Shown: positions 1 to 64,000 of the stretch, in pieces
Layout: each line of letters opens with the position of its first letter
Position numbering within the stretch: the first letter of the stretch is position 1
Translations under genes and position numbers: made by a program
The notes under the pieces: model-generated
Seen by the model: only the letters and a program-made list of their open reading frames with translations
Told to the model about the DNA's origin: nothing
Database searches by the model: none
NCBI GenBank assembly: GCA_016192455.1
Contig: JACPUC010000010.1
Location: 95,278 to 159,277 of the forward strand
DNA from: Candidatus Tectimicrobiota bacterium
GTDB taxonomy: Bacteria > JACPUC01
Direction of reading: 5' to 3'
Length of the DNA: 64,000 nucleotides

Positions 1-136
1 GAACTCGTTCCTCTTCCCCATATCCCTGGGAACACCCCACGGGAGGCGTCACGGCATCCTCTCTGCCGACGCGGCCGGGAATCTCGAACGCCCCACTGTG
101 ATCGAGATGACGGCTACGGGTCGCCCGCCCCGCAGG

Positions 137-496
137 CTATTTCTTCTCCATCACTACCCGCTTGCCTTTGTCCGATACCGTGAAGGAGATTTGATCGCCG
201 GGCGAGAAGCCGAAGTAATCAACCATAAGGGGGCGACCAAGCAGGACGGTGCCGTTCTTCCCAACCTTGCGGCTGCTGCTCCCTCTCCTGCCCAAGTCGA
301 TGAGCGGCCGCGCTTTCCCCTTATCGACCAGGCCGCGAAGATAGAGGGCGTCGACCTGGTTCTTGGTTTGAATCTTCAACTCCTTCTGAATCTCCTGGAC
401 GGTTTTCCCGGCATCCACCAACTCGACAACCTTAAGATGCTTGTCGGTGATTCTGGCCCTTTTGCGTGTGGCTTGCTTCGCCTTCGGCTCGCTCAT
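137..496 (-). CDS. Small putative DNA-binding protein with AbrB-like C-terminus
   Basis: A 119-aa basic protein of unknown function. Residues about 15-60 look like a helix-turn-helix module (ITDKHLKVVELVDAGKTVQE followed by an amphipathic stretch), and the C-terminus (FSPGDQISFTVSDKGKRVVM) resembles the swapped-hairpin barrel half of AbrB/SpoVT-type regulators, where a 'GD.v.f' turn is typical. I chose the ATG at 496 because GGAGGA lies 5-6 nt upstream; the in-frame ATG at 508 would put that Shine-Dalgarno sequence inside the gene. The gene stands alone, with no neighbour within 800 bp on its 5' side. A role as transcription regulator is inference from fold-like motifs only. Confidence 0.55.
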   Translation of the reverse strand: MSEPKAKQATRKRARITDKHLKVVELVDAGKTVQEIQKELKIQTKNQVDALYLRGLVDKGKARPLIDLGRRGSSSRKVGKNGTVLLGRPLMVDYFGFSPGDQISFTVSDKGKRVVMEKK

Positions 497-1335
497 AGGT
501 TCCTCCATGAGTGAAGAGAAAAAGTTAGGGAGAAATATAGCAGGTAGAAAGAAGAATCACAAGCGAGTAAAGAAAAATTCTGAAAATAATTCGCAGCAAT
601 TCCGCAGATGCTGGAGCCCAAAGCTCCGAAACGGTGCACCGCCATTCCTCACGCCGGCTGGTGGTGGCTCGTGGGATTGCCGCGCCGAGGGGAATGTGGC
701 GTCACCTAGTGAGGAACGTGTGGTAAACGGTGGCGCCCTTCGATCCTCGCCGCGGTGAGGAGGCAGTACCTCTGCAACTCAGTCTTCGTGTTGTATTCAA
801 CCAGCAACAGATGATGTCCTTCATTGAGCGAAGCTTTGTGAAGTGGAGCGGTTCTTGTTTTCACGAAGACCTGGCGGAAACACCCCGCACCGAACGCCTG
901 CCGCGCCACCTTCGCCTCGCGGCGCTCCACCCATCACCACGTGGAAGGGCGAAATCAAAGGCGCCGTAGCAACGGCAAGAGCGCAGCCGGACATGAGCAT
1001 GAAGAGGCGAGGGACACGTACGGAGCGGCTGCGCCGGCCGTTCGGTGAACCTCGCCCAGCACTACGGAAGGTAACGCGATACCGTTGCGTCGTCATGGCT
1101 GGCTTGCTTGGCAATGGACCATGGAGAGAGTGGCAGGGAGCGCCGCCGCCACATCCGTGGCTGGGCTTGCGCCAGGTAGACCTCGCCTGCCGCAGCCCTG
1201 CTCCCTCTTGCCAGGGGCCGCTCCTGGGAGCCGATCGCCTGGAGCCAGCCCTTGGCAATGTGCGCGGCGCCGCCTCATCACTTTCCGCAAGCTGTAGGCG
1301 CCCGGCTCCTCAGTGTTTGTCCTCCCGTCGCCCCC
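497..1335. other. Gene-free stretch of about 840 bp
   Basis: No reading frame here has a convincing start, codon bias or recognisable motif. Several open frames overlap each other on both strands, which is expected by chance in GC-rich DNA. Positions 520-600 are AT-richer and lie upstream of the minus-strand regulator ending at 496, so its promoter probably sits there, although I cannot point to a clear -35/-10 pair. Confidence 0.5.
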
Positions 1336-2388
1336 TTACTTGGAGCCGATTCGCCGATGCGCCTCCTTGAGCCAGGAGAGGTCCACATAATCGCTGACCT
1401 TGAACTGCTTCTCCATCAGGCCGTACTTGTGCAGGGTATCGACGTTGCGCTGGAATGCGTCGATGTTCGGCCAGGCGTTCGGGTCGCGGTACGAGTCCCA
1501 TTGCCGCAGCAGGAACCAGGAACTGAAGGCTGCTTCCGGTCGCTTGGTGAACTTCGCCGCCACCTTCACGGCTTCGTCGCGGTTGGCGGGATCGAGGTAC
1601 CACTTCCAGGCCCGCAGGAAGTCTTCCATGAAGTCCTTCGCCACCTCGGGACGGTTGCGTAGGAAATCGCCGCGGCCGTTAAACGCGACGATCTGCGTGG
1701 GACCGTCCATGGCGTCCATCATGGTGAAGATGGTGCGCAGGCCGCCGGTCTTCAGGGCGTTGCTCCAGAACGGCTGTACAAAGATGGCGAGATCGATCTT
1801 CCCCTGGCGCAGCATCACCTCTTGATTAGGGAACATCACTTCCACCACCGTGTAGTCCTTCCCCGCAACCAGGTTGTTCTTCTTCAGCATTACCTGCATG
1901 GCGAGGTCGACGGCCGTCCCATGCGCATTGGTGGCGAGAAGCTTCCCCTTCAGGTCCTTGACGGTCTTGATGGGGGAGCTTTCAAGCACCGTCCATGGCT
2001 CGGTGAAGGCGCCATTTGTCCCATCCTGCAGGTCGTCGGCGAGGATCTTCAAGTCGAGGCCAGCGTTCGTCACGGCGAGGGGGAAGCTCGAGTACGCCAG
2101 CGCCCCGAACTCGACCGCCTTGGCGGCAAAGCCTTGGATTTGCGGCGTCGAGCCGCGGAAGTTGATGAGCTCCGTGGTGTACGACTTGCCGTAGTGCTTC
2201 AGCAGCTCCGGCTTCATGTAGAAGAGCGTGTGGATTTCGAACGCCGGCACCGTATAGCCGATGCGGATTGGGATGGGCTGGGCGTTGGCCGCTCCGGCAA
2301 CCACCGCCAGCACCACCGCGCCGCAAAGCAGGCCTGCCGCCCAGCTCAGGTTCAGCTTGGTGCGCCACGTTCTCTTTCTCCCCTTCAT
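1336..2388 (-). CDS. ABC transporter substrate-binding protein, NMT1/TauA/SsuA-like
   Basis: A 350-aa exported solute-binding protein. The N-terminus is basic (MKGRKRTWRTKLNLSW), followed by a hydrophobic core and an ANAQ signal-peptidase-like site at about residue 35. The mature protein starts with PIRIGYTVPAFEIHTLFY and has the two-lobed type II binding-protein pattern of the nitrate/sulfonate/taurine/thiamine-precursor class, including VKDLKGKLLATNAHGTAVD and a lobe-2 segment EVMFPNQEVMLRQGKIDLAI. I chose the ATG at 2388 because a GAGGGGG tract sits just upstream; a longer frame to 2436 lacks one. No permease or ATPase gene is adjacent, so it is an orphan binding protein and its ligand is unknown. 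Such orphans are common beside UbiD-type catabolic genes, which fits the next gene upstream. Confidence 0.85.
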   Translation of the reverse strand: MKGRKRTWRTKLNLSWAAGLLCGAVVLAVVAGAANAQPIPIRIGYTVPAFEIHTLFYMKPELLKHYGKSYTTELINFRGSTPQIQGFAAKAVEFGALAYSSFPLAVTNAGLDLKILADDLQDGTNGAFTEPWTVLESSPIKTVKDLKGKLLATNAHGTAVDLAMQVMLKKNNLVAGKDYTVVEVMFPNQEVMLRQGKIDLAIFVQPFWSNALKTGGLRTIFTMMDAMDGPTQIVAFNGRGDFLRNRPEVAKDFMEDFLRAWKWYLDPANRDEAVKVAAKFTKRPEAAFSSWFLLRQWDSYRDPNAWPNIDAFQRNVDTLHKYGLMEKQFKVSDYVDLSWLKEAHRRIGSK

Positions 2389-3372
2389 GTCAACCCCCTC
2401 CTCTGACAAGCGCGGGGCGCCACGTTCAGCAGCCATGCCTGCGGCGGCGCCAGCCTTGCGCCGTCACCAGGCCGCTGGGCGCACCCCACGCTCTTTGTTC
2501 TGGATGGTCGCCGCACCCGCCTGGGGCCGAACGCCAAGGTCCGCGCCCCGCTGCCCCTCATGGGGTCTCGCGGGCGTAGGTTGTGCGAGCTCGATTCTAG
2601 CAAGTTGGGGCGTGGGCGTATAGGGGAGGTGGAAAAGGGAGGTAGAGGGAGATGGTAACGATGGCGCGCCGCCACGATGGTGTGAAAGGGGGATGCGCCG
2701 TGGCGAGATCGGTGAAAGTGGAGAGGAGTTAAGGTGACAGCGGACTCGCCGGCCGGCCGCTCCCGCTGCCACGAAAAGAGGCGCGTACGTGCTTGATTTT
2801 AGGCGATGATGAGGCTGACGGTCGTGCGCCGGTGTCCTTCATCTCCGCGTTCTCTGCGCCTCTGCGGTTCAATGGAGTGCACCGCGGAGACGCAGAGGAC
2901 GCAGAGAAGGTAGCAGAAGGAACCACAGGTGCGCGGGTTCACCCAGCTATCGGTGTCCATCCGTGTGCATCAGTGGTTCCTTGCATCCCGCTGGTAGGGG
3001 CGGTTCGCGAACCGCCCCTACGGTCGATGGGCTGGAAGACTGGCCTCCCATCTCTGCGATCTCTGCGTCTGCCGCGACAATAGGCGTCTAGGTGGTTGAT
3101 TTCACGACCTTGCAGGTTTGCCACCGCGCGTCTCACAGCGAACGGGATGTGCAGAGCCGTAGGGGCGGGGCTTGCCCCGCCCGCTGAGTCGTCCCCGCTG
3201 AGCCGCCACGCCGGGGCGCAGCAAGCGGCGCCCCTACACCCGGGGTGCCGAACCCTTCGACAAGAGAGACGGTTGCTCCTGGTACACCCCATGTTCATCG
3301 CTTCGCGGGCGGGCCGGAGGCCCATGGGGAACTGCCTCGACTCTTCCCGCCATGCGCCGGATGCCCAGCCCC
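2389..3372. repeat. Repeat-rich intergenic region (dispersed palindromes)
   Basis: Nearly 1 kb without a supportable gene. It holds four kinds of dispersed repeat. At 2843-2910 is a run of CTCTGCG-type words facing its imperfect inverse (rich in CTCTGCGCCTCTGCGGT). At 2949-2980 is a copy of the ATCCGTGTGCATCAGTGG type. At 2994-3021 is a perfect 28-bp palindrome (GTAGGGGCGGTTC and its complement). At 3159-3182 and 3213-3237 are GTAGGGGCG-headed stems with other cores (GGGGCTTGCCCC, and GCCGCTTGCTGCG on the minus strand). A further CTCTGCG tract lies at 3051-3070. The region looks like a landing pad for REP/MITE-like units between convergent or unlinked transcription units. Confidence 0.7.
2994..3021. 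repeat. Perfect 28-bp palindrome, copy 1 of the GTAGGGGCGGTTC family
   Basis: The sequence GTAGGGGCGGTTCG followed by its exact reverse complement. The same palindrome recurs at 15258-15285 (identical) and 15628-15655 (one mismatch), always between genes. This is what a REP/BIME-like or MITE-like dispersed element looks like; it could also fold as a transcript hairpin. Confidence 0.85.
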
Positions 3373-5016
3373 TCAGTGTTCGGTAACCTCCTCCGGGGTG
3401 GGCCGGGCCCGCAGCGAGTAGTACTCTTTCAGCCAGTCGTCGCGGTCAATCGCCATCACCGGCTTATACGTGATATCGGACAGCCCGTATTCATCCCAGC
3501 GCTTCTTGGTGGCCTCGTCGATATCGTTCTCAAGCACCTGGATGGGTGGGTAGACGCTGTAGTTCCACTGCTCCCAGCGCTGGAAGTTCCAGTTGCGCGT
3601 CGCGTCCACCAGCACGCGACACCACTTCCCGGAACCGAATTTCGTAATGTCGCGCTCCTCGAGGCGCGTGCTCGGGTCCAGAGGCGCGCCGTGGCAGCCG
3701 GGGCGGAACTCGATGTCGCCGACTTCGGCGTTCACCCGCCAGGCATAGGCCCATTCCATTTCTTCCGGGTTGTGAATATCGATGTCTTCCTCGACGACGG
3801 TAACGTTCTTGAACATCCATTGGGCGGCGTTCGAGGCCCACAGGGCGGCGGCCGCCTGTTTGGCCTGACCGCGGTAGGTCTTGTGAATTTGCACCGCGAT
3901 ATTGGCCGCGAAGTTCAGGTGCGAGGTGAAGACGTCGGTCACGCCCGGCACGCCGGCCGTCTCCAGGATGTTCCAGGCCATGGCGGAAAAGGCGATAGAG
4001 GCGAAGGTGCCGGTTTCGTTCGGCCAGCCTGGACGGAATCCTTCCAGGGAGCCCTCGAAGATGGGATTGTTGCGGTGGCTGATGCAGTCGACGCGGATGG
4101 TCGGTTTCAGCGAGGCGGCGCCGCCGTAGTACCCGGTGTACTCGCCGAAAGGCCCTTCGAGGCGGAGGTCTTTTTGGTCGATGGAGACGATGCCTTCAAG
4201 GACGTACTCCGCGTGCGCCGGAACGAGCAGGTCCGAGGTTTCACACTTCACGAGTTCGATGGGGCGCCCGCGCATGGCGCTCGCCACCTCGTACTCGTTG
4301 GTCCCCGCCGGCAAGGGGGTGCCGGCGCAGAAGCGCAGGATCGGGTCAAAGCCGATGACGACGGCCGCCGGCATCGGGTAGCGGCCAATCTTGTACTTCG
4401 AGTAATGAATGCCCCAGTGTTGCGCCGCGATCAGCAGGCAGGAGATGAGATTCCTTTCGTTGGGAACGATCATGCCGCGGTACGTCCCAACGTTCAGGAT
4501 GCCGGTTTCCGGGTCCTTCGTCACGACCGAGCACGAGGTGTTGATGTAGCGGCCGCCGTCCCACTTGTGCCACCTCGGCACGGGAAGGGCGTCCAGGTCG
4601 ATGTCGCGCCCCCGAATGATGTTCTCTTTCACCGGCCCCCCGCCAACCTGAACGGGGGCGAGACGTTTCTTGAACCCGTCGCGGCACGCCTTGATCATCT
4701 CTTTGTTCGTCGTCTCAGGAGAAAGCCCCAGAAGCGTGGCGATGCGCCGGTACTTCGCCAGCGACCCAGAGACCACCTTGCTGCCCAGCGGGTTCTTCTG
4801 GTACCCCTTGATGTTCTCGAACAGCAGGGCGGGACCCTGCGCGGCCATGACCTTGCGCACGATGGTTCCCAGTTCCTCCTCTGGACTCACCTCCGCCTTG
4901 ATGCGCCGCAGCTCACCTTCCTTCTCCAAGAGCTGGATCCAGCTCCGGAGATCCGTAATCTCAGATGCCGAATCCGAGCCGCGCCAACTTCTTAATTCCG
5001 CTTCTTTCAGTGCCAT
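3373..5016 (-). CDS. UbiD family decarboxylase (canonical active site)
   Basis: A 547-aa UbiD-superfamily enzyme, expected to use prenylated FMN plus a divalent metal and K+ for reversible (de)carboxylation of an aromatic or alpha,beta-unsaturated acid in the cytoplasm. The cofactor and catalytic residues of the family are visible: the Asn and Arg of NVGTYRGMIV, a His in the following QHWGIHY segment, the Glu of AEYVLEG, and the Glu-Arg-Glu network pair in EGPFGEYTGYYGG. The length is slightly above the usual 450-500 aa because of an N-terminal extension of about 25 residues. I chose the ATG at 5016 (AGGAGG with 5-nt spacing) over the GTG at 5019. No UbiX flavin prenyltransferase is present in the window, so the cofactor must be supplied from elsewhere. 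Substrate unknown. Confidence 0.92.
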   Translation of the reverse strand: MALKEAELRSWRGSDSASEITDLRSWIQLLEKEGELRRIKAEVSPEEELGTIVRKVMAAQGPALLFENIKGYQKNPLGSKVVSGSLAKYRRIATLLGLSPETTNKEMIKACRDGFKKRLAPVQVGGGPVKENIIRGRDIDLDALPVPRWHKWDGGRYINTSCSVVTKDPETGILNVGTYRGMIVPNERNLISCLLIAAQHWGIHYSKYKIGRYPMPAAVVIGFDPILRFCAGTPLPAGTNEYEVASAMRGRPIELVKCETSDLLVPAHAEYVLEGIVSIDQKDLRLEGPFGEYTGYYGGAASLKPTIRVDCISHRNNPIFEGSLEGFRPGWPNETGTFASIAFSAMAWNILETAGVPGVTDVFTSHLNFAANIAVQIHKTYRGQAKQAAAALWASNAAQWMFKNVTVVEEDIDIHNPEEMEWAYAWRVNAEVGDIEFRPGCHGAPLDPSTRLEERDITKFGSGKWCRVLVDATRNWNFQRWEQWNYSVYPPIQVLENDIDEATKKRWDEYGLSDITYKPVMAIDRDDWLKEYYSLRARPTPEEVTEH

Positions 5017-5549
5017 CACTACCTCCTCCCGTGGATTTCCCCCTTGCCGACCTGCGGCGGCTGTCCGCCCTTCCTTCGCAGCCCGCAGGCGAAGCTGGCC
5101 TTCTCACCAGACCTCGCATCTCTCAGCCCCTGGCGGGATGCCAGAGGGCATCCTGCGCTCGTAACCCAGCCCGCCGTTACCGCAACAGCCCCTTCTTCCA
5201 GCTTCGCTCATCGAGGCCGCGTGATTAGTCCTGCCCTCGAGCAGCGGGGGAATCTCCGGTCATCGGCGGTCGCCCGATGATTCGACCCCATGCGAGGAGT
5301 GATAAAAGGAACGGCTCGCAGCGCGGACCAAATATATTTTGGATATATTATCCTTCAGGGTGCAGGCAGACGCTGGTTATTTCCATGACCTTTGTCAAGA
5401 TTTGCGGAAATTTCGGCCCTGCTTGCGCTGTGGACACCCCTGACTTCAGCGGGAGGGCGGCTCAAGGACGCGCCCGTCAGGAAGGGGAGCGTGCCGGTTC
5501 CTGCCCCGAGATTGCAGGGCACCGGGGCTATCAAGGTGGGCGAGCCGGC
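5017..5549. other. Intergenic region upstream of ubiD-like gene
   Basis: About 530 bp without a convincing gene. It is GC-rich except for an AT-rich island at 5328-5352 that carries a short dyad, described separately. The minus-strand decarboxylase gene at 5016 starts about 310 bp from that island, so the leader may be long. Confidence 0.4.
5328..5342. promoter_or_regulatory. AT-rich dyad, candidate operator/promoter
   Basis: CCAAA-TATAT-TTTGG is a perfect 5-bp inverted repeat with a 5-nt AT centre, next to GGATATATTATCC. It is the only strongly AT-rich patch in several kilobases of GC-rich sequence and lies upstream of the minus-strand UbiD gene. I see no clean sigma70 pair around it, so an activator-dependent promoter or a regulator site is possible. 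Confidence 0.3.
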
Positions 5550-6392
5550 TCAGGCGAGGGCCAGCCCGGCGTACGACGCCAGGCGCACCCCGGCGCGCGC
5601 CAGGGCTTCGCGCACGGCCGGAGCGCACAAGCCACGCAGCTCCTCGACGCGCTGCCAGGAGTAGCTCGTGGGCGGCGCCTCATCCTGCGCCAGCCGGCCT
5701 GGGTGGCACATCAGCTCCGTCCAGCCGGACTGGAGGTTCAGGATGGCGTGGACGAGCTTTGCCTCCGTCCAGGCTGGGGGTTGCTCGCTGCCGCTGAGGA
5801 AGTAGTCGCCGAGGAATGCCGTGGTGTGGCGCACGCCCGCGGCGCGGCACGCCGCGCGCGTGGCGGGGAGGGCCGCGCGCAGCGGCAGGGCATGCAAGCT
5901 CGCGCAGCGCAGCATGGCCTCACGCACGGCAGGAAAACGATCGAGATGCTTGTGGGCATCGAGATGGGTGGGAAGTCGACCAAGGAGCCGGCTGAAGCGA
6001 GCCATCTGCATCCGCAGCTCGCGCTCGATCTCCTCCGCGGCAGCCGAGGGAAGGAGCGCCTCGGCATCGCGGCTGAACCGCCCGTCGTCCGCCACGAGGC
6101 TCGGCACCTCCGCGGCGGGCGACAGCGGCTTGCCCAGGGAGAGGTTGAGGTGCAGCCCGACGCCGAGCGGCATGCCAGGCAGGGCCGGGGCGGATCGGCT
6201 GCGAGCCTCGGCGTCAGGAAGAGACCGGAGCGCGGCCGCGGCGGCTTCCGCACCCGGCAGGGTGACGATCAGCGTGGTGCTGCTCACGATGCCCTGCTCG
6301 TACGCCGCCAGGATGCCCGCGTCGATGGCAGGCGCCAGGCCGAAGTCATCGGCGTTGACGATCAGGAACCGCGCGCGCTCCGCCTCCGCCAC
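5550..6392 (-). CDS. YdjC/HpnK-family carbohydrate deacetylase-like protein
   Basis: A 280-aa member of the YdjC (ChbG/HpnK) fold, metal-dependent deacetylases of N-acetylated sugars or of hopanoid precursors. The signature residues are present: NADDFGLAPAID near the N-terminus (catalytic/metal Asp pair), GVGLHLNLSLGKPL, THLDAHKHLDRFP (metal His residues) and ELMCHPG near residue 220. The length matches the family. The GTG at 6392 is preceded by GGAG with a 7-nt gap; a GTG at 6398 is also in frame but is too close to that site. No hopanoid (hpn) or chitin genes are nearby, so the substrate is open. Confidence 0.85.
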   Translation of the reverse strand: MAEAERARFLIVNADDFGLAPAIDAGILAAYEQGIVSSTTLIVTLPGAEAAAAALRSLPDAEARSRSAPALPGMPLGVGLHLNLSLGKPLSPAAEVPSLVADDGRFSRDAEALLPSAAAEEIERELRMQMARFSRLLGRLPTHLDAHKHLDRFPAVREAMLRCASLHALPLRAALPATRAACRAAGVRHTTAFLGDYFLSGSEQPPAWTEAKLVHAILNLQSGWTELMCHPGRLAQDEAPPTSYSWQRVEELRGLCAPAVREALARAGVRLASYAGLALA

Positions 6393-6476
6393 CTGCACGC
6401 TCCAGACGCGCCGCGCTCATGGTCGCCCCGCCGGCGCAGCCTCGCGCCGGCCCGCGGGCTGCCCCGCTGCCGCGCC

Positions 6477-6650
6477 CTACGGCTGCGCCTTGTGCTCCTG
6501 CCGATCCCTCTGGATGCCGCGGTAAATGAGGTAGGCGCCGCCTATCACGATGAAGGTGAGCACGCCCCACCAGAGGAGGTGTCCAATCCACATGGTCGGC
6601 CACAGCCAGGAACCACCAAAGCCAGCACCCATATGCCACTGCGAGAACAT
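6477..6650 (-). CDS. Small single-span membrane protein (57 aa)
   Basis: A short protein starting MFSQWHMGAGFGGSWLW, with one long hydrophobic segment (about residues 15-42) and a charged tail YRGIQRDRQEHKAQP. The ATG at 6650 has GGAGG 6 nt upstream. The Trp- and Gly-rich N-terminus followed by a single helix and short basic tail resembles the many small SHOCT-like membrane proteins. Function unknown. It sits between the YdjC-like gene and the selenoprotein on the same strand. Confidence 0.65.
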   Translation of the reverse strand: MFSQWHMGAGFGGSWLWPTMWIGHLLWWGVLTFIVIGGAYLIYRGIQRDRQEHKAQP

Positions 6651-6808
6651 CGCATCCTCCCTTGCAGTACCTACATCCGCCGCCCCCCACCCCACGCACC
6701 GCGTGCGTTCTAGCTGGAAGACGACAGGGGGTTCCGTGGCGGCCGCCTGGAGGATGCCCGGGGCCACCGCCGGTGCGCAGCTCGCCCCCTCCCGTTCGCC
6801 GGCGGCGG

Positions 6809-7327
6809 CTACAGGCCAAGGAGGCGTTCCACCTCTGGAATCACCGCTTCGGCCTTGCGCCGCAGCTCCTCCTCATCCGCGTTGGCGATGGGGTGCGCCG
6901 TGCCGGCGAAGGCGTAATCGGCCTTGCCCCAGCTCGCCGCCATGGCGCGGCCCGTCTCCATGAACGCATCGGTGCAGATCACCGCCGCCGGCGTGCCGCG
7001 CTTCTCCAAGAGAATCCCGTCGAGCACACTGCTCGAGCTGCACGACCCTCAGTCGCCGATGCCGGCGATGACGACATCGCACTGCCGCGCCAGCTCCGCA
7101 ACCAGCTCATCGCTGGCCGGCATGGAGGCCGTGAACTTGCGCCGCTCGATGAGGGCGGCGACGCCGTGCTTCTCCTGCAGCAGCCTCCCCACCAGCCGCA
7201 GCAGGCGGTCGCTGTTGGTCTTCGTGTTGTCGAGCAGGCCCACCACCTTGCCCCGCAAGGAGCCGAGGCGCGCGGCAAGCTCGAAGCCGCCGGTCTCTGG
7301 CCCGGCCGTCGGATCGAAGACTTTCAT
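6809..7327 (-). CDS. UGSC-motif selenoprotein (in-frame TGA = Sec93)
   Basis: A 172-aa protein read through a TGA at 7049-7051. The upstream part (MKVFDPTAGPETGGFELAAR to DVVIAGIGD) and the downstream part (SSSSVLDGILLEKRGTPAAV to VIPEVERLLGL) are in the same frame, and the join reads GIGD-U-GSC, exactly the signature of the UGSC selenoprotein family known from marine metagenome selenoproteome surveys. The ATG at 7327 has GGAGGAGA 4 nt upstream. Twenty nucleotides after the TGA is the 3-nt loop of a 7-bp hairpin that fits a bacterial SECIS element. The family probably is a redox protein using the Sec-Gly-Ser-Cys pair, but its reaction is unknown. An ordinary gene caller would break it into two ORFs. 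No sel genes are in the window. Confidence 0.85.
7020..7036 (-). promoter_or_regulatory. Candidate bacterial SECIS hairpin
   Basis: On the minus strand, TCGAGCA-GTG-TGCTCGA forms a perfect 7-bp stem with a 3-nt GTG loop. The loop G is the 20th nucleotide after the TGA codon at 7049-7051, inside the 16-37 nt window known for bacterial SECIS elements, which need a G in the apical loop. It lies within the coding region, as expected in bacteria. Confidence 0.75.
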
Positions 7328-7382
7328 GGATTCTCCTCCAAAATTCGGTTGCAAGGGCGGGCGAGTTAATGGTACCCCACTC

Positions 7383-7589
7383 TCAATCGTTTGGCAGCCG
7401 AGCACCGCGCTCGCGCTTGTCGATACTCTTCAGTTCACGCCGAGCCGTCTGAAGGAGCCTGTCCCTGGCCCATCCTGACAAGCTCAATCCTGCTGCAGCC
7501 GCCGCGCGTTGGAAGTATTCCGCCATCTCAGCGCTGACGCGGACCTGCAAAGGACGATCGTGCTTACGCTTTGGCGGGTTCTTCATCAT
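7383..7589 (-). CDS. Putative ribbon-helix-helix protein
   Basis: A 68-aa basic protein. The segment RPLQVRVSAEMAEYFQRAAA followed by AGLSLSGWARDRLLQTARRE has the strand-helix-helix pattern of ribbon-helix-helix repressors and antitoxins. The start is unclear: two adjacent ATG codons (7589, 7586) lack a good Shine-Dalgarno sequence. It is transcribed away from the MT-A70 gene at 7802, so it may mark the edge of the restriction-modification island or regulate it. No toxin partner is visible. Confidence 0.5.
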   Translation of the reverse strand: MMKNPPKRKHDRPLQVRVSAEMAEYFQRAAAAAGLSLSGWARDRLLQTARRELKSIDKRERGARLPND

Positions 7590-7801
7590 CCGTACGTCTA
7601 CTGCCAGGGGTACGAAAAGTCAAGACCAGCAAGGACTTTGCCGGCGCGCCGACATTTGCCTTGCAATGTACTGCCAGTGGCATTACATTTTGGAATGGAG
7701 GCGGAGCTGCCGCGCCACCCTCTTGGTCCCACCGGCAATGGGGGCGGGATTCCGACACGTCGCAGGAGCACGCCCCAACTGGTCATGGAGCATAGCAAGC
7801 T

Positions 7802-8476
7802 ATGGAACTCTTCCCGCTGACGAACAACTGTGAACAAGAGCAATCAGGCAAACGGCCTCTCGAAGCACTCTATGCAGGTGATCAGGACATCAATGAGATT
7901 ACCGGCCGATTTGGAACCATCCTCATAGATCCGCCCTGGAGATTCCTGAATAGAACGGGCAAGATGGCCCCAGAACATAAGAGGCTTCGCCGCTACAGAA
8001 CCATGAGCTTTGCAGAGATCGCTGCCTTACCAATTGCAAAATTCGCCTGCGAGAAAAGCCACCTATACCTCTGGTGTCCGAATGCCTTGCTTCTCGAAGG
8101 CTTGACTATTATGAAATCGTGGGGCTTCGAGTACAAGACGAATATCGTTTGGTATAAAGTCCGCAAGGATGGTGGCCCCGATGGCCGCGGTGTGGGATTC
8201 TACTTTAGAAATGTCACTGAGCTTGTTCTATTCGGTGTCAAGGGCACTCTGCGAACCCTGAAGCCAGGTAGAAGTCAAGTTAATATTATCGTTTGTCGCA
8301 AGAGGGAACACTCACGCAAGCCAGAGAAAATATACGATGTCATCCAGAGATGCAGCCCGGGCCCTTACCTTGAGCTCTTCGCAAGGGAGAAAGTAACCGG
8401 TTGGACGCAGTGGGGTGACGAATTGGCGACCTACGAGCGCACGAAACCGAACCACAAAGGGTACAGTTGGTCATGA
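7802..8476 (+). CDS. MT-A70 family DNA adenine methyltransferase
   Basis: A 224-aa methyltransferase of the MT-A70 class. The catalytic DPPW motif is at residues 43-46 (GTILIDPPWRF), followed by HLYLWCPNALLLEGL and the C-terminal SAM-site segment EKIYDVIQRCSPGPYLELFARE typical of the family. It would transfer a methyl group to N6 of adenine in DNA. GGAG lies about 11 nt before the ATG, a weak ribosome site. The gene points toward the BglII-like endonuclease gene and ends 21 bp from its 3' end. It may protect or modify a second motif, or be part of the same defence island. Base composition is AT-richer than the flanks, which suggests transfer. Confidence 0.85.
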   Translation: MELFPLTNNCEQEQSGKRPLEALYAGDQDINEITGRFGTILIDPPWRFLNRTGKMAPEHKRLRRYRTMSFAEIAALPIAKFACEKSHLYLWCPNALLLEGLTIMKSWGFEYKTNIVWYKVRKDGGPDGRGVGFYFRNVTELVLFGVKGTLRTLKPGRSQVNIIVCRKREHSRKPEKIYDVIQRCSPGPYLELFAREKVTGWTQWGDELATYERTKPNHKGYSWS

Positions 8477-8497
8477 AGCTGGATCATTCAACACCAT

Positions 8498-9127
8498 CTA
8501 ACGGTTTATTCGCTGATGAACTTTTTCGTAAACCTGACGTACCCGTTGGCGATCAGAAAGATGATAATCATCGCTCTCTAAAGGCATGTCAACCAGGATG
8601 ATATTAACTGGAACTGAAGGAAAATTTTTCGACAAGCGTTCTAAATCGTAAACCAACTGTTCCCCATAGGATACCCCTGAAGACATCTGCCGCTGAAGAA
8701 AATGACATGGCACAATCTCCACTCCAAGACGAATTGTACCCTTATTGTAAAAGTATTGAAACTTAGCCAGATCATAAAACATGAAAGCATATTTCCCAAA
8801 CTGTACTTCGACGAGCACCGGTTCCTTATAGAAATCACACTGCTTATATGCCCCGAAGATCTTGTGCGGGTAGTTGGGGATTTCAATATCATAAAAGTCT
8901 TTGAGCTCACCCCAACCATAGTGATAGAATAGATTCTTGAATAGCTGATTTATTTCTTTTGGAGAGTAAAGTTGCTTATCTAATTTCGTCTTCTCCTTAC
9001 TCTTTTTGTTGCGACCGGGATTCTCTACTTGCAGTATTATATTCTTCAGCTGCTCATATACTTCAGGAAACCTGACAAGGAGAATTTCCTCGCCACCAAG
9101 ATGAGAATAGGTATAAACAATATCCAC
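8498..9127 (-). CDS. Type II restriction endonuclease, BglII/BstYI-like
   Basis: A 209-aa protein. The active-site arrangement of BglII, Asp-x8-Glu-x-Gln, is present at D98, E107 and Q109 (CDFYKEPVLVEVQFGKYAF), with Gln in place of the usual PD-(D/E)xK lysine exactly as in BglII. The upstream HKIFGAYKQ and downstream DLAKFQYFYNKGTIRLGVEI also suit this family. It probably cleaves AGATCT or a related GATC-centred site, but specificity is inferred. It lies 30 bp downstream of the cognate-looking methylase on the same strand. The gene is much more AT-rich than its surroundings, a strong sign of acquisition. Confidence 0.82.
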   Translation of the reverse strand: MDIVYTYSHLGGEEILLVRFPEVYEQLKNIILQVENPGRNKKSKEKTKLDKQLYSPKEINQLFKNLFYHYGWGELKDFYDIEIPNYPHKIFGAYKQCDFYKEPVLVEVQFGKYAFMFYDLAKFQYFYNKGTIRLGVEIVPCHFLQRQMSSGVSYGEQLVYDLERLSKNFPSVPVNIILVDMPLESDDYHLSDRQRVRQVYEKVHQRINR

Positions 9128-9157
9128 AGTAATGAGTTATCCTTTCTAGGATACTAG

Positions 9158-10030
9158 TTAGGACTGTTGCTTAAAGGGGTTTCTTGTCAAAGAGGTATCC
9201 TGAGGAGGTTCGTAGATCTCCCGCCCCATGGGTCGGACCTGCAAGAGCCCCTCGGCCGCCAAGCCGGCGCGCGCAAGTGCAATTTCTAGATACTTGGCAT
9301 CGAGCTCGGCCCCCGCCACGCGACGCCCATGTCGCACCGCAGCCACTGCGGTTGAGCCAACCCCCATGAACGGATCGAAAACTAGATTATCTTTTTCCGT
9401 GAGACCCAAGACTAACCTTTCAACCAGTTCAACCGGGAACTGACAGGGGTGCTCAGTCTTTTCAATATGATTGTGTTTCACATTTGGAATAACCCACACG
9501 TCTCCTGGATTCTTGCCGAGAGGATTGCAGGAGTACTCTCCGGCCTTCGGTCCCTTAAAATATCGCTTCCCCGGATACTTCTGGGGCACACGCAGAGCGT
9601 CGAGGTTGAAAATGTAGTCAGCGGATTTCGTGAACCAGAGAATGACCTCGTACCGTCCGGAAAATCGTCTCGAACAATGCAGTCCATGCTCAAAGTGCCA
9701 GACAATACGATTCCTCATCTTCAAACCATGCCGTTGAAATGCTGGATAAAGAAGCACATCTAAAGGTATGATCGAACCGCGTTCTACGTAGTTCCCAACT
9801 TGCCAGCAGATGCTACCGCGTTCATTGAGAATTCTGACGCATTCAGTAATCACGCCAGCCTGTTGTGCTACGTAGAGATCAATATCGAGTTTATTCTCAT
9901 ATACTTTGCCCAAGTTATACGGTGGCGAGGTTACAATGAGTTGTGCACTATTCTCAGGGATCGTGGCAAGAAGGGCGAGGCAGTCGCCGTGAAACAGGGT
10001 TACACGGTTCTCAGCTCGGTACTCCGACAT
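9158..10030 (-). CDS. Beta-class DNA methyltransferase of the BglII-like R-M system
   Basis: A 290-aa SAM-dependent DNA methyltransferase. Motif order is catalytic first (LIVTSPPYNLG near the N-terminus) and SAM-binding last (LVFDPFMGVGSTAVAAVRHG), which is the beta class. The SPPY form is typical of N4-cytosine methylases such as M.BglII and M.BamHI, though N6-adenine activity cannot be ruled out. I prefer the ATG at 10030 (MSEYRAENRVTLFHGDC); a GTG at 10078 with a GGGG tract upstream is the alternative. It precedes the endonuclease gene by 30 bp, so host protection would be made first. Confidence 0.87.
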   Translation of the reverse strand: MSEYRAENRVTLFHGDCLALLATIPENSAQLIVTSPPYNLGKVYENKLDIDLYVAQQAGVITECVRILNERGSICWQVGNYVERGSIIPLDVLLYPAFQRHGLKMRNRIVWHFEHGLHCSRRFSGRYEVILWFTKSADYIFNLDALRVPQKYPGKRYFKGPKAGEYSCNPLGKNPGDVWVIPNVKHNHIEKTEHPCQFPVELVERLVLGLTEKDNLVFDPFMGVGSTAVAAVRHGRRVAGAELDAKYLEIALARAGLAAEGLLQVRPMGREIYEPPQDTSLTRNPFKQQS

Positions 10031-10191
10031 AACGCCGAAAGGGATACCCAATGAGAGGTGAAGCTGTCGTCCTGTCACCTTATCATCCCCATGTTAGGCT
10101 TGAAGAATTGCTCAAGTGCAACCTTCTCCCGTTTCAGCACCGTACAGTCACCCCATGTGGAAACTCAGTGTATTGCGTCGCCCGCGGGACG

Positions 10192-11256
10192 TCAACCTTC
10201 CCTTTGCGCCACCCGCTTCGTGACGCTGTGGGTGCTGAGGCCGCCGGCCCAGCCGGGGACGAAGGCGGAGAAGCGCCCGGCGTCGCCGCCGGCGGCGATG
10301 ACCATGATCTCCTCCGGCGCCGGCACGGCGGTCTTCATCGTCCTCTCGTCCTCCGGGGTGATGGGGCCGGGGAGGCGCCCGGCGCGCTTTACCTCGGCGA
10401 GGGGGCGGCGGGCCTTCTCGAAGAGGTAGCCGCGGATGCGCGACTTGTCCCAGCCGGCGCCGGCGATCGTCTGGCGATGCTCGCCGCTGATGACGATGAG
10501 GGCCTCGGTGCGTCCCATGATGTTCGCCGCACCCAGCGTCACCATGGAGTCGGCGATGGTGTCGAGGATGCCCTCCGGGCTGCGGCTGGTGTGGTTGCTC
10601 ACCGAGTGCGGCGCGTCGGCGGCGAAGACGGTTACGGCGCTCTCCGCCGCCGCGAAGCCGCGCTCGACGTGCATCGGCGTCCAGGGGCTGTCGGCTTCGT
10701 CCTCGGCGATGCAGTAGGTGTACTTGCCGGGATGCCCGAGGGTGGCGCGGTCGAGCTGGCCGGGGATGGCCCCGCAGACGTTCATGAGGACGAGGCGCAC
10801 GGCCCGACCGATGCCGGCGTTAGCCCGCCAGCCCTGGCCGAACAGATTCGCCTTGCTGTTCACGCCGATGGCCCGGGCGATCGGCCCATGGACGATGACC
10901 AGGACCGCCACGCCGGCGGTGCTTGCCACCGGCCCGTGCAGGCCAAAGCGCGGATCGCACATCGCCTCCATGGCCGCCGCCAGCACCGGCATGTATTCCG
11001 GCAGGCACCCCGCCATCACCGCGTTGATCGCCAGCTTCTCGGCGGTAATGACACGCTGGCGCTCGTGGACCGTGCCCAGCACCCTCTCCGGGGCGAGGTC
11101 CGCGGCGGCGAGCATGGCCCGGATGCGCGGCTCGGTCGGCGGCACGATGGGCAGCCCATCGGTCCAGCCGCGCTCATGGTAAAGCTCCATGGCCGCCACC
11201 TCATCGTGCGCCTCGTAGCTTCTCGAAGTAAGCGGGGCTTGCGTCCCTTGGCTCAT
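10192..11256 (-). CDS. Uncharacterised protein (WTDGLPIVPPTE family)
   Basis: A 354-aa soluble protein with no signal peptide. Recognisable blocks are ELYHERGWTDGLPIVPPTE near residue 30, NAVMAGCLPEYMPVLAAAME, STAGVAVLVIVHGPIARAIG and GQGWRANAGIGRAVRLVLMN. I have met this block order in environmental proteins linked with UGSC-type selenoproteins, but that is recollection and not shown here. Two cysteines (GCLPEY, MCDPRFG) in the N-terminal half could be functional. The ATG at 11256 was chosen because GAGG lies 9 nt upstream; longer starts exist at 11274 and 11322. Its nearest co-directional neighbours are the flavin reductase and SDR genes about 470 bp upstream. Function unknown. Confidence 0.7.
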   Translation of the reverse strand: MSQGTQAPLTSRSYEAHDEVAAMELYHERGWTDGLPIVPPTEPRIRAMLAAADLAPERVLGTVHERQRVITAEKLAINAVMAGCLPEYMPVLAAAMEAMCDPRFGLHGPVASTAGVAVLVIVHGPIARAIGVNSKANLFGQGWRANAGIGRAVRLVLMNVCGAIPGQLDRATLGHPGKYTYCIAEDEADSPWTPMHVERGFAAAESAVTVFAADAPHSVSNHTSRSPEGILDTIADSMVTLGAANIMGRTEALIVISGEHRQTIAGAGWDKSRIRGYLFEKARRPLAEVKRAGRLPGPITPEDERTMKTAVPAPEEIMVIAAGGDAGRFSAFVPGWAGGLSTHSVTKRVAQREG

Positions 11257-11722
11257 GGGCGTTTCCCTCTCCATGCGGCTCCGCGCCGACGTGGCATGTT
11301 TCAGCACAGCCGCTCTGGGCATCGACGCCCGAGGGCTATGCCGCCGCCCTCCCTTCGTCGGCGGGCAGCTTTATGGTAAGGCGCTGATTCCCTGCGGAAA
11401 GGAACTTGTTCGACTGCTGATCCGGAAGTTTGATCCTTCTTGTTGCCCATCGGCTGACCATCCCGGCCTCCCTCGCACTGACAATCCAGCCTTGCCCGCC
11501 GGGCCAGCGGAAAGACGATGCGATCGCTTCTTTGATGCCCGCCTTGGTCGTACCCGACCTGTTCCCGCCATCGGAATCCGCATCTTCGCAATGATCAGCG
11601 ATACACGGTCCAGTTCAACTGCATCTAAGAAGTTTCGGCATCATCGGGATACACCGACCAAACTTGTAAGTCTGCTCACACGCACCGCGGGACGCTCTTT
11701 CCGCGCCGCTCCTTTCCGCCTC
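11257..11722. other. Gene-free spacer of 466 bp
   Basis: No supportable gene. Overlapping chance frames on both strands have no motif or good ribosome site. It probably contains the promoter of the uncharacterised gene ending at 10192, but no clear element was found. Confidence 0.4.
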
Positions 11723-12421
11723 TCAAGTGGCTGCTTTCTCGGGGCCTGCTGGCTTTGGCTTCCCCGCCGCTTCGCCGCCCAGCCCCTTGCAGCGCGCGTC
11801 AGCATGGGGACCCGTGGGCGCCATCGTGAAGACGGATTCAACCGACGTGTAGTCGAAGTATCCCAGCCGGGCGAGGGGGCGGATTTTCAGGACGTCTACG
11901 CGTCCGTCATCGGTCAAGGCGTCGTCGCGGATGTGCACCCCGATGACCTTTCCCACCACGACGTACACGACATTCTCCACCGTGTGGCCGGGGAGGACCA
12001 GCGACGTGGAGAAGAGGCATTCGAGATGGACCGGCGAGGCGGCGAGGCGCGGTGGCTTGACGAGCCGCGAGGGGATGGTCTCCAGCCCGGCGAGCACGGT
12101 CTCATCGACCTCGGGATCGACGAGCTGCGAGGAGACGTTGACCGCCTCGCGCAACTCCCAGGTCGCCATGTTGCAGACGAACTCGCCGGTTTCAACGGCG
12201 TTCACCACGCTGTCCTTGCGGCTGCCGTCCGGACGCGCCTGCGCGGAGAACATCACGTAGGGCGGGTCATAGCCAAGGTTGTTGAACTGGCTGTAGGGCG
12301 CCAGGTTAACCACGCCGCCGCGGCTCAGCGTCGTGATCCAGCCGATGGGGCGCGGGATGACGCAGGATTTGTAGGGGTTGTAGGGCAGTCCGTGATCGTT
12401 CTTCTCAGTCTCGTAGAACAT
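11723..12421 (-). CDS. Flavin reductase-like protein (FMN-binding split barrel)
   Basis: A 232-aa protein. The N-terminus MFYETEKNDHGLPYNPYKSC followed by VIPRPIGWITTLSRGGVVNLAPYS and FNNLGYDPPYVMFSA is the hallmark of the flavin-reductase-like split-barrel family, in which these segments bind FMN. GRKDSV-like (SRKDSVVNAVETGEFVCNM) is also typical. Such proteins reduce flavin with NAD(P)H or act as FMN-dependent reductases. The C-terminal 25 residues are low complexity (Lys/Ala/Pro). It follows the SDR gene by 136 bp on the same strand and probably shares its promoter; it could supply reduced flavin to a neighbouring enzyme. Confidence 0.88.
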   Translation of the reverse strand: MFYETEKNDHGLPYNPYKSCVIPRPIGWITTLSRGGVVNLAPYSQFNNLGYDPPYVMFSAQARPDGSRKDSVVNAVETGEFVCNMATWELREAVNVSSQLVDPEVDETVLAGLETIPSRLVKPPRLAASPVHLECLFSTSLVLPGHTVENVVYVVVGKVIGVHIRDDALTDDGRVDVLKIRPLARLGYFDYTSVESVFTMAPTGPHADARCKGLGGEAAGKPKPAGPEKAAT

Positions 12422-12557
12422 GGCGGATGGCGCTCCCTGAAGAAACTTCGCCAGTCCCGACTAGAATCTTCTGCGCCCTCAGTGGTCACCCTGGCGGGCC
12501 TCGGGCCGGCCTTCGGCAGCCGCCGACCCTCCGCTCCGTGCCTGAGGGGGCGCTTCC

Positions 12558-13346
12558 TTACGGCGCCCACTCGACGCCGCAGGTGAGGTTGATGTGCTGG
12601 GCGGTGACGCTCTTGGCGGCGTCGGAGGCCAGCCACAGGGCGCACTCGGCAACCTCGCGCGGATCGGTGACGTGGTGCAGGGGGGACTGATCGATGATCC
12701 ATTCGCGCACCGCCTCGGGCGTCTTCTTCTGCACTCGGGCGCGGTTGCGCACCACGCTCTCGAAGCGGTCGCCCGCCACCGGCCCGGGGCAGATGGCGTT
12801 GACGCGGATGCCGAAGGCCGCCAGCTCCACGCCAAGGCTGCGCGCGATGGCGACGTCCGCCGCCTTCGAGGTGGCGTAGGGGAGTCGGTTGGGGTAGGCC
12901 CGCAGGCCCCCGCCCAGCGACGACAGGTTGATGATGCAGCCGCGGCTCTCCTTCAGCATCGGCACGGCGGCGCGGCAGCAGAGGAAGACCCCGCGCACGT
13001 TGACGTTCATCACCTGGTCCCACTGCTCGTCGGTGATCTCCGTCACCGGCGCGGTGGGCCCCTCGATGCCGGAGTTGTTGACCAGCACGTCGAGGCGGCC
13101 AAGCTCCTGCCGGGTGCGCTCGAAGAGGTGCCGCACGGCGCTGCTGTCGCAGAGGTCGATGGGCACGCAGAGCGCCTTGCCGCCGAAGCCGCGGATGATC
13201 GCCGCCGTCTCCTCCAGCGCCGGTACCGTGCGCGCGGCGAGCACCGAGGTGGCGCCGGCGCGCGCGAACTCGACGGCGATGGCCCGCCCGATCCCCTTGC
13301 CCCCGCCCGTCACCACCGCAACCTTGCCCGCAAAATCGAAGTTCAT
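12558..13346 (-). CDS. SDR family NAD(P)-dependent oxidoreductase
   Basis: A 262-aa classical short-chain dehydrogenase. The cofactor motif TGGGKGIG is at residues 12-19, NNSGIEG and NVNVRG follow, and the catalytic Ser and Tyr-x3-Lys are in INLSSLGGG and PYATSKAADVA. The C-terminus (ITAQHINLTCGVEWAP type: SVTAQHINLTCGVEWAP) replaces the usual 'Q.i.vdGG' ending. It would oxidise or reduce a secondary alcohol or ketone. The ATG at 13346 has a GGGGG tract 7 nt upstream; GTG at 13352 is less likely. A good sigma70-like promoter lies at 13525-13554 on the minus strand. Confidence 0.92.
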   Translation of the reverse strand: MNFDFAGKVAVVTGGGKGIGRAIAVEFARAGATSVLAARTVPALEETAAIIRGFGGKALCVPIDLCDSSAVRHLFERTRQELGRLDVLVNNSGIEGPTAPVTEITDEQWDQVMNVNVRGVFLCCRAAVPMLKESRGCIINLSSLGGGLRAYPNRLPYATSKAADVAIARSLGVELAAFGIRVNAICPGPVAGDRFESVVRNRARVQKKTPEAVREWIIDQSPLHHVTDPREVAECALWLASDAAKSVTAQHINLTCGVEWAP

Positions 13347-13524
13347 GATCACGCCCCCTGCTGCCGTACGATCTGTCCCAACCTGTAGGCAGCCCCCATT
13401 GGGAGCCTCTCCGTTGACGCGAAAGGCTCTTCAATCAGGGCCGCCGCCGGCATGCTGACGCCGGCGTTCTTCCTCGCCCGGCATCGCCAGGATGTTTCAG
13501 GCGACGGTTTCCCGGACAAGCCCG

Positions 13525-13554
13525 ATTGTAGCAGAGAGGCGGAGCTTGACTCAA
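13525..13554 (-). promoter_or_regulatory. Sigma70-type promoter for the SDR/flavin reductase unit
   Basis: On the minus strand, TTGAGT (13554-13549) and TACAAT (13530-13525) are separated by 18 bp. Both boxes are one mismatch from consensus. The SDR start codon lies about 180 nt downstream, followed by the flavin reductase gene. The UbiD-like gene at 13763 is divergent from it. Confidence 0.55.
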
Positions 13555-13762
13555 CGTCACCTGATACACCGACCCCGCGCCGCCTCCTTCCGCACTGCCT
13601 CCGGCAGCGGGCGCGCGAGATGCCCCACGCCGCGGAGCGCGCGCAGCATGCACAGCCAGAGCGGGCGGCTGCCGGTTGACAGAGTGGCCAGGGATTGCTA
13701 CGAATCGCCAGAAGCGGGGTGAGGGCGCCGCCGGCGAATGCAGCGCGGGGAGAGATGACAGC

Positions 13763-15184
13763 ATGGCTTCTGACGGGAATGTCGAGTTCAGTCTGCGCGG
13801 TTACGTGATGGACCTCGCCCGCGAGCTCCCCGGGGCCTGCGAACGTCTGCCTGCGCCGGTCGACCGGCGGCGCCAGCCGGAGGGGCTCGCCGCCGAGCTT
13901 GCCGGGCAGGACCGCTGGCCGGTGCTCTGGGGAGAGCTGCCGGGGAGCAGCCCGTGCGGCGTCGCGGCGAACCTCTTTGCGGACCGCGCCCGCATGGCGG
14001 CCTGGTTTGGTGCGCCGCCGGAGCGGCTCAGCGCGGCGCTCCTCGGTCGTCTGGCGGGAGCCGGGCGCGCCGGGATGCGGCGCGAGGCGGGGCAGGCGCC
14101 GGTGCGGCAGGTGATCCTGCACGGGGAAGAGGTTGATCTCACGGCGCTGGCGATCCCCCGGCACGGCGGCGCGGGCGGCGCCGTGATCACCGGCGGGCTG
14201 CTCATCACCTGCGACCCCGGCGACGGCAAGGAGCGCATCTGCCAGCAGCGCGCCCTGATCACCTCGCCGACCAGCCTCGCCCTCCCCCTCGACCACCACA
14301 GCCAGCTCAGCCGCGCCGCCGATGCCGCCCGCCTGCGCGGCGAGCGCCTGCGCGCCGTCCTCTGGATCGGCCACCACCCCGCCCTGGTGCTGGCGGCGGC
14401 CTGCCTGGGGGAGCGGGCTGAGGTTTGGGAGCGTCTCGGCGCGGCGATCAACCGCGACCTGGCCGTCACCCCGTCGCTGAGCTTCGGCAAGGCGCTGTGC
14501 GTCCCCGCCGAGGCGGAGCTGGCGCTGGAGGGGGAGATCGACCCGAGCGCCCGCGAGGAGCACGCCGGCTTCCCCGCCGGCAACGGCTGCACGGCCGGCC
14601 CCACGCCGGCCCTGCGGATGGAGGTGCGCTGCCTGAGCCGGCGGGCGGAAGCCTGGTGGTGCGACGTAGTGCCGGAGCAGCTTGATGCCTACCAGCTCTC
14701 GGGCGTGCCCCTCGAGGTCGCCCTCCTCGACGAGGTGGGACGCCGGGCGCCGTCGCTGCGCAACGTCCACGTGCCGCCCACCGCCGGCGGCGCCCTGCAC
14801 GCCTATCTGCAACTCAAGGAGCCCCGCAAGGGAGAGGCCCGCGAGGCCATCCTCACCGCCTTGCCGGTGGACGCGCGCCTGAAACACGTCTTCGTCGTCG
14901 ATGACGACGTGAACATCTTCGACGACCGCGAGGTGCTGTGGGCGCTGGCCACGCGCTCGCAGTGGGAGCGCGATGTCCTCATCATGCCAGGGCTGCGCGG
15001 CTCGCGCCTCGACCCGCTGGCCGAGGGGGGCGTGGGGGTGAAGGGGGGTTTCGACTGCACCCGCCCGGCAGGCGAGAGCTACAGCGAGCGCAACGCCGTG
15101 TCACCGTCGGTCTACGCCGAGGTGCGCATCGAGGATTACCTCGACGCGGCGCACCTGGCGCGCATCCCCGTCGAGCGGCAGTAG
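13763..15184 (+). CDS. UbiD-like protein lacking the usual catalytic glutamates
   Basis: A 473-aa UbiD-superfamily protein by overall pattern: WIGHHPA, CVPAEAELALEGEI, PSLRNVHVPPTAGGALHAYL, HVFVVDDDVNIFDDREVLWA and KGGFDCTRP all match the family. However, the segment that should read EGPFGEYTGY is replaced by HAGFPAGNGCTAG, so both active-site Glu residues are gone, and the metal-binding Asn before the conserved Arg is Arg (KERICQQR). This predicts a non-catalytic or altered subunit. It is followed by a tiny zinc ribbon and a canonical UbiD gene on the same strand, like the paired UbiD-like subunits of phenylphosphate carboxylase. I chose the ATG at 13763 (MASDGNVEF), with GGGGAGAG upstream. 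Substrate unknown. Confidence 0.85.
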   Translation: MASDGNVEFSLRGYVMDLARELPGACERLPAPVDRRRQPEGLAAELAGQDRWPVLWGELPGSSPCGVAANLFADRARMAAWFGAPPERLSAALLGRLAGAGRAGMRREAGQAPVRQVILHGEEVDLTALAIPRHGGAGGAVITGGLLITCDPGDGKERICQQRALITSPTSLALPLDHHSQLSRAADAARLRGERLRAVLWIGHHPALVLAAACLGERAEVWERLGAAINRDLAVTPSLSFGKALCVPAEAELALEGEIDPSAREEHAGFPAGNGCTAGPTPALRMEVRCLSRRAEAWWCDVVPEQLDAYQLSGVPLEVALLDEVGRRAPSLRNVHVPPTAGGALHAYLQLKEPRKGEAREAILTALPVDARLKHVFVVDDDVNIFDDREVLWALATRSQWERDVLIMPGLRGSRLDPLAEGGVGVKGGFDCTRPAGESYSERNAVSPSVYAEVRIEDYLDAAHLARIPVERQ

Positions 15185-15257
15185 ATCATGTGCTGTTTCT
15201 TCAATCAGATCGCAGAGAGGCGCGAGGGAGCCTCGCCCCCTCGCGCACCCTTCATCG

Positions 15258-15285
15258 GTAGGGGCGGTTCGCGAACCGCCCCTAC
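15258..15285. repeat. Perfect 28-bp palindrome, copy 2
   Basis: Identical to the palindrome at 2994-3021 (GTAGGGGCGGTTCG plus its reverse complement). It lies between the first UbiD-like gene and the zinc-ribbon gene, so it interrupts what may be one operon and could form an intercistronic RNA hairpin. Confidence 0.85.
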
Positions 15286-15414
15286 GGCTCGCGGGGAGTG
15301 GGGGGCAAGGGTCTCCTCCAAAAGATTCCCCTCTCGCCTGGCACGAAGAAGGCGTCGAATTTAGGTTGGAACTTGTGCGAGGTGACGCCAGGCGATGCCG
15401 CAGGAGAACCGCGC

Positions 15415-15573
15415 ATGCCCATGGTGAAGGTGTACTGGCTGACCTGCCCGAAATGCGGCTGGCGCTACTACGTGGGAGAGTCGCTGCTGCGCATCAAGGA
15501 CTTCCCCACCGTCTGCCCGAAGTGCAAGCATGAGTACCTGCCGGAGCAGTCGAGCACCGGCATCGAGGGGTAG
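15415..15573 (+). CDS. Tiny zinc-ribbon protein between two UbiD-like genes
   Basis: A 52-aa protein with two CPxC knuckles, LTCPKCGWRYYVGES and TVCPKCKHEYLPE, spaced about 20 residues apart, as in a rubredoxin-like zinc ribbon. The ATG at 15415 has AGGAGA 8 nt upstream, so it is a real small gene and not a chance frame. Its place between a non-catalytic and a catalytic UbiD-like protein suggests a third subunit or an assembly factor, comparable in position and size class to the small subunit genes (VdcD/ShdD) of hydroxyarylic acid decarboxylases. That comparison is by context; I see no clear sequence match. Confidence 0.75.
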   Translation: MPMVKVYWLTCPKCGWRYYVGESLLRIKDFPTVCPKCKHEYLPEQSSTGIEG

Positions 15574-15627
15574 CGGGCAGGCTGCCATTTTTTTTTGGGG
15601 GACCATTGCTCCCCCACACCCCCATCC

Positions 15628-15655
15628 GTAGGGGCGGTTCGCGAACCGCCCTTAC
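15628..15655. repeat. 28-bp palindrome, copy 3 (one mismatch)
   Basis: Same unit as at 2994 and 15258, but the right arm reads CCCTTAC rather than CCCCTAC. It lies between the zinc-ribbon gene and the second UbiD gene, so each junction of this three-gene cluster carries one copy. Confidence 0.82.
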
Positions 15656-15728
15656 AAAGCGGGGTGCGCGAGGGGGCACTGCTCCCTCGCAGCTCTCCTG
15701 CTTAGAGCGCGCGGTTCGAGGAGCGGCG

Positions 15729-17075
15729 ATGCAGGTAGACCTCCAGAGCTTTCTGCGGGAGTACGAGAAGGAGCACCCGGAGGACGTGGTGCGGATCGAT
15801 AAGGAGATCGGCATCGAGGAGGAGGTCTCCACCCTCTGCGTCAAGCTCGAGGAGCAGTGCCGCTACCCGATCATCTACTGCACCAACGTCGTCAACCGCA
15901 TGGGGCGCCGCTACGAGATGCCGCTCGTCTTCAACCTGCTGGCCAGCCGCAGCCGCTGCGCGCGCGCCCTGGGCTCGGACGTGCGCAGCGTCGGGCGGGA
16001 CTTCTACAACCTGTCGCGGCTGCAGACGATCCCGCCGGTGGTGGTGCGGCGCGAGGAGGCCTTGGTGAAGCAGCGGGTGCTGCGCGGCGAGGCCATCGAC
16101 CTGTTCTCGCTGCCGGCCCTGGTGCACCATCGCCAGGACCCCGGCCAGTACTTCACCGCCGGTTTCCTCACCACCATCGATCCCGACAGCGGCGTCGACA
16201 ACTGCTCGCTGCAGCGCGGCTGGATCGTCGGGCCGCGCACCATGCGCTGCCTGCTCAGCCCCTACTCGCACAACCGCTACAACTACGACAAGCTGGAGGC
16301 GCGCGGCGAGGACACGCGCATGGCCTACTGGATCGGCCATCACCCCCTGGTGTGCCTGGGTGCGCAGGTGCGCCTCGGCTATCCGGAGAGCCACTACGGC
16401 GCCATCGGCGGCATCCTGCGCCAGCCGCTGCGGCTCGTCCCCTCGGAGACCCTCGGCAATGACTTCCTCGTCCCCGCCGACGCGGAGGTCGTCATCGAGG
16501 GGCGGCTCATCGCCAACAAGCGCGTGCCGGAGGGGCCGTTCGGCGAGTACACCGGTTACACCGGCCCGCAGGTGCCGAGCCTCGAGTTGCAGGTCTCCTG
16601 CATGACACACCGCCAGGGCGCCCACTGGCACGATATCTTTACTGGCCACGCCGACACGCTGATTATGGGCTCGTTCGCCCTCGAAGGAGTGACGTACGAG
16701 GCCGTGAAGCAGCGCGTGCCGTCGCTGAAGAACGTCTACCTGCCGCTCTCCGGCGCCAGCCGCTTCAACATCTACCTGCAGCTCGAGGGGGCGCGGCGCG
16801 GCGATGCCCGCGAGGCGATCATGACGGCGCTGCCGCTCGACTACCGCCACAAGCACGTCTTCGTCTTCGATGAGGACATTGACATCTTCGACGAGCGGCA
16901 GGTGATGTGGGCCCTGGCGACGCGCAGCCGCCTGGACCGCGATATGATGATCTTTCCGAAGGTGCGCGGCTCCGTCCTTGACCCGAGCATCGTCGATGAG
17001 CTGACAACCAAGGGCGGCATCGACTGCACCATCCCGCCCGGCGACACGCGGCCGCCGCGCTACAGCGTCCGCTAG
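15729..17075 (+). CDS. UbiD family decarboxylase (canonical active site)
   Basis: A 448-aa UbiD enzyme with all expected residues: Asn and Arg of DNCSLQRGWIV, His of SPYSHNRYN, the metal Glu of AEVVIEGRL, and the catalytic Glu pair in EGPFGEYTGYTGPQ. The C-terminal SLKNVYLPLSGASRFNIYLQ and KHVFVFDEDIDIFDERQVMW are family hallmarks. The ATG at 15729 has GAGGAG 5 nt upstream. It should bind prenylated FMN and catalyse the (de)carboxylation step; the divergent partner at 13763 and the zinc ribbon at 15415 may complete a heteromeric enzyme. No ubiX is nearby. Confidence 0.92.
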   Translation: MQVDLQSFLREYEKEHPEDVVRIDKEIGIEEEVSTLCVKLEEQCRYPIIYCTNVVNRMGRRYEMPLVFNLLASRSRCARALGSDVRSVGRDFYNLSRLQTIPPVVVRREEALVKQRVLRGEAIDLFSLPALVHHRQDPGQYFTAGFLTTIDPDSGVDNCSLQRGWIVGPRTMRCLLSPYSHNRYNYDKLEARGEDTRMAYWIGHHPLVCLGAQVRLGYPESHYGAIGGILRQPLRLVPSETLGNDFLVPADAEVVIEGRLIANKRVPEGPFGEYTGYTGPQVPSLELQVSCMTHRQGAHWHDIFTGHADTLIMGSFALEGVTYEAVKQRVPSLKNVYLPLSGASRFNIYLQLEGARRGDAREAIMTALPLDYRHKHVFVFDEDIDIFDERQVMWALATRSRLDRDMMIFPKVRGSVLDPSIVDELTTKGGIDCTIPPGDTRPPRYSVR

Positions 17076-17142
17076 CGCCGGCGGGGGGCCCTGGAGGGGC
17101 CGATCCTCAGCACGCGGCCAGCCGGGCGGCGAAGGAGGCGAC

Positions 17143-17706
17143 GTGGAACACGAATTTCGGATGAAGCGCGGCCATCGTCTGCTCCTCGTGGCTCTCATGG
17201 TGGTGGTGGCGGCCTGCGTGGTCTACTTCGTGGCGCTCGCCCTGAGGCTGCTGGACTCCGCCACCCTCCTCGATCTGCCGCGCGACTCGGTGCAGGTCCT
17301 CTACGGCGCCTTCTTCCTCTATGCCATCCCGGTGCTCTTCCTGGTCCTCTACGTGCTCAGTCTGATCACCTTGCGTCTTACGTACAACGAGGAAGGGCTG
17401 GAGCTGCGCAGCCTCTTCCGCCGTTTCCGGGCCTCCTGGGCGGAGGTGCGCCACGCCTTCGTCATCAACCGCAACCTCCACGTGGCCACGCGGCAGGGGT
17501 CCTTCAAGCTGCCCCTCGGCATGTTCCGCGGCGACGCGGAGAGCCTGCGCCCCTTCATCCCCGGCGAGCGCTGGCTGGAAGGCGAGGCGGCGCGGCGTCT
17601 GCGCCTGCGCAAGCTCCTGCCCTACCTCCTGGGCTGCATTCTCCTGGCGCTGCTCCTCCTCATCTTCCTGCAGCGCTACCTCAACAGCCTGCTCAAGGCG
17701 ATGTAA
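17143..17706 (+). CDS. Membrane protein with PH-like cytoplasmic domain
   Basis: A 187-aa protein with two N-terminal membrane helices (LLLVALMVVVAACVVYFVAL and a second around residues 50-78), then a soluble part (LRLTYNEEGLELRSLFRRFR ... WAEVRHAFVINRNLHVATRQ) that resembles bacterial PH-like domains, and a last helix (LLGCILLALLLLIFLQ). The GTG at 17143 has AGGAGG 5 nt upstream. It starts 67 bp after the UbiD gene and is probably co-transcribed. Function unknown. Confidence 0.7.
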   Translation: MEHEFRMKRGHRLLLVALMVVVAACVVYFVALALRLLDSATLLDLPRDSVQVLYGAFFLYAIPVLFLVLYVLSLITLRLTYNEEGLELRSLFRRFRASWAEVRHAFVINRNLHVATRQGSFKLPLGMFRGDAESLRPFIPGERWLEGEAARRLRLRKLLPYLLGCILLALLLLIFLQRYLNSLLKAM

Positions 17707-17796
17707 GCCTGGCGCGCCTCCAGCCCGGCCCGCAACCGCGCGGGACGCCTCCCGCCGGCCTCCCGTCCCACCCACCTCCATGCGCCGAGCCGATGA

Positions 17797-18783
17797 TTAC
17801 CGCGGTTTGATCTTCGTCGAGGTGTAGAGCGCCGCGGCGTTCTTGTGGTAGATGCGCTCGCGCTCCTCGGCGCCGCACGCGAGCCCTTCAATCACCTTCA
17901 AGGTGATCGGGTACTGCGCGTAAGGGTAATCCGAGCCGTAGAGCAGCCGGTCGGCGCCGAACATGCGGTAGCACATGTCCATCGCCTCCTGGTGGTAGGT
18001 GACGGTATCCAGGTAGAAGTTCTTGAACTGCTCGCTCACCGGCCCCTTGATCATCGACTTGCTGCCGGGCACCGCGGCGATGTTGTCGATGCGCCCCAAG
18101 ACGTAGGGGATGATGCTGCCGATGTGCGGCAGGACGATCTTGATGCCCGGGAACTCCTCGAAGATGCCGGCGTGGATGATGCGCAGCGCCGCAAGCGTGG
18201 TGTCGAAGAGGAAACCGACGCAGGCCATGAGGTGGAACTCCTGCATGCCGGCCATGTTGAGCGGGCGGGTGGGGTGCAGGAAGATGGGCAGGTCGTACTC
18301 GTGCATGCGGGCGAAGAAGGGGCGCAGTTCGGCATGGTCGACGGTGCGGCCGTTGATGTTGGCGAAGAGCTGCGCGCCGCGGAAGCCGAGCTGCCGGATG
18401 CAGCGGTCGAGCTCCTTCAGGGAGCTGTCCATGTCGCCGAAGCCGAGGGTGGCGTAGCCCCAGTAGTGCGCGGGGTCCTGCTTGATGATCGCGGCCAGGG
18501 CATCGTGGCCATAGGCGGCCATGTCCTCCGCCTCCTGGCCCCCCAGCAGCTCCGGCCCCGGCATGCTGATGCTGAGGATGGCGACGTCCACGCCCCGCGC
18601 CAGCATCTCCTTGGTCTTCTTCTCCATGTCGATGAGCTGCGGGGTGAACGGGATGATCAGGCCGTCCGCCAGCTTCGACCACCACATGCCGTTGCGGTGC
18701 TCGAACGTGGGGAGGCTGGTGCGCTTTGCCAACCGCGCCGCGAACTCCGCGGCCTGAAAGTGGTTCTGCACGTCAATTCGCAT
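17797..18783 (-). CDS. Amidohydrolase_2 family protein, ACMSD-like
   Basis: A 328-aa TIM-barrel metal-dependent protein of the aminocarboxymuconate-semialdehyde decarboxylase group. It has LPIFLHPTRP (metal His), IKIVLPHIGSIIPYVLGRID (PH.G motif) and LLYGSDYPYA (catalytic Asp). The N-terminal motif, usually D-x-H-x-H, reads IDVQNHF, so the first metal His is Gln. Members act as non-oxidative decarboxylases or hydrolases of cyclic acids. The ATG at 18783 has AAGGAG 7 nt upstream. It is divergent from the TetR gene at 19066, with an inverted repeat between them, so TetR probably controls it. Confidence 0.87.
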   Translation of the reverse strand: MRIDVQNHFQAAEFAARLAKRTSLPTFEHRNGMWWSKLADGLIIPFTPQLIDMEKKTKEMLARGVDVAILSISMPGPELLGGQEAEDMAAYGHDALAAIIKQDPAHYWGYATLGFGDMDSSLKELDRCIRQLGFRGAQLFANINGRTVDHAELRPFFARMHEYDLPIFLHPTRPLNMAGMQEFHLMACVGFLFDTTLAALRIIHAGIFEEFPGIKIVLPHIGSIIPYVLGRIDNIAAVPGSKSMIKGPVSEQFKNFYLDTVTYHQEAMDMCYRMFGADRLLYGSDYPYAQYPITLKVIEGLACGAEERERIYHKNAAALYTSTKIKPR

Positions 18784-18985
18784 GCTGCGCTCCTTCTCGC
18801 TGGCGCTGTCGCAGGTTTCTGCGGTGGGGTCCCCCGGGTGGTCCACGATGCCGCCCCAGCGGCGGCCTGATCGGCGGAGAGATGACTACCAGAGAAGCCC
18901 GGGGGACGCAAGGCGATGGCGGCGCGCGGCAGGCGCTCCGCGCCGCCAGGGCGCGACCAGGACGGACCGTTGACGGAGGCTCGAA

Positions 18986-18999
18986 CTATCGCTAGATAG
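18986..18999. promoter_or_regulatory. Inverted repeat, candidate TetR operator
   Basis: CTATC-GCTA-GATAG is a perfect 5-bp dyad with a 4-nt centre in the 280-bp space between the divergent amidohydrolase (start 18783) and TetR gene (start 19066). This is the usual position for an autoregulatory TetR-family operator; the binding itself is inferred. Confidence 0.45.
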
Positions 19000-19065
19000 A
19001 GAGCTCATGCGCCGCCGCTCTCCCTGGAGCGTCGCTCACGGTCCCATGTCGTCAGGAGTGCCGCC

Positions 19066-19839
19066 GTGCCCTCGCCCACCCCGCGCCGACGCGCCCTCCC
19101 CGCCCGCCTCGAGGAGCTCTTCACGATTGCGCTGCGGCTCATCTCGGAGAAGGGCTTCCGCGGCGTCACCATGCGCGACCTCGCCCAGAGCATGGGGATC
19201 AAGGAACCGAGCCTCTACAACTACATCAGCGAGAAGGATGAGCTGCTGGTGCGCCTGCTGCGGCCCCACATCCGCCGGCTCTGCGTCTCGGCGCAAGCGA
19301 TCGTCGACTCCGAGCAGCCTGGGCCGGCGAAGTTGCGCGCCTTCATCCGCAACCATATGGAGCAGTACCGCACGCATCACTTACCGCTGACCATCCTTTT
19401 TCAAGAGAAGGTCTATCTGCTCAACTCGAAGCATCGCGCCTGGTACCGCACCTCGTCGCGGCGCTACGAGGAAATCTTGCAGCGCCTGCTGCGCGACGGC
19501 ATGGCGCGGGGGGAGTTTGTGGAGGATGACCCGCGCCTCTGCGCCTACCTGGTGCTGGGGGCCTGCAACTCCAGCCTGAGCTGGTACCGCAGCGAAGGCT
19601 CCCTTTCGCTCGAGCGCATGATCACGCGCTTCACCGAGACCCTGGTGCGGGGGCTGCTGCCTGCCACGGGGATGCCGGAGGCGGCGCATCCCCCGGCGGC
19701 TTCTTCGGACCCTGCCGGAACGTCGCCGCGGAGGAGGGCGGCGCGGCGGCGCGGAACCACCGCCAGCGGCGCACCGGCAAGGCGCCGACGACCCGGGCGC
19801 GCTGCCGGCGGGCAAGGTGATGACGCAGGGGCCGCCTGA
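19066..19839 (+). CDS. TetR/AcrR family transcriptional regulator
   Basis: A 257-aa regulator. The N-terminal TetR DNA-binding domain is clear: LEELFTIALRLISEKGFRGV, TMRDLAQSMGIKEPSLYNYI, then SEKDELLVRLLR. The ligand-binding part spans about residues 70-200. The last 45 residues are an odd basic, Pro/Ala/Arg-rich tail (SSDPAGTSPRRRAARRRG) that looks disordered. The start is a GTG at 19066 with AGGAG 7 nt upstream. It is divergent from the amidohydrolase and upstream of a binding-protein gene, so both are likely targets. Confidence 0.9.
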   Translation: MPSPTPRRRALPARLEELFTIALRLISEKGFRGVTMRDLAQSMGIKEPSLYNYISEKDELLVRLLRPHIRRLCVSAQAIVDSEQPGPAKLRAFIRNHMEQYRTHHLPLTILFQEKVYLLNSKHRAWYRTSSRRYEEILQRLLRDGMARGEFVEDDPRLCAYLVLGACNSSLSWYRSEGSLSLERMITRFTETLVRGLLPATGMPEAAHPPAASSDPAGTSPRRRAARRRGTTASGAPARRRRPGRAAGGQGDDAGAA

Positions 19840-19940
19840 AGGCGCGGCGCCGGCTGGGCAGGGGTTGCGTCCCGGTGGGTCCGGCGGCTCGCCCCGCCGC
19901 CGGGCGCGCTGGAGCCGGGCCGTCCCGACCTCGTCCCGCT

Positions 19941-19969
19941 TTGACGAAAGGCGCGCGCCGTGCTATGAG
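19941..19969 (+). promoter_or_regulatory. Sigma70-type promoter of the 20075 binding-protein gene
   Basis: TTGACG (19941-19946) and TATGAG (19964-19969) are separated by exactly 17 bp. The binding-protein ATG is about 105 nt downstream. The -35 box has one mismatch from consensus. Confidence 0.55.
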
Positions 19970-20074
19970 CTGGAGAGAACTATCGCCGTTTCACCATCCA
20001 CACGTACGCTGCGGCGCCATCGAGCGTGGCCACGCACGGCGCCGAACAACGCTCACGTGACGAGGAGGGAGGAG

Positions 20075-21247
20075 ATGAAACTTCTATCCCGCGGTTTCGT
20101 TGGCATGCTGCTGCTCGGGTTCATTCTCAGTCTGGCGGGAAGTTCGCCGGTTCAGGCGCAGGAGGGCGAGGCGGTCCTTGGCCTCCTGCTGCCGACCACC
20201 GGCTTCGTCGCTTACTACGGCAAGCAGATGCGTCTCTCGGCGGATATGGCCGTGGAGGACATCAACAAGGCCGGCGGCATCAACGGCAAGAAGATTCGCC
20301 TCGTCTTCTACGACACCGGCGGCAAGCCTGAGGAGGCCATCAACTCGACGCGGCGCTTGGCGACCTCCGACAACGTCGTGGCCATCATGGGGCCGATGAC
20401 CAGCAGCGAGTGCCGGGTGGCCTATCCGCTGGCGAACCGCCTCGGCATTCCCATCGTCGCTTCGGCCTGCTCGGCCCCTGGGCTGGGCGCCGCCAACCGC
20501 CCGTGGGCCTTCCGCAACACCGTGCTCGAGGCGGACGTGGCCGCCCCGTCTCTCACTTACTGGGCCAAGAAGCACAACGTCAAGAGCGTCGTGGTGTTCT
20601 ACGATAACAAGGACATCGTCAGCAAGTCCTTCGGCCTGGAAGTGATGCCAGCCCTCCTGAAAGATAACGGCATCAAGCTCGTCGACTCGATCTCGGTGGT
20701 GACGGGAGATATGGACTACAGCGCCCAGGTCACCAAAGCCAAGTCGCTGAACGCGGAGGGGCTGGTCCTCTCCGCCCTGGCGAACGAGTCGGCGGGGATT
20801 GCCCGCGAGGCGCGCCGCCAGGGGCTGAAGCAGCCGATGTTCGGCGGCAGCTTCCTGGCCGGGCCGCAGTTCATCTCCAAGGGCGGCAGCGCGGTGGAAG
20901 GCGTGATCATGGGGAGCGGCTTCTGGCAGGATAACCCCGACCCGACCATCGCCGCCTTCGTGAAGCGCTTCAAGGAGCGCGAACCGAGCAAGGAGCCGCC
21001 ACACCAGGTGACGGTCTATCAGTACGAAACGATCACCATCATGAAGTATTGTTCCGAGAAGACGGGCGTGCAGTTCAAGCCTGAAACGCTGAAACAAGAC
21101 CGCGAGAAAATCCGCGATTGCTGGCAGAACCTGCGCAACCACAAGGTGCTTAGCAGCACCATGTCGATGATCGAAGGCGACGGCAAACGCCCACCCCTCA
21201 TCATCGAAGTCAAAGGCGGCACCTTCGAGCTCCTGAAGACGAACTAA
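20075..21247 (+). CDS. ABC transporter substrate-binding protein, branched-chain amino acid type
   Basis: A 390-aa exported periplasmic binding protein of the LivJ/LivK-like (Peripla_BP_6) class. It has a signal peptide (MKLLSRGFVGMLLLGFILSL then SPVQAQ), followed by AVLGLLLPTTGFVAYYGKQM, ADMAVEDINKAGGINGKKIR and IMGPMTSSECRVAYPLANRL. This class binds amino acids but in soil bacteria often binds aromatic acids, which would suit the nearby UbiD genes. The ATG at 20075 has an excellent GAGGAGGGAGGAG tract. No transporter permease or ATPase is adjacent. Two strong hairpins follow its stop codon. Confidence 0.9.
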   Translation: MKLLSRGFVGMLLLGFILSLAGSSPVQAQEGEAVLGLLLPTTGFVAYYGKQMRLSADMAVEDINKAGGINGKKIRLVFYDTGGKPEEAINSTRRLATSDNVVAIMGPMTSSECRVAYPLANRLGIPIVASACSAPGLGAANRPWAFRNTVLEADVAAPSLTYWAKKHNVKSVVVFYDNKDIVSKSFGLEVMPALLKDNGIKLVDSISVVTGDMDYSAQVTKAKSLNAEGLVLSALANESAGIAREARRQGLKQPMFGGSFLAGPQFISKGGSAVEGVIMGSGFWQDNPDPTIAAFVKRFKEREPSKEPPHQVTVYQYETITIMKYCSEKTGVQFKPETLKQDREKIRDCWQNLRNHKVLSSTMSMIEGDGKRPPLIIEVKGGTFELLKTN

Positions 21248-21288
21248 GCCAGGAGACGAAGCCCCGGCTATCTTGAGGGGAGGAGAAG

Positions 21289-21311
21289 GTGGGGGATCAT
21301 TGATCCCCCAC
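21289..21311 (+). terminator. Strong hairpin after the binding-protein gene
   Basis: GTGGGGGATC-ATT-GATCCCCCAC forms a perfect 10-bp stem with a 3-nt loop, 42 nt after the stop codon. It has no U-run, so it may act as an RNA-stabilising or bidirectional hairpin rather than a classical intrinsic terminator. Confidence 0.55.
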
Positions 21312-21359
21312 AAATAGACCCCGCAACAGCTCGACCTTAGCTCAGAAGTCTCGACAGGG

Positions 21360-21385
21360 CAAGGGGATACGCAAGTATCCCCTTG
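21360..21385 (+). terminator. Second hairpin, terminator-like
   Basis: CAAGGGGATAC-GCAA-GTATCCCCTTG is a perfect 11-bp stem with a GNRA-type tetraloop, followed by TTTCG. It lies about 113 nt after the stop codon of the binding-protein gene. Confidence 0.6.
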
Positions 21386-21615
21386 TTTCGTAAGGAGTAA
21401 GTCCGCTAACACCTCGCCTTGATGGTGGGCTGGAAGGAGACGAAGCAACACGAGCAGAGCCCCGGGTGGAGGAAAAAACTGGCACAGAATCTTGCACAAA
21501 CGACCCGCAAAAGACTCCTGGCGGTCGGGCCGAGAAGCCTGCCGCTCCGTCATGGGTGCACTGGAGTTGACCCGTTTTCGTGGACACGCGATGCTTTGAG
21601 CAGGAGGTGTTCACG

Positions 21616-21927
21616 ATGCCCAAGACAAGACGACCGTATCCCCCGGAGTTCCGCCGTCAGATGGTGGAGCTGGTGCGTGCCGGCCGCAGCCCGGATGAGC
21701 TGGCACGTGAGTTCGAGCCCTCCGGCCAGTCCATCCGCAATTGGGTGCGCCAAGCGGCGCGTGAAGCTGGCGCTGGCGACGGGTTGAGCGCCGATGAGCG
21801 CCAGGAGTTGCGCCGGCTGCGCCGCGAGGTGCGGCAGCTGCGCACGGAACGGGAGATTCTGGCAAAAGCCGCGGCCTGGTTCGCTCGGGAGACCGACTCG
21901 CTCACCTCGAGGCCTTCGAGTTCGTGA
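21616..21927 (+). CDS. IS3-family transposase OrfA
   Basis: A 103-aa protein with an N-terminal helix-turn-helix (YPPEFRRQMVELVRAGRSPD, then ELAREFEPSGQSIRNWVRQA) and a leucine-zipper-like C-terminal half (ELRRLRREVRQLRTEREILA). This is the DNA-binding half of IS3 transposases. The ATG at 21616 has AGGAGG 8 nt upstream. Its stop overlaps the start region of orfB, consistent with programmed -1 frameshifting or coupled translation. Confidence 0.92.
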   Translation: MPKTRRPYPPEFRRQMVELVRAGRSPDELAREFEPSGQSIRNWVRQAAREAGAGDGLSADERQELRRLRREVRQLRTEREILAKAAAWFARETDSLTSRPSSS

Positions 21928-22772
21928 AGGCGCACCAGGTCCGCTATCCGGTGGCCACCATGTGTCGCCTGCTGGGTGTCTCCGCCAGCGGCTACCATGC
22001 GTGGCGGAAACGCCTGCCGTCGGGACGGGCGCGGGCCGATCGGGAGCTGACTATGCAGATTCGGGCCATCCACGCGCGCTCGCGCGGCACCTACGGGGCG
22101 CCACGGGTACAGGCTGAACTCGCCGCCCAGGGCATCCGCGTGGGCCAGAAACGGGTGGCGCGCCTGATGCGGGCCGCGGGCTTGGCAGGCGTCAGTCGCC
22201 GGCGCCGCGTGCGCACGACCACGCGCGGCTCCGCGGCTCACCCCGCCGCCGACCTGGTGGCACGCGACTTCACGGCAGCGGCCCCCGACCGCCTGTGGGT
22301 GGCCGACATCACGTATCTCCCCACCGGCGCGGGATTCCTCTACCTCGCCGTCGTCCTCGACGCCTTCAGCCGCCGCATCATCGGCTGGGCCATGGAAGGG
22401 CACCGGCGCACCGAGCTCGTCCTCCAGGCGCTCGATATGGCCCTCCGCCAGCGCTGCCCGCGGGGCGTCGTGCATCATTCCGACCACGGCACCCAATACA
22501 CCTCCCTCGCCTTTGGAACGCGCTGCCGAGAGGCCGGCGTGCGCCCCTCCAGGGGACCGGTGGGGGACTGCTACGACAACGCCCTGTGCGAGAGCTTCTT
22601 TGCCACCCTGGAGTGCGAGCTGCTGGACCGCCACCGCTTCCGCACCCACGGGGAAGCGCGGCGGGCGGTGTTCGAGTTCATCGAAGGGTGGTACAACACC
22701 CATCGTCGCCACTCGTCCCTCGGCCACCTCTCTCCCCTCGACTACGAAAGGACCTACTCACCTGCGGCCTAA
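21924..22772 (+). CDS. IS3-family transposase OrfB (DDE integrase domain)
   Basis: A 282-aa integrase-like protein. The catalytic triad is readable: Asp in LWVADITYLP, Asp in VVHHSDHGTQYTS, and Glu in GDCYDNALCESFFATL, with the final RRHSSLGHLSPLDYE block. HTH_21-like RGTYGAPRVQAEL precedes the core. It opens with GTG at 21924 inside orfA, but the active form is probably the OrfAB fusion made by frameshift. Intact, so the element may be functional. Confidence 0.92.
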   Translation: MKAHQVRYPVATMCRLLGVSASGYHAWRKRLPSGRARADRELTMQIRAIHARSRGTYGAPRVQAELAAQGIRVGQKRVARLMRAAGLAGVSRRRRVRTTTRGSAAHPAADLVARDFTAAAPDRLWVADITYLPTGAGFLYLAVVLDAFSRRIIGWAMEGHRRTELVLQALDMALRQRCPRGVVHHSDHGTQYTSLAFGTRCREAGVRPSRGPVGDCYDNALCESFFATLECELLDRHRFRTHGEARRAVFEFIEGWYNTHRRHSSLGHLSPLDYERTYSPAA

Positions 22773-22948
22773 AGGCGAAAGCTGTTTACCGTCTACGAAA
22801 GCGGGTGAACTTCACCCAAAGCCGCCTGGTCGAGACTGGTGATGAAATTCGGCCTGCGCCCTTGGCGATCCCGCAAGGAGGCGAATCACTTCGCGAAAGA
22901 CCTCGACAACGTTGTCTCAAACGACGAAACCGGGTCAACTCCCTCTCA

Positions 22949-24712
22949 TCACCATTGGGTGCGTTCGAGCAGCTTCATGAAATTCCGCTTGGGCTTGTGC
23001 GCCGCGCGGACCGACGCGAGGTATTGCGCAAACTCGGACTCCCGGCCCAGACGCGCCATCAACTCCTGGACCTTCTTCAGCAGCCCGACGGCCTCCCGGT
23101 ACGCTTCGTTGTTCTTCCGGCTCAGCGTGGGCTCGATCCGCCGCTGGTAGAGCGGCAGGGCGTCCTCAGGATGGCTCTTCTCTCGTTTCTTGGCGAGCTC
23201 CATCCACTGGTCGTCGGCGCAGCCGCCCTCGGTGGCCTCCCGCCAGGCCGCCTTGATGTCCTTCTCCCAGAGGAAGACCCGCACGAGTTCCGTGTGGTCC
23301 GACCGCCGCTCCCAGGCCCATCGGTCGCCGCTGGCCTGGCGCTTCGCCGCGGCGATTGATTGCCGAAGGAGATCCAGCGCCTTCGCTCGCCACGTCGTCC
23401 ACTGGCCGATCTTGTCGGCGTGGCGTTTCAGGTTTTGGTACCGGTCGAGTGTGGGCGACTCCGCGAACTCTGCCCAGGCGAGGGCCATCGCGTCGTCGTG
23501 GCGCCCGCGGCGGTGATACTCGGCGGCCAGGAACTCCCGCAGCCGCGGGTCGGTCCGCGTGGGGAAGGCCGTGACGCCGCGCTCCGCCCAGTCGAGCGCC
23601 AAGTCGTGCTTCCCGGCCTGCTGGTACGTCTCGGCGATCTGGAGATAGTCGTAGGCCGTGGAGAGGTCGCGGGTCTTGACCGCGACGACCGCCTCCACGT
23701 CGCCCGTCCGCCGCGCCAGCGTCTCCATGATGTGGGTGATGCGGAAGCGTGTTCCATACTTCGCCGGGTCGTCGCGGCCGGGGCCGAGGGGGCGCACCTT
23801 GGCCCATTCGGCCTCCGCCAGCGTCCGGTACACTGCCAGTCCCTTCTCGCCGAGAACATCCGCGTAGGTGTCCGCCGCGCCGTAGAAGGTGTCCCACTCG
23901 GCGCGCAGCTCCCACGCGAAGAGGCGCCTGGCCAGCTCTTCAGGGTCGGGCATAGCTTTCCGGCACGCCTTGAGGTGGAGCTCCTGCAGGCGTTCAAGGA
24001 TGCCGCCCATGTGGCCGTCCGAATCGTCGACGGACTCGATCGCCGCTTCCACGTCTTCCAGCGCATGCTCGGTCAGGTCGATGACCTCGGAGGCATATCC
24101 CCCTTTGAGGATGTCCTCTACCGCATCGATCACTTCTTCAATCCGCGAAGCGTAGTCGTAGGCGCCCCGGTAATCGACGAAGCCGCCCCCATCCACGGCC
24201 TCATCGATCGCCAGCCGATAGGTGGCGAGGTCGAGCCCCTTGGCACGCTCCTTCGCGGCCTTCATGAGCAGCCGCTGGCGCAGTCGATCGTCGTCCATGC
24301 CTTGCTCCATGAGCAGGTCGACGAGCGCATTCTTGTCCTGACCGGCGAGGTAGGCGCGGACATCCTTCATGGTCACCACTGGCTTGGCGAGTTTCTTTTC
24401 CCCGGCGTGATCCGGTCGCGCTTGGTCCAGCCACGCCAAGCCCACGGCCACGCAGTGCTTGCAGAAGGCGCCGTCCTGGCCAACCGGACAGGTGCACGAG
24501 TACCGGACCTTGCCGTCTTCGATCCAAAACTTGACCCGATACGGCAGGGTCCCCCGAACCTTCGCGGTGACCGTTCCCCCATGCTCGGCCAGGGATCCGA
24601 CCCGCCCGCCGGCGAAATACCCTTCGCCGCGCTCGAATGACCGCGCCCCCGCCGCGCGTTGGAGCATGCGGCGATCCAGGACTGCCGTGAGGTCCCGTGC
24701 CTTCGACGTCAT
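22949..24712 (-). CDS. SWIM zinc-finger protein coupled to cas6
   Basis: A 587-aa protein. A SWIM finger, CxCx8CxH, is at C73, C75, C84 and H86 (YSCTCPVGQDGAFCKHC). The rest is a long alpha-helical, TPR-like region (TAYDYLQIAETYQQAGKHDL, ALDWAERGVTAFPTRTDPRL) similar to large cytoplasmic SWIM proteins of unknown role. Its ATG at 24712 overlaps the cas6 stop codon as ATGA, with GGGAGG upstream, so translation is coupled to cas6. SWIM fingers bind nucleic acids or proteins. Location suggests a CRISPR accessory role, but SWIM proteins of this type also occur without CRISPR. Its 3' end faces the IS3 element. Confidence 0.82.
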   Translation of the reverse strand: MTSKARDLTAVLDRRMLQRAAGARSFERGEGYFAGGRVGSLAEHGGTVTAKVRGTLPYRVKFWIEDGKVRYSCTCPVGQDGAFCKHCVAVGLAWLDQARPDHAGEKKLAKPVVTMKDVRAYLAGQDKNALVDLLMEQGMDDDRLRQRLLMKAAKERAKGLDLATYRLAIDEAVDGGGFVDYRGAYDYASRIEEVIDAVEDILKGGYASEVIDLTEHALEDVEAAIESVDDSDGHMGGILERLQELHLKACRKAMPDPEELARRLFAWELRAEWDTFYGAADTYADVLGEKGLAVYRTLAEAEWAKVRPLGPGRDDPAKYGTRFRITHIMETLARRTGDVEAVVAVKTRDLSTAYDYLQIAETYQQAGKHDLALDWAERGVTAFPTRTDPRLREFLAAEYHRRGRHDDAMALAWAEFAESPTLDRYQNLKRHADKIGQWTTWRAKALDLLRQSIAAAKRQASGDRWAWERRSDHTELVRVFLWEKDIKAAWREATEGGCADDQWMELAKKREKSHPEDALPLYQRRIEPTLSRKNNEAYREAVGLLKKVQELMARLGRESEFAQYLASVRAAHKPKRNFMKLLERTQW

Positions 24713-25599
24713 CCCGCCTGCCTCCCTTCCGCCGGCTCCAACGGCTCCACCACAAGCTGCCCCAAGCCCACCACGGCGCCCTTGCCGAGGTGCAGCCATT
24801 GGGCGGCGGCGAGCAGGGGCCAGAGATCGCCGGGGCCCTCTGGCAGATCGAGGTGTCCGGTTACGCCGCGCATCTCGATCTCGCTCTGCTGGCGGGCGGA
24901 GTAACGCACCAAATCGAGGCGCTCACCCTGCCAGGGCAACGTGGCGATACTCTGCGCCAGGTCGAGGAGCTGCGGGCGCAAGGCTGCAAGCTGTTCCTGG
25001 TCTTCCGGGGTGAGAAGGGGCTGGAGGCGGCGGGCGCCGGCCACCACGAGGTCGGCCAGAGTGGGATGGGCGAGCAGACGGTGACGGCGCAGCAGCCGCA
25101 GCGGGGCGGGAAAGGTGAGGCGGCAGGGGGTGCTTGCGGGTGGACCAGCGAGGGGCCAGGCGGCTTCGCTGAGGGGCCAGGCGGTGTCGGCGCCACTGCT
25201 TTCGCAAGGCTGGCCATCAGGACCAAGCAGCCGTAACACCCGGACGTGGAACCGCTGGCGGTCGGGACCAAGCCCCATGCCGGAGGCGATGTCCCAGGCG
25301 CGCAGTAAAAGGGCATCGTGCCGCAGGCCGGCGCCGAAGGAGACCCACTCCAGGGCCGGCGCATCCTCTGGATCGTACGGGGCGGGACGCAGGATAAACG
25401 CCGGCGAGCGCCGCGTGGACCGGCCCTCACCTTCGAAGACAGTGAGATAGGCTTGAGAATCGAGGTCGTGCAGCGCTGCCCCCCAGACGCCGCGCAACAT
25501 CGGCGCCGTGGCCTGCACGCCTGGGGTGCTCAGCGACAGGCGACGCGGCAGGACACGGATGCCGGTAAGCAACCTGCGCAGCGAGGATTCAAGCGTCAC
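24709..25599 (-). CDS. cas6: Cas6-type CRISPR RNA endoribonuclease
   Basis: A 296-aa RAMP-fold protein. The C-terminal half has the Cas6 (PF10040-like) pattern: VRYSARQQSEIEMRGVTGHL followed by a glycine-rich loop WLHLGKGAVVGLGQL. The N-terminal half (FEGEGRSTRRSPAFILRPAP ... RHDALLLRAWDIASGMGLG) suits the first ferredoxin-like domain. It should cut the CRISPR transcript within each repeat, leaving an AUUGAAAC-type 5' handle, which the array here can provide. The start is GTG at 25599. It lies directly downstream of the array on the same strand and overlaps the SWIM gene. Confidence 0.85.
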   Translation of the reverse strand: MTLESSLRRLLTGIRVLPRRLSLSTPGVQATAPMLRGVWGAALHDLDSQAYLTVFEGEGRSTRRSPAFILRPAPYDPEDAPALEWVSFGAGLRHDALLLRAWDIASGMGLGPDRQRFHVRVLRLLGPDGQPCESSGADTAWPLSEAAWPLAGPPASTPCRLTFPAPLRLLRRHRLLAHPTLADLVVAGARRLQPLLTPEDQEQLAALRPQLLDLAQSIATLPWQGERLDLVRYSARQQSEIEMRGVTGHLDLPEGPGDLWPLLAAAQWLHLGKGAVVGLGQLVVEPLEPAEGRQAG

Positions 25600-25752
25600 G
25601 CCACAATCCCCTCAAGAACGGGGCTCCCTTCTCATTTGCTGAATACCCACCCGGCTGACCGGCTCCATTCTCCCCGCTTGTAGTCTCCTCTAAACCTGTC
25701 TAAACCTGGCTTTCTTTCAAGGGCCCGCCGCGGGGCGCCGCCCCGCACCCCG

Positions 25753-25771
25753 CTGGGGTCATCGACCCCAG
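25753..25771 (-). terminator. Hairpin at the distal end of the CRISPR array
   Basis: CTGGGGTC-ATC-GACCCCAG is a perfect 8-bp stem 9 nt beyond the last repeat in the direction of array transcription. A second palindrome, GCGGGGC-GCC-GCCCCGC, follows at about 25730-25746. There is no U-run, so termination may be inefficient and transcription may continue into cas6. Confidence 0.5.
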
Positions 25772-25780
25772 ACCCCACTA

Positions 25781-26277
25781 CTTTCAATCCCCTCTAAAGC
25801 GGGGCATCTTCTGCAACGACATCAAAAAGCAGCTTTCAATGACGCTGGAACTTCTGGAAGAGTTTCAATCCCCTCTAAAGCGGGGCATCTTCTGCAACGA
25901 AAATAGCCCGCTGGGAACGATTAGCTGACGATTTCAGTTTCAATCCCCTCTAAAGCGGGGCATCTTCTGCAACGGAACGAAGGAGCTGTCCAAGGGTTCA
26001 TCAGCTCGTGGACGTTTCAATCCCCTCTAAAGCGGGGCATCTTCTGCAACCGGGATCAGCACTGCTCCGCCCCGTCCGAAGAGCTCCTGCGTTTCAATCC
26101 CCTCTAAAGCGGGGCATCTTCTGCAACCTGGGCGATACGAACTTGGTTCGCCGCCAACTGCCGGGTTTCAATCCCCTCTAAAGCGGGGCATCTTCTGCAA
26201 CAAGACCTAGCAGGGATGGGAAGGACATGAGAGCGACTGAGTTTCAATCCCCTCTAAAGCGGGGCATCTTCTGCAAC
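25781..26277 (-). CRISPR. CRISPR array, 7 repeats of 37 bp and 6 spacers
   Basis: Repeats start at 25781, 25862, 25937, 26014, 26091, 26165 and 26241. On the plus strand each begins GTTTCAATCCCCTC and ends CATCTTCTGCAAC, with a CCCC/GGGG stem in the middle. Spacers are 44, 38, 40, 40, 37 and 39 bp. Transcription is set on the minus strand because the repeat then ends in ATTGAAAC, the usual Cas6-generated crRNA handle, and because the only degenerate copy is 25781 (C for the first G), which is then leader-distal. The leader would be at 26278-26560, next to cas2. Subtype is uncertain (I or III) because no effector genes are present. Confidence 0.97.
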
Positions 26278-26560
26278 CGCGGTTCCTGGAATCCCTTGCT
26301 TGCAAAAGGGTTGGGGAGACGATTTCCGTAACCATCCGAAAACCCTTCTTGAAGGGCCGGCATCCTCCTCGACGCGGCTCCTCAAGATTTCGGCAAGCCA
26401 TTAATTCGCATCCGCTTCCGCCGTTTCCGTAACCTCCCCCCGAAAACGGGGCTGAAGAGGTTACGGAAGTGTTGCAGGTTACCCCACCCGGGGCAACTCG
26501 TGGCGGCCTTCTTCACGCGCACGGCACGCCACGCTTCTTCTCGTTCCCTTCACCAATACG
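26278..26560 (-). promoter_or_regulatory. CRISPR leader with nested dyads
   Basis: The leader lies between the array and cas2. It has the word TTTCCGTAACC at 26323-26333 and again at 26424-26434, and its inverse at 26459-26468. The last two form a perfect 12-bp dyad (TTCCGTAACCTC, 26425-26436, against 26457-26468) that encloses a second hairpin CCCCG-AAAA-CGGGG (26438-26451). Another hairpin, CCCTTC-TT-GAAGGG, is at 26343-26356. No ORF in it is credible. These could be binding sites for an adaptation host factor or a regulator, or a terminator for the cas genes upstream. Confidence 0.7.
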
Positions 26561-26857
26561 CTACACGATGAAGACGATCTCCTCGCCCGGCGCCTCGTCG
26601 CTCCCTTGTCCGACCCGCCAGCTCTTGCGGGCGCAGGCCGCGCAGAGGGGGTAGATGGCGAGGCGATCCTCTTCCAGGTTGATGAGCTTCGCTGCCTGCT
26701 GGCGCATCTTGTCAAAGAGCGCGCGGTCGAGGACCGCCTCGAAGATGCTATACTGCACCCGGTCGCCGTAGGCGTCAAGCAGTTTTGCCAGGCTGGCGCG
26801 GCGCTTGTCGTCGGGTACGTCGTAGCAGATGACGTAGCGCGTGGCGTCATCGGTCAT
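26561..26857 (-). CDS. cas2: CRISPR-associated endonuclease Cas2
   Basis: A 98-aa ferredoxin-fold protein. The N-terminal strand with the conserved Asp is RYVICYDVPDDKRR, followed by LAKLLDAYGDRVQYSIFEAV and INLEEDRLAIYPLCAACARK, the normal Cas2 layout. It forms the adaptation complex with Cas1. It starts 5 bp after the cas1 stop codon. It looks intact, unlike cas1. Confidence 0.93.
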   Translation of the reverse strand: MTDDATRYVICYDVPDDKRRASLAKLLDAYGDRVQYSIFEAVLDRALFDKMRQQAAKLINLEEDRLAIYPLCAACARKSWRVGQGSDEAPGEEIVFIV

Positions 26858-26862
26858 GGCGC

Positions 26863-27912
26863 TCAGCCCCCATAGCGGAACGGCTGGTAGGGTTCGCCGC
26901 CGCGCAGGCTGACGGCGAGGCGCTCCACCTGGCGGCGCAGCAGGGCGGTGGGTTCAATCTTTGCGTCGCTCTCCTGTTCGCGCAGGGGGCGCAGGAGGTG
27001 TTTCTCCCACTCGCGGAAGAAGAGGCGCAGGCCGTCGCGCGTCAGGCGCACGCCGCCGGGGCGCTCGGCATCGGCCTCGAAGTGCTCCGGACGAAGAATG
27101 CGCAGATTGCAGGCGCGCAGCACGAAGCGGTCCACGAGGGGATGGCGCAGCTCTTCGAGCAGGTCGAGGGCAAGGCTGGGGCGGCCGGGCCGCACCTCGT
27201 GGAAGAAGCCGAGGGCGGGGTCGAGACCGCGCGCCTCGATCAGTCCCGCCAGCAGATTGCCGAGCAGCACGTAGCCGAAGGAAAGGAGGGCGTTGGCCGG
27301 GTCGGGGGGCGGGCGGCGCTGGCGCCCGGTGAAGGGGATGTCGGCGCGGAAGGCGTTGCCGAGGGCCTGGAAGTAGGTGTGGGCGCCGGCGCCCTCGAGG
27401 CCGAGGAGCCTGCCGCTCTCGTCCTGCGCGGCATCTTCTCTGGATGCGGGCGGGACGCCCGCGCTCCCGCCACTTTCGACCTGGTCGACCATCTCCTTGA
27501 GCCGGGCGATGGCGTCGGCGAGGCTGGGGGCGTCGGCCTCGTTGCTCTGGATGTCGCGCAGCACCTCGCGGGCGTTGGCCAGCTTGGCGGCGACCACGGC
27601 GCGGGCGCGGCGCAGGCGGCGGGCGGGATCGTACGCGGTTTCGTACTGGCGCAGGCGCAGGTCGGCGGAGCGCGGCATCTCCGGCGCGAGGCGGCCGAGG
27701 TAGCCGCCGTCCCAGGCGAACCAGGCGACGCCGATGCCGCGTTGCAGGCAGAAGCGGGTGGCGTCGGCGGTGATGTGGACGCGCACGACGAGGGCGATGA
27801 TCTCCAGGCGGTGCGGCTCCACCTCGATGAGGGTGCGGCGGCGTTCCGGCTCGGGGCCGGCGGGGCCGTCGGGGTTCACCTCGGCGGTGACGACGAGGCG
27901 CAGCGCCGCCAC
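26863..27912 (-). pseudogene. cas1: cas1, 5'-truncated by a transposase relic
   Basis: About 349 codons of Cas1 remain. The integrase core is good: HITADATRFCLQRGIGVAWF near the N-terminus, catalytic Glu in LLGLEGAGAHTYFQALG, His in GFFHEVRPG and the acidic residues of LDLLEELRHPLVDR. Upstream of about 27912 the open frame continues only as antisense of an IS1380-type transposase fragment, so the first 15-20 residues of Cas1 (the first beta strands) and its own start are missing. A GTG at 27912 could serve as a makeshift start. An in-frame dispersed repeat is inserted at 27441-27472, coding for SAGVPPAS-like residues. Possibly still expressed, but probably impaired. Confidence 0.82.
27441..27472. 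repeat. Palindromic dispersed repeat inside cas1
   Basis: TGGATGCGGGCGGGACGCCC followed by GCGCTCCCGCCA is a known style of genomic palindrome that encodes GGTPALP or AGVPPAS in alternate frames. Here it lies within the cas1 frame, in the loop between the two halves of the protein, without breaking the frame. Confidence 0.65.
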
Positions 27913-28826
27913 GGGGTGGAGCCGACCTACCGCAGCGTGAAGGGCTTCCAGCCGCTGCACCTCACCTGGGGGCGCTTCATCATCGACGTCGTCTTCCGCG
28001 GCGGCAGCAAGCACAGCAACCACGCCGACACCGCGGCGCACCTGCTGCGCCACGTCGTGCAGCTCATCCACGGCGCTACCGGCGGAACGTCTCCATCATC
28101 GTGCGCAGCGACAGCGGCTTCTTCGACCAGAAGCTCTTCCGCCTCTGCGAGGACCTCGGCATCGGCTACGTCTGCGTCGGCAGGCTCTTCGACGGCCTGA
28201 AGGAGCGCCTCGCCGGCCTCGACCCCTCTGCCTGGCGCCACTACCAGAACCGCTCCCAGGCCTGGGACTACGTCGAGGTCGCCGACCGCCGCGGCTCCTG
28301 GCGTCGGATTCGCCGCGCCCTCTACTGCCGCCCGCGCTACGACGGCGCCCAGCTCCTGCTGGAGTTCGCGCGCCCCGAGACCCTCCTCTACACCAACCTC
28401 GGCCAGGAGCAGGTCATCGACGCGCACCTCAAGGACGCCGGCCTTGCGAGCTGGACCGCCGCCGAGCAGGTCATCGAGCTGGCCCACGGACGCGGCCGCG
28501 ACGAGCTCGCGCGCCGGGCGCTGAAGGACTTCGCCAGCGAGACGCTCCCCTTCCTGCGCTTCGCCCCCAACGCCGCCTTCTACGCGACGATGCTCCTCGC
28601 CTTCGCCCTCTCCGAAGCCTTCAAGGAGGACGTCACCGCCCCCGTCGTGCCGGTCACCGCCTACCCCACGACGCTGCGCCGCACCCTCATCGACATCGCC
28701 GCCAAGATCGTCCGCCGCGGCGGCAGGATCATCCTCAAGGTCACCCCGGCTGCCTGGCAGCGCCTGCGCATAGCCGACCTCTGGCGCCGCAGCGGCAGCC
28801 CGCCGCGCTTCGCCTGGACGACGTAG
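27913..28826 (+). pseudogene. IS1380-family transposase relic (truncated, frameshifted)
   Basis: The reading starts abruptly at GVEPTYRSVKGFQPLHLTWG, which in IS1380 transposases is an internal block, so the N-terminal third is gone. It continues to about 28065 (HLLRHVVQLIH), then shifts frame by loss of about one base and resumes as RRYRRNVSIIVRSDSGFFDQ, with DSGFFD being the second catalytic Asp region. The C-terminus (SEAFKEDVTAPVVPVTAYPT to SGSPPRFAWTT) is present. It abuts the broken 5' end of cas1. A second, shorter relic of the same gene is at 34001-34186. Confidence 0.85.
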
Positions 28827-29083
28827 CCCGCGGCGCAGCACCCCACCACGATCCAGGAGGCTGAACCAGGAGCCTCTAGAGGGAGTGATCTGCCTCGCAA
28901 GGCAGCTCCGCGCTCATCTCGCCCTCTCGGCGCTCCTCTGCGGGGCGCCGGGATCACCCAAAAGGCGAATCCTCGCTCCTCACGCGCCGGCACCTGCTGC
29001 CATGGCGCCGCACAAGCCTCTCTCTACTACCTGTGCGCAGGAATCGCTCAATTTAGGATCGTAGCTCGTCTCCTTGGTCAAGG

Positions 29084-32000
29084 CTATTCTCTAATATCAA
29101 TGTTCGGCCAATAGGCAACGTTTCCGGTGGAGTCGGTGGCTTTGATTCCGAAGCCGGGAACGCTGAATTCACCAGCGGGCAATGCAGCAGCTGGAATTCC
29201 TGGAATGATTACCGTGTAGGTGCCATCGCCGTCCTCATCGAGCAATTCGAGGAGTTCCTGGTCCGGCTCACTACCGCTTCCTTGCAAGATAGCAGCAACT
29301 CTCAAGGGATGTGTACCGCCGAGGACCTGTGCCTGGATCGTAAGAATACCACCCGCGGAATCAGTAAGTTGGTAGGGGCTGCGCCCGAAGCCAGCGTTCA
29401 AGATAACAGGCAACTCTAGTGTTTCGTCAGGCAGTGGCAGCGGCTGAACGCTAGGCAAGAACGCTGGTTGGCTTTCACTGACGTTGAGGGCGGGCCACGT
29501 GCCCTTATTTCCATCCCGGTCGATGGCACGAATGGTCAGGCCTGGCACTTGCAAGCGTCCAATAGGCAAGCCAGGTGGCAGGTCGAGCTTGAACTCAAAG
29601 ATGCCGTCATCATCCGTGACGGTCAGCTCTCCAAAGTTCTGCTGTACGAAGTTGCCGAAGGGACCTTGTACGTCCAGGAAGAACTCGACACTTAGTTCCG
29701 AGGTGGGGGCGTCATCAGCTACTTGGGCCTGGAGGGTAATGGTGCCGCCGGCCGTTGAACTGTACATCAGCGGAGATAGTCCCCAGCCCGCCGTGGTGAT
29801 CACCGGTATCTGCTCCGCCGGTGTCGCCGCGGCCACGGTAATGCGTGTGCCGGTAGTGAGGCCGGGGTTGTTACGATCGATGACCACTAACGTAGCTGCT
29901 CCCGTTCCTTGCCCGGCAATGAACAGGTTGGTGCGGCCTTCGGTACTCTGAAGGCTGCCGAGGGCCACGTCACCTTCAAACGTCCAACGGAACGAGCCGC
30001 TGCCGCCGCTGACCGTGAACGTAATCGTTCGGCCTACCAGCAGCGTCGGGTCGGAGGGGCTGAGGACGAGCTGCCCTGTCGGGGCGCCGACATCGATCCT
30101 GGCGCTGCCTGTTTCACCAGAGCTGTCGTGGACGACCAGGTCATACGTGCCGGGGAAGTTCGGCGCCGTATACAGAACAGTGGCATTTGACGTTGTAGTA
30201 ATGGCGCCGGCGTCCGCGGTCCATGCGTAGGGGAGGAGGCCGCCGACGCCCAAGAATTCTATCTGTTGGCCCACGCTGAGCTCGGTGAATGCCGGGCTGA
30301 TCTGCACCGCATTCGTCACCACCCGGATGACAGCCGCCACTTGGCGCCCAGCCGAATCGTTGAGGAACAGACTGAAGAGGCCGGCGCGTTCCGGGGCCGT
30401 ATAGACCACGCGTGCGCCGGTCACCGCATCAAGGTTGCCGGCTTGCACGGTCCAGGTGTAGTCGCCGCTGCCGCCCAGGGCAGCGAAGGTGCGTTCTTCG
30501 TGCGGGCGCAGACTGGCGCTCGCCGGTGTAACCCGGAGGTCGCCTACCACGGTGTTGGTGGCGAAGGCGGCGTTGCCCGCCGTGTCGGTGACAGTGAGGA
30601 GGAATCCGCCGATGATTCGTGGGGCCGTGTAAGTGACGAGCGTGCCGCTTGTCGTGTTGAGGTCTCCCCGCTGCGCCGACCACGAGTATGATCCAGTGCC
30701 ACCAAGCGCCGTGAAGTGTGCCTGATCTCCCGGCTCAAGCTCAACCAGCTCAGGTGTTAGGCGCAGTTCCGTGCCGATGACATGAACGGTTGCCATGGCC
30801 GTCCTCCCGGCCTCGTCGGTGGCGATCACGCTGAACACACCGCCGGTCTGGGGAGGCGTATAGGTGACCGACGCACCGCTTGTGGCGCTGAGATCGCCCG
30901 CCGTGGCCCGCCAGGTAGCAGCGCCGGCGGGATTTGTAGCAGTGAACTGCTGTGTGACGCCAACCCGTAACGTTGCCAGCCCGGGGGTCACTCTGAGCGC
31001 CGCCGCCACGGTCACCGTGGCTGTCGCCGACAAGCCGTTCGCATCAAACACCGCCACCTCGAAGCGGCCCGTTGATGGGGGAGCCGTATAGGTTACCTGG
31101 CGGCCTTGAGTACTTGCCAGTTCGCCGTCAGTCGCCGTCCAGGCGAACGGTTCTTGTCCGCCGGCGGCGCGGAACACGCGCGTCTCGCCAGGTGCAAGCC
31201 GTGGCGACTCAGGGCTGATCAGGAAACGCTCGCTGACGACAACCGTCGTCGTTGCCGAGGCTGCTTCACCCGCCTCATTCGTCGCGGTGAGGACTACCGT
31301 ATACGTTCCTGGCTCAGAGTAAGTATGCGATGCGTTAGCTCCCGAACTTGTCGCGCCATCACCAAAGCTCCAGTTCAAGGTCATCTGTTGGTTCTGAGGA
31401 TCACTCACCTGGCTAGAGAATTGTACACTGAGCGGGGCACTCCCTGATGATGGATTGGCGTGCACCGTTACTGATGGAGCAAGCAAGGATTTCTCGACAG
31501 TTATCCCGTAGATACTGAACGCTGGATCCTGGCTTCCGGCGGTTTCATTCGATGTATCACGAACGCTGACCTCAAGGAGGTTTGATGTATTCGAGATGTC
31601 GAACGATAGAAGGTCAAGAACCACCGTGACCCTCTCGTCTGGCGTGCTACAGCGATAAACCTCTCTAACATTTCTACTCTGAAAAACATCAATAACTCCA
31701 GAGACTCCAACAGCATTATCCCGAAGATTCTCGCTCACAATCAGGACAACCCTCTCCTCCAAACCATCCGCAAACCTTAATAGCAGCTCGCCTACCTGCT
31801 GGTTGCGAAATCGTTCAAACGTGTTCCCGCCATTTAAAAGGATGTGAACCCTTCTTGCCTTCGCGACATTCGTTGGTATAGTTACACTCTCGGGAAAATG
31901 TGGGAAAACGGATGCCTGCGTTGAAACATAGTTTTGGGTAACTCGAGGAATTGTAAATGGAATACCACCAAACGAGGTCCTACCGATAGGAATATCCTTG

Positions 32001-33703
32001 AACAGTGCACTGATATCTCGATTCGCCACCCCCCGGAGGTCGAGAGATACAAATTCCCGAGCAGGATCCTCAGCAGCGAGAACATCTACGCCTTTCCCGG
32101 CAAGCTGGATAACGAGATCCTCCTGTTGTGAATTGTCACCACGAATCACAATACTATCGCTGAAACAGCCGGCAGAGCTCGGCGTAAAGTTTACCGTGAA
32201 AGTAAGTGATCCCCGAGGTGCAATAGTCGTTGGGAGGGGAGGCTGACTCTGCAGGGAAAACGGTGCGCGCGGCGGTATGAGGTTCGTTACGATTAAGCCC
32301 ATCATCTCCGGGTTGCTAATGGTTATGCTGGCTGGTTCTGCCGTAGTACCTACCGGCACGGCGCCAAAATCGACGGTGCGAGGTGTAACAGAGGCTTGCG
32401 CTAGGCTAGAGGCGCCTAGCCTCGACTCTGCGAACGTAACCTTGCGAATACGATGGTGCCGACTATCAGCGATAAACAAGCTGCCATCAGCTGCGAGAGT
32501 AAGACTAATAGGAAAATCAAGCCGCGCGCTGGTTGCTGGACCGCCGTCGCCAAGAACGGTTAGAGGATCCCCTCCCCCCGCAACGGTGCTAATGATTCCC
32601 GCTGGATCTACTTTGCGGATGAGAGCAAAGGCAGAGGAAAAGTAGAAACTGCCATCAGGACCCACTGCAATTCCGCTGGCTGGGCCAATGCTGGTGAGTG
32701 TAGCGGGACCGCCATCACTACCTGGAGTCCTATCTCCAGTCCCCGCAACGGTTGTAATGATACCGTGGGGATCAACCTTACGGATGCGAAAGTCTCGCTC
32801 ATCAGCAATGAAGAGGCTTCCGTCAGGGCCTAGGGCAATGCCGGTTGGGAACTTGATCCTGGCGCTGGTAGCTGGACCCCCGTCACCATTACCGTCTTCT
32901 GGCTCGCCTCCGCCTGCCACGGTAGTGATGATTCCCTGTCGATCTACCTTTCGAATTCTCCTGCCTTCAGCAATGAAGAGGCTGCCGTCCGGGGCAATCG
33001 CGATGTCATAAGTCAAATTGAAAAATGCAATGGTCGCCGGTTCACCGTCCCGAGGATCCTGCAGTGAAAGAGGCACACCGACTTCAGGTTCTATCCCACC
33101 GGCGACGGTCGTGATGATTCCATCTAAATCCACCTTCCGAATGCGTTGGTTGAACTCGTCAGCAATAAAGATTGAACCGTCAGAGCCGATGGCAACGCCA
33201 GATGGTGCATTCAGGCAAGCACTCGTAGCCGCACCGCCATCGCCCCCGAAATCCCCCTCGAAAAAACCGAAGTGACATTCCATACCTCCGCCGGCTATGG
33301 TCGTAATGATTCCCTCCGGATCCACTTTCCGAATGCGATGATTGTTCGTATCAGCGATGATGAGACTGCCATCAGGCGCTACCGCCACGTCGAAGGGGTC
33401 GTGCAGTTTGGCATCAGTGGCAAGCCCTCCATCTCCGCTGAAATTGAGCCCTTGAATAGAACCTATGGGACCACTGCCCGCCACAGTCGTGATGATACTC
33501 TCTTGGGAAAAAACAGGACCGTTACTGAAAAGAATCGACAGAATACCAAAGAACAACAGGCTGAAGCCTTGGCGCCCTCTCGAGGGATGGGGCTGAGAGG
33601 GTGGTGGTAAAGCAAAGGCGTTTTCCAAGCACTCACTTCGACTTTTGCTACGGCACATCTTCAGCATGTCGCAATATCGCACGATTCCGTTGAGCCGCAA
33701 CAT
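29084..33703 (-). CDS. Giant secreted NHL/PKD/Ig-like repeat protein
   Basis: About 1539 aa. A hydrophobic export segment (FSLLFFGILSILFSNGPVFS) is around residue 50-65. Then come about six NHL repeats of the form VAVAPDGSLIIADTNNHRIR followed by KVDPEGIITTIAGGG, which build a beta-propeller. After these is a choice-of-anchor/ASPM-like domain (VDFGAVPVGTTAEPASITIS), a middle beta region, a PKD domain (WSFGDGATSSGANASHTYS), and at least six Ig-like repeats of the LRVTPGLATLRVGVTQQFTA type. The ending is a tandem of two similar 70-residue units. Likely a cell-surface or secreted adhesion or ligand-binding protein. The start is unsure: ATG 33703 has AGGGA 12 nt upstream; a TTG at 33745 is also open. 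It lies between two transposase relics. Confidence 0.8.
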   Translation of the reverse strand: MLRLNGIVRYCDMLKMCRSKSRSECLENAFALPPPSQPHPSRGRQGFSLLFFGILSILFSNGPVFSQESIITTVAGSGPIGSIQGLNFSGDGGLATDAKLHDPFDVAVAPDGSLIIADTNNHRIRKVDPEGIITTIAGGGMECHFGFFEGDFGGDGGAATSACLNAPSGVAIGSDGSIFIADEFNQRIRKVDLDGIITTVAGGIEPEVGVPLSLQDPRDGEPATIAFFNLTYDIAIAPDGSLFIAEGRRIRKVDRQGIITTVAGGGEPEDGNGDGGPATSARIKFPTGIALGPDGSLFIADERDFRIRKVDPHGIITTVAGTGDRTPGSDGGPATLTSIGPASGIAVGPDGSFYFSSAFALIRKVDPAGIISTVAGGGDPLTVLGDGGPATSARLDFPISLTLAADGSLFIADSRHHRIRKVTFAESRLGASSLAQASVTPRTVDFGAVPVGTTAEPASITISNPEMMGLIVTNLIPPRAPFSLQSQPPLPTTIAPRGSLTFTVNFTPSSAGCFSDSIVIRGDNSQQEDLVIQLAGKGVDVLAAEDPAREFVSLDLRGVANRDISALFKDIPIGRTSFGGIPFTIPRVTQNYVSTQASVFPHFPESVTIPTNVAKARRVHILLNGGNTFERFRNQQVGELLLRFADGLEERVVLIVSENLRDNAVGVSGVIDVFQSRNVREVYRCSTPDERVTVVLDLLSFDISNTSNLLEVSVRDTSNETAGSQDPAFSIYGITVEKSLLAPSVTVHANPSSGSAPLSVQFSSQVSDPQNQQMTLNWSFGDGATSSGANASHTYSEPGTYTVVLTATNEAGEAASATTTVVVSERFLISPESPRLAPGETRVFRAAGGQEPFAWTATDGELASTQGRQVTYTAPPSTGRFEVAVFDANGLSATATVTVAAALRVTPGLATLRVGVTQQFTATNPAGAATWRATAGDLSATSGASVTYTPPQTGGVFSVIATDEAGRTAMATVHVIGTELRLTPELVELEPGDQAHFTALGGTGSYSWSAQRGDLNTTSGTLVTYTAPRIIGGFLLTVTDTAGNAAFATNTVVGDLRVTPASASLRPHEERTFAALGGSGDYTWTVQAGNLDAVTGARVVYTAPERAGLFSLFLNDSAGRQVAAVIRVVTNAVQISPAFTELSVGQQIEFLGVGGLLPYAWTADAGAITTTSNATVLYTAPNFPGTYDLVVHDSSGETGSARIDVGAPTGQLVLSPSDPTLLVGRTITFTVSGGSGSFRWTFEGDVALGSLQSTEGRTNLFIAGQGTGAATLVVIDRNNPGLTTGTRITVAAATPAEQIPVITTAGWGLSPLMYSSTAGGTITLQAQVADDAPTSELSVEFFLDVQGPFGNFVQQNFGELTVTDDDGIFEFKLDLPPGLPIGRLQVPGLTIRAIDRDGNKGTWPALNVSESQPAFLPSVQPLPLPDETLELPVILNAGFGRSPYQLTDSAGGILTIQAQVLGGTHPLRVAAILQGSGSEPDQELLELLDEDGDGTYTVIIPGIPAAALPAGEFSVPGFGIKATDSTGNVAYWPNIDIRE

Positions 33704-34000
33704 AGTGTGCTTTTCCCTTTGACCTTGCATACACGATGCTGGCAAGAAGGTGAAATCGACATGATGACCACGATAATTTCATCTCCACTGATTTGCTGAA
33801 TCAATGCGAATCCTGTGAAACAATTCGAGCGTTCACCGGCTTTAACCTCCCTAAGGTGAGCAATGTGTTCCTGGGAAAAGGGCCAACCTTTTGGTTACGA
33901 TGGTGTAGACACACGAGTTACAACATCGCGGGAAGCTGACCACGTGCAACCCAAGAGGTGGAAACTTGAGCATGGCACGACTCGCCTCCCGCAGCAATCC
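33704..34000. other. Spacer upstream of the giant NHL gene
   Basis: AT-richer than average with no gene. The promoter for the minus-strand NHL gene should be here. I see no convincing -35/-10 pair. Confidence 0.35.
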
Positions 34001-34186
34001 CCCAACGCCGCCTTCTACGCGAGGCTGCTCCCCACCTTCGTGCTCTCTGAGGCCTTCAAGGTGGACGTCAGCGCCCCTGTCGTGCCGGTCACCGCCTATC
34101 CCAGGAAGCGGTTCCGCACCCGCATCGACATCGCCGCCAAAATCGTCCGCCGCCGCGGCAGCCCGCCCAGCTTCGCTTCGACGACG
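34001..34186 (+). pseudogene. Second IS1380-type transposase relic (C-terminal piece)
   Basis: The reading PNAAFYARLLPTFVLSEAFK to RRRGSPPSFASTT matches the C-terminus of the relic at 28565-28820 almost word for word, but with an internal deletion of about 20 residues (the RIILKVTPAAWQRL part is missing). The orientation is the same. No other piece of the transposase remains. The following 34187-34526 has no gene. Confidence 0.8.
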
Positions 34187-34526
34187 TTGCCCGCAGCGCA
34201 GGCCGCACAACGATATCGGGAGACGTCCGCCTTGCAGCCCCCTTGGAGGGCGGGTCGCACCTGCTCGACGGCTCACTCACGGTGCGCTCTTGACGGCTGT
34301 CGCCCCGCCACGGGGGAGCGGAGTAAAGTTGACGACGACAAAGGGGTGGACCAAGCTCCGAAATTCCCCCTACGCCGTAGAATCGATCGATTTAGGGTTC
34401 CGTCAGATGCTAAGCCAAGAAGATAAACTTCTCCTCGATCAAGCGCAAGAGATTTGCCGATTTGCCTGACGCTTCGCTGGTGCCAGGGTTGGGCCAGCCG
34501 TAGCGCGACCCTGTCAAGGGGATCTC

Positions 34527-37500
34527 CTACGGTATGGCCACGGCGAGCCACCGGCGGACTACCCCTTGCGGCGTGCTCACGAGCCACTCGAAGACGCCGT
34601 TCGTTTCGGGTGTGAGGGCAAAGCCGGAGAAGGAAGCGGAGCCAATCGCAACTTGGTTCCCTCGGAATGCCCCACTGGTGAAGTTCAGGAGTGGAACAAG
34701 CCGAGTGTTCAACTCGTGCGGGCCTAGAAAGAGCCGCTCAGCAAGGAGCGGTTCGGCTTCTCCAGGGACGTGCAGCCGCAGCGTGAGAAGGACCGGGGCG
34801 GTCGAAGTAATACGGTCCGGGACGACGCTCAGGAAGGGAGGAAGCGGAAGGTTGGGGAAGGTTTCCAGCTCGAAGCTCGCCACTTCGTTGGTTGCGCTGT
34901 CCGTCACATAGGCGCGCCCGCCCCCAGGCGCCACGGCGACGCGCTGAAGGTGCCCGCCCAGCACGATTCTGCGGCTGACGGCCAGCACGTCAAGGTCGAG
35001 CACGTGCAGCTCGCCCCGCCCGCCGTTGAGGACCAATGCCTGCAATCCGTTGGGCGTGAGGGCGATGCCGAAGGGCCGGTTGATGATCTGGCCGGAAGAG
35101 GTGACTGTAAGGTCTCGAAGGTCAACGGCACTGACGCTGTTCCCAAGCTCGCTGACGACGTAGGCGGTTCGGCCACTCGGAGCTACAACGACGGCGTTGG
35201 GCGCTTCATCGACCGCCAAGCGCGCCAGCACGCCGAGTGGCTCGAGCGCGACGAGCACTACCTGAGCAGCAGCTTGATCGGTAACTACAGCAAGAGATCC
35301 ATCCGCCGTCAACGCAATGCCGACGGGTGCGCCGCCGATTTCGAGCGTGCCTAGCTGGGCAAGTGCATCAAGGTCAACTACGCTGAGACTGCCGCCAAGT
35401 ACATTGGCCACCACCGCGGTCGAACCGTCGGGGGTAATGGCAACGCCATGCGGGCCCTCGCCGACTGCCACCTCGCCTCGCACGGTGAGGCCACCCAGGT
35501 CTACAACGGTGACGCTGCCGCCCTCAAAGTTGGTGACCACGGCCGTTGAGCCGTCGCTGCTGATTGCTGCTTCCACCGGCCGCTGCCCCACGGGGAGCGT
35601 GGCCACGATTTCATGGGTCGCGGTGTCGATCAGGCTCAGCGAATTCCGCTCGCTTGAACCCGGGCCCCTTGAATTGACGACCAGCACCTGCTGGCCGCCT
35701 GGCCGCACGGTGATCCCTACGGGAACATCGCCCATGGGGGAGCGGGCTGCTGCCGGGGAGCGCTGGATGCTTCCAGCAGGTTGAAGGATAACGAAGTTGC
35801 CGCTGCGCTCTTCCTGCACCAGGAGGCCATCGCGGGTGATGTAACGGATGCCTGCCGTCTGCAAACTGCCGAAATCGGTGGCTACGCCCCGCCCGTCCGC
35901 AAACACATATGCGGGGGACCTGACAAAGTCTGCCCGGTGGCCATCCACCAGTGCGGAGTATGCCAGAAACCGCTCGCGGGGATTTATCGCCAGCCATCCA
36001 TTGGGCGGCAATGTCAATGGCCCTTGCTCGGGCAGCGCGACGCGCCACGGCAGCGGCGTGTGGTCGTCCTGGCCGTCGGCATCTGCATCGATAAACCCAT
36101 CGTGGTTGACGTAGACCGTAAGCCCGTTTGCATACTGGCTCACGATGCGAACGTCAACGAAGTCGATACCCTCGATCAGCGCCTCTGACAGAGTCAGGAT
36201 CGCATCGCCGCTCACGTAGCGGATCGACGCCAGCGGCGCGGCAAGGTACTGCGCCTGAAGTTGTTGCATCAGGTAGTACTCTTTGATCGCGGTGCGGAGG
36301 AACTGGTTGTCCGTCGTCACCTCGAAGTCGAACCCGGCGTCGGAGAAGTAGCCTGCGTGGCCGAAGGCGATCTGTGTGGCGCGGTACCGATCAAAGTCGA
36401 ACCTGCCAGGATCGATCTTTGCTGGCGGCAGGAACGGGCCGCGGAAGCTGCCGGCGAAGCGGTCGTAGAGACCCATGCCGTGGTTGGCCATGAGCGGCTT
36501 CACCACCGTCAGCTCGAAGTCGGGTATGAGGCGAGCCCCTGCCCCTCCCTCAATCTCGCGTTCCACGCCATCGACATAACCGGCGTAGTACGAATCGAAG
36601 CGGTGGCTGTCGCGTCCCCCCTCGCCCAGCAGGGGACCCTGGTAGATCTGCTGCTGGTGACGAAACAGCTCCCTGGCGCTCGCAATCATCTGCCGCAAAC
36701 TGCGCGCCTGGGGGTTGGCGGCGTTCAAATCGGCGAGGTTGAGGGAGCCGGGATCGACCGAGGGGAGCACGTCGAGGAAGCCGGCGCCGGGGTTGTAGGC
36801 GCGGGCGATGCGCGAGCTCTGGTCGCGGGCGAAGGGGAGCATCTTGTCCGGTGCAATGAGGTACGACTGGATCCCTCTCGTCACGTTAAGCCAGCCCTCC
36901 TTGAAGCTGAGGTCGGCGTGGCGCGCGATGGCCGCCTCCTCGAAGAGTGGACTGTTCGGATACATGTGGAGGTAGTTTTCGTGCAACGCCAGAAGATAGC
37001 CGGCCTCGCGCACCGCTGCCAGCAGCTCGCCGAACGAGCCAGACCTCTCCGGCGTGAAATCGTTGGCGGGAAAATGCGCCGGCAGCTCATTGTCGAAGCC
37101 GGCCTGCTGCCATTGGTGGTAGAGCAGGAGCACGTCGTTCAGACCCAGGGCCGCCAGCTGGCGCACCAGCGACGCCGCGGTGCGGAAGCGTCGGCCGCTG
37201 CCGGGCGAGCCTCCTTCGGCTATCAGGAAGGCCGTGTCCGATGTTCCCTGCCAGCGCCCCGTGCGGCCATCGAAGACGAGGTCGGACACCTCGTCGCGAT
37301 TCAGTTCCCGGTAGAACCAGTTGCGCTGGCCCTGGGTGGGACTGAAATCTGTCGAGGCAGCGAACCGCTCACCGTTGAATTCAATCTGCGCCTCGAAGGC
37401 GGTGAGGTTGTAAGGGGAAGGCAGCAGGGCGAGAATGTTGAAAGCAAGCTCATCAGCGCGCTCCAGGTCCACCATGAGGTCAAAGGAAACCTCTTCGGTG

Positions 37501-38609
37501 GCGCCATTCTCAATGGTGTGCGACCACAGGCGCTGCCCGTTCTTGGTAATCTCGACCAGCACTTCAAAACCGAGATCGTCCAGATCGCGAGCACTGCCGA
37601 ACACGTGAGCTCGCCCCTGACCAGGACTGACCCACACCCGCGCCACCCCGCTCCTAAACAGGTCGAAATTCCACAGGTCCCAGACCACCCGTGTGTTGAG
37701 CGCGTCGCGGTACGGCGACTTCTCATGGGCGATGTTGGGGAACAGGTCCTCGACTCGCTGGCTAACGGTGACGTACATCGTCTCGTCGAGCGCCAGCACG
37801 TCTCCGTCGCTGTCCTGCTCATAGAGCGCCGTCGTGCTCGCCCGAATCGAGTCAGGGCCGAAGATCTCCGGACTGTCTTTCTCGATGCGCGTCGCGTTAC
37901 TCAGCACCTTATCCGGGTAGAGGGAGAAGAAGAGATTCTGCTGACCTTTGCTGAGCGCGATCGGAATGTCCGACATGTAAGGGATGACGATCTCCTCTGG
38001 ACTGGGCGTGTTCAGGCTGCGGCCAATGTGAAACCCGGCATAACCGAAGAGCGTCTTTGCACTCACCCCTACAGAGGCGACGTGGACCACCAGCGTTCTG
38101 CCGCATAAGCGCACCTCGTAGCGTCGCTCAAGAACCTCTTCTCCAAACATGTCGCGAAACCTGAGGATGACCGCGTCACCTGCCTGCTCATGCGATACCA
38201 GGGCGCTGTGCCCCATCTCGAGGAAGCTGCCCTGCCAGATGATCGAGCCGTCGGCTAACCGATAAAGGGGCCCGGCAAATGCCGTGGGGCTGATGTACGT
38301 CTCCCCTCCATCAACCGAGGCGTTGATCTTCAGCAACCCGGCAGAGAGATCAGCCAGGTTCATGGTGTACTCGACTGCGTCGTCTGGGCGGAACAAAAAC
38401 CGATAGCGTGCGACAGGAGAAGTCTCGAAGACAACAGACGTATCGCCAATGCGAGTAGCGCCCAGAGGTGGAAGGGTTACCTGCCCGCCGTTCCAGCAAG
38501 CATCGGCTGCGCCACTTAAGAGTAAGGTTAGGAAGAGCAGCAACACAGGGGCCAGGACCCACCTGTACGACACAAGTTTTCGAGCAACTGTGGAAAGAAG
38601 GTGATTCAT
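34527..38609 (-). CDS. Giant exported protein with glycosidase-like region and YVTN propeller
   Basis: About 1360 aa. The N-terminus carries a signal peptide (WVLAPVLLLFLTLLLSGAAD). Residues about 100-900 resemble the DUF5696-type TIM-barrel glycosidase-like proteins: LAALGLNDVLLLYHQWQQAG, AAVREAGYLLALHENYLHMY and a long beta-sandwich before it. From about residue 960 there are at least five YVTN-type repeats (VGQRPVEAAISSDGSTAVVT, GEGPHGVAITPDGSTAVVAN) making a beta-propeller. It may bind or degrade a polysaccharide outside the cell; the enzyme activity is inference. The ATG at 38609 has GGGGTTGAG upstream. No partner gene is nearby. Confidence 0.75.
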   Translation of the reverse strand: MNHLLSTVARKLVSYRWVLAPVLLLFLTLLLSGAADACWNGGQVTLPPLGATRIGDTSVVFETSPVARYRFLFRPDDAVEYTMNLADLSAGLLKINASVDGGETYISPTAFAGPLYRLADGSIIWQGSFLEMGHSALVSHEQAGDAVILRFRDMFGEEVLERRYEVRLCGRTLVVHVASVGVSAKTLFGYAGFHIGRSLNTPSPEEIVIPYMSDIPIALSKGQQNLFFSLYPDKVLSNATRIEKDSPEIFGPDSIRASTTALYEQDSDGDVLALDETMYVTVSQRVEDLFPNIAHEKSPYRDALNTRVVWDLWNFDLFRSGVARVWVSPGQGRAHVFGSARDLDDLGFEVLVEITKNGQRLWSHTIENGATEEVSFDLMVDLERADELAFNILALLPSPYNLTAFEAQIEFNGERFAASTDFSPTQGQRNWFYRELNRDEVSDLVFDGRTGRWQGTSDTAFLIAEGGSPGSGRRFRTAASLVRQLAALGLNDVLLLYHQWQQAGFDNELPAHFPANDFTPERSGSFGELLAAVREAGYLLALHENYLHMYPNSPLFEEAAIARHADLSFKEGWLNVTRGIQSYLIAPDKMLPFARDQSSRIARAYNPGAGFLDVLPSVDPGSLNLADLNAANPQARSLRQMIASARELFRHQQQIYQGPLLGEGGRDSHRFDSYYAGYVDGVEREIEGGAGARLIPDFELTVVKPLMANHGMGLYDRFAGSFRGPFLPPAKIDPGRFDFDRYRATQIAFGHAGYFSDAGFDFEVTTDNQFLRTAIKEYYLMQQLQAQYLAAPLASIRYVSGDAILTLSEALIEGIDFVDVRIVSQYANGLTVYVNHDGFIDADADGQDDHTPLPWRVALPEQGPLTLPPNGWLAINPRERFLAYSALVDGHRADFVRSPAYVFADGRGVATDFGSLQTAGIRYITRDGLLVQEERSGNFVILQPAGSIQRSPAAARSPMGDVPVGITVRPGGQQVLVVNSRGPGSSERNSLSLIDTATHEIVATLPVGQRPVEAAISSDGSTAVVTNFEGGSVTVVDLGGLTVRGEVAVGEGPHGVAITPDGSTAVVANVLGGSLSVVDLDALAQLGTLEIGGAPVGIALTADGSLAVVTDQAAAQVVLVALEPLGVLARLAVDEAPNAVVVAPSGRTAYVVSELGNSVSAVDLRDLTVTSSGQIINRPFGIALTPNGLQALVLNGGRGELHVLDLDVLAVSRRIVLGGHLQRVAVAPGGGRAYVTDSATNEVASFELETFPNLPLPPFLSVVPDRITSTAPVLLTLRLHVPGEAEPLLAERLFLGPHELNTRLVPLLNFTSGAFRGNQVAIGSASFSGFALTPETNGVFEWLVSTPQGVVRRWLAVAIP

Positions 38610-38734
38610 CTCAACCCCGACCCTTTTGGTGACAGCGCAGAGCATGATATGCTTTGGCTCCGCTCCCCCTTCGTGCGCTACTTACGTGGCATCTGCGTGC
38701 GGGCCCATTGCGCAAGTTCACTCTGGCCTTCTCC

Positions 38735-41700
38735 TCATTCCCGCACCGCCTCCCCTTGCGCTCGAACCTCCTCGTACACCCGCTTCTGCAGGTGCTTACC
38801 AACGAGATTCTGGAACTCCTTGTCATTGATGAAGCGGGCCGTGATGTCTTCGTTCTGCTCCATGCGGTCGATGAACAGACCCTCAAGCGCCTTCAGGAAG
38901 ACGTAGCCGAAGTTCTCTATGGTGTTGGCCAGGGCGGCCTGCCGGATGCCAGGATTGGCGATGGCGTCCTCCCGGATCGAATCAAGGAAAAGTTGGTCCC
39001 CTGGCTTGAAGTCCGTGCCGAAGCGTTCGTTGAGGAGGTCGATCAACCTCGACAGCTCGATTTCCTCGCCTTGCATGGCGCCGGTTCCGACAGCTACCGG
39101 CCCCGCGACCTCGCCGCCTTTTCCCGCTTCAAGGCTGATCGAGCCCTCGCTGATCTTTTGCAGCCGGTAGAACTTCAGCGCCACCTCCTCATCGAAGCTG
39201 TAGACAGGCCCCAGGTCGCCTTTCGGCAACTTTGCGAGAAGGTATCGGAGGTAGGAGTAGAGCTTCTCCAAGTCCGAGTCCTGGAATGGAATAACCTGTG
39301 ACAGAAAGGCGTAGAGATTCCGGAAGGCGATGAGCGTGGTGCGGAACTCCTCTCGATCCTCGTCGTCGAGCTGCTGGTACCTCGCCACCGCCGGGTCGAG
39401 GCAAGCGTTCATGCGGGCGTTGTCCGCGGCGGTCTGCGTGCGCTTCGGCCTGTAGAAAACCCTGCAGAACTCCTCCACCTCGGCCTGGTGGTAGACTTGC
39501 CGGCTATCGAGCTTCGCCTGAAGCTCGTAGAGCTGCCTCGGCTCGGCCCGCTCGCCGATGAGCGTCTGTTCATAGTACGGCTGGAAGGCCGCCAGGATTT
39601 CCTCGGGTTCGTTTACGAAGTCGAGGACGAACGTATCCTCCTTGCCGGGGCACACGCGGTTCAGGCGCGACAGGGTCTGCACCGCCTGCAAACCCGCCAG
39701 GCGCTTGTCGACGTACATCGTGTGGAGGAGGGGCTGGTCAAAGCCGGTCTGGTACTTCTCGGCCACCAGGAGGACCTGGTACTCGTCCGTAGCGAAGCGC
39801 TCCGGTAGCTCCTTCTCGCGGATGCCCTGGTTCATTCCCGGCTCGGTGTACTCAACACCCGGCGCGTCGGGGTCTGCAACCGTGCCCGAGAAGGCGACCA
39901 GCACCTTGATCCCCGCATAGCCCTTCTCGGCGATGTAGCTATCGAACGCCTGCTTGTAGCGCACGGCGGGTAGGCGGCTGGAGGTCACCACCATGGCCTT
40001 GGCCCTGCCGCCGATCTTGTGCATCGTGAAGTGCCGGAAGTGCTCGACCATCACCTCCGTCTTCTGGGCGATGTTGTGCGGGTGCAGGCTCATGAACCGC
40101 GCCAGCGCCCGCGCCGCCTTGCGCTTGTCCACGCGCGGATCGTCGGCAATGGACTTGATGAGGCGGTAGTAGGTCTTGTAGGTCGTGTAGTGCCGCAGCA
40201 CGTCGAGGATGAACCCCTCCTCGATGGCCTGGCGCATGCTGTAGAGGTGCGAGGGGTGCGGCTTGCCGTCCGGCCCTTCCTGCCCGAAGACCTCCAGCGT
40301 CTTGTACTTCGGGGTGGCGGTGAAGGCGAAGAAGCTGATGTTCGGCTGGTGCCCGCGCTTCAGGATCGCCTTCAGGATTTCTTCCTCGTAATCCGGCAGG
40401 CTCCGGCCCCCGGCATACGCGGCTACTTCTTCCCGCACCACGGCTTCGGCCAGGACGCCCTTCAGCTCCGTCGCCGTCTCGCCCCCTTGCGAGCTGTGGG
40501 CTTCGTCGATGATGACGGCGTAGCGGCGCTTCGGCAGGTCGCCGATCTTCTCGGTGACGAAGGGAAATTTCTGCAGCGTCGTGATGACGATGGGCACGCC
40601 CACCGCCAACGCCTGCGCGAGCTGGGCCGAGTCCGCGTCGATCTTCCGCACCACGCCTTGCTTGTGCTCGAACTGGTAGATCGTGTTCTGGAGCTGCTGG
40701 TCAAGCACCACGCGGTCGGTCACGACGATGACGGAGTCGAACACCTTCTCGTCGCGCTCGTCGTAGAGGCTTGCCAGCCGGTGGGCGAGCCAGGCGATGG
40801 AATTGCTCTTGCCGCTGCCGGTGGAGTGCTGGACGAGGTAGTTGACCCCCGCCCCCGCCTGTCGCGCCTGGGAAACCAGCCGTCGCACACAGTCGAGCTG
40901 GTGGTGGCGCGGAAAGATCATGCTCTCCCGCCGCACCCGCTTGCCGCCGAGCCGCTTCTCCTCGATCTGCAGGTGGATGAACCGCCCCAGGATGTCGAGC
41001 AGGCTATGACGCTCCAGGACTTCCTCCCACAGGTAGGCCGTCCTCCAGCCCTTGGGGTTCTCCGGGTTACCCGCGCCACCTGCGCAGCCCTTGTTGAACG
41101 GCAGGAAATGGGTGCTGCGGCCCGAGAGGCGCGTGGTCATGGAGACCTCGTCGGGGTCCACCGCGAAATGGACGAGGGCGCGCCTCTTGAACTGAAAGAT
41201 GAGGTCGGCGGGGTCGCGGTCGTGCTGGTACTGGTGCGCGGCGTTGCGCCAGGTCTGCCCGGTCATCGGGTTCTTCAGCTCCGCCGTGACGATGGGGATG
41301 CCGTTCAGGCTCAGAACCACGTCCAAGGTGTTGCCGTGGCGGTTTGAGTAACGGAGCTGGCGGGTGATGGTCAGGCGGTTGGCGGCGTAGAGGCGCTGCG
41401 TCTCGGGGTTCATGCCGCTGGCGGGCGCGAAGTAAGCGGCGCGGAAGAGCTTGCCGAAGCACTTGAAACCGTGCCGCAGCACCTTCAGGCAGCCCACGTG
41501 CTCCGAGTCGAGCGCCCGGCAGAGGTCCTCCAGCAGCGTCGCCTCGGCCTTCTCCTTTTGCAGGTTCTTGAGGTACTCCCACTCCTTTGGCTGCGTCTCC
41601 AGGACGAAGGCGAGGAAGACCTTCAGGTCGATGCAGCGCTCGCGGTCGAAGGCGTCACGCTCGCCCTTGGCGTAGCCGCCGGAAGAGACGAGGTATTCCT

Positions 41701-41743
41701 CGATGGCTGATTCAAAGGCGGCTTCGGTGTGTGGGCCGGGCAT
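38735..41743 (-). CDS. hsdR: Type I restriction enzyme R subunit (HsdR)
   Basis: A 1002-aa motor-nuclease. The PD-(D/E)xK nuclease is near the N-terminus: Asp of NTLDVVLSLNG (D141) and E-x-K of IVTAELKNP (E155, K157). The SF2 translocase follows with Walker A (QHSTGSGKSNSIAW), DEAH box (YAVIIDEAHSSQGG) and FAFTATPKYKT, then a helical C-terminal domain that contacts HsdM. The ATG at 41743 overlaps the stop of the DUF4411 gene as ATGA and has GGGAGGGG upstream. It is the last gene of a six-gene operon. The complex would cut unmethylated DNA after ATP-driven translocation. Confidence 0.95.
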   Translation of the reverse strand: MPGPHTEAAFESAIEEYLVSSGGYAKGERDAFDRERCIDLKVFLAFVLETQPKEWEYLKNLQKEKAEATLLEDLCRALDSEHVGCLKVLRHGFKCFGKLFRAAYFAPASGMNPETQRLYAANRLTITRQLRYSNRHGNTLDVVLSLNGIPIVTAELKNPMTGQTWRNAAHQYQHDRDPADLIFQFKRRALVHFAVDPDEVSMTTRLSGRSTHFLPFNKGCAGGAGNPENPKGWRTAYLWEEVLERHSLLDILGRFIHLQIEEKRLGGKRVRRESMIFPRHHQLDCVRRLVSQARQAGAGVNYLVQHSTGSGKSNSIAWLAHRLASLYDERDEKVFDSVIVVTDRVVLDQQLQNTIYQFEHKQGVVRKIDADSAQLAQALAVGVPIVITTLQKFPFVTEKIGDLPKRRYAVIIDEAHSSQGGETATELKGVLAEAVVREEVAAYAGGRSLPDYEEEILKAILKRGHQPNISFFAFTATPKYKTLEVFGQEGPDGKPHPSHLYSMRQAIEEGFILDVLRHYTTYKTYYRLIKSIADDPRVDKRKAARALARFMSLHPHNIAQKTEVMVEHFRHFTMHKIGGRAKAMVVTSSRLPAVRYKQAFDSYIAEKGYAGIKVLVAFSGTVADPDAPGVEYTEPGMNQGIREKELPERFATDEYQVLLVAEKYQTGFDQPLLHTMYVDKRLAGLQAVQTLSRLNRVCPGKEDTFVLDFVNEPEEILAAFQPYYEQTLIGERAEPRQLYELQAKLDSRQVYHQAEVEEFCRVFYRPKRTQTAADNARMNACLDPAVARYQQLDDEDREEFRTTLIAFRNLYAFLSQVIPFQDSDLEKLYSYLRYLLAKLPKGDLGPVYSFDEEVALKFYRLQKISEGSISLEAGKGGEVAGPVAVGTGAMQGEEIELSRLIDLLNERFGTDFKPGDQLFLDSIREDAIANPGIRQAALANTIENFGYVFLKALEGLFIDRMEQNEDITARFINDKEFQNLVGKHLQKRVYEEVRAQGEAVRE

Positions 41744-42267
41744 CAGTCCCCTCCCGTCCATTCAAACCGAATGGCTAAATCCTTGAGCATGAAAAAGGTG
41801 TCCTTGTAGGTCACGTTGAATTGGGCGCAAACATCGGGAAGCAGGACGCGGTTTCTGGATTCAGGGCGCGGCTGTTCATTCGTCACAACAATCGTATCGT
41901 GGATCATCGCGTACGCAACGAGCCAGCCGTCCGCTTCCGTTGCAAACTTCGCCTTGGCTCGGTCGAAATACTGGGGATTTCGCTGCTCCCATAGCATGAC
42001 TTCGGCATAGGCAGAAGTCACGCCTTCGCCGTCCGTGTTGAGAAAGAAGTCGGAGCGCAGGTTTTTTTTGACCCATTGCACCAGATCCTCGGTCTTCCTC
42101 CCGGCAAGCAGCTCGCTTCTCACTCTATCGAGGCTGCGGATCCTCCCGGCTTTGTAATGGTGAATCAGGCTTCCCCAGAATCCGGGACAAATCTCGAATG
42201 CGTAATACTGATTTTTTGCTGATATGAACACATCCGCGTCCATAATATATATCCGTGCTGCATTCAT
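41743..42267 (-). CDS. DUF4411-type PIN-like protein, probable toxin
   Basis: A 174-aa protein with PIN-domain features: an N-terminal Asp pair in IYIMDADVFISAKNQYY, an acidic patch FATEADGWLVAYAMIHDTIV with the central Asp, and VVTNEQPRPESRNRV. This is the DUF4411 pattern, usually found as the second gene after an HTH-ImmA/IrrE protein. It would be a metal-dependent RNase toxin, held by its upstream partner. It overlaps both neighbours by a few bases and sits inside the type I R-M operon. Confidence 0.85.
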   Translation of the reverse strand: MNAARIYIMDADVFISAKNQYYAFEICPGFWGSLIHHYKAGRIRSLDRVRSELLAGRKTEDLVQWVKKNLRSDFFLNTDGEGVTSAYAEVMLWEQRNPQYFDRAKAKFATEADGWLVAYAMIHDTIVVTNEQPRPESRNRVLLPDVCAQFNVTYKDTFFMLKDLAIRFEWTGGD

Positions 42268-43418
42268 GGCAGGTCAAATCCCAGGCGGCGGGCATACTCT
42301 TGGAAGGCGCCGCCACGCAACCCGGTTAAGTCATATGCCTCTTTGAAGCTGACCCGCCCTTCTTTCGCGGCACGGATGATCTGCATGGCAAACATTTGAC
42401 TAACACGCACATTCTGGTTGTTGTAGAAATCGCCTCCACCCGCACTCTTCCTCTGCCTGCGCTCTTGCCTGATGTAGGCATAGTAGAAGGTAAAAAACGT
42501 TTCACGGTCCACCAAACGTAGGTCCATTGCCCGGCGGCCGGCGACGGTGGGGCTGACTTTGAATTCTCTGGCAAGCTCCTCGAACGGTTGCGGCTTGTCT
42601 TTCACGTCACGCCAGTGGGCTTTCAGCTCCCGCGCCGGCAGCAGGAATTCCGCCGCTGCCTTGTCACAAAATCTTTCGACTTCCGTACCGTCGGGAAAAA
42701 TGTCCCTGAATCCGGACACCCCTTCGCCTTCGGGACCCAACCAGATATGCGCCAGTTCGTGAGCCAGCGTGAACATCTGCGCCGACTTCGCGTCCGCGCC
42801 GTTTACGAAGATGAGGGGCGCATACGCATCACAGAGGGCGAAGCCGCGAAACTCCTCCACGTCCAGCGTGCGGTGCGTGTTATTCCCCACCACGCCGTTG
42901 ATCACCGCCATAATGCCCAGGTGCTCGATACCGCGGCGCAATTCGCCGACCGCTTCTTCCCAAGTGCGGACCTCGGCGGCCCACCCCTCGCCGAAACCGA
43001 TGGTGCGCCGCATCTCACGCCCGACAGCATCCGGATCGTCGGTCAACCGTGCGGTTCCCACGAAATCCAACGGCTCCGCTTCGCATTCGAGGCGCTCCTC
43101 ACGCAGCCATGCCTGGCGCCGTTGCATCGTGTAGATGGTGTCCAGCAGATCGGGGCTTGGACGGGTAACCTCCCCAGGACGGATCGTGCGAAAATCGGGA
43201 ATCGGGATACGTTCCTCGGGGGGATCGGGCAGAAAGAGGTACCCGATTGGAACGTACAACGCCTTCGCGAAGTCCTCCAACTGCTTGAGCGTCGGTTGCG
43301 CTTCGCCTTGTTCCCATTGATCGAGCTTCGGGAACTTCTTGGCAAGCTCCTCCACGGTGCGATCAGCCCGCTCGCGTGCCCAGCGCAGCAGCTTCGGTTG
43401 GACCATGACCCGGGCCAT
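42264..43418 (-). CDS. HTH-ImmA/IrrE metallopeptidase, probable antitoxin
   Basis: A 384-aa protein with an N-terminal XRE helix-turn-helix (RTVEELAKKFPKLDQWEQGE to LEDFAKALYVPIGYLFLPDP) and a central ImmA/IrrE peptidase with the zinc motif HELAH (MFTLAHELAHIWLGPEGEG). The C-terminal region is helical. Fusions of this kind pair with DUF4411-like genes as toxin-antitoxin modules, and can cleave or repress regulators on DNA damage. Start ATG 43418 overlaps the hsdS stop by one base (TGATG). Confidence 0.9.
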   Translation of the reverse strand: MARVMVQPKLLRWARERADRTVEELAKKFPKLDQWEQGEAQPTLKQLEDFAKALYVPIGYLFLPDPPEERIPIPDFRTIRPGEVTRPSPDLLDTIYTMQRRQAWLREERLECEAEPLDFVGTARLTDDPDAVGREMRRTIGFGEGWAAEVRTWEEAVGELRRGIEHLGIMAVINGVVGNNTHRTLDVEEFRGFALCDAYAPLIFVNGADAKSAQMFTLAHELAHIWLGPEGEGVSGFRDIFPDGTEVERFCDKAAAEFLLPARELKAHWRDVKDKPQPFEELAREFKVSPTVAGRRAMDLRLVDRETFFTFYYAYIRQERRQRKSAGGGDFYNNQNVRVSQMFAMQIIRAAKEGRVSFKEAYDLTGLRGGAFQEYARRLGFDLP

Positions 43419-44671
43419 CAGGCGACCTCCTGGCGCACGTCGATCTTGCCGGTCACCGCCGCGGAGATGAGGGCGATGCGGTATTCGCGGAGGAGAGCGA
43501 CGCTATGCTCGATCGTGGTGCTGATTGAAGAGACGTCTTCGCTCACTCGATCGAGGTGTTCTGCAATCACTTGCTGCTCGTTAAGGGGTAGAAGCAGGAC
43601 ACGAAGACCCGCTATTAGTTCGCAATTCAGGGCAGGCTGATTGGCTCCACGGCCTCCTTCGCGGATCGGCTCGTACATGTGCTGGAGCAAGTAGTGCACG
43701 TATCGGCCAACCAATCGGCTCCTCGGAATGATAGCGGCCATGTTTTGATTGATTGCAGCATCGGTTGCCATCAGGGCCGACATGCCACGCGTACGACCTT
43801 GACCAACCAACCCGATCACCACAGAACCGGCAGGCACGACCTCCAGTCCGGACTCTAGCCGGGCGGTCTCGGTGATCCACTCGGATGGTTCCGTAATTAT
43901 GTCTTCATTGACCTTCGAACTCGATAGCCACGGAACGTCTCCGTCCATCCAGTACTCCATGTGGGTACGTGACGGCGTCGAACCGTTCCGCACTCGCGCA
44001 AAGTACCCAAGCCGCACAACTAACCAGTACGCGGGAACTTCACCCAGCCACTCGATGCCGGAGTCCTTCATCTTGACGCTATGATTAAGGCCCTTGGTGA
44101 CCGCATGGCTGATGAGGGCGGCGCGCTTCTCCTGGAGGAGCTCGATCTGCCGCTGCTTCTTCGCAATCAGCAAATCAATCCGCGCCGTCTCGCGGTCAAG
44201 GAAGGCGGCAATGGACCGCTGTTCGTCGGGGGGAGGAGTTGGCAGACGTCGGCCATATGCGTCCTCGCGGTCCAACCCGGGGACTGCGGAGTCCTTTGAC
44301 ACATCATCGAGCCGAACCCACGTCAGAGCGTAGTACAACCACCGAAGGTTCACATTCGAGAAGCGAGCGTCGACGAAATAGGTTGTGTCAATCGCGAATA
44401 CCGGAGCTTCGGAGTATTGCACCTTTCCAAATGAGCCTTTACGTCCAACAACGATACACGGAGCGATCGCATTTGAATGATTGTGTGCGCCCACCGGACC
44501 ATTCGAACCGTAGACCGGAATCTCACCATCGCCACGATTATCGGATGCCAATGCTTCACCGTACGCTAGCCGACAAATGCGTTTCAGACCATGAAAATCC
44601 CAATGCTCGGGCACGTCGCCCAGCCATTCGACGCCGGACGGCTTGTACCGTGGATACGCCTCCTTGCTCAT
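43418..44671 (-). CDS. hsdS: Type I restriction enzyme specificity subunit (HsdS)
   Basis: A 417-aa protein with the two-fold HsdS plan. Target recognition domain 1 starts after YKPSGVEWLGDVPEHW and domain 2 after MKDSGIEWLGEVPAYW; each is followed by a helical spacer (DEQRSIAAFLDRETARIDLL, NEQQVIAEHLDRVSEDVSSI). These domains read a bipartite DNA target. The target cannot be predicted here. Start ATG 44671 overlaps the upstream nuclease gene as ATGA. Confidence 0.94.
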   Translation of the reverse strand: MSKEAYPRYKPSGVEWLGDVPEHWDFHGLKRICRLAYGEALASDNRGDGEIPVYGSNGPVGAHNHSNAIAPCIVVGRKGSFGKVQYSEAPVFAIDTTYFVDARFSNVNLRWLYYALTWVRLDDVSKDSAVPGLDREDAYGRRLPTPPPDEQRSIAAFLDRETARIDLLIAKKQRQIELLQEKRAALISHAVTKGLNHSVKMKDSGIEWLGEVPAYWLVVRLGYFARVRNGSTPSRTHMEYWMDGDVPWLSSSKVNEDIITEPSEWITETARLESGLEVVPAGSVVIGLVGQGRTRGMSALMATDAAINQNMAAIIPRSRLVGRYVHYLLQHMYEPIREGGRGANQPALNCELIAGLRVLLLPLNEQQVIAEHLDRVSEDVSSISTTIEHSVALLREYRIALISAAVTGKIDVRQEVA

Positions 44672-45846
44672 TCGCCGTCCCTCCTGCGTGGATTTCGTGT
44701 CGTCTTCGCCTTCTTCTTGCCCTTCTGGTGAACCGTCAAGTTTTCCTTCACGGCTGCCGCCGGAGATGCCCCTCTAGCATCGACCACATCCGATGCGCGA
44801 TTCTCGATGGCCAAGCGGGAACGCTTGATGGCCTCATGCAGTTTGTGTTTCAGAACATCCTTGGGAGGCAGGGCAGTCAGGTATTCGGCAACGTGGATGC
44901 CGGCGCGGCCTAGTTCGAGCAACTCGATCTGTTCGCTGTTTTTCCCGGCGCAAAGGATGATGCCCAAGGGCGTATCTTCGCCTGATTTACGCTCGTGCCT
45001 GTCGAGCCAGCGCAGGTAAAGTTCCATCTGGACCTTGTGATCGGGCCGAAACTTATCGAGTTTGAGTTCCACGGCGACCAGGCGCCGCAGATCGCGATGG
45101 AAAAAGAGGAGGTCCAGGTAGAAATCGTCATGATCGACCATGATGCGCTTCTGGCGGGGGACGAAGGTGAACCCGGCGCCCAGTTCCATGATAAAGGCTT
45201 CCAGTTCGCGCAGGATGGCCGCTTCCAGGTCTTTTTCCTGATAAGCGCCTTTCAGACCGAGGAAGTCAAGCAGGTAAGGGTCGCGGAAGACCAGATCGGG
45301 GGTCAGACGATCTTCTTCCCGCAATGCCTGAAGTTCAAGCTTCGCCAGCTCTGCCGGCTTCTTGGAAAGAGCCGTCCGCTCGTACAGCATGGATGCGATT
45401 TTCTGCCTCAGGGCGCGCACGCTCCAACGTTCCAGCCGACACATCTCGGCATAGAACTCTTTCTGCATCGGCTGTTGCAGGTAGATAATCTCCTTGAAAT
45501 GCGACCAACTCAATTGTCTCGACAGCGTAGAGACTATTCCCCCGTCCGGGAACGCTTCGGCGAATCTGATCGTGTGGCGGAGGTTCTTGGCGGAAAATCC
45601 GTTCCCATATTCCGCCTCCAACTGTCTCGACACCGTGGAGACAATTTCCGCTCCATAATCAGCGCGCTTTCCTTTTAGCATTTCTTGATTGATCCGGTCT
45701 CCGATCCGCCAGTACAGCATGGTAAGCGCGGCATTCACCGTGACGGCCACGGCGGCGCGGGTTTCCTCGATCATTTGACGGATGTCGCCGAGCAACCGGG
45801 TAGAAGCTGCACGCGGACCCGAGGATTTCACCGGCTTGTCGCTCAC
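44668..45846 (-). CDS. DUF1016/YhcG-family PD-(D/E)xK nuclease
   Basis: A 392-aa protein. The N-terminal YhcG domain is clear: MLYWRIGDRINQEMLKGKRA, YGAEIVSTVSRQLEAEYGNG and FSAKNLRHTIRFAEAFP. The C-terminal nuclease has an Asp in FYLDLLFFHRD and an E-x-K in VAVELKLDKF. Such genes often sit within type I R-M operons and are thought to be defence nucleases, but their exact role is not settled. The start is GTG 45846, overlapping the hsdM stop. The tail is very basic (QKGKKKAKTTRNPRRRDGE). Confidence 0.92.
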   Translation of the reverse strand: MSDKPVKSSGPRAASTRLLGDIRQMIEETRAAVAVTVNAALTMLYWRIGDRINQEMLKGKRADYGAEIVSTVSRQLEAEYGNGFSAKNLRHTIRFAEAFPDGGIVSTLSRQLSWSHFKEIIYLQQPMQKEFYAEMCRLERWSVRALRQKIASMLYERTALSKKPAELAKLELQALREEDRLTPDLVFRDPYLLDFLGLKGAYQEKDLEAAILRELEAFIMELGAGFTFVPRQKRIMVDHDDFYLDLLFFHRDLRRLVAVELKLDKFRPDHKVQMELYLRWLDRHERKSGEDTPLGIILCAGKNSEQIELLELGRAGIHVAEYLTALPPKDVLKHKLHEAIKRSRLAIENRASDVVDARGASPAAAVKENLTVHQKGKKKAKTTRNPRRRDGE

Positions 45847-47858
45847 TCCGTCACCTCCGCCAGCATCTCGGCGATCTCCTGCTCGATCTTCTTCAGGTCC
45901 TCTTCGATCTCTGCCAACGGGCGCGGCGGTGTGTAGGTATAGAAGTAGCGATTGACGTTGATCTCATAGCCGATCCTGGTCTTCGATTCATCCATCCAGG
46001 CATCGGGAACGTGGGGCAGCACCTCGCGCCGCATGTACTCCTCTACGTCCTCCTTGAGCGGCACGTTTTCGTAATCGCGCAGCTCGGGATCGGGCTCGGG
46101 GTTGCCCCTGGCGTCGGTGCAGAGCTCCGCCGTCCCATCCCGCTCCGCCAGGGCCATGAGGATGGCCTTGAAGAGCGCCGCGGGGATCTTGAGCCGGGCC
46201 TCTCTGAAGGCGGCGTCTAGCAAGTCAGCAAAGGTGTCGCGGTTCTTGATCACGCCCTTCGCCGCGAGATCCTCCAGGGCGGAGATGATGGCCTGCTGCA
46301 TCCTCTGGCCTTCCACCGCTTCGGCCTGGGCGGCTTTGGCATCCTTGCGCTTGCGGCTCGCCGCCAGCTTCACAAAGGCCGAGGCCTCTTCTAGGCGTTC
46401 GATGCGCGCCTCGTCCACGGCGAAGTTGAGCCGCAGGGGGCGTTCGACCGTCAGGCGCCGGTAGCCGAAGTCCTCGTTGTTGAAGATGCGGACGTGCTCG
46501 CACTCCTTGAAATCGCCGTAAAGGCGCGTGATCTCGTCGCGCTGCGGTTCGCAAATCTCGTGGCGCTTGTTGCCGAGGCTGCGGCGCATCTTCTTGAAGA
46601 AGCCGCGCGCGTCCACGAGCTGCACCTTGCCGCGGCGGTGCGGCGCCTTGCGGTTGGTGACGATCCACAGGTAGGTGAAGATGCCGGTGTTGTAGAAGAG
46701 CTGGTCCGGCAGGGCCACGATGCCCTCCAGCCAGTCGTGCTCGATGATCCAGCGGCGTATCTCGCTCTCGCCCGAGCCAGCCCCGCCCGTGAACAGCGGC
46801 GAGCCGTTGAAGACGATGCCGAGGCGCGTGCCCCCCTCCCGCGGCTCCTTCATCTTGCTGATCATGTGCAGCAGGAAGAGGAGCGAGCCGTCGTTGATGC
46901 GCGGCAGGCCCGCCCCGAAGCGGCCGGCGAAGCCCTGCTCCTCGTGCTCACGGCGGATGAAACCCTCCTGGGCCTCCCACTTCACGCCGAAGGGCGGATT
47001 GGCGAGCATGTAGTCGAACGTCTTCGCGGGGAAATGGTCGTCCGTGAAGCTGTCGCCGAAGCAGATGTTCTCGATGGTCTGGCCCTTGATCATCATGTCC
47101 GAACCGCAGATGGCGTAGGCCTGATCATTGTAGTCCTGGCCGAAGACCACCAGCCGCGCGTCGGGGTTGAGCTCGCGCAGGTACTCCTCGGCGACGGAGA
47201 GCATGCCGCCGGTGCCGCAGGCGGGGTCGTAGAGCGTCTTGACGATCCCCCTGGTGGTGAGGGAATCGCTGTCCGGCAGGAAGAGGAGGTCAACCATCAG
47301 CCGGATGACCTCGCGCGGCGTGAAGTGGTCGCCCGCCTCTTCGTTCGACGCCTCGTTGAACTTCCGGATGAGCTCCTCGAAGATGTAGCCCATCTCGATG
47401 TTGGGCACCGTGTCCGGGTGCAAGTCGATCTCGCAGAACCTCGAGACCAGCAGGTAGAGGCGGTCGGCCTTGTCGAGCTTGGCGATCTGCTCCTCGAAAC
47501 CGAAGTGCTCGATGATGTCGCGGGCGCGGCTGGAGAAGCCCTTGATGTAATTCGTGAGGTTGGCGGCGATGTTGGAGGGGTCGCCCCTGAGCTTCTCGAA
47601 GGTGAAGCGGCTGGTGTTGTAGAAGGGGACGCCGGTGACGCGGCAGAGGATGGGTTCGACGTTCGTGATCTTGCTCTCCCGCAGGCTCTTCAGGCGCTCG
47701 CGGACCTGCTCCTTGGTCGGTTCCAGCACGCAGTCGAGCCGCCGCAGGACGGTCATCGGCAGCATCACGTCCTTGTACTGATTGGGACGATACGGGCCAC
47801 GCAAGAGGTCCGCGACCGACCAGATGAAGCTCACCTTCTCGCCGAAGTTGTTCACCAT
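45843..47858 (-). CDS. hsdM: Type I restriction enzyme M subunit (HsdM)
   Basis: A 671-aa N6-adenine methyltransferase. An N-terminal helical domain (ADLLRGPYRPNQYKDVMLPM) is followed by SAM motif I (LYDPACGTGGMLSVAEE) and catalytic motif IV (YMLANPPFGVKW). It forms the M2S1 core with HsdS and methylates the host target. ATG 47858 was chosen because AAGG lies about 8 nt upstream; a TTG at 47876 is also open. It is the first gene of the operon, so a promoter should lie between it and 48046. Confidence 0.95.
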   Translation of the reverse strand: MVNNFGEKVSFIWSVADLLRGPYRPNQYKDVMLPMTVLRRLDCVLEPTKEQVRERLKSLRESKITNVEPILCRVTGVPFYNTSRFTFEKLRGDPSNIAANLTNYIKGFSSRARDIIEHFGFEEQIAKLDKADRLYLLVSRFCEIDLHPDTVPNIEMGYIFEELIRKFNEASNEEAGDHFTPREVIRLMVDLLFLPDSDSLTTRGIVKTLYDPACGTGGMLSVAEEYLRELNPDARLVVFGQDYNDQAYAICGSDMMIKGQTIENICFGDSFTDDHFPAKTFDYMLANPPFGVKWEAQEGFIRREHEEQGFAGRFGAGLPRINDGSLLFLLHMISKMKEPREGGTRLGIVFNGSPLFTGGAGSGESEIRRWIIEHDWLEGIVALPDQLFYNTGIFTYLWIVTNRKAPHRRGKVQLVDARGFFKKMRRSLGNKRHEICEPQRDEITRLYGDFKECEHVRIFNNEDFGYRRLTVERPLRLNFAVDEARIERLEEASAFVKLAASRKRKDAKAAQAEAVEGQRMQQAIISALEDLAAKGVIKNRDTFADLLDAAFREARLKIPAALFKAILMALAERDGTAELCTDARGNPEPDPELRDYENVPLKEDVEEYMRREVLPHVPDAWMDESKTRIGYEINVNRYFYTYTPPRPLAEIEEDLKKIEQEIAEMLAEVTE

Positions 47859-48045
47859 GGTGCCGCCTTCCCGCAAGGGCCTTACAGGTGCGCAGCCATC
47901 GCATGCCGCAGGCTCATTCCGCGTGAACCGCTTGCATTCTACATGTTTTCAGGCCCTCTCGGTAGCCCGCCAAGCCTGTCAGCTCGGGCTGGTAGTCTCA
48001 GGGACGAATGCTCCATGGTTTCGCGGACGATCTTGCGGATGATCT

Positions 48046-48216
48046 CTTGCTGAGGCCGCCTGTTACGCGCTGGGCGAAGTGGCCCGAACAGTCGGCAAGA
48101 AACCGGCCACCGTCGAGCTCGACCTGGAGATGATGAAGGAGGCGATGACCTGGCTGCCCGGCAACGAGCTCTGTGGGATGACGCTGCTCCAGACCCAGAT
48201 GTTAAGCCTGAACTAA
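48046..48216 (+). pseudogene. ParB-like gene remnant
   Basis: The frame reads AEAACYALGEVARTVGKKPA, then TVELDLEMMKEAM, and ends at a TAA (48214-48216). It matches the HTH part of the ParB gene at 63404 (AGYSLDEVTRTVGKKPATVE), with a shared run AAGAAACCGGCCACCGTCGA. No upstream start or N-terminal ParB domain is present. It lies just outside the hsdM gene and may mark an old junction of the mobile element. Confidence 0.65.
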
Positions 48217-48302
48217 CCCATATCTGACCACACCCTGCACCCGACCCCATCTTGCGCGTGCGGCAAATGGAAGTTATATTCGCCGCAGGAGGTGCGGTGA
48301 TT

Positions 48303-49418
48303 ATGGCCTATATTCACGAGAGACCGAGGTGGCCGAACTTCACCTGGGACAGTGAGGTGCTCTCGCCCATGCTGGCCGCGCTGCGCTATCGGCAGGGGCG
48401 GCTACTCGGCCGCATGCAGGCCCTGGGCTTTGACCTCAAGATGGAAGCCAACCTGCACACCCTAACCAATGAGGTCGTCAAGTCTTCAGCGATTGAGGGC
48501 GAGAAGCTCAATCCCGAAGCGGTCCGTTCCTCACTTGCCCGGCGTCTCGGCCTTGATGCCGGCGGACTGGCCCCGGCGGGGCGTGATGTTGAAGGCGTCG
48601 TCGAGATGATGCTTGATGCCACGCAGCATCACGAACAGGAGCTGACATCGGAGCGCCTGTGTGCCTGGCACGCTGCCCTCTTCCCGACCGGGCGCAGCGG
48701 CATGCGGCGGATCACGGTCGGCGCCTGGCGTCCGAAGGAAGTTGGCCCCATGCAGGTAGTCTCCGGCCAGCTCGGGCGTGAGACCGTCCATTTCGAAGCA
48801 CCGGCAGCGGAACGCCTCGACACCGAGATGAGGCGCTTCCTCGACTGGTTCAATGGTCCAACGGGCATCGACTCGGTTCTCAAGGCGGGGCTAGCGCATT
48901 TCTGGTTCGTGACGATCCACCCCTTTGAAGATGGCAACGGCAGGATTGCCCGTGCCATTGCCGACCTGGCACTGGCGCGGGCCGACGGCAGCAAGGAGCG
49001 CTTCTACAGCATGTCGTCGCGGATCGACGCGGAACGCAACGCCTACTACGAGCACCTGGAAGCACAGCAGCGGAACGACCTCGATGTGACGGCATGGCTT
49101 GCCTGGTTCCTTGGTTGCCTCGACCGCGCGATTGAGAGCGCCGAGGAAACGCTCCAGGCGGTCCTTTACAAGGCCAAGCTTTGGGAAACGGTCAATCGCC
49201 GGCCGGTCAATGATCGTCAGCGCCAAGTCGTCAACCGCATGCTCGATAGCTTCCAGGGGCACCTGAATACGTCGAAATACGCCAAGCTTGCGAAATGCTC
49301 GACCGATACAGCCTTGCGCGACATTCGTGAGCTGCTCGACCGGGGTATTCTGATCCGGAATCCCGGCGGCGGCCGCAGCACCAGCTACCGGTTGGCGAGG
49401 ATCGACGAGCTGGCCTGA
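48303..49418 (+). CDS. Fic family protein with built-in inhibitory motif
   Basis: A 371-aa protein. The Fic core motif HPFEDGNGR is at residues 206-214, so AMP or another nucleotide could be transferred to a protein target. The N-terminal inhibitory motif S-x3-E-G is present at 61-66 (KSSAIEGEKLN), which makes it a class II self-inhibited Fic protein. A winged-helix C-terminus (LAKCSTDTALRDIRELLDRG) suggests DNA binding or autoregulation. ATG 48303 is 10 nt after AGGAGG; GTG 48297 is a close alternative. It stands alone on this strand. Confidence 0.93.
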   Translation: MAYIHERPRWPNFTWDSEVLSPMLAALRYRQGRLLGRMQALGFDLKMEANLHTLTNEVVKSSAIEGEKLNPEAVRSSLARRLGLDAGGLAPAGRDVEGVVEMMLDATQHHEQELTSERLCAWHAALFPTGRSGMRRITVGAWRPKEVGPMQVVSGQLGRETVHFEAPAAERLDTEMRRFLDWFNGPTGIDSVLKAGLAHFWFVTIHPFEDGNGRIARAIADLALARADGSKERFYSMSSRIDAERNAYYEHLEAQQRNDLDVTAWLAWFLGCLDRAIESAEETLQAVLYKAKLWETVNRRPVNDRQRQVVNRMLDSFQGHLNTSKYAKLAKCSTDTALRDIRELLDRGILIRNPGGGRSTSYRLARIDELA

Positions 49419-49700
49419 GAGCGCCTCGCATTCATTGGCGCCAACCTGTTCGTCCGGACCGGACGTTTCCAGAGGGTCTCTGGACCGGAGCGGCTCCCGA
49501 AACGAGGTCCTGACCAGGGTGGACAGCACCGAGCGCTCGCTTCTCACCACATCGAGCGCGGCACCGTCTTCCCGCTCCAGCAACCGCAGATTGCGCTACC
49601 CGCTCCGGCGGCCCCCACGCCCTTCGGATTTGCGATCTCATTGCGTGATGTCAAGCATGCTCGTCCGTTGTAAACTGGAAAAAGCAACGCTCCAGGGAGC

Positions 49701-50348
49701 CTACCGCCTGCCGCCGCCGACCATCCCCCTCATCGCCTCCACCCCCTCGCTCATCCGCTCCGGCTCAACGTCCGCGTAGACCGCCGTGACGGCCGGCGAG
49801 CTGTGGCGGGCCTGCTTCTGCACCAGCCGCAGGTCCTTGGTGGCGGCGTAAAGGTAGGTGCAGTAGGTGTGCCGGGCGCTGTGGATGGAGTAGCGCTCGC
49901 GCGGGATGCCGGCGGCTTCGAGACAGAGCTTGAACGTCTTGTGCAGAGCGTCGCGGGTGTACGGCTGCCCGCTGAGCTTGCAAAGCAGGTAGTCGTCCAC
50001 CCCCAACGGCTCACCCACCCGCTCCTTTCGCGTCAGGTACTCCCGCAGGTGCCGGACGAAGGCCGTGTCCAGGTAGACCGCGCCGGGCTTGCCCCCCTTG
50101 CCGTTCCGTACCACCAGGTGCGCCTTGCCGCCCAGCCGCAAGTCGCCGCACCGCAGGTTGACCATCTCCGACACGCGAAGCCCCGACGACAGCGCCAGGT
50201 CCACGAGCATCCACCGCTTCACCCACAGGGTGCGTCCCTTGGCGAGGTCGAGAGCCGCTTTCGCCTCGACCGCCTGCCGGAGCCGCCGCACCTCGTCCAA
50301 GGTCAGGAACTTGTCCGCCGTCATCTCCCACTTGCGCCCGCGCGCCAT
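49701..50348 (-). CDS. Tyrosine recombinase/integrase
   Basis: A 215-aa phage-type integrase. The catalytic set is complete: R58 (SGLRVSE), K84 (GKGGK), H156 and R159 (HSARHTY), H182 (ARHSS) and the nucleophile Y191 (AVYADV). It lacks the long arm-binding domain of lambda integrase, so it is of the short XerC-like or plasmid type. ATG 50348 has GGGAGGGG 7 nt upstream. No tRNA or obvious att repeat was seen next to it. It marks one end of the phage/plasmid-like block. Confidence 0.92.
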   Translation of the reverse strand: MARGRKWEMTADKFLTLDEVRRLRQAVEAKAALDLAKGRTLWVKRWMLVDLALSSGLRVSEMVNLRCGDLRLGGKAHLVVRNGKGGKPGAVYLDTAFVRHLREYLTRKERVGEPLGVDDYLLCKLSGQPYTRDALHKTFKLCLEAAGIPRERYSIHSARHTYCTYLYAATKDLRLVQKQARHSSPAVTAVYADVEPERMSEGVEAMRGMVGGGRR

Positions 50349-50516
50349 ATCTGAGCCCCTCCCAGAGTATGCAAGACATGGCTCAGTATATGGCATACCA
50401 CGCGAGAAACGCAAGGGGATTATTCATATGATGCCTTCTGTAGAAATTACTTGGAGTGGTCGGAACGAAACGATAGGGGCTGATCTTTTCCTTGGCCTGC
50501 GCCAACCAAACGTTCT

Positions 50517-51050
50517 TTACGTTGCCGTGGGCGCGTCGAGGTCTGGCGACTGGTTCAGCAAAGCCCGTACCGACAGGTCGCGGTTGAGGCGCTCGACGAT
50601 CTTGTCGCGGGTCGCGGGGTCGGCCTCGCCAATGGCTTGCAGGACGACAGTCTGGAAGTTCTTGTGCTCGTTCACGTCCCACATGATCTTCCAGGCCTCG
50701 ACCTGAAACTTGATTTGGTCCAGGATGGAGTTGAGCACCTTCACGAAAGAACTTGCCTTGGCCCTCGGGTTGTCCTTGAGCTTCGGGTCGGACCGAAGCT
50801 CCTCCATCAGGCGATGGGCCTCTTCATTGATGGTTCCGAGCTGCTCCATGACGGCCAGCCCCCCGTCCACAAGTTTTCTTGACCGGGCGACATCGAGGCC
50901 GCTGGCAGCCGTGCGCGCACCAATTTTCCGCAACCGTTCCCGCACGGAGGCAGGCTGCACACCCAGCTTCTTGGCAATCTGATTCGGGTTCAACCCCTGT
51001 CGTCGCAGGTTTAGCAGCTCTTCATCGGTGAACTTCAGTTTCGCAGGCAT
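50517..51050 (-). CDS. HTH protein, small-terminase-like
   Basis: A 177-aa protein. The first 45 residues hold a helix-turn-helix (LNLRRQGLNPNQIAKKLGVQ then PASVRERLRKIGART). The rest is long helices (LMEELRSDPKLKDNPRAKAS, ILDQIKFQVEAWKIMWDVNE) as in phage terminase small subunits or DNA-packaging regulators. ATG 51050 is preceded by GGTGAT. No large terminase is next to it, so this could also be a general regulator. Confidence 0.55.
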   Translation of the reverse strand: MPAKLKFTDEELLNLRRQGLNPNQIAKKLGVQPASVRERLRKIGARTAASGLDVARSRKLVDGGLAVMEQLGTINEEAHRLMEELRSDPKLKDNPRAKASSFVKVLNSILDQIKFQVEAWKIMWDVNEHKNFQTVVLQAIGEADPATRDKIVERLNRDLSVRALLNQSPDLDAPTAT

Positions 51051-51182
51051 ACTATCACCAAACTTGCGGCAACCGCCACGCAATCAATAGGTTGCGCGGG
51101 ATGCCTTCCATTGGCGCAGAAAAATGGCTTGAAACCACCCAATCGGCGGCATTGAAGCCTTGCGAAGCCTTCGCAGCACTGC

Positions 51183-51620
51183 TCACGCCTGGGCCTCCGC
51201 GAGGCTGAGCTGCACCACCTCGCCCAGCGCCTTGGTGTCGGCGAAGACCAGCCCGTGACGCTTGATGGTCCCCACGAAGTCTTGCACGTCGTGGTCTACC
51301 ATGGTCCACTTCTGCTTCTTCCTATCCCAGCCGCAGTGGCTCAGCTCGTGGTCGATGAGGGCGTGCTTCTGGTCTTCGGTGAGGTCCTGCCAGACATCAT
51401 CGTAGACCGTGATGATGAAGTCCGGGGTGTCACCCGGAGCAATCAGCTCCAAGATGCCGGCGAGCCTGCCGCCTACCTTGCTGGCCGACGCCAGCCGCCG
51501 CTTGGGGGCCTTGTCCTCCATCACGTAGAGGATGGATGCCTGGCCAAGGTGCTCAAACTCGTTCACCGTCTCGATGAGGTGGCGGGCTATCTGTTTCACT
51601 TCCTCCGGCGCATGCTTCAT
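51183..51620 (-). CDS. Phage-type putative metallopeptidase
   Basis: A 145-aa protein with a zinc-peptidase motif HELSH in KHALIDHELSHCGWD, preceded by FIITVYDDVWQDLTEDQKHA. This matches the small phage metallopeptidase family. The N-terminus (APEEVKQIARHLIETVNEFE) is helical. Target unknown. It lies in the same strand run as the replication genes. Confidence 0.75.
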   Translation of the reverse strand: MKHAPEEVKQIARHLIETVNEFEHLGQASILYVMEDKAPKRRLASASKVGGRLAGILELIAPGDTPDFIITVYDDVWQDLTEDQKHALIDHELSHCGWDRKKQKWTMVDHDVQDFVGTIKRHGLVFADTKALGEVVQLSLAEAQA

Positions 51621-51716
51621 CGTGGACGCCCTCCTTGCGCCGCACCGTGATGCGGCAGATTTCCACCTCGACCACCTCGTCCTCTCACGGTGAGGGTTTC
51701 CGTGACAGGTCCTTGC

Positions 51717-52130
51717 TTACAGGATGCTCACGCCAGGATCGTTGTGGATCATGGCCGCCGCCTTCCTGATCTGCTGCTTGCGGCGAACGACTCGGCGGAG
51801 TGCCTGCCGCCCGCGTTGGATGATCTCGCTCACCGTCTGGTGGGTGATGTTCAGTGCCGCGCCGATCTCCACGACGGTCTCACCCAGCAAGTAGTAGCGG
51901 GAGATAACGTCGGCCTGGTGCTCACTGAGGTACTGGAGGTCGGGGGCGCTGAGGGGCAACTCAGGCATCCCCTCGATCTCCGTCCATGCCGAACGTGAGG
52001 GGTCGATGGTGATCCCCACCAGCTCGCGGTCGGTGTTCTGCCCCTTGTGGTCCTGGGAGACGTAGGCTTCGGCCTCGGGGCAGAGCTCGACGCAGGTGGC
52101 GCGCTTCGGACAGGCTTCGCAGAGGACCAA
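51717..52130 (-). CDS. Sigma-70 region 4-like factor with Cys cluster
   Basis: A 137-aa protein. The N-terminus has four cysteines (CEACPKRATCVELC) that could bind zinc or an iron-sulfur cluster. The C-terminal half is a sigma-region-4-like HTH: LSEHQADVISRYYLLGETVV, EIGAALNITHQTVSEIIQRG, then RQALRRVVRRKQQ. Possibly a phage late-gene regulator. It begins 3 bp from the end of the next gene. Confidence 0.7.
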   Translation of the reverse strand: MVLCEACPKRATCVELCPEAEAYVSQDHKGQNTDRELVGITIDPSRSAWTEIEGMPELPLSAPDLQYLSEHQADVISRYYLLGETVVEIGAALNITHQTVSEIIQRGRQALRRVVRRKQQIRKAAAMIHNDPGVSIL

Positions 52131-52133
52131 TGC

Positions 52134-52751
52134 TTACCCTCCTATACCGCCAGGCGTGGCAGCCCCATCAAGCATGGACGATGCCGCCGCACCCAGCATG
52201 GCGGCGTAGTTCGCGGTGTCGCCGGCCTTGTCCTGAACGGCCACCAGGAGATCGAGGTACTCCTGCCCGCCAGGCGTCACATGAGCCAGCCGGCCCAGCA
52301 TCGACTGCAACCGTTTGCAGCCCTCGTTCACGTACTGGAGCAGCGACGTACAGCCGAGCAGGAAGTGGTCGCCAATCGCCACGCCGTCGCTGTTGTAGGC
52401 CGCGCTCCGTTCCTCCAGGAGATCGACCAAGTACTTCAAGAACTCTTGCGTGGCTCCCACGAGGTCTTCCGGCAGCTCGCCCACGTAGACGGTGCGGCAA
52501 CCGTTGCCTGCAGGCGTGGCAACCGGATGCCGCTGGAGTTGCTCGGAGTACGGTTCGCCGAGGCGCGAGGCAGTAAAGGCGGGCGGCACAGGAGACTGGA
52601 AGAGCCTGTGAAGTTCCTCCAGGCGGTGGACCGGCACGCCGTTGCGCTTCCACAAACGAACCGCCTTCGCGGTAATGCCGAACGCCCTGGCGACCGCACC
52701 GACGGTCAACCCGTTCGCTTCAAGACACTGCTGAAACTCGAACCCGTTCAA
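52134..52751 (-). CDS. HTH protein of the replication cluster
   Basis: A 205-aa protein. An N-terminal helix-turn-helix (LTVGAVARAFGITAKAVRLW, then KRNGVPVHRLEELHRLF) is the only clear domain; the rest is helical and hydrophilic. I chose a TTG at 52751 because GGGAGGGAG lies 5-6 nt upstream; the longer TTG at 52769 would place that site inside the gene. It overlaps the end of the RuvC gene by 32 bp. Confidence 0.6.
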   Translation of the reverse strand: MNGFEFQQCLEANGLTVGAVARAFGITAKAVRLWKRNGVPVHRLEELHRLFQSPVPPAFTASRLGEPYSEQLQRHPVATPAGNGCRTVYVGELPEDLVGATQEFLKYLVDLLEERSAAYNSDGVAIGDHFLLGCTSLLQYVNEGCKRLQSMLGRLAHVTPGGQEYLDLLVAVQDKAGDTANYAAMLGAAASSMLDGAATPGGIGG

Positions 52752-53295
52752 TGATCTCCCTCCCGACAAGGCCTGACACGACGGCGTGGCAGATTGCTAC
52801 GGCCAGCGCATCAGCCGCGTCTTCCTGCGGCTTCTTGGGCAGCCCGAGGATGTCACGCACCGCCGCCTTGACCTGCGGCTTGCGCGCTCTGCCGTAGCCG
52901 GTCACGCGCAGTTTCACGGTCTGCGGTTGATACTCGGCGACGGCCACGCCGACCCTCCCCAATGACTGGAGAATGACGCCCCGCGCCTCGACGACCGGGA
53001 AGATGGTCGGCGTGGCCATCCTGAACACCGGCGCCTCAAGCGCGGCTACCATGCCGAATTCTGCCTCCACCATGGTTGGCATCCAGTTGCGCAATGCCTC
53101 ATCAATCAACTCCCCCAGTTGAACAAGCCGCACCGGAAACGTCTTCTCCTCGTCCAACACATGGGTGGCGTGAAAGAGGTGCTTCACGTAATCATGGCTG
53201 GCGTCGATCACCCCCACACCAACTCTCTTACTCCCAGGGTCGATGCCGATGATTCGCACCACCGCCGCGGCTGCAACCGCTTGCACCTCAGGCAT
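52720..53295 (-). CDS. RuvC-like Holliday junction nuclease
   Basis: A 191-aa RNase H-fold nuclease. The first catalytic Asp is D19 in RIIGIDPGSKRVGVGVID, a Glu lies in VEAEFG, and the final acidic pair is in EDAADALAVAICHAV. GYGRARKPQVKAAVRDILGL is the usual fourth block. It overlaps dnaB by 8 bp. Phage and plasmid RuvC-like enzymes resolve replication junctions. No ruvA/B is nearby. Confidence 0.85.
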   Translation of the reverse strand: MPEVQAVAAAAVVRIIGIDPGSKRVGVGVIDASHDYVKHLFHATHVLDEEKTFPVRLVQLGELIDEALRNWMPTMVEAEFGMVAALEAPVFRMATPTIFPVVEARGVILQSLGRVGVAVAEYQPQTVKLRVTGYGRARKPQVKAAVRDILGLPKKPQEDAADALAVAICHAVVSGLVGREIIERVRVSAVS

Positions 53296-54646
53296 GCTCC
53301 ATCTCCCGCGCCAGGTCGGCGAAGCGGTTCAACGCCGGCTGGAAGGACATCTCCACGAAGCCGGTCTTGCCGTTGCGCTGCTTGCCGACGATGACCTCGG
53401 CCACGCCCTTGTCCTTGCTGTCGCGGTTGTACACCTCATCGCGGTACAGGAAGAGGATGTTGTCGGCGTCCTGCTCGAGGGCGCCGCTGTCGCGCAGGTC
53501 CGCCAGCATGGGGCGCTTGTTCTGCCGCTTCTCGCAATCCCGGTTGAGCTGCGAGAGAGCCAGGACGTGGCAGTTCAGCTCCTTCGCCAACCCCTTCAGG
53601 GCGCCGGAGATGTGGCTCACCTGGTCGCGCTTCTCCTGCCCCGGCGCGCCCATGATCTGGATGTAGTCGAAGATCACCATGCCGGGCCGGTGGCCGAGAG
53701 CCACGAGGCGCCGCAACCGCGCCCGCGCCACCTCCACGGAGATGCGGTAGGTGTCGTCAAGCCAGATCAGGTCCCCAAGCGGCGTCTTGCCGCCGTCGTA
53801 CCCAGAGATCAGGCTGGCGGCCCCGGTAACACGCTGCCATTCGTCCGTGCCAATCTTGCCGGACTTGAACGATGAGGCATCGACCCGCGCCAGGTTGGAA
53901 AGCATTTTCTGGCAGACCTCGACGTTACTCATCTCACAGGTGAAAATCGGCACGGTCCTGCCGCCAGCAGCAACAAGGAGAGCGACATTGAGGGCCATGG
54001 TGGTCTTGCCCATGGATGGCCGGGCCGCGAGAATGGTCAGCTCGCCAGGGCGCCAGCCGTAGATGATCCTTTCAAGAGTCCTGAAGCCGGTGGGGATTCC
54101 AATCGCGCTTGGCTTGTCAGCCTTCGCGTCCTCGATGGACTGAATGCTAAGCTCCATCGCCTCGCCCATCGAAATGAGGCTGCCACCTCCATGGAAACCA
54201 CGCGCATGAATCGAGAACACCCGCCCCAGATGCTGCTCGATCAGCTCATCCGTCTCGATCTCTCCACCATAGCAATCCCCTACCGTCTCGGTGGCGACCG
54301 TCAGCAGATCACGCCGTGCCGCCAGCCCCTCTACTATTCTCGCGTAGTGCAGGACGTTGGCGGCGGTCGGGATGCTCTCCGCCAGCGTGGCGAGGTAGCT
54401 GACGCCGCCGACCTCCTCCAAGACGCCGCTTTTCTCCAGCCGGTCGCTCAGCGTGATGAGGTCGATAGGCTGGTTCTGGTTGAACAGCTCCGTGGCCGCC
54501 CCGAAGATCAGCCGGTGGGACTTGCGGTAGAACTGCTGCGCGTTGACGGTCTCCGACACCTTGGCGATGGCCTCGGGGTCGATCATCAAGGCGCCGATCA
54601 CGCACTGCTCGGCTTCGAGGTTCTGCGGCGGCAAGCGATGTGTCAC
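53288..54646 (-). CDS. dnaB: Replicative DNA helicase DnaB-like
   Basis: A 452-aa hexameric 5'-3' helicase. The N-terminal domain (LPPQNLEAEQCVIGALMIDP) and the RecA-like C-terminal domain with Walker A (ILAARPSMGKTTMALNVA), Walker B (GMVIFDYIQIMG), and the arginine-finger region (LADLRDSGALEQDADNILFL) are complete. The start overlaps the upstream gene as ATGA. Since it is grouped with HTH, RuvC and a replication protein, it is probably element-encoded rather than the chromosomal copy. Confidence 0.93.
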   Translation of the reverse strand: MTHRLPPQNLEAEQCVIGALMIDPEAIAKVSETVNAQQFYRKSHRLIFGAATELFNQNQPIDLITLSDRLEKSGVLEEVGGVSYLATLAESIPTAANVLHYARIVEGLAARRDLLTVATETVGDCYGGEIETDELIEQHLGRVFSIHARGFHGGGSLISMGEAMELSIQSIEDAKADKPSAIGIPTGFRTLERIIYGWRPGELTILAARPSMGKTTMALNVALLVAAGGRTVPIFTCEMSNVEVCQKMLSNLARVDASSFKSGKIGTDEWQRVTGAASLISGYDGGKTPLGDLIWLDDTYRISVEVARARLRRLVALGHRPGMVIFDYIQIMGAPGQEKRDQVSHISGALKGLAKELNCHVLALSQLNRDCEKRQNKRPMLADLRDSGALEQDADNILFLYRDEVYNRDSKDKGVAEVIVGKQRNGKTGFVEMSFQPALNRFADLAREMEHA

Positions 54647-55659
54647 AGTGGAACCTCCTCATCGGCGTGGGCTTCGGCTTGTTTCTCCCACGATTCCATG
54701 GCGATCCGATCTCGTTCATCCATGGCGTCCATCATCTCCGGGGTAATCTCCTCGTAATACGATGGCACCGGCTCTTGGGGTCCGGCATCACCTCCGCTTT
54801 GCATCCAGGCGATATGAGCCTCGCCTTCGTCACGGCCCTGGCCCAGGTAGGTTGTCGGCATCGGACAGTACTCGCCGTTCTCTCGGCACAGGTAGGCGCG
54901 GCGCTCCTCAAGGAGTTCAAGCTGCTCTTCGGTGCGCTCCTCCAGTCCGCGCCGCTTCCAGATGGCAAAGGCCTTGGGCTTCGCGTCCTTGCGATAGGGT
55001 GGGTATGCCTTCCACCAACGCAAGAAGCCAGGCGTGTACTTCAGGCCAGGAGCCTTGGGTTTCTCGTCAGGAGAATCTTGAGCCCCAACCACGCGGTCGG
55101 GTTCGACAGAATCCGACAATATATGCTTTCTGGGTACGTCTAGTACTTCTGGTACTTCTTCTTGTTCCCCGCGTTGTATCCCACGTTGTATCCCGCACCG
55201 TTTCCTTGTTGTATTCCGCACCGTTTCCGTTGTGGCTTCGTATGACTGGTAAGCCTCATAGTTTCTGATGGTTATCACGCTGAACTTGTGTTTCCGGTTG
55301 AACGAAATCTCGATCATTTGTTCGCTCTCTAACCAATCGAGAGCTTTCTTGATGGTTTTGAGGCTGGGGGACGTCGTTTTGAACCCCACACCCCATGACA
55401 CGCCCTGCGCGATTGCCCGGTAGCTCGTTGCGAGCTGTCCAAGCTTGAGCTGGATGGTCTCTCCGTTTCTCAGCTTCAGCTCGTAATCCTTGAAGCAGGC
55501 ATGGCTGATGAGCCACAGCCAGATGTCGCGGTATGGTGGTCCCATCCGGTACACGTTCGAGGTGTACAGGCCGCGGTGGAGCTTCACCCATGAGCCTGAC
55601 AGGTCGTTGCGCTGGAACTCGTCTGCCGCTTCTGGCACCAACACCCCTCCCCTTGCCAT
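54643..55659 (-). CDS. Phage/plasmid replication protein, winged-helix, possible helicase loader
   Basis: A 338-aa protein. The first 150 residues look like the winged-helix N-terminus of phage replication organisers (SWVKLHRGLYTSNVYRMGPP, LATSYRAIAQGVSWGVGFKT, SLKTIKKALDWLESEQMIEI). A linker with low complexity follows, then a helical part (LKYTPGFLRWWKAYPPYRKD) typical of phage proteins that load DnaB. It is directly upstream of dnaB with a 4-bp overlap. Confidence 0.8.
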   Translation of the reverse strand: MARGGVLVPEAADEFQRNDLSGSWVKLHRGLYTSNVYRMGPPYRDIWLWLISHACFKDYELKLRNGETIQLKLGQLATSYRAIAQGVSWGVGFKTTSPSLKTIKKALDWLESEQMIEISFNRKHKFSVITIRNYEAYQSYEATTETVRNTTRKRCGIQRGIQRGEQEEVPEVLDVPRKHILSDSVEPDRVVGAQDSPDEKPKAPGLKYTPGFLRWWKAYPPYRKDAKPKAFAIWKRRGLEERTEEQLELLEERRAYLCRENGEYCPMPTTYLGQGRDEGEAHIAWMQSGGDAGPQEPVPSYYEEITPEMMDAMDERDRIAMESWEKQAEAHADEEVPL

Positions 55660-55721
55660 TCAACCTCGCGTTAAACGACTCGTGTGGTGGACCTATACTG
55701 AGGCTCACCAGTAGCGCCGTG

Positions 55722-55985
55722 CTACGCTGCGGTCTCCACTTGGGACGGCACCTCGTTCTGGACCGTTGCCGCTGTCCCGTTGGGCGGGGCGCCGTACATC
55801 ATCACGTTGTCGAGGAAGCTGACGAGCAGGATCGTGCTGCCGGAGATCACCTTCGTCTCCATGATGTTGTCCATATCCGCTGCCTTCAGGGCCTCCTCGA
55901 TTTGCTCCAGTCTGGGGCGGAAGGTCCGCTTCTCGGTCTGGTACGATACCCCCTCGGCGATCTCGTGCAGGCTGGTCAGCCTCAT
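55722..55985 (-). CDS. Hypothetical protein (87 aa)
   Basis: No match recognised. The sequence is plausible for a real protein (HEIAEGVSYQTEKRTFRPRL, EQIEEALKAADMDNIMETKV) with balanced composition, but there is no good Shine-Dalgarno site upstream. It is the first gene of the minus-strand replication run. Confidence 0.4.
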   Translation of the reverse strand: MRLTSLHEIAEGVSYQTEKRTFRPRLEQIEEALKAADMDNIMETKVISGSTILLVSFLDNVMMYGAPPNGTAATVQNEVPSQVETAA

Positions 55986-56976
55986 CAGATGGCAAGGTAG
56001 CTGGCCGCCGTTTCATCCGCTGGGGGGGTAGGAGTCTGATCCGCGCAGGTTGCTCGCCTCCCTCCCCGTCGTTCTCCGGGGGAAGTGTCACGTGAAGCCG
56101 GGGCACCCCTGCGGGTGGCGGGATGTCGCTCGGGAGCGCGATCCTTGATGGACCTGCTCACCCCTCGTTCCCTTGCAACCGATTGCAGCCGGGGCGTCCA
56201 GGTTCTTCGCACCCGCGCACGCTACCCTGACACCCACGGCGACGGGCGCCTGTTGCTCCCTCGCAGGCATCCTTGCGCACAGCTGCCGCCAGCCGATGGC
56301 GAGCCCCTCTTGGGTACAGGATGGTGATGGATCATCGCTCCATGGTATTTTAGGCAAGGAAGTAAAGATTGTCAACATATAGTAGTGCGAAAAAGTTGTT
56401 CATCAATATGTTGTGGTTTCTCTAGTTTAATCATCCATGTCATGCGAGGCTGGAAAGGAGAAACACCGCTTGGCGTCAAGTCACCACGCGCCGAACTCTC
56501 CTACCCGGAAGGCCGCTCCACAATGCGGCGACCGACCTCCACCTCGCATCCCTTCCCAGCAATGCAGCGCCCGCCGCAGGGCGTGATGACCCACGACCAC
56601 GCGAGTGCCATGCGGCAGCATCGGGGGGCTCCCCACGGTAGACCGCCAGGCCTCTCCGGAGCGCTCCGACCGTGATCTCAAGGCTCCGGGGGCTCGGCAT
56701 GCCGGCCCGCCGCGCGGAAGGGGCGCAACCGCGGCGGACGACGGCGGGAGATGGGAAGGTGTCGGCGGTAGGGCAGTGGCATCGAGCGCCGTTTTGATGC
56801 TCGGATCGACCAAGCGCTTTCACCTGTTTGCCCACCTGGATTCCTCTGATCTGTTCCCCGGATATCCGACATCCCTTCCTCCTCCTTACCCGGCAGTGCT
56901 TATCCCTTAGTACCCCCCCACCCACCCTTTACTATAATGTGTTACCATTTCATGTTTAAGCTTTTTCATCAATGAC
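55986..56976. other. Intergenic region between replication modules, about 1 kb
   Basis: No supportable gene. Two patches (56340-56460 and 56900-56990) are clearly AT-rich and lie at the borders; they are possible promoter or origin sites for the minus-strand replication operon. No iterons or obvious repeats were found by eye. Confidence 0.4.
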
Positions 56977-58347
56977 TTACGGAGCATTCTCCGAAGCAGA
57001 TGGAAGCTGGTCCCCGGGCAGCAAGGCGTAGTGGTTGGCTCGTGGCTTGCACCGTCCTCCCATTTCACCATCACGCCTGCGCCACCAAACGTTTCCCGCA
57101 CAGTAGTTCTTCGTCTTCTCGATGAGCGTGCCGCGCATCTTTCCCAACAGCCTGGCGTAGTTGCGCGGATGGGCGTGGGGAAACGTCAGGACGAGGTTGC
57201 GGGGCATGGCGCGCTCCGCATAACCATAGAGGTGGCGCACCACGGCTTCCATGAACCGGCGCTCCTTGGGGTGGTCTGTCAACCCTTGAATTACCCGCTG
57301 ATAGGCCTCCGGGATGATGCGCTGCCGTGGCGTGTACCCCCGCTCCCTTGCGGTCCGGTAATGGCAGCGCACCGCCGCGGCAAGCTCCCGCAACACCTGT
57401 GTCGGTCGCCTCGACCAGTCCTTGCTGAGGCCGTTCGTCATCCCTGCCGTGTACCACGCACGCAGCTCCGCCTCGCACTCAGCCTCCGAAATCCCTGACG
57501 ACCAGTAGTGAAAGATGAGCTTGAGCTGCGCCTGGTGGCGTTGCCCCTCCTCCCACAGCCCGTCTCGGAGGAGGCGGGCGATGTAGGCCTTGAACTCCTT
57601 TCCGTGGAGGGTCTCCGGGTGGGCCTGCTCAATGGCGCCGTGGTCCACCTGGGGGTGGCAGCATGCCTGCTCCTCGTCAGCATCGTCGTCGAAGACATCC
57701 CGGAGCGTGAGGGCGAAGATGATGTCCCTGCTGATGAGGGCGATCGCATCAGCCACGCACTCTGCCACGGGGATGAAGCCCTCACGGTCCAGGAGGCGGG
57801 AGCCGAACCCCAACGGCAGGCGCGAAGCGCGGTTGGGCCGCGGGAAGACCTCCACGTGACCAGGCCGGACAGTGACACCGTACCGTCGCAGCCGTTCCGT
57901 GGTGATCTGGTGGAGGTAGCGGCTATGGACCTTGAAATTGAAGAAGACGTAGTGGTGCAGGTGACCGCTGGCCGAGCTACGGATCGTGAGGCCGTCCGGA
58001 AAGGCCTCCTGGATCGAGGAGAAGTAGTGCTCCGGTTTGTCGACGTCCAGGCAGAGCCAGGAGGCGTAGGGAGACCGCGTGAAACTCCCGTAGATGCGCC
58101 GGTCGGCCAGCAGGTGCTTGGCCACGAGGTTGCGCTCCAAGGGGTAGGGGGAGGTGACCCACGCATCATCGCTCGGAGGAAACGGTTCCACCTCGCGGAC
58201 GACATAGCCCTTGCCGCCCTGCACGAACAGGCCGCGGTAGAACTGGAACTGTTCGGCGGTGAGCTGCAAGCGCGCCAGCTTTTCCGAAAAGGGAACCCGG
58301 CGTGCCCGGGGACGGAGGGAGGTCTTGGGTAAGTTTGTGGACTGCAT
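56977..58347 (-). CDS. Archaeo-eukaryotic-type primase-polymerase (AEP-like)
   Basis: A 456-aa protein. The AEP core motifs are in order: hhhDxD as LCLDVDKP (D101, D103), the SxH type motif in IRSSASGHLHHYVFF, and a third acidic/hydrophobic block HVEVFPRPNRASRLPLG (E166). The SRLPLG part is typical of the primase-polymerases found in conjugative elements and TOTE-like systems. The C-terminal helices could bind DNA. ATG 58347 has GGGGGA upstream. It stands between two relics of IS elements, upstream of the DnaB cluster. Confidence 0.78.
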   Translation of the reverse strand: MQSTNLPKTSLRPRARRVPFSEKLARLQLTAEQFQFYRGLFVQGGKGYVVREVEPFPPSDDAWVTSPYPLERNLVAKHLLADRRIYGSFTRSPYASWLCLDVDKPEHYFSSIQEAFPDGLTIRSSASGHLHHYVFFNFKVHSRYLHQITTERLRRYGVTVRPGHVEVFPRPNRASRLPLGFGSRLLDREGFIPVAECVADAIALISRDIIFALTLRDVFDDDADEEQACCHPQVDHGAIEQAHPETLHGKEFKAYIARLLRDGLWEEGQRHQAQLKLIFHYWSSGISEAECEAELRAWYTAGMTNGLSKDWSRRPTQVLRELAAAVRCHYRTARERGYTPRQRIIPEAYQRVIQGLTDHPKERRFMEAVVRHLYGYAERAMPRNLVLTFPHAHPRNYARLLGKMRGTLIEKTKNYCAGNVWWRRRDGEMGGRCKPRANHYALLPGDQLPSASENAP

Positions 58348-58557
58348 GGAATCCCCCTGTCGTGAGGAAATCATCGGAGGCTCCCAGCCGCTGGATGGAC
58401 CGGGAGACGCTTCGGCCTTCACGTATGTCGCGGAGTGCAGGGGGCTCCGAAAAGACAGGAGATTCCATTGATGAAACTGAATCAGAAGAAGTTGCTTGGA
58501 TATTTGTGACTCTTCTCCTATCGGATAATCATTGCCCTGTGGAAAAGGCCCCTGACG

Positions 58558-58740
58558 AGACCACGCACGGAGCTCATGGTGACCGCGGAGGAGCGCGCCA
58601 CCCTGAGCCTGGAGGTGCGTGCCGGCAACACGGCCGAGCAACGCCTGGCGCAATGCGCCACGACCATCCTCCTGGCCGCCGACGGCAAGTCTTGGGAGGC
58701 GATTCGCCGGCAGACCGGCGTGAGCGCCGCTCAGGCCAGG
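58558..58740 (+). pseudogene. IS630-type transposase fragment (N-terminal)
   Basis: The frame RPRTELMVTAEERATLSLEV to IRRQTGVSAAQARDA matches the N-terminal HTH part of the IS630-like fragment at 59829 (RPRTPLTLTAEEQATLRAWA to GLSLENS). It ends where the homology stops, with no DDE domain. It lies 200 bp upstream of the primase start on the other strand. Confidence 0.65.
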
Positions 58741-58927
58741 GATGCAGGGGGCTCAGGAGGAAATGCGGTGGCTGGCGGGGCTGTGGTGGGGCGGGTTCCT
58801 GGATCACGACAGAGGTGGGACACACGTGTCAAGGTGGAGGAACAAAGCGGAGGGCTTGAGGGCAGCGGCGCTGAGCGAGCTTCTGGATAAGTGGTGAGGT
58901 ACCGACGAGTATCGATGCCTCCATCTG

Positions 58928-58962
58928 ATGAGTTTTTTCACCTGTCATGTGAAAAAGCTCAT
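58928..58962. terminator. Long hairpin (14-bp stem)
   Basis: ATGAGTTTTTTCAC-CTGTCAT-GTGAAAAAGCTCAT forms a 14-bp stem, with one U-G wobble, around a 7-nt loop. T-runs occur on one arm and A-runs on the other, so it could terminate transcription in either direction, or be the core of a small RNA. Confidence 0.55.
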
Positions 58963-59245
58963 GAGAGCTATGGTCGGCGCGGCAAGCGAACGAGCGACGC
59001 CCGCCGAGCTTATTCCTGGGCGTGCGGGATTACCACTCCGCAGCGTTGCTGGCATGACGGGTGCTCCGGAACGCTAGGAACGGGAGCAACTCCGCGCATC
59101 AGAGGTCCCGAGGGAGGCGGGCGAGGGGAGAGATCGCAAATGCTAGATTGAGATTTCTACCTATAGATGAGAGAATTCATATGAGATGAGTTTATGGCTC
59201 CGTAACGTGCTCCTTCATCGCTGTGCGGTTCGTGGAGGTGCTCGG

Positions 59246-59677
59246 ATGACCACGCAGGAACGGCTCTTCCTGGCAGCCCTGGCGCTCGGCAAGCTCAGTG
59301 CCGCCGAACTCAAGCTCTGCCTCTACCTGCACCTGCGGGGCCAGGGGCCGAAGAGCGCGCAGGGCCTCCAGATCGGCCATGAAGCCCTGCGGCGCGTCAC
59401 CGGGGCTGCCGACAAGACGTACGTCTCGAACAAGATCAAGAGGCTGCGCGACCGCAAGGTGCTCATCCGGGTGCGCTCCGAAGCGGGCAAGGAGAACGCC
59501 TACCGCCTGAACTACGACGTGTCGGCCTGGAAGGGCTGCCTGGATCACAACGTGCTGCAAGAGAATGTCGAGCAGGGACTCTACGAGGTATGGGGGAAGC
59601 GACCACCGAAGCCTGGCACAAAGCAGATGACGCTCGACCTGGAGGGGCGAGGAGGGGACGAGGACGAAGCTCTTTGA
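59246..59677 (+). CDS. Winged-helix DNA-binding protein
   Basis: A 143-aa protein. The N-terminal two-thirds form a winged helix-turn-helix: LGKLSAAELKLCLYLHLRGQ, IGHEALRRVTGAADKTYVSN, KIKRLRDRKVLIRVRS. The tail is acidic (LDLEGRGGDEDEAL). It resembles replication or copy-control regulators of plasmids and phages. ATG 59246 has GGAGG 7 nt upstream; the frame to 59186 lacks a ribosome site. Confidence 0.7.
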   Translation: MTTQERLFLAALALGKLSAAELKLCLYLHLRGQGPKSAQGLQIGHEALRRVTGAADKTYVSNKIKRLRDRKVLIRVRSEAGKENAYRLNYDVSAWKGCLDHNVLQENVEQGLYEVWGKRPPKPGTKQMTLDLEGRGGDEDEAL

Positions 59678-59828
59678 CGGGATGAACATGGAAGGCTAAA
59701 AACACATCCCATTGGTATTCTCACATCACATGGGATTCTTGCACGTTCCAAGGGCGGTGCTCCTTTCCGAGGTCGCAGAGGGGGCGCCTTCTTGCCCCAA
59801 CGTGGCGATCTGGTTGGCGGAGGTCTGG

Positions 59829-60329
59829 ATGGGAAGACCACGCACGCCGCTCACCTTGACTGCTGAGGAGCAGGCCACCCTGCGCGCGTGGGCGCACGCC
59901 GGCGCCACCGCACCACGCTTGGCGCAGCGTGCCACGGCGATCCTCCTGGCCGCCGACGGGTTGCCCTGGAAAGAGATTTGTCGGCGAACTGGCTTGAGCT
60001 TGGAGAACAGCCTCAAGTGGCAACGCCGCTTCCGCGGCCAGCGACTGGAAGGCCTGCGCGACCGACCCCGGCCCGGACCGCCGCGGCGCATCTCGCCGCA
60101 GCGGAAAACCCTCCTCATCGCCCTGGCCTGCAGCCTCCCTCCCGACGGCGGCCGGCGCTGGAGCGTCCGCACGTTGGCCAAGGCATGTCAGGTCAGCACC
60201 GCGAGCGTACAACGCATCCTCTCGGTGGGGCAGCGCACGCAGCGCACCCCCCAGAGCAACATCAAAGATAGGGGCTCCGGAATTACCGTGGAACGCCAGA
60301 TGAAGCCTGAGACAACGCCACGGGCATGA
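59829..60329 (+). pseudogene. IS630-type transposase fragment
   Basis: It starts at ATG 59829 (RBS GGAGG) and gives MGRPRTPLTLTAEEQATLRA, then GLPWKEICRRTGLSLENSLK and SVRTLAKACQVSTASVQRIL, the HTH_32-type N-terminal part of IS630-family transposases. After about 60222 the homology ends and the DDE domain is absent, so it is truncated. Its 3' frame overlaps the end of the clamp gene. Confidence 0.75.
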
Positions 60330-61419
60330 TCGCCGCACCGTACCCTTCGCCGATGATGTGCACCGGCTCGAGCGGCCCGCCTAGCCCCATACGCACCACG
60401 TCCCTCACCGGTGCCATCGCCGCTTGCAGATGCTTTGGATTGAGCGCCACCTCCAGCACTGAAGCGCAAGAGGTCCACCTGGAGCACACCAGGCCTTTTT
60501 CAAGGGTCTCTGTGGACATCCCGCGCTTGTTCGCCGTGGTAATCGTCAGCCTTGGCGGTTCCTTCTTGAAGAAGAAGCGCGCGACGCGGCTGGATGGGCT
60601 GGTCAGGCGCGCTGCTCGACGCAGGCCCGCGGCGAGGTGACGCTTCGGAATCCGGATCTCGATGGGGTGTCTGACGTGGAGACGGAAAGGGGGCCGGGGA
60701 GGTTCCTCTGCAAGGCAGTTGAGCGACAGAGTGAGCCGCTTGCCGGTGAGCACCAGGTTCTCCTTCCCCAAACGCAGCTCGACCTCCTCGTCCTTGCCGA
60801 AGCCCCTGAGCAAGGGCCGAGCGGCCGCCGCGATGACCACCTGCATCTCTGACTCGTCCCTCGTCCCAGCACGGAGCGTCAAGGCACTGACAAGGCGGTC
60901 GCGGTCCATGGCCTGGCAGACGAGATAGTCTCGGCCCACCGCAAGGACCACGGAATGTGCTGGGTCGGTTCCGTTGACACCCTGGCAGACGGTGGAAAAG
61001 AGAGACGCGAGCTGCCCCGCCTTGACGTGAAGCACGGCATTGTTCTCGTCCTTGGGCAATGTGATGTCTTCTTCGTCCATCATCAACCTGTTGAGCCTGT
61101 ATGACGCAACCCCGCTCTGTAACGTCACGCCTTTCGCGTTGTATTCGACAGCGACCTGCTCGGTGGTGAAGTCCTTGCTGACCTCGTGCAGCTTCCTCGC
61201 GGAGACGTAGGCGTAGCCGGGGGCCCATGGGTCCGCGGTTTCTCCGGTCATCGCTATATGGGCCTCAAGCACCGCTGCGGGCCCCCTCGCCGCCACCCTC
61301 AACATCCCGTCCTTCCCCGACAACCTGATGGCCGGCGCGTGCAGCCCGATGGAGCTGGTGATCTTGTTGGCCACCTCCATCACCTTCCTGAACTCGTCAG
61401 CCCTAACCGTGCACTTCAT
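60283..61419 (-). CDS. dnaN: DNA polymerase III beta subunit (sliding clamp), element-encoded
   Basis: A 378-aa clamp, the usual size. The three repeats are seen: MKCTVRADEFRKVMEVANKI with LRVAARGPAAVLEAHIAMTG, then HVKAGQLASLFSTVCQG, then RTLTLSLNCLAEEP-like and a last repeat ending EPVHIIGEGYGAAIMPV, which keeps the C-terminal family signature (usually MPM). ATG 61419 lies behind AGGGATGGG; the longer frame to 61548 has no support. A second dnaN in a mobile element suggests it brings its own processivity factor for its primase or for a host polymerase. Confidence 0.85.
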   Translation of the reverse strand: MKCTVRADEFRKVMEVANKITSSIGLHAPAIRLSGKDGMLRVAARGPAAVLEAHIAMTGETADPWAPGYAYVSARKLHEVSKDFTTEQVAVEYNAKGVTLQSGVASYRLNRLMMDEEDITLPKDENNAVLHVKAGQLASLFSTVCQGVNGTDPAHSVVLAVGRDYLVCQAMDRDRLVSALTLRAGTRDESEMQVVIAAAARPLLRGFGKDEEVELRLGKENLVLTGKRLTLSLNCLAEEPPRPPFRLHVRHPIEIRIPKRHLAAGLRRAARLTSPSSRVARFFFKKEPPRLTITTANKRGMSTETLEKGLVCSRWTSCASVLEVALNPKHLQAAMAPVRDVVRMGLGGPLEPVHIIGEGYGAAIMPVALSQASSGVPR

Positions 61420-61584
61420 CCCATCCCTTACACTTACGAGGGTACTTGGGCCTCCAAACCACCGGGGCCCATCTATCAGCTGGAGGAGAGGCTCACGGCC
61501 ACCCTGGGAAGACCCCGCGTGCCCACCTGCGGGGTTCGCCCAGCACACGCGCGAGCACCGCCATGGGGAACTTCGCCGCCAGGC

Positions 61585-61863
61585 TCATGACCGTCCCCCG
61601 TCCCTGCGCAGGTGGGAGGTCAAGAGACTGGAGGCTTGTTTTGCCGCGTCCAGCTCCGCGATGCGGGCCGCCGCCGGATCACGCTCCGCCTCGCATAGGA
61701 ACAGACTCGGGACGCCGTCAAGCAGCTTCGTCCGCCACGTTCCCAGCAAGGAGGGCTTGATCCTGTACTCGCGACAGACCTCCGCCGGGGTCTTCACCCC
61801 GCTCAGAATCTCCAGGACCCGTTCCGTCTTGAACGCTGCTGAATACTCCCGGTACTTTCCCAT
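61585..61863 (-). CDS. IS3-family OrfA remnant
   Basis: A 92-aa HTH transposase protein: YREYSAAFKTERVLEILSGV, KTPAEVCREYRIKPSLLGTW. The C-terminal zipper is shortened (AELDAAKQASSLLTSHLR). No orfB follows, since the next gene downstream is dnaN, so the element is only a relic. Confidence 0.8.
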   Translation of the reverse strand: MGKYREYSAAFKTERVLEILSGVKTPAEVCREYRIKPSLLGTWRTKLLDGVPSLFLCEAERDPAAARIAELDAAKQASSLLTSHLRRDGGRS

Positions 61864-62203
61864 CGGTGACCTTCCGGTTGGAGAGTCTGCTCTTCCTTTT
61901 GCGAACTGTCCAACTTTCCTGGGTCACTACAGTTTCTGCATTCCTTGCATCACGCAGGACGCCCATCTGGTGTTTGCGGGTTCCTATGAAACTCTTCGAG
62001 TGCTCGTTCTACGCCGCACTTCTTATACACCTTCCCCATAATCGCTCCACGACAGAAGCAGACCAAGAGGCCAAGAGGCTAATCCGGCCCTGGCAAGCAT
62101 TCCTTCTACTTCTCTCGCGGATTGCAGGGACCGCGGCGGGCCAAAAGGCAGATTTCACCGGCGCGGTATAGTAGTAGGCGAGGGACGGAGAGGCTGACTG
62201 ATG

Positions 62204-62520
62204 GTGCGACCCCAGAGGGTGTAGGCAAGTCAGCGGGAGGGTGGCAGCACCCAGGGCAACAACCTCAGTAGGCAAGAGCCGAGTCACCCAACCACCGGAA
62301 GGAACCCCGGAGCGAACCCACCGCGACGCACGGTGGGGCGGCGGAGAGGCCGCGGCGGTGCCCGCAAGGGTGAGAGTGCCGACCTAAACTCCGAGCGGAT
62401 TGCCTGGACCGATCATGTGAGCGTAGGGCGGGAGCTGGCCGGCTCGCCCCTGAAGATGACAGGCTCGGTCGAAACGCTCACACATGGGAGAGACACTCAG
62501 GCATTACCATCGCACTCAGG
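62204..62520 (+). ncRNA. Candidate group II intron 5' part (domain I), truncated
   Basis: The stretch begins GTGCGACCCC, the 5' consensus (GUGYG) of bacterial group II introns, and is full of short stems, such as GGGTG-GCAG-CACCC (about 62241-62254) and GCGGC/GCCGC. Motifs AGCGGGAGGGTG, CCTCAGTAGGCAAGAGCCGA and GGAGCGAACC recall domain I sequence. There is no intron-encoded reverse transcriptase and no domain V-like end before the next gene, so it is a fragment at most. Confidence 0.5.
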
Positions 62521-62530
62521 CGGCAAGGGT

Positions 62531-62701
62531 GTGCAGGCAGAGGTGAACGGAAAGAAGCTGACGATCACCGTGGACCTCGACGGCAACTACGGTCCGTCAT
62601 CCACCGGCAAGCCCATCATCGTGGCAACCACGAGCGGCTTCGTGAAGGTGCCCGGCCACGAGGACATCTCCTTCAGCATCAACGTGAACAAGAAGAAGTA
62701 A
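62531..62701 (+). CDS. Small conserved mobile-element protein
   Basis: 56 aa, VNGKKLTITVDLDG then PSSTGKPIIVATTSGFVKVP. This pattern of a short strand-rich protein is familiar from plasmids and phages, but has no known function to me. The start is uncertain: GTG 62531 is proposed because N-terminal codons upstream come from the intron-like region. It begins right after the candidate intron fragment. Confidence 0.5.
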   Translation: MQAEVNGKKLTITVDLDGNYGPSSTGKPIIVATTSGFVKVPGHEDISFSINVNKKK

Positions 62702-62759
62702 GCGGGGACAAACGGCGGGGCGCTCCGGCGCCCCACCACAACAGGGATGAGAGCACATA

Positions 62760-62933
62760 ATGGACACCATGGTCGTGAAGCAGCGAGAACGACTGTAACT
62801 GGTCACTGGCAGTTCGAAACCGGAGGTGTGCGACCATTGCAACGCCATGATTCTGCCGGATGATCCCGTAGAGATCGAGTACCTTGGCAAAGATGATGTT
62901 GTGGGCATCCGCCATCAGGAATGCCCTCTTTAG
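62760..62933 (+). pseudogene. Small zinc-binding ORF interrupted by a TAA
   Basis: ATG 62760 opens MDTMVVKQRERL, then TAA (62796-62798), and the same frame continues LVTGSSKPEVCDHCNAMILP to GIRHQECPL and ends at TAG (62931-62933). The C-x2-C and H-x2-C pairs suggest a zinc finger. Either the gene is dead or the second part starts at a weak GTG at 62826. It is too short for usual gene callers. Confidence 0.4.
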
Positions 62934-63001
62934 GAGAGCGAAACATGGTCCGACACTGCAACCGATTGCAGAAGAAGACTGCTGTGAAAGGAAAGCAGCA
63001 C

Positions 63002-63226
63002 ATGGAAACAACCAGGGTTCTCATCATCATCGAAGGCGGCGCAGTGCGCGACGTGTATGCCGACGCGGAAAACGTCGAGGTGCTGATTGTTGACTACGAC
63101 ACGGATGGTGTCGAGCCGGAGTCCATCAAGCGATCCGTCCATGGCGATGACTACGTAGGCCGCATCGAGCCGGCTGCGGTCGATCCCGAACTGACCGGCG
63201 CCTTCTTCGCCAGGGAACAAGAGTAG
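63002..63226 (+). CDS. Small conserved hypothetical (VLIIIEGGAV family)
   Basis: A 74-aa acidic protein, TTRVLIIIEGGAVRDVYADA, then VEVLIVDYDTDGVEPESIKR. I recognise this as a common small gene of mobile elements, function unknown. ATG 63002 follows AAAGGAAAGCAGC. Confidence 0.65.
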   Translation: METTRVLIIIEGGAVRDVYADAENVEVLIVDYDTDGVEPESIKRSVHGDDYVGRIEPAAVDPELTGAFFAREQE

Positions 63227-63240
63227 ACCAGGAGCGCGTC

Positions 63241-63450
63241 ATGTCGCAGGGGGAAGCAAGCGTGAGGCGCAAGGTCTGGCAGATCACCATCGACGGCGCC
63301 GAGGAACCCTATGAACTCGACGAGCATGGACAGATCGTCGAGTGCAGCGAGAAACCCGCGGTGCAGATGAGCCTCTTTGACTCCGAAGCAAGGAGAGACG
63401 CGCATGCCCAGCTACACCTACCGCAACCAGGTGATTCCCTTCTAGCATGA
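63241..63450 (+). CDS. Small hypothetical protein (69 aa)
   Basis: MSQGEASVRRKVWQITIDGA with later DEHGQIVECSEKPAVQMSLF. AGGAGC lies 7 nt before the ATG. No family recognised. Its last part overlaps the ParB start region in another frame. Confidence 0.55.
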   Translation: MSQGEASVRRKVWQITIDGAEEPYELDEHGQIVECSEKPAVQMSLFDSEARRDAHAQLHLPQPGDSLLA

Positions 63451-64000
63451 TCAGGTCATCGCCCTGCCACTTTCTTTCGTCACCCCCGATCCCACCCAGC
63501 CGCGCAAGAAGTTCAGCCGCGAGCCCCTTGAGGGGCTTGCGGCCAGCATCGCCAGGGAGGGACTTCTCCAGCCCATCACCGTCAGGCAGGACGGCGCCCG
63601 CTTCATCATCGTCACCGGCGAGCGCCGCTACCGCGCCTCGTGCATCGCCAAGACGGGGACCATCCGGGCGCTTGTCGAGCCGAAGCGCGACGCCGGCGAA
63701 GTGCTGGGCAAGCAGGTGCTGGAGAACATGGTCCGCGAGGACATGAACCCCATCGAGGAAGCGGAGGGAATGAAACGGCTGCTCGATGCCGGCTACTCGC
63801 TCGATGAGGTGACGCGCACCGTTGGTAAGAAACCGGCCACCGTCGAACGGGACCTTGAGCTGCTCAAGCTGGCCCCCGAGGTGCGGCACATGCTCACCGC
63901 GTCGCCTGAGCAGCGCATGGGCAAGAGGCTGGCCTACGAGCTGGTGAAGTTGAGCCACCAAGGCCAACGCGCCGTGCTGCGCAAGATCGGCGGCAAGCCA
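63404..64000 (+). pseudogene. parB: ParB/Spo0J-family protein with in-frame amber codon, cut by window end
   Basis: The proper start is ATG 63404 with AAGGAGAG 6 nt upstream, giving MPSYTYRNQVIPF, then TAG (63443-63445), and then the frame goes on with HDQVIALPLSFVTPDPTQPR, LEGLAASIAREGLLQPITVR, the ParB box GERRYRAS, ENMVREDMNPIEEAEGMKRL and the HTH GYSLDEVTRTVGKKPATVER. No start codon after the TAG fits well. It is either a pseudogene, a read-through gene, or a sequence error. The 3' end is beyond the window. ParB would segregate the element's plasmid form. Confidence 0.75.

What the first reader, a model, noticed from the sequence alone, without database searches (positions are those of the whole stretch)
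6809..7327. Hidden UGSC selenoprotein split by an in-frame TGA
The two ORFs at 7049-7327 and 6809-7048 are one frame. The join reads GIGD-TGA-GSC, the defining motif of the UGSC selenoprotein family. A perfect 7-bp hairpin with a GTG loop lies 20 nt after the TGA, as a bacterial SECIS needs. So the host should have the Sec machinery (selA, selB, selC, selD), which is not in this window.
Basis: partly seen in the sequence, partly recalled or inferred. Interest (0 to 1): 0.78.

Follow-up and report, generated by a model that had tools for sequence, protein, structure and literature searches.

The report
UGSC selenoprotein with in-frame TGA
A gene that looks cut in two by a stop codon is almost certainly one small enzyme that carries the rare amino acid selenocysteine at that codon; the family is known but has no assigned function, and it nearly always sits next to, or is fused to, one particular uncharacterised protein.

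Summary
Window 6809-7327 (-) is one 172-residue gene with an in-frame TGA (7049-7051) inside GIGD-U-GSC. Read through, it passes the curated cut-offs of NCBIfam UGSC_fam and Pfam UGSC. The host genome has selA, selB, selC (anticodon TCA) and selD, plus two more UGSC genes with TGA. In 94 gene copies from 80 fetched loci the codon is TGA in 90 and Cys in 4. A 7-bp hairpin with a GUG loop 19 nt after the TGA is kept in 97 of 98 TGA copies, with compensatory changes, and in none of the 4 Cys copies. So this is a new member of a known selenoprotein family.

Following it further: (1) the predicted fold is a flavodoxin/Rossmann-like sandwich, not the thioredoxin fold suggested in 2008, and its Sec half matches the Sec end of GrdB/PrdB; (2) UGSC has a near-constant partner without any Pfam or NCBIfam model ('GWTDG', here 10192-11322): 20 shared genomes of 21 and 22 among 386, adjacent in most loci, fused in 13. 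Here a low-GC restriction-modification island splits the pair. I propose a two-part, GrdB-like selenol reductase; the substrate is unknown.

The parts
6809..7327 (-). UGSC-family selenoprotein gene, 172 aa when TGA is read as Sec
   Evidence: one frame with a single internal TGA; NF041046 153.6 bits over cut-off 125; PF24696 197 bits over cut-off 25
7049..7051 (-). Sec codon TGA (residue 93) of the U93-G-S-C96 motif
   Evidence: TGA in 90 of 94 homologous copies, Cys in the other 4
7020..7036 (-). bacterial SECIS-type hairpin in the coding sequence: 7-bp stem, GUG loop at 7029-7027
   Evidence: -8.4 kcal/mol alone; all 7 pairs in 97 of 98 TGA copies, in 0 of 4 Cys copies; compensatory changes at 3 pairs
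10192..11322 (-). 'GWTDG' protein, 376 aa, constant partner of UGSC; no Pfam or NCBIfam family
   Evidence: co-occurrence and adjacency
7383..10078 (.). low-GC type II restriction-modification island lying between the two partner genes (not part of the selenoprotein system): N6/N4 DNA methylase 9158-10078 (-), BglII-like endonuclease 8498-9127 (-), MT-A70 methylase 7802-8476 (+), small DNA-binding-like ORF 7383-7589 (-)
   Evidence: Pfam and PADLOC matches; GC 0.40-0.52 against 0.65-0.72 in the flanks

Best explanation
The gene makes a full-length UGSC selenoprotein. SelB with Sec-tRNA reads the hairpin at 7036-7020 and inserts Sec at the TGA at 7049-7051 (strongly supported by comparison; not shown by experiment). 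The protein is a flavodoxin/Rossmann-like sandwich with Sec93 and Cys96 at the start of a helix, and it is a remote relative of the Sec-bearing end of GrdB/PrdB, the selenoprotein subunits of the Stickland reductases (supported by profile comparison). It works together with the GWTDG protein encoded just upstream (supported by co-occurrence, adjacency and fusions). Inferred: GWTDG holds an organic substrate, the Sec93 selenolate attacks it and breaks a carbon-heteroatom or similar activated bond, and the resulting Se-S bond with Cys96 is reset by a thiol or flavin donor. The substrate is not known.
For: Selenoprotein: frame and family; selA, selB, selC with anticodon TCA, selD; 90 TGA: 3 TGC: 1 TGT; hairpin kept in 97/98 TGA copies and 0/4 Cys copies; Ser100 codon is AGT in 90 of 90 TGA copies against 2.9% AGT among Ser codons nearby; covariation score 0.348 against 0.105 in shuffles and at most 0.033 when slid; published bSECIS limits: 3-9 nt loop, 4-16 bp, G in the first two loop positions, 16-37 nt spacing; all met. 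Fold: (pLDDT 92, five alternating strand-helix units). GrdB relation: hhalign P 5.5e-7 with U as C and 2.8e-6 with Sec masked as X, Sec aligned on Sec and the HP[IL] motif on its counterpart; controls P 0.23, 0.14, 0.019. Partner: 20 genomes hold both, of 22 with GWTDG and 21 with UGSC among 386; 13 in-frame fusions and 79 adjacent pairs of 97.
Against: No experiment and no expression data. The host is a fragmented assembly (31 contigs, 88% complete), so the sel genes and the window lie on different contigs. The GrdB relation is remote (about 25% identity over 89-94 columns), and Foldseek against the PDB gave only generic Rossmann-like matches. GWTDG shows no profile relation to GrdE, the partner of GrdB (P 0.43), so the analogy may not reach the substrate-holding step. 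Neighbouring genes give no common substrate.
Confidence: 0.6

Rival explanations
1. UGSC is a true selenoprotein, but a thioredoxin-like thiol-disulfide oxidoreductase, as suggested when the family was named; it needs no substrate-holding partner.
For: UxxC motif at the start of a helix; [quoted passage not shown]
Against: The confident model has five alternating strand-helix units and its best matches are flavodoxin/Rossmann-like; the profile matches GrdB/PrdB; the near-constant GWTDG partner is not expected of a general thiol oxidoreductase.
Confidence: 0.12
2. UGSC is a selenoprotein partner of GWTDG, but it transfers electrons or selenium to GWTDG rather than attacking the substrate itself.
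For: Adjacency, fusion and co-occurrence fit any two-part enzyme; flavodoxin-like fold.
Against: No flavin or metal site was shown; U-G-[ST]-C and its surroundings resemble GrdB, where the protein with Sec acts in catalysis on the substrate-bearing subunit (established knowledge of glycine and proline reductases).
Confidence: 0.22
3. The gene is a pseudogene, or two genes, and TGA is an ordinary stop or a sequencing error.
For: In the window the pair GWTDG-UGSC has been split by an inserted restriction-modification island, which could have cost the gene its transcription.
Against: TGA at the same codon in 90 of 94 copies from many lineages, a covarying hairpin, two more TGA paralogues and full Sec machinery in the same genome; no other frame damage.
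Confidence: 0.03

Closest known systems
UGSC family (seleno)protein, NCBIfam NF041046 / Pfam PF24696; reported in the GOS survey of 2008 (PMC2398784)
   Same: Same family over the curated cut-offs, same UGSC motif, same Sec/Cys alternation
   Different: Nothing essential; here the gene is separated from its usual neighbour by an acquired restriction-modification island
GrdB / PrdB, selenoprotein subunits of glycine, sarcosine, betaine and D-proline reductases (PF07355, TIGR01918, TIGR04483)
   Same: Remote profile match around U-G-[ST]-C and the following helix, strand and HP motif
   Different: UGSC is 172 aa against about 435; it lacks the GrdB N-terminal region; its partner GWTDG is not detectably GrdE-like; reaction unknown
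Unknown_1 domain fused to UGSC in GOS sequences (PMC2398784)
   Same: A conserved domain fused to UGSC, as GWTDG is in 13 loci here
   Different: The 2008 alignment is in a supplement I could not read, so identity of Unknown_1 with GWTDG is only a guess

Membership tests
UGSC family (seleno)protein (NF041046, PF24696) | Score over the curated cut-offs | tested here: met
   153.6 bits over 125; 197.2 over 25, along residues 3-170
UGSC family (seleno)protein (NF041046, PF24696) | U/C-G-S-C motif with TGA or Cys codon | tested here: met
   GIGD-U-GSC; TGA 90, Cys 4 in homologues
Bacterial selenoprotein gene | SECIS hairpin after the UGA within published limits | tested here: met
   3-nt GUG loop, 7 bp, 19 nt spacing, -8.4 kcal/mol for the 17-nt hairpin alone against the limits in PMC13188914
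Bacterial selenoprotein gene | selA, selB, selC, selD in the host | tested here: met
   SelA 491.5 bits, SelB wing 75.8 bits, tRNA-Sec 75.5 bits with anticodon TCA, SelD 389.3 bits with its own TGA
Bacterial selenoprotein gene | Sec present in the protein | not testable with these tools
   needs 75Se labelling or mass spectrometry
GrdB/PrdB (PF07355) | Direct match to the family profile | tested here: not met
   Pfam lists only PF24696 over its cut-off; NCBIfam lists only NF041046; the relation is seen only by profile-profile comparison
GrdB/PrdB (PF07355) | GrdE-type partner subunit | tested here: not met
   GWTDG against GrdE: P 0.43. A GrdE gene does lie 5.6 kb upstream of the C5 paralogue, with its own GrdB
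Thioredoxin-like fold | Thioredoxin fold in the model | tested here: inconclusive
   The model and its listed matches are flavodoxin/Rossmann-like, but a family that is not listed is not excluded by that search

The most novel reading that the evidence does not exclude
UGSC and GWTDG together form an undescribed class of two-part selenoenzyme: a GrdB-like selenol subunit paired with a substrate-holding subunit of a family that has no model, breaking an activated bond in an organic compound in soil, groundwater and marine bacteria.
Probability: 0.4. Interest if true: 0.65.

Novelty: new member of a known kind. Interest (0 to 1): 0.42.

Why it matters
UGSC proteins are among the commonest selenoproteins in aquatic samples (255 sequences in the 2008 GOS survey), yet no function is assigned. 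A near-constant partner protein, a remote tie to the Stickland reductases and a non-thioredoxin fold turn 'redox protein of unknown role' into a testable two-protein enzyme. The case also shows again that standard gene calling cuts such genes at the TGA.

Tried and rejected
A first alignment mixed wrong strands and was replaced. I first took the C7 paralogue for a UGSC-GWTDG fusion; the frames differ, so it is an adjacent pair. The neighbour survey gave only scattered catabolic and transport families (MFS, SDR, amidohydrolase, TctC, UbiD, AMP-binding), so no substrate was inferred. GWTDG fold search gave weak matches only (cyclic amide hydrolases by Foldseek; best Z 6.2 to chorismate mutase over 84-91 residues), so no fold is claimed. 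GWTDG as a GrdE relative: rejected at profile level. Phylum-limited searches returned a single genome. No thioredoxin structure is in the top 50 structural matches, which is not proof of absence. No clear target-site repeats were found at the island edges.

Full report
What is there. On the minus strand, ATG at 7327 to TAG at 6809 is one frame broken only by TGA at 7049-7051. The read-through protein has 172 residues and scores 153.6 bits against NCBIfam NF041046 (cut-off 125) and 197 bits against Pfam PF24696 (cut-off 25) over residues 3-170, so both halves belong to the same domain. The hairpin stem starts 12 nt after the TGA and its loop 19 nt after it.

Is the TGA a Sec codon? The genome that holds the window (4.46 Mb, 31 contigs, 88% complete) contains SelA (491.5 bits, with an SGDK motif), SelB (winged-helix domain in a 706-codon frame), one tRNA-Sec with anticodon TCA and a SelD that itself has an in-frame TGA. 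Two further UGSC genes in the same genome also carry TGA, as do three GrdB-type genes and one PrdB-like gene. In 80 loci fetched from other genomes, 94 UGSC copies have TGA (90), TGC (3) or TGT (1) at this codon. The search patterns did not include the codon itself.

Is the hairpin a SECIS? The stem UCGAGCA-GUG-UGCUCGA is present with all seven pairs in 97 of 98 TGA copies and in none of the four Cys copies. The Cys homologue L043 encodes the same GSCSSGSVLDGI downstream but uses GGT TCG where the Sec genes use GGC AGT, and the stem is lost. Ser100 is AGT in 90 of 90 TGA copies, while AGT is 2.9% of Ser codons in the same genes. Three of seven pairs change on both sides, and the covariation score is 0.348 against 0.105 in shuffles and at most 0.033 when the partner is slid. 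The published constraints of a bacterial SECIS (PMC13188914) are all met.

Fold and relatives. AlphaFold2 on eight family members gives a confident model (pLDDT 92) of alternating strands and helices, with Sec93 and Cys96 at the start of the helix after strand 85-91. PDB matches are generic flavodoxin/Rossmann-like folds. [quoted passage not shown]); the model does not look like that, though such a search cannot exclude it. Pfam's GrdB model stops just before the Sec of GrdB. When GrdB and PrdB-like genes are read through their own TGA, their tail (UGTCTRCG...ELERAGLPTVHICT...PHPLGNPE) resembles UGSC (UGSCSSSS...LLEKRGTPAAVICT...AHPIANAD). Profile comparison gives P 5.5e-7, and 2.8e-6 with the Sec masked, against 0.23 to GrdB cut at the TGA, 0.14 to GWTDG and 0.019 to GrdE.

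The partner. The protein at 10192-11322, here called GWTDG after its GWTDGLP motif, matches no Pfam or NCBIfam family, nor do 31 homologues clearly match any Pfam family. In the fetched loci it lies beside UGSC: 73 pairs GWTDG-UGSC and 6 pairs UGSC-GWTDG within 300 bp, and 13 in-frame UGSC-GWTDG fusions, out of 97 copies with a GWTDG in the locus. Many of these loci come from one group (Rokubacteria), so they are not independent. Among 386 genomes sampled from the same domain, 22 have GWTDG and 21 have UGSC, and 20 are the same. The exceptions are fragments or weak matches. The Cys-type UGSC genes have the same neighbour, so the link does not depend on selenium. The 2008 survey noted a UGSC fusion to an 'Unknown_1' domain; it may be the same protein.

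The window's special feature. Here GWTDG and UGSC keep order and strand but are 2.9 kb apart. Between them lie a BglII-like endonuclease, two DNA methylases and a small DNA-binding-like ORF, with GC down to 0.40 in a 0.65-0.72 background. The likeliest reading is a restriction-modification island inserted into the operon. Whether UGSC is still transcribed well is not known.

Mechanism. Shown by comparison: Sec insertion at 7049-7051, the hairpin, the partner link. Supported: a GrdB-like Sec domain. Inferred: by analogy with glycine and proline reductases, the selenolate attacks a substrate held by the partner and is released through a Se-S bond with Cys96. In the C5 locus a GrdE-GrdB pair, an acyl-CoA-ligase-type enzyme and a fumarate-reductase-type flavoprotein lie around GWTDG-UGSC, which fits reductive metabolism of organic acids but is one case. 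I put the selenoprotein reading at about 0.97 and the GrdB-like two-part mechanism at about 0.6.

Novelty. The gene is a new member of a known family. The partner link and the GrdB relation were not found in the papers searched, a library that lacks most subscription journals; I would call them useful leads rather than established news.

Noticed in passing
window 7383-10078: Low-GC type II restriction-modification island (BglII-like endonuclease, N6/N4 methylase, MT-A70 methylase) sitting between two genes that are adjacent in nearly all relatives.
   Followed up: partly
L121, L127, L128 (own genome C31, C30, C5): Three GrdB-type selenoprotein genes with GrdE next to them; they read UGTS or UGTG where L120 has UGTC, keeping only the Cys at +6 from Sec.
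   Followed up: partly
L129 / L132 (own genome C25): PrdB-like gene with in-frame TGA (UPACHQS); NCBIfam PrdB 106.7 bits, below its cut-off of 300.
   Followed up: no
window 3373-5019, 13676-15184, 15606-17075; L110 6771-8132: Several UbiD-type decarboxylases near UGSC loci in this genome (the one at 15606-17075 judged from its translation only).
   Followed up: no
Pfam PF07355 against L120, L121, L127, L128: The GrdB profile ends exactly before the Sec codon, probably because its seed proteins were cut at TGA.
   Followed up: partly
L043 2548-3057, L049 6208-6651 and 8001-8519, L084 8001-8477: Cys versions of UGSC in a Burkholderiales MAG and two actinobacteria, all without the hairpin but with the GWTDG neighbour.
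   Followed up: yes
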